Assembly (NCBI GenBank): GCA_021789355.1
Contig: JAJYJR010000353.1
Coordinates: 1 to 6,344 of the forward strand
From: Chloroflexota bacterium
GTDB taxonomy: Bacteria > Chloroflexota > Limnocylindria > Limnocylindrales > CSP1-4
Length of the DNA: 6,344 bases
Direction of reading: 5' to 3'
Numbering within the stretch: position 1 is the stretch's first letter; the number at the start of each line of letters is the position of its first letter. The translations under genes were made by a program, and so were the position numbers. This document shows positions 1 through 6,344 of this stretch, one piece after another. A model generated the notes under the pieces. The model was not told the origin of the DNA. It ran no database searches and saw nothing but the letters and a program-made list of their open reading frames with translations.

Positions 1-2
1 TG

Positions 3-15
3 AGGAGGTTGATTG
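3..15 (+). promoter_or_regulatory. Ribosome binding site and TTG start of the portal gene
   Basis: A perfect AGGAGG (3-8) lies four bases before TTG at 13-15. TGA at 1-3 is an in-frame stop just upstream, and no ATG or GTG precedes the TTG, so this fixes the start. The spacing is slightly short but the Shine-Dalgarno match is complete. The TGA may also end the preceding gene, whose body is outside the window. Confidence 0.8.
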
Positions 16-2946
16 GCTGATCCGCTCGCCATCGCGCGCCTGCGGGCCATCGAGAAGCAGCAGCAGTCGCAGCCCGACCCCGGGCTGATGGGCTGGACCG
101 CGCCCGCCGGGATGCAGCCGTATTCCGGCTACTCCGGCTGGGTCAGCGGCCGCCCCGTCGGCCCGGCCCTGCCGCGGCCGTGGGACACCTTCCTGTCTGG
201 GGCGTTCGGCCCGTTCATGCCGATCCTGCCCATGCCGCTCGACCAGCCCGCCGAGGGCGGCTCGGGTCGCCCCGCTCCGCGGCGCTGGCAGTACCCCGTG
301 GGCTGGAACCTCCCCATCGGGCAGCCCGGCAGCGAGGGGCTGACGCTGGCCGCGTTCCAGACCCTGCGCTCGCTGGCCCAGCGGTACTCGACCCTGTGGG
401 GGATGCTCGACGTGCGGGTGCGCGAGCTGGTCGGGCTGGACTGGGACGTGGGGCCGACGCGCGACGCACAGCAGGTCGCCAAGTCGGACAAGGGCGTGGC
501 GAAGGATCAGGCGGCGCGCGCCAAGCAGGTCGCCGACTGGTTCCGCTGGCACATCGACCCGAACTACACCGACGGGTTCCAGAGCTGGTTCACCGCGGCG
601 CTGTGGGATCAGTTCGTGATGGACGCGGTGGCCGTCCACCCGCTTCCGACGCGGGTACCGGGCAAGGGGCTGTTCGGGAGCGGGCTGGCGCACTGGGAGC
701 TGCTGGACGCGGCGACCATCCGCCCGCTGGTGGACGAGCGCGGCGCGCTGCCGCTGCCGCCCGCGGTGGCCTACCAGCAGTACCTGTGGGGCGTGCCCCG
801 CGTGGACATGATGCAGGTGCTCGCGGTGGGGGACGCCGACGAGGCGGACGCGCTGATGGAGGCGGGCGGGCTCCACGCGGACCTCGACGACGCCGACCCG
901 GACGGCGCGTACCGCATGGATCAGCTCCACTACTGGCGCCAGACGCCGTGGACGAACACGCCCTACGGCCTGTCGCCCGTGGCCGCCTCGCTGCTGCCCA
1001 TCGTGATCGGGCTGCAGCGGCAAGTGTGGCTGAACGACTACTGGAGCGAGGGCACCATCCCCGGCGTGTTCGTGGTGGCCGGCCCGGCGTACGCCACGGC
1101 CACGCAGCAGCTCCAGCTCCAGAACAGCCTCAACTCGCTGGCGGGCGACGTGGCGTGGAAGCACCGCGTCATCGTGCTGCCGCCGGACAGCAAGGCGCTG
1201 CCGCAGAAGGACCTCAGCTTCAGCAAGGACGTCGACCTCTCGATCATCGAGTACCTGTACCCGGTGCTCCACGTCATGCCGCAGGAGATCGGCCAGATGC
1301 CGGGCGGGCGCACCTCCGGGCTGGGCGGCTCGTCGGCCTCGCAGGAGATGATGGACGCCACGGTGCGCCAGCGCACCCGCCCCGACCGCAAGGTGTGGAA
1401 GCAGCGCTTCGACGCGCTGATCCAGCAGGGGTTCGGGCAGGCCGATCTGGAGTGGAAGTGGGTCGAGTTCGAGGAGCAGGAGGACGCGGAGAAGAAGGCG
1501 GCGGCGGAGGCCAGCGAGATCGGCCACGGCCAGAAGACCATCGATCAGGTCATCGTCGACAACGGCGGCGACCCGTGGGGCCTGCCGCTCACCAGCACCC
1601 CGATCTTCGTCATGGGGACCGGCATCATCCCGCTCGACCCGGAGGTCACGGCGCCCGCCCCCATCGCCCCCGGCGGCACGGTCCCCGGCGCCCCGGCGGG
1701 CGGGAGCGACGCGGAGCCGAACGCCCCCAGCGGGGCGCCCGCTGGAACCGCGCCACAGACCCGAGAACCGGCCGTAGCGCCGTCGAAGCCCCCGGAGCGG
1801 TCTGGTACCCCATCCGAGGGTGAGGGCACGCAGGGCGACGGCCCTACGCCGTCACCGTCGGACGCCGGGTCCTCGGCCAGCAAGCTCTCGCTGGCCGACG
1901 TAGTGAAGTGGCGCATCCGCTACAAGGGCAAGAAGCTCCCCAGCACGATCCACGGGTACCTGCTGCGCTCGTACCCCGAGGATCAGGTGAAGTGGGCGGC
2001 CGACGACCGCATCGACTGGCGGATGGAGCCGCACGTCAAGCTCGACGACATCAACTGGAGGCGGCGGCCGGGCGGACGCAACCCCGAGAAGGAGGCGGAG
2101 ATCGCGGACTCGCTGGCGCGCGGGGCCACGATGGACCCCATCGTCGTCTGCGAGTTCGCGTCGAAGGGCGTCTACAACCGCGCCGGGCTGACGGTGGCGG
2201 ACGGCTACCACCGCACGGGCGGGGCCGACAAGGCGGGCTGGAAGGACGTGCCCGCGTTCGTCGGGACGAACGTGCCGGACGAGTACCGCGACCGCATCCG
2301 GGGCTCGATGCAGGACGAGTCCGCGTCGGTCAGCGGGAAGGCCCAGCTCGCGGAGCTGGCGGTGCTGCGGCGCTACGCCAAGGCCGGGCGCGACGTGACG
2401 AACTTCGTCACGTCGGCCCTGACCCCGGAGCAGGTCGAGCTGTTCGCGGGGGACGCGGCGATCCGCGACGCCGACCGGGCGTTCCTCACCTCCGCCTCGA
2501 TCCTCGCGGGACGGGACCTCTCGGGCATGACGGTCGAGCAGGCCCACAAGGCAGCGCGTCAGTCACTCGACAAGGACTTCGCCGTGTCGTCTCCGGTCGC
2601 GTCCGGGCTGGCTCCGTTCGACCTTGAGGGCGCGGCCCCCAACGCCGAGGCCCCGCACCCGACGCGCTGTCGGCGCTGCGGGACGCCGCTGCTGGGATCG
2701 CCCGACGTGCCGATCAGCGAGGCGGCGGTCGGGCTGTGCGGCGACTGTCAGGTTGCGGAGGCGACCGGCACTCCCATCCCGACGGACAAGGGCCTGCTGG
2801 CGGGTCACGGCACGGCGCCCATCGGCCAGCACTCGGACGTGATCACCGAGAGCCCGTTCTACCCGGCCGAGAAGTCGGCGGACCTGCTGGCGCTGATCGA
2901 CGTGGAGCTGGCGCGGCGCGGCGTCGACCTCACGAAGCTGGCATGA
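13..2946 (+). CDS. Phage portal protein with C-terminal ParB-like and zinc-ribbon extension
   Basis: Portal proteins form the dodecameric ring at one capsid vertex through which DNA is packaged and ejected. Residues about 90-540 look like a portal core: an N-terminal segment ending GLDWDVGP (141-148), the PYGLSPVAASLLPIV stretch (317-331), the following long helix with a conserved-looking WLNDYW (339-344), and the HVMPQEIGQMPGGRTSGLGGSS region (420-440) with the helical stem after it. Residues 545-620 are a Pro/Gly/Ser-rich linker. Residues about 625-760 resemble a ParB/sulfiredoxin fold (DGYHR at 730-734), 765-850 are helical, and Cys886, Cys889, Cys909 and Cys912 form a zinc ribbon. At 977 aa it is roughly twice a typical portal. 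The start is TTG at 13, supported by AGGAGG and an upstream in-frame stop. Its TGA overlaps the next gene's ATG, implying translational coupling. The portal assignment is confident; the role of the extension is unknown. Confidence 0.85.
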   Translation: MADPLAIARLRAIEKQQQSQPDPGLMGWTAPAGMQPYSGYSGWVSGRPVGPALPRPWDTFLSGAFGPFMPILPMPLDQPAEGGSGRPAPRRWQYPVGWNLPIGQPGSEGLTLAAFQTLRSLAQRYSTLWGMLDVRVRELVGLDWDVGPTRDAQQVAKSDKGVAKDQAARAKQVADWFRWHIDPNYTDGFQSWFTAALWDQFVMDAVAVHPLPTRVPGKGLFGSGLAHWELLDAATIRPLVDERGALPLPPAVAYQQYLWGVPRVDMMQVLAVGDADEADALMEAGGLHADLDDADPDGAYRMDQLHYWRQTPWTNTPYGLSPVAASLLPIVIGLQRQVWLNDYWSEGTIPGVFVVAGPAYATATQQLQLQNSLNSLAGDVAWKHRVIVLPPDSKALPQKDLSFSKDVDLSIIEYLYPVLHVMPQEIGQMPGGRTSGLGGSSASQEMMDATVRQRTRPDRKVWKQRFDALIQQGFGQADLEWKWVEFEEQEDAEKKAAAEASEIGHGQKTIDQVIVDNGGDPWGLPLTSTPIFVMGTGIIPLDPEVTAPAPIAPGGTVPGAPAGGSDAEPNAPSGAPAGTAPQTREPAVAPSKPPERSGTPSEGEGTQGDGPTPSPSDAGSSASKLSLADVVKWRIRYKGKKLPSTIHGYLLRSYPEDQVKWAADDRIDWRMEPHVKLDDINWRRRPGGRNPEKEAEIADSLARGATMDPIVVCEFASKGVYNRAGLTVADGYHRTGGADKAGWKDVPAFVGTNVPDEYRDRIRGSMQDESASVSGKAQLAELAVLRRYAKAGRDVTNFVTSALTPEQVELFAGDAAIRDADRAFLTSASILAGRDLSGMTVEQAHKAARQSLDKDFAVSSPVASGLAPFDLEGAAPNAEAPHPTRCRRCGTPLLGSPDVPISEAAVGLCGDCQVAEATGTPIPTDKGLLAGHGTAPIGQHSDVITESPFYPAEKSADLLALIDVELARRGVDLTKLA
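1885..2292 (+). other. ParB/Srx-like module within the portal protein
   Basis: This is a domain, not a separate gene: residues about 625-760. The order LDDINWRRRP, EKEAEIADSLARGATMDPIVV, then VADGYHRTGGADKAGWKDVPAFVG resembles the ParB N-terminal/sulfiredoxin fold, in which a G-x-x-R loop binds nucleotide or phosphate; here the loop reads DGYHR. Such domains can be DNA-binding CTPases, nucleases or phosphotransferases, and the sequence does not say which. It is joined to the portal core by a low-complexity linker, as expected for a separately folded appendage. Confidence 0.6.
2662..2754 (+). other. Zinc ribbon (CxxC-19-CxxC) near the portal C-terminus
   Basis: Residues 884-914 contain RCRRCG and LCGDC, two CxxC knuckles (Cys886/889 and Cys909/912) separated by 19 residues. 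This is the usual spacing and context of a small zinc ribbon or rubredoxin-like knuckle. It follows the ParB-like and helical regions and probably binds nucleic acid or protein, but nothing identifies the partner. Confidence 0.6.
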
Positions 2947-5858
2947 TCGCGAGCCTCCCCACCGAGACGCTGCTGGAAGTGCGGCGACTGGTGGCATCGG
3001 GCGACCTGCTCGGGGCACGCGCGGCGCTGGTCAAGTACTCCGACGACCAGCCGCGGGACGAGGACGGGAGGTTTGCATCGGGTGGGGAGGGAGGCGGTAG
3101 TGCGCCAGCCGGGCTCGGCAAACCGCTTGAGGGTCCTCAGCCAAGACCGATCTCGTTCCGTTCGCGCAACGCCGCGAATGATGCGGTGCGTTCGGCCTAT
3201 CACAATGTCTTGCCAGAGGCGCAGCGCGGCTACAGCGACGAGGTCAGCGAGCAGCTCCATGACATGTCCGCCAAGGGGCTCGGTGGAGCGCTGAAGGACA
3301 ACGAGGAATGGAAGGCCCAGCTCGGCTCCAAGACATCTGAGGATCAGGCGCGTGCACTGGTGAAGCACTGGGCTGAGACATCCGGTGACCATTCTGCGTC
3401 TGCCATTGCTATGCAACAGGCGGCTGAGCGCGAGTTTGGGCTGAAGGGTGTGGCTCGTCCATGGGCTCAGGCGATGCAGGACGAGGCCGGAGCGAGACCA
3501 GAAGGCAAAGCCGACCAGGTCTTCCTCCGCGAGATGTACAACCAGACGCAGGAAGAGCTGAAGTCCAAGGGCGTCGAAGGCATGTATCTGTACCGCGGTT
3601 CCCGCATGGACGACAAGAGCAGTGGACGATATGACGGACACCGGGACAAGGGGTGGATGCGCCTCCAGCCGCTCAGCTCCTTCTCCTTCGACCCGAGCAC
3701 GGCCTACGGGTACACCCAGGGATTCGAGGCGCATGGCAGGTACGGACGGATAGACGGTGTCTGGGTGCCGCGCGAGCGCATCCTCTCGACGCCACGGACC
3801 GGCTTTGGTGGGGGGTCACAACAGGAGATCGTCGTACTGGGAGGTACGTACCAGACGTCGTACTTGGGCTGGTACGGGAAGTCTGGGCCGGGGCTTGAAG
3901 AGTACTTCTCGACTGGCGGACCGCCGCAGATGAAGAAGGCCGATCCGGCCGGGCTAGCATTCGGGCCCGATGATGATCTCGATAATGCCGACTGGCCGAA
4001 GCGCATGCCCGTTGTGAATGCTCAGATGGCTGCACTCCACGAACAGCGCGGTTCCACCACCAAGGCCGCCAAGATCATCGTCCTGCGCTCCGGCGGCAAG
4101 CGCCGTGCCGCCTCGCTCGACCCCATCGTGGCCCGCCTTCGCGACGGGTTGCAGGCACTCATCGACGAGCACATGCCGCAGGTCGCGAAGGGCGGCCCCC
4201 TCACCCTCACCGACGAGGCCAAGAAGCTCCTGCTGGCGGCCTATGCCGAGGCGATGCGGGCGGGCTGGGACGACAGCGGAGCCGAGGACGCGGGCTGGGA
4301 CGACGAGCAGGTGGCGACCGCCGCGGCCAAGCACGGCTCGCTGATCGCGGACGCGGTGGCGGCGCTCGGGGCGGCGCTGCTGACCGGGGCCGTCTCGGCG
4401 GCGATGGCCGACGCCCGCATGGGGACCTACGCCGCCAGCCTGAACCCGGTGTACGAGCAGGGCTTCGCCTCCGGCGTGCGGACGCAGGGAGAGATCAACC
4501 GCGTGACGTGGCGGACGCAGGAGGACGGCGTCGTCTGCGACCTCTGCGACGAGCGCGACGGCAAGATGTGGTTCGGGGACGACGAGCACCCCTATCCCGG
4601 CGACGGTGGGTTCGGCGGGCCGGTGTGCGAGGGCGGCTGGAACTGCTTTGCGCCGGGGACCGAGGTATCAGGCCGCTTCGTCAGCGCGATGCGGTCGCGC
4701 TATCGCGGGGAGATCATCGAACTGCGAACGGCGGCGGGGCACCGGCTGGCCGTCACCCCGAACCACCCCGTAGCCACGCCACGCGGCTTCGTCGCGGCGT
4801 ATCGACTCCGCGAGGGCGGCGAGGTACTGGCACAAGCCGTCCACGTCGACGTGAGTTCGGGCGATGACGCGCACGACCGTCCAGCTCCCGTCGAGCAGGT
4901 CCTCGAACTTCTGGAGCACGGAACGGCCGCGTGGCGCGGGGCGTTTTACCCCGCCCGTGAAGATCTCCACGGCGACGCGTTCGGCGTCGAGGGCGACGTC
5001 TACGTTGTAGGGACCGACCGCCATCTGCTCGACGACGGAGAGGCCGTAGCGCCGCAGGGCCTCCGCCACTTCCGCCTCGTATCGCCCGACCCCGCTGCGG
5101 GCACGCTGGCGGCCCTCGCTGCGTCGCAGAGCCTCCCCCGCCTCGACGACGGTCCCTCGTCGCGCCTTCCACGCGGCCCGGAGCAGGCGGTCAGGGGACT
5201 CGCCGCCAGCCCAGCGGGCAGTCAGGCCCGCGCTGCGGTTGCGGACCGTGACACCAGCGCGTCGGAGCACGGCGTTGATGGCCGTGCGGTTCACGCCGTA
5301 GGACTCCGCGAGCACCTTCCCCGACTCGCCCGCGAGGTACCGACGGACGACTTCCTCGGCGGGGAGTCGGTCGCTAGCCCTGTAGCGGTGCTTCCAAGCG
5401 CCGTACATGCGGTCGGACCGGCTGCGGAGTGGGACGTGCGCCTCTCGCAGCCAGCGGGTCACGACGTAGACGCGGACGCCGCGTTCGCCTGCGAGATGCT
5501 GCGCCGATTCCCCGGCCTCGTAGCGGCGGATCAGATCATCGAGGTCCGCCGGGGCTGGATGGACGGGCATGTCTACGATCTCGGCTCCGAGGGGGGCTGG
5601 CTCGTTGCTGGAGGCATTATAGCGAGTAACTGCCGGTGCGAGCTGGAGTACGAGCTGGTACCCCTGCCGGACTCAGCGGACAGCGCCGCCGCGGCGCTGT
5701 CGGACCTCACGACCCTCTCTACGCCCGAGCTGCTGCGGCTCCGCGACCGGCTCACGAAGGCCGAGTGGGACCCGAGCGAGCACCCGCGCGACGAGCACGG
5801 CGAGTTCACGTCGGGCGGAGGCGGGTTCGCGGCGGAGCTGTTCCAACGCGAGTCGTAG
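2943..5858 (+). CDS. Mu gpF-like minor head protein, intein-containing, with fused ADP-ribosyltransferase-like domain
   Basis: The precursor is 971 aa; splicing would leave 642 aa. The ATG at 2943 overlaps the portal stop (ATGA). The frame is open further upstream, but only as out-of-frame portal sequence. Order: residues 1-48, a helix plus a PRDEDGRFASGG motif; about 70-305, an ADP-ribosyltransferase-like cassette; about 360-567, the gpF-like minor head region ending in a Cys-rich segment (VCDLC at 531-535, Cys562); 568-896, the intein; 897-971, C-extein beginning CRCE and ending with a second motif, HPRDEHGEFTSGG (947-959). Ligated exteins give GGWNCRCE, the NCRC-type metal-site motif of the Mu gpF family. 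Minor head proteins attach at or near the portal and help head assembly, which fits the preceding gene. The mosaic structure and the GC drop over the ART region suggest modular acquisition. Family assignment rests on the Cys motifs and gene order. Confidence 0.8.
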   Translation: MIASLPTETLLEVRRLVASGDLLGARAALVKYSDDQPRDEDGRFASGGEGGGSAPAGLGKPLEGPQPRPISFRSRNAANDAVRSAYHNVLPEAQRGYSDEVSEQLHDMSAKGLGGALKDNEEWKAQLGSKTSEDQARALVKHWAETSGDHSASAIAMQQAAEREFGLKGVARPWAQAMQDEAGARPEGKADQVFLREMYNQTQEELKSKGVEGMYLYRGSRMDDKSSGRYDGHRDKGWMRLQPLSSFSFDPSTAYGYTQGFEAHGRYGRIDGVWVPRERILSTPRTGFGGGSQQEIVVLGGTYQTSYLGWYGKSGPGLEEYFSTGGPPQMKKADPAGLAFGPDDDLDNADWPKRMPVVNAQMAALHEQRGSTTKAAKIIVLRSGGKRRAASLDPIVARLRDGLQALIDEHMPQVAKGGPLTLTDEAKKLLLAAYAEAMRAGWDDSGAEDAGWDDEQVATAAAKHGSLIADAVAALGAALLTGAVSAAMADARMGTYAASLNPVYEQGFASGVRTQGEINRVTWRTQEDGVVCDLCDERDGKMWFGDDEHPYPGDGGFGGPVCEGGWNCFAPGTEVSGRFVSAMRSRYRGEIIELRTAAGHRLAVTPNHPVATPRGFVAAYRLREGGEVLAQAVHVDVSSGDDAHDRPAPVEQVLELLEHGTAAWRGAFYPAREDLHGDAFGVEGDVYVVGTDRHLLDDGEAVAPQGLRHFRLVSPDPAAGTLAALAASQSLPRLDDGPSSRLPRGPEQAVRGLAASPAGSQARAAVADRDTSASEHGVDGRAVHAVGLREHLPRLAREVPTDDFLGGESVASPVAVLPSAVHAVGPAAEWDVRLSQPAGHDVDADAAFACEMLRRFPGLVAADQIIEVRRGWMDGHVYDLGSEGGWLVAGGIIASNCRCELEYELVPLPDSADSAAAALSDLTTLSTPELLRLRDRLTKAEWDPSEHPRDEHGEFTSGGGGFAAELFQRES
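3042..3086 (+). repeat. First PRDExGxFxSGG motif (N-terminal copy)
   Basis: Residues 34-48 of the minor head protein read DDQPRDEDGRFASGG. The related DPSEHPRDEHGEFTSGG lies at the C-terminus (5769-5819). Both follow a leucine-rich helix (PTETLLEVRRLV and STPELLRLRDRL), so the repeated unit is helix plus motif. It is a protein-level repeat, not a long DNA repeat. I recall such motifs as common in phage head proteins at module boundaries; the function is not established from sequence. Confidence 0.65.
3150..3857 (+). other. ADP-ribosyltransferase-like (R-S-E type) domain within the minor head protein
   Basis: Residues about 70-305. A helical N-lobe (WAETSGDHSASAIAMQQAA, 143-161) precedes the catalytic order known for R-S-E ADP-ribosyltransferases: Arg218 in LYRGS, the Ser-rich strand LSSFSFD (244-250; STS-like), and Gln293-Gln294-Glu295 followed by the strand IVVLGG (a QxE form of the ExE motif). 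VPRERILS (275-282) sits between them, as I recall for phage-head ART domains. The reaction would transfer ADP-ribose from NAD to a protein target. T4 Alt is a head-packaged ART injected with the DNA, and a similar role is inferred here. GC is lower than the flanks: 33/60 at 3361-3420 against 49/60 at 4321-4380. Activity and target are unknown. Confidence 0.7.
4260..4304 (+). repeat. 15-base direct repeat, 30-base period
   Basis: GCGGGCTGGGACGAC occurs at 4260-4274 and again at 4290-4304. The 30-base period is ten codons, so the protein carries AGWDDSGAED followed by AGWDDEQVAT. It looks like a local in-frame duplication within the minor head gene, since diverged between the copies. Confidence 0.7.
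4668..5570 (-). CDS. Putative homing endonuclease (tandem HTH plus Vsr/PD-(D/E)XK-like nuclease), antisense inside the intein
   Basis: The protein is 300 aa and lies entirely within the intein on the opposite strand, in exact codon register. ATG at 5570 is the only start codon in the open stretch upstream, which runs back to about 5670. Residues about 9-46 and 70-107 are two similar helix-turn-helix units, each with RRYxAGES near its start, followed by NRSAGLTARWAGGES (111-125) as a possible third, degenerate unit. The nuclease core includes Glu165 in a helix before GLSVVEQ, then GPYNVDVAL (186-194) with Asp191, and VAVEIFTGG (199-207) with Glu202. QKFEDLLDGSWTVVRVI (220-236) matches the Arg/Lys-rich helix and strand that I recall closing this fold. 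The tail ends YGVVRGDGQPV. Such enzymes cut intein-less alleles to drive homing. At the position where related enzymes carry Trp-His there is Val-Lys, so activity is uncertain. Openness alone is weak evidence at this GC; the motifs carry the call. Confidence 0.8.
   Translation of the reverse strand: MPVHPAPADLDDLIRRYEAGESAQHLAGERGVRVYVVTRWLREAHVPLRSRSDRMYGAWKHRYRASDRLPAEEVVRRYLAGESGKVLAESYGVNRTAINAVLRRAGVTVRNRSAGLTARWAGGESPDRLLRAAWKARRGTVVEAGEALRRSEGRQRARSGVGRYEAEVAEALRRYGLSVVEQMAVGPYNVDVALDAERVAVEIFTGGVKRPAPRGRSVLQKFEDLLDGSWTVVRVIARTHVDVDGLCQYLAALAESIRRDEAAWRGYGVVRGDGQPVPRRRSQFDDLPAIARPHRADEAA
5616..5621 (-). promoter_or_regulatory. Candidate -10 element (TATAAT) for the antisense endonuclease
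   Basis: On the minus strand CTATAATGCC contains a perfect sigma70-type -10 hexamer, 45 bases upstream of the endonuclease ATG and outside its coding region. It falls in the sense codons for Ile-Ile of GGIIASN, which read ATT-ATA, both unusual in a gene of this GC. I see no TTGACA-like -35 at 16-18 bases spacing and no complete extended TGn. A weak GGAG lies 14 bases before the ATG. Confidence 0.45.
5769..5819 (+). repeat. Second PRDExGxFxSGG motif (C-terminal copy)
   Basis: Residues 943-959 read DPSEHPRDEHGEFTSGG and match the N-terminal copy at 3042-3086, including the preceding helix. The protein ends only 12 residues later, so this copy sits where a C-terminal cargo could be attached but none is. 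Confidence 0.65.
5831..5848 (+). promoter_or_regulatory. Ribosome binding site and possible ACG start of the last gene
   Basis: GGCGGAG at 5831-5837 is followed by eight bases and then ACG at 5846-5848. The protein after it begins RVVVPH, a typical first beta strand, and there is no ATG, GTG or TTG in this frame between 5768 and the first conserved segment. A one-base change (ACG for ATG) would give an ordinary start overlapping the upstream stop at 5856-5858 by 13 bases. Confidence 0.45.
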
Positions 5859-6344
5859 TCCCCCACGCTGCCAACCCCCGCGCGTCCTCACCGGGGCTGC
5901 GGCCGGAGGTAGTCGCGGCGCTGGAGGCGGACGGCTGGCGCCCCGAGGTGGTGGACGTGTCCGCCAGCGAGACGGCATACCACGACCTGCTGGCGCGGAC
6001 GTGGGCGGACGGCGCGGGCTTCGTTGTCATCGAGCACGACATCGTGGTCTACCCCGGCGCAATCCGAGCGATGCTCGACTGTCCCGAGCCGTGGTGCGTG
6101 ACGGTCTACCGCTGCAACAGCGAGTACGACGGGTACCTCGGCTGCGTGCGGTTCTCCGACGCGCTAGTGCGGGCCGAGCCGGATGCGCTCGACGCGGCCG
6201 GGCGGCTGACCTACGGGCCTCCGCCGCGCTACTGGGGCTGGGTGGACAACCGGCTGGGGCAGGTGCTCACCGACCGGGGCTACCGCAAGCACCGCCACTG
6301 GCCGGCCGTCACGCACCTGCGGGCGTACCCGCAGGCGGTGGCGT
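5846..6344 (+). CDS. Glycosyltransferase-like phage protein, 3' end outside window
   Basis: An open frame runs from the end of the minor head gene to the right edge with no stop, giving about 166 residues. From ACG at 5846 it reads (M)RVVVPHAANPRASSPG, then RPEVVAALEADGW, SASETAYHDLLARTWADG, GFVVIEHDIVVYPGA, LDCPEPWCVTVY, GYLGCVRFS and YWGWVDNRLGQVLTDRGY. The strand followed by Glu63-His64-Asp65 resembles the DxD-like metal/nucleotide-sugar site of GT-A glycosyltransferases, and the CPEPWC segment matches phage proteins I recall but cannot name. It could modify capsid or tail proteins, phage DNA or a host component. The start is uncertain: GTG at 5765 is possible but would add an Arg-rich, unlikely N-terminus, and a GTG near 5948 would remove the first strand. 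It overlaps gene 2, suggesting coupled translation. Confidence 0.6.

Follow-up and report, generated by a model that had tools for sequence, protein, structure and literature searches.

A probable mobile intein within a phage head gene, with a predicted homing endonuclease gene overlapping it codon for codon on the opposite strand

Background

Classical mobile inteins carry a LAGLIDADG or HNH endonuclease in frame, within the intein polypeptide. In the "fractured genes" of Dassa (2009), a new homing endonuclease family is reportedly encoded by a separate gene lying between the genes of a split intein. I-Bth0305I is described as an EDxHD, or Vsr-like, homing endonuclease belonging to a phage-borne group I intron (PMC3943268), and antisense homing endonuclease genes are described for group I introns in Didymium (I-DsqI, Dir.S956-2; PMC9548176). 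In the open-access literature searched, such antisense genes were found for group I introns and none for inteins; five strand-related terms were not found in PMC9957025.

The locus described here lies in the window, the whole 6,344-nucleotide stretch of Chloroflexota DNA that was analysed. We put at about 0.88 the probability that a Mu-F-type head gene here carries a mobile intein, and that a separate, conserved gene on the other strand, overlapping the intein codon for codon, encodes its predicted homing endonuclease. An earlier note on this DNA had placed an endonuclease gene antisense to its own intein, and this is borne out by the profile matches and the predicted fold, by its identical placement in all judged relatives and by a switch of the selected strand.

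Results and discussion

The head gene and its intein

2943..5858, plus strand: minor head protein gene, Mu-F type, open throughout and carrying the intein; identity judged mainly from relatives
4644..5630, plus strand: intein, 329 amino acids, Cys1 (CFAPGTEV) to Asn329, with Cys+1 at 5631-5633
4755..4769, plus strand: Hint block B (TPNHP), whose antisense shadow is part of the endonuclease C-terminal YGVVRG
4965..5006, plus strand: sense stretch LHGDAFGVEGDVYV, a conserved "motif" that chiefly mirrors the nuclease active site on the other strand
5568..5582, plus strand: Hint block F (HVYDL, CATGTCTACGATCTC), read antisense as GAG-ATC-GTA-GAC-ATG, a Shine-Dalgarno-like GAG and a start codon

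The head gene matches the PHROG head protein profile phrog_15127 (E=3.3e-22); Phage_Mu_F matches the window's N-extein weakly (E=0.094) and is clear on the relatives L015 and L012 and on the empty allele L092. The intein has the expected hallmarks, namely an N-terminal nucleophile, a block B TxxH and a C-terminal Asn followed by Cys+1; C1, T38, P39, N40, H41 and N329 are invariant or at least 90% conserved (alignment A6), and the intein_Nterm profile TIGR01445 matches at 2.9e-5, just over the cut-off. In the predicted structure the Hint halves mostly exceed pLDDT 90, residues 80-124 lie mostly at 63-89, and residues 130-276, between Hint-N and Hint-C, are predicted to be disordered (pLDDT ~30). 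The profile search gave no endonuclease match in the sense intein, in agreement with the earlier note, and the four Pfam families that 37 sense inteins match include no nuclease family. The note's suggestion that the element need not interrupt the Hint fold did not survive, as the sense polypeptide keeps a long stop-free insert between Hint-N and Hint-C.

The antisense gene and its predicted product

4668..5570, minus strand: antisense endonuclease ORF, 300 amino acids, 903 bases including the stop, codon register shared with the intein
5418..5546, minus strand: first helix-turn-helix (HTH), residues 9-51 (HTH_58; helices 10-18, 23-30 and 34-43)
5238..5363, minus strand: second HTH, residues ~70-111 (weak HTH-family matches; helices 71-79, 84-91 and 95-104)
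4794..5087, minus strand: Vsr-like PD-(D/E)XK nuclease domain, residues 162-259, from conserved residues and fold matches
5076-5078, 4998-5000, 4965-4967 and 4908-4910, minus strand: nuclease residues Glu165, Asp191, Glu202 and Arg221, respectively

The boundaries proposed earlier hold, with 903 of the intein's 987 bases overlapped by the minus-strand ORF, and the sequence confirms that codon boundaries coincide on the two strands: Glu202 lies opposite the CTC of EDLH and Asp191 opposite the GTC of GDVYVV. The antisense protein matches HTH_58 at residues 12-51 (E=8.8e-7) and REase MTES_1575 at E=2e-4, a score below that family's gathering score. Its predicted structure (pLDDT 87) is a tandem HTH followed by a Vsr-like fold, as the note had read from the letters; this fold matches 3r3p, 1vsr, 1cw0 and 3hrl, the top Foldseek match being the homing endonuclease I-Bth0305I (E 7e-3). 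Foldseek gave none at E <1e-3, an absence that is given no weight as evidence here. Among 46 endonuclease sequences E165, Y188, N189, D191 and E202 are invariant and R221 is at least 90% conserved. The consensus GGGWH of alignment A5 corresponds, by alignment rather than residue-level superposition, to TGGVKRPAP in the window protein; since the latter has no His near this stretch, the catalytic competence of the window's own nuclease is uncertain.

The gene has its own start codon and Shine-Dalgarno sequence, which makes expression independent of the host gene plausible. A scan of L015 with the sigma-70 consensus found a single promoter-like site, which lies on the sense strand, and none on the antisense strand upstream of the ORF.

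Relatives

In three scans the antisense in-register arrangement was present in all 177 judged loci (171 once repeated contigs are removed), in phages of many unrelated bacteria from several bacterial phyla, and in none of 92 loci was a Hint domain found on the endonuclease strand. One scan gave at least 589 Hint-N relatives; with the 62-residue splicing block as the only query, 78 of the 78 judgeable loci among the best 80 matches have the endonuclease antisense (L158 and L168 end inside the Hint-N overlap). Scans of viral contigs with a single protein of either strand as query found no relatives, and contigs were scanned with subgroup alignments, since the diversity of alignment A1 (18 sequences) was too high for this purpose. 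The element had no match in E. coli genomes, nor the window in phages by blastn; plasmids gave one full-length relative, located in a phage minor head gene, and six Streptomyces records that match over the N-terminal half or less. Five full-length metagenome proteins, P0001-P0005, lack genomic context and may or may not be encoded within inteins.

The antisense ORF is absent from the annotation of all 17 annotated records (L001-L017), suggesting that antisense genes can be overlooked systematically, and the class has probably gone unnoticed because annotation retains only the long sense ORF. We think it very probable that this is a widespread class of phage inteins, which may number hundreds of copies, with an antisense endonuclease gene, a block F that doubles as Shine-Dalgarno sequence and start, an active site opposite "HGD...VDVV" and a sense linker that is an open carrier, required mainly to stay free of stops.

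Chance opening and the strand under selection

At the window's 71% GC, an in-register antisense frame that stays open by chance across the intein's middle has P ~0.15; the GC-rich window is uninformative by itself, and the length of the ORF was rejected as evidence. The evidence beyond chance comes from the relatives, through antisense stop counts and the codon-position and omega tests. In 70 deduplicated loci (those with fewer than 150 extein codons left out) the middle holds one antisense stop where 350.7 are expected; 24 of the 25 lowest-GC loci (0.35-0.50) lack an antisense stop there, 22 of these 24 with a chance P <0.05. Codons at block F are biased across relatives toward the start and Shine-Dalgarno sequence (14 rows not fitting the block F pattern left out); this bias and the stop counts are not independent draws, since the loci are related by descent. 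Read in the sense frame, the middle has 0 stops against ~289 expected. The stop-avoidance test kept 61 loci, leaving out those with too few extein Leu/Ser codons.

Substitutions in the Hint halves fall mostly at sense position 3 (31/6/75 and 5/11/28 for positions 1/2/3), and those in the middle mostly at sense position 1, which is the antisense wobble position (334/60/158). The selected strand can thus be read from the substitution positions: sense in Hint-N, antisense in the middle, sense again in Hint-C. Comparing constraint in both frames across homologues, as the earlier note had proposed, favours the antisense frame in the middle (omega 0.18 vs 0.83 for sense), and the shadow-frame baseline in the exteins is 1.74 (a control limited to the five of nine pairs with exteins aligning above 75%). 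Regional values, from nine pairs plus four non-independent ones (two anchorless pairs, L053 and L048, were skipped), are 0.23 antisense vs 0.71 sense around LHGDAFGVEGDVYV, and 0.34 vs 0.52 in the stretch immediately before the HGD motif. Omega, stop and codon tests left out loci without a Hint-C match; L038, with both frames broken, was left out of the codon-position, omega, stop, block F, chance-opening and distance tests, and L102, whose record is UNVERIFIED and frameshifted, out of later tests.

A one-parameter simulation of selection on the antisense protein alone gave sense omegas of 1.5-1.9, above the observed 0.83, a hint that the sense linker might be strongly constrained. When antisense positions 1 and 2 were each given their own tolerance and sense stops were barred, an antisense-only model gave 0.85-0.96 and position counts (for example 308/55/147) near those observed, and removed most of the need for such constraint. 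Part of the linker may still be more than filler, given the pLDDT of residues 80-124 and the omegas before HGD.

Empty alleles, mobility and decay

In many relatives the insertion site within the head protein is the motif HPN|C. L092, L093, L094 and L095 lack exactly the 816-nt intein at this motif, with continuous exteins; at least 80% of the filled gene lies together in 58 of 230 records, and the search for an empty allele of the window's own gene was negative. Near-identical hosts carry divergent alleles at one site, and one near-identical gene has its insertion at a second site. An antisense frame broken while the sense frame is kept, which the earlier note held would count against the arrangement, does occur, but only rarely: L075, L076 and L155 have a core stop in the antisense frame, and L121, L131 and L132 are shortened inteins without part of the endonuclease. 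Occasional losses of this kind are expected under a homing cycle in which the endonuclease decays. In a Mantel-type test of 65 loci (L004, L075 and L076 left out) Hint and endonuclease distances co-vary (rho 0.39; extein vs endonuclease 0.34, extein vs Hint 0.20), which is weak evidence for joint movement.

Interpretation

That the antisense ORF is a by-product of a conserved sense domain (EDFHGDG...VDVV) in GC-rich phages would fit the conserved sense motif, the PHROG models that match this stretch and the appreciable chance that the window's antisense frame is open, but we regard it as very improbable: substitutions in the middle concentrate at sense position 1, its antisense omega is far below both the sense value and that of an ordinary extein shadow frame, the lowest-GC loci stay open, and a tandem HTH plus Vsr-like fold at pLDDT 87 is unexpected from a shadow frame. 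It is somewhat less unlikely that both proteins function across the whole overlap, the sense linker being a conserved domain (for DNA recognition, or a splicing modulator) under strong two-strand selection. The middle's sense omega, below the extein shadow and the one-parameter simulation, the intermediate pLDDT of residues 80-124 and the 0.52 of one stretch all lean this way; the separate-tolerance model nevertheless reproduces the sense omega and position counts from antisense selection, and residues 130-276 are predicted with pLDDT of only ~30.

A real antisense nuclease might instead have been domesticated for rival-phage exclusion or regulation and be kept in the intein without homing, and its near-universal retention in the sampled loci does exceed what a decaying homing cycle might suggest. 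We consider this improbable, as exact intein-free alleles in close relatives fit mobility, and divergent alleles at one site, the second insertion site in a near-identical gene and the few decayed copies also speak against it.

On the preferred reading of a mobile intein with an antisense endonuclease gene, plus-strand translation would yield a head protein containing Hint-N, the open linker and Hint-C, from which the intein would be removed by protein splicing. Translation of the minus strand, if it is transcribed, would begin at the start codon opposite the block F His, with block F itself forming the Shine-Dalgarno sequence, and give a protein in which a Vsr-like PD-(D/E)XK nuclease follows a pair of HTH domains. 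Cleavage of intein-free alleles by this nuclease at the insertion site would be followed by repair off the filled allele, copying the element as a whole. If correct, this is a natural antiparallel gene pair sharing up to ~900 bp in codon register, with the protein-selected strand switching twice within one element, in phages of several bacterial phyla; it is also a mobile intein with its endonuclease separated from the splicing protein, which could allow the endonuclease to be made while the late head operon is off.

Comparison with known systems

Like classical mobile inteins, represented among the PDB matches by PI-MtuI and PI-PkoII, the element has a Hint domain in which a long insert separates block B from the C-terminal blocks; unlike theirs, its sense insert shows no endonuclease and is largely predicted to be disordered. 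The fractured genes reportedly pair an endonuclease of broadly the same type with intein halves, and differ in that theirs is not antisense within a continuous intein. I-Bth0305I is likewise phage-borne and tied to a self-splicing element, and shares the Vsr-like PD-(D/E)XK fold with DNA-binding parts; its solved catalytic domain (3r3p) comprises residues 167-263, so that a nuclease following the DNA-binding part may be common to both proteins. It differs in residing in an RNA intron rather than antisense within an intein, and its EDxHD histidine is not evident in the window protein. The Didymium group I introns share an endonuclease gene on the strand opposite the splicing element; theirs is a eukaryotic rDNA RNA intron with the gene in a peripheral RNA segment. 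Because the intein described here, unlike RNA introns, must be translated across the whole overlap, both of its strands are constrained codon by codon.

Organization of the overlapping genes

By its sequence, the window looks like a stretch of tailed-phage morphogenesis genes, with a portal gene followed by a minor head gene; its main features are as follows.

Main features of the window
13-2946 (+), portal gene (PHROG portal, 5.8e-31)
2943-5858 (+), minor head gene, carrying the intein
4644-5630 (+), intein (Cys1, block B TPNHP, block F HVYDL, Asn329, Cys+1)
5570-4668 (-), antisense ORF of 300 aa

Towards its C terminus (about residues 686-854) the 977 aa portal protein weakly resembles ParB (E 0.005-0.012), and it is possibly a portal-ParB fusion. 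The Phage_Mu_F match is weak on the window's head gene (E = 0.094) and clear on its relatives and on the empty allele; the N-terminal part of this gene (2946-4019, +) weakly matches DRAT ADP-ribosyltransferase (E = 0.023, under the family cut-off). A frame that is open at the window end (5867-6343, +) gave zero matches in a Pfam search.

The earlier note had described a minus-strand ORF that overlaps 903 of the 987 intein bases and shares its codon boundaries, and in the window both coordinates and boundaries coincide as it said. Its view that the sense centre has no recognisable endonuclease also holds, as a profile search of the window's sense frame gave none. The nuclease similarity it proposed to look for in the antisense protein was found, albeit under the gathering score (MTES_1575 REase, 2e-4), together with an HTH_58 match (8.8e-7).

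Occurrence of the antisense arrangement

In tblastn searches the antisense protein matched 66 of 50,697 phage records and the sense protein matched 121. Seventeen of these records were inspected; in each of them, as in the window, the sense gene contains the antisense ORF in shared codon register, and the ORF is annotated in none of the 17. Their hosts are Gordonia, Mycobacterium, Rhodococcus, Pseudomonas, Vibrio, Idiomarinaceae, Cronobacter, Aggregatibacter, Escherichia and Salmonella, one record is from an uncultured virus, and their GC contents range from 43 to 68%. Contig scans with antisense-protein subgroup alignments gave 18 and then 56 further loci. When all 92 loci then in the set were scanned with HMMs, every one had the endonuclease in register on the strand opposite Hint-N, 89 had Hint-C, and none had Hint encoded on the endonuclease's own strand. 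Seven more phage loci chosen from the sense search all have it antisense, six of them in register (L102 is frameshifted), and it is antisense and in register in 7/7 contigs from MAGs or genomes, whose source names are Actinobacteria, Firmicutes, Gemmatimonadales, Phaeospirillum, Rubellimicrobium, Solirubrobacterales and Scytonema.

In the Scytonema contig (L109) the gene that holds the intein with the antisense endonuclease also has, further upstream, a short intein that gives a second Hint-N match. In Rhodococcus phage REQ3 (L014) the antisense ORF, counted from its presumed start, has just 181 aa and is without HTH domains, and the first intein residue seems to be Ala or Val rather than Cys. 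Two close metagenome relatives of the antisense protein, P0002 and P0005 (57% and 48% identical to it), are named very-short-patch-repair endonuclease in their source, which shows that such ORFs have been called by some gene callers on short contigs.

Because these searches involved the endonuclease region, viral contigs were also searched with only the first 62 intein residues (alignment A7), which gave at least 589 confirmed relatives among the 600 stretches listed. The best 80 of these are the closest to the query rather than random, and their antisense ORFs overlap the query block with their final part. The endonuclease is antisense and in register in 80/80; two (L158, L168) end within the Hint-N overlap and are not judgeable, so that the judged count is 78/78. 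Hint-C is in the same ORF in 75 of the best 80 and was not found in five. The judged loci thus total 177 (92 + 7 + 78), or 171 when the six contigs that recur between sets (L054/L116, L062/L117, L063/L170, L064/L160, L065/L166 and L081/L123) are counted once, and many are near-identical.

Selection on the two strands

With codon boundaries shared in this way, the antisense wobble falls on sense position 1 and the sense wobble on sense position 3. Substitutions were counted in nine disjoint pairs, which a script picked out of 48 candidates at 70-98.5% identity; the exteins served as control.

Substitutions at sense positions 1/2/3 and pooled Nei-Gojobori omega
Hint-N: 31/6/75; sense 0.14, antisense 0.82
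Middle: 334/60/158; sense 0.83, antisense 0.18
Hint-C: 5/11/28; sense 0.17, antisense 2.08
Exteins (5 pairs alignable >75%): 55/23/234; sense 0.09, shadow 1.74

Position 1 exceeds position 3 in the middle of all nine pairs. These counts and omega values mean that the strand under protein selection switches twice within the element, from Hint-N to middle to Hint-C.

At most loci the antisense start codon faces the block F His (HVYNL/HVYDL), and the block F Leu codon read antisense gives GAG or AAG upstream of this start. Among 63 deduplicated matches the codon opposite this His is ATG in 51 and GTG in 5, and 7 have no such start. The Leu is CTC/CTT in 52/59 (21.4 expected) and the His is CAT in 41/45 (19.8 expected), counts that are less independent than they appear since the loci are related. 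Block F of the intein is thus likely to double as the translation start of the second gene.

Three antisense codons, TTA, CTA and TCA, correspond to stops in sense. Across 61 deduplicated sequences the middle contains 0 of them, where the codon usage of the exteins predicts 288.7; sense codons that would read as stops in antisense number 1 against 350.7 expected (70 sequences). The data are approximated, without extra sense selection, by a simulation that imposes antisense selection, sets the tolerance of antisense positions 1 and 2 separately and allows no stops; a cruder one failed to approach them. In a sense structure model the Hint halves are confident and residues 130-276 have a pLDDT of about 30, so most of the linker looks like open filler. 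An exception may be residues 80-124 (window 4881-5015, +), where pLDDT is mostly 63-89 and one stretch, preceding an HGD motif, has a sense omega of 0.52.

Signs of mobility and of decay

With the intein-containing head gene of Escherichia phage Snoke as query, 230 phage records match, 58 of them over at least 80% of the gene, and many of the 60 matches listed are two extein pieces with the intein absent. In the intein-free relatives L092-L095 the exteins run on without a break at HPN|C, precisely the point at which filled genes have an insert of 816 nt. Gordonia phages Sedona and Affeca are 99% identical in the proteins before a common insertion site, and there their Hint parts are 37% and their endonucleases 34% identical; Snoke and KMB36 have a near-identical gene with different inteins at two different sites. 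In Rctr197k (L004) the element lies within a cytidine/dCMP-deaminase gene (PF00383, 4.4e-10), which the record labels head morphogenesis protein, perhaps owing to the intein.

The antisense core is free of stops in 89 of the 92 loci; L075 and L076 have one stop each with the sense frame intact, and L038 is broken in both frames. Among the best 80 Hint-N relatives, of at least 589, one (L155) has an antisense core stop, and in L121, L131 and L132 the intein is shortened to 183-191 aa, part of the endonuclease being missing and the sense frame intact. Copies with a broken antisense and a kept sense frame, which the earlier note had counted against its reading, therefore do occur in form (L075, L076, L155 and the three shortened inteins), but they are rare, and both this and their pattern agree with decay of the endonuclease during a homing cycle.

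Relation to known elements

Earlier papers note head-gene inteins in phages of Salmonella and Escherichia and in metagenomic phages, one of them described as a homing endonuclease of 0.8 kb within a minor head gene (PMC8425127, PMC11162368, PMC7468147); the passages of these papers on head-gene inteins do not mention an antisense gene. A search of the open-access literature gave no account of an endonuclease gene antisense to an intein, a negative that, being restricted to that literature, is not proof of absence. Antisense homing endonuclease genes are known from group I introns of myxomycete rDNA (PMC9548176).
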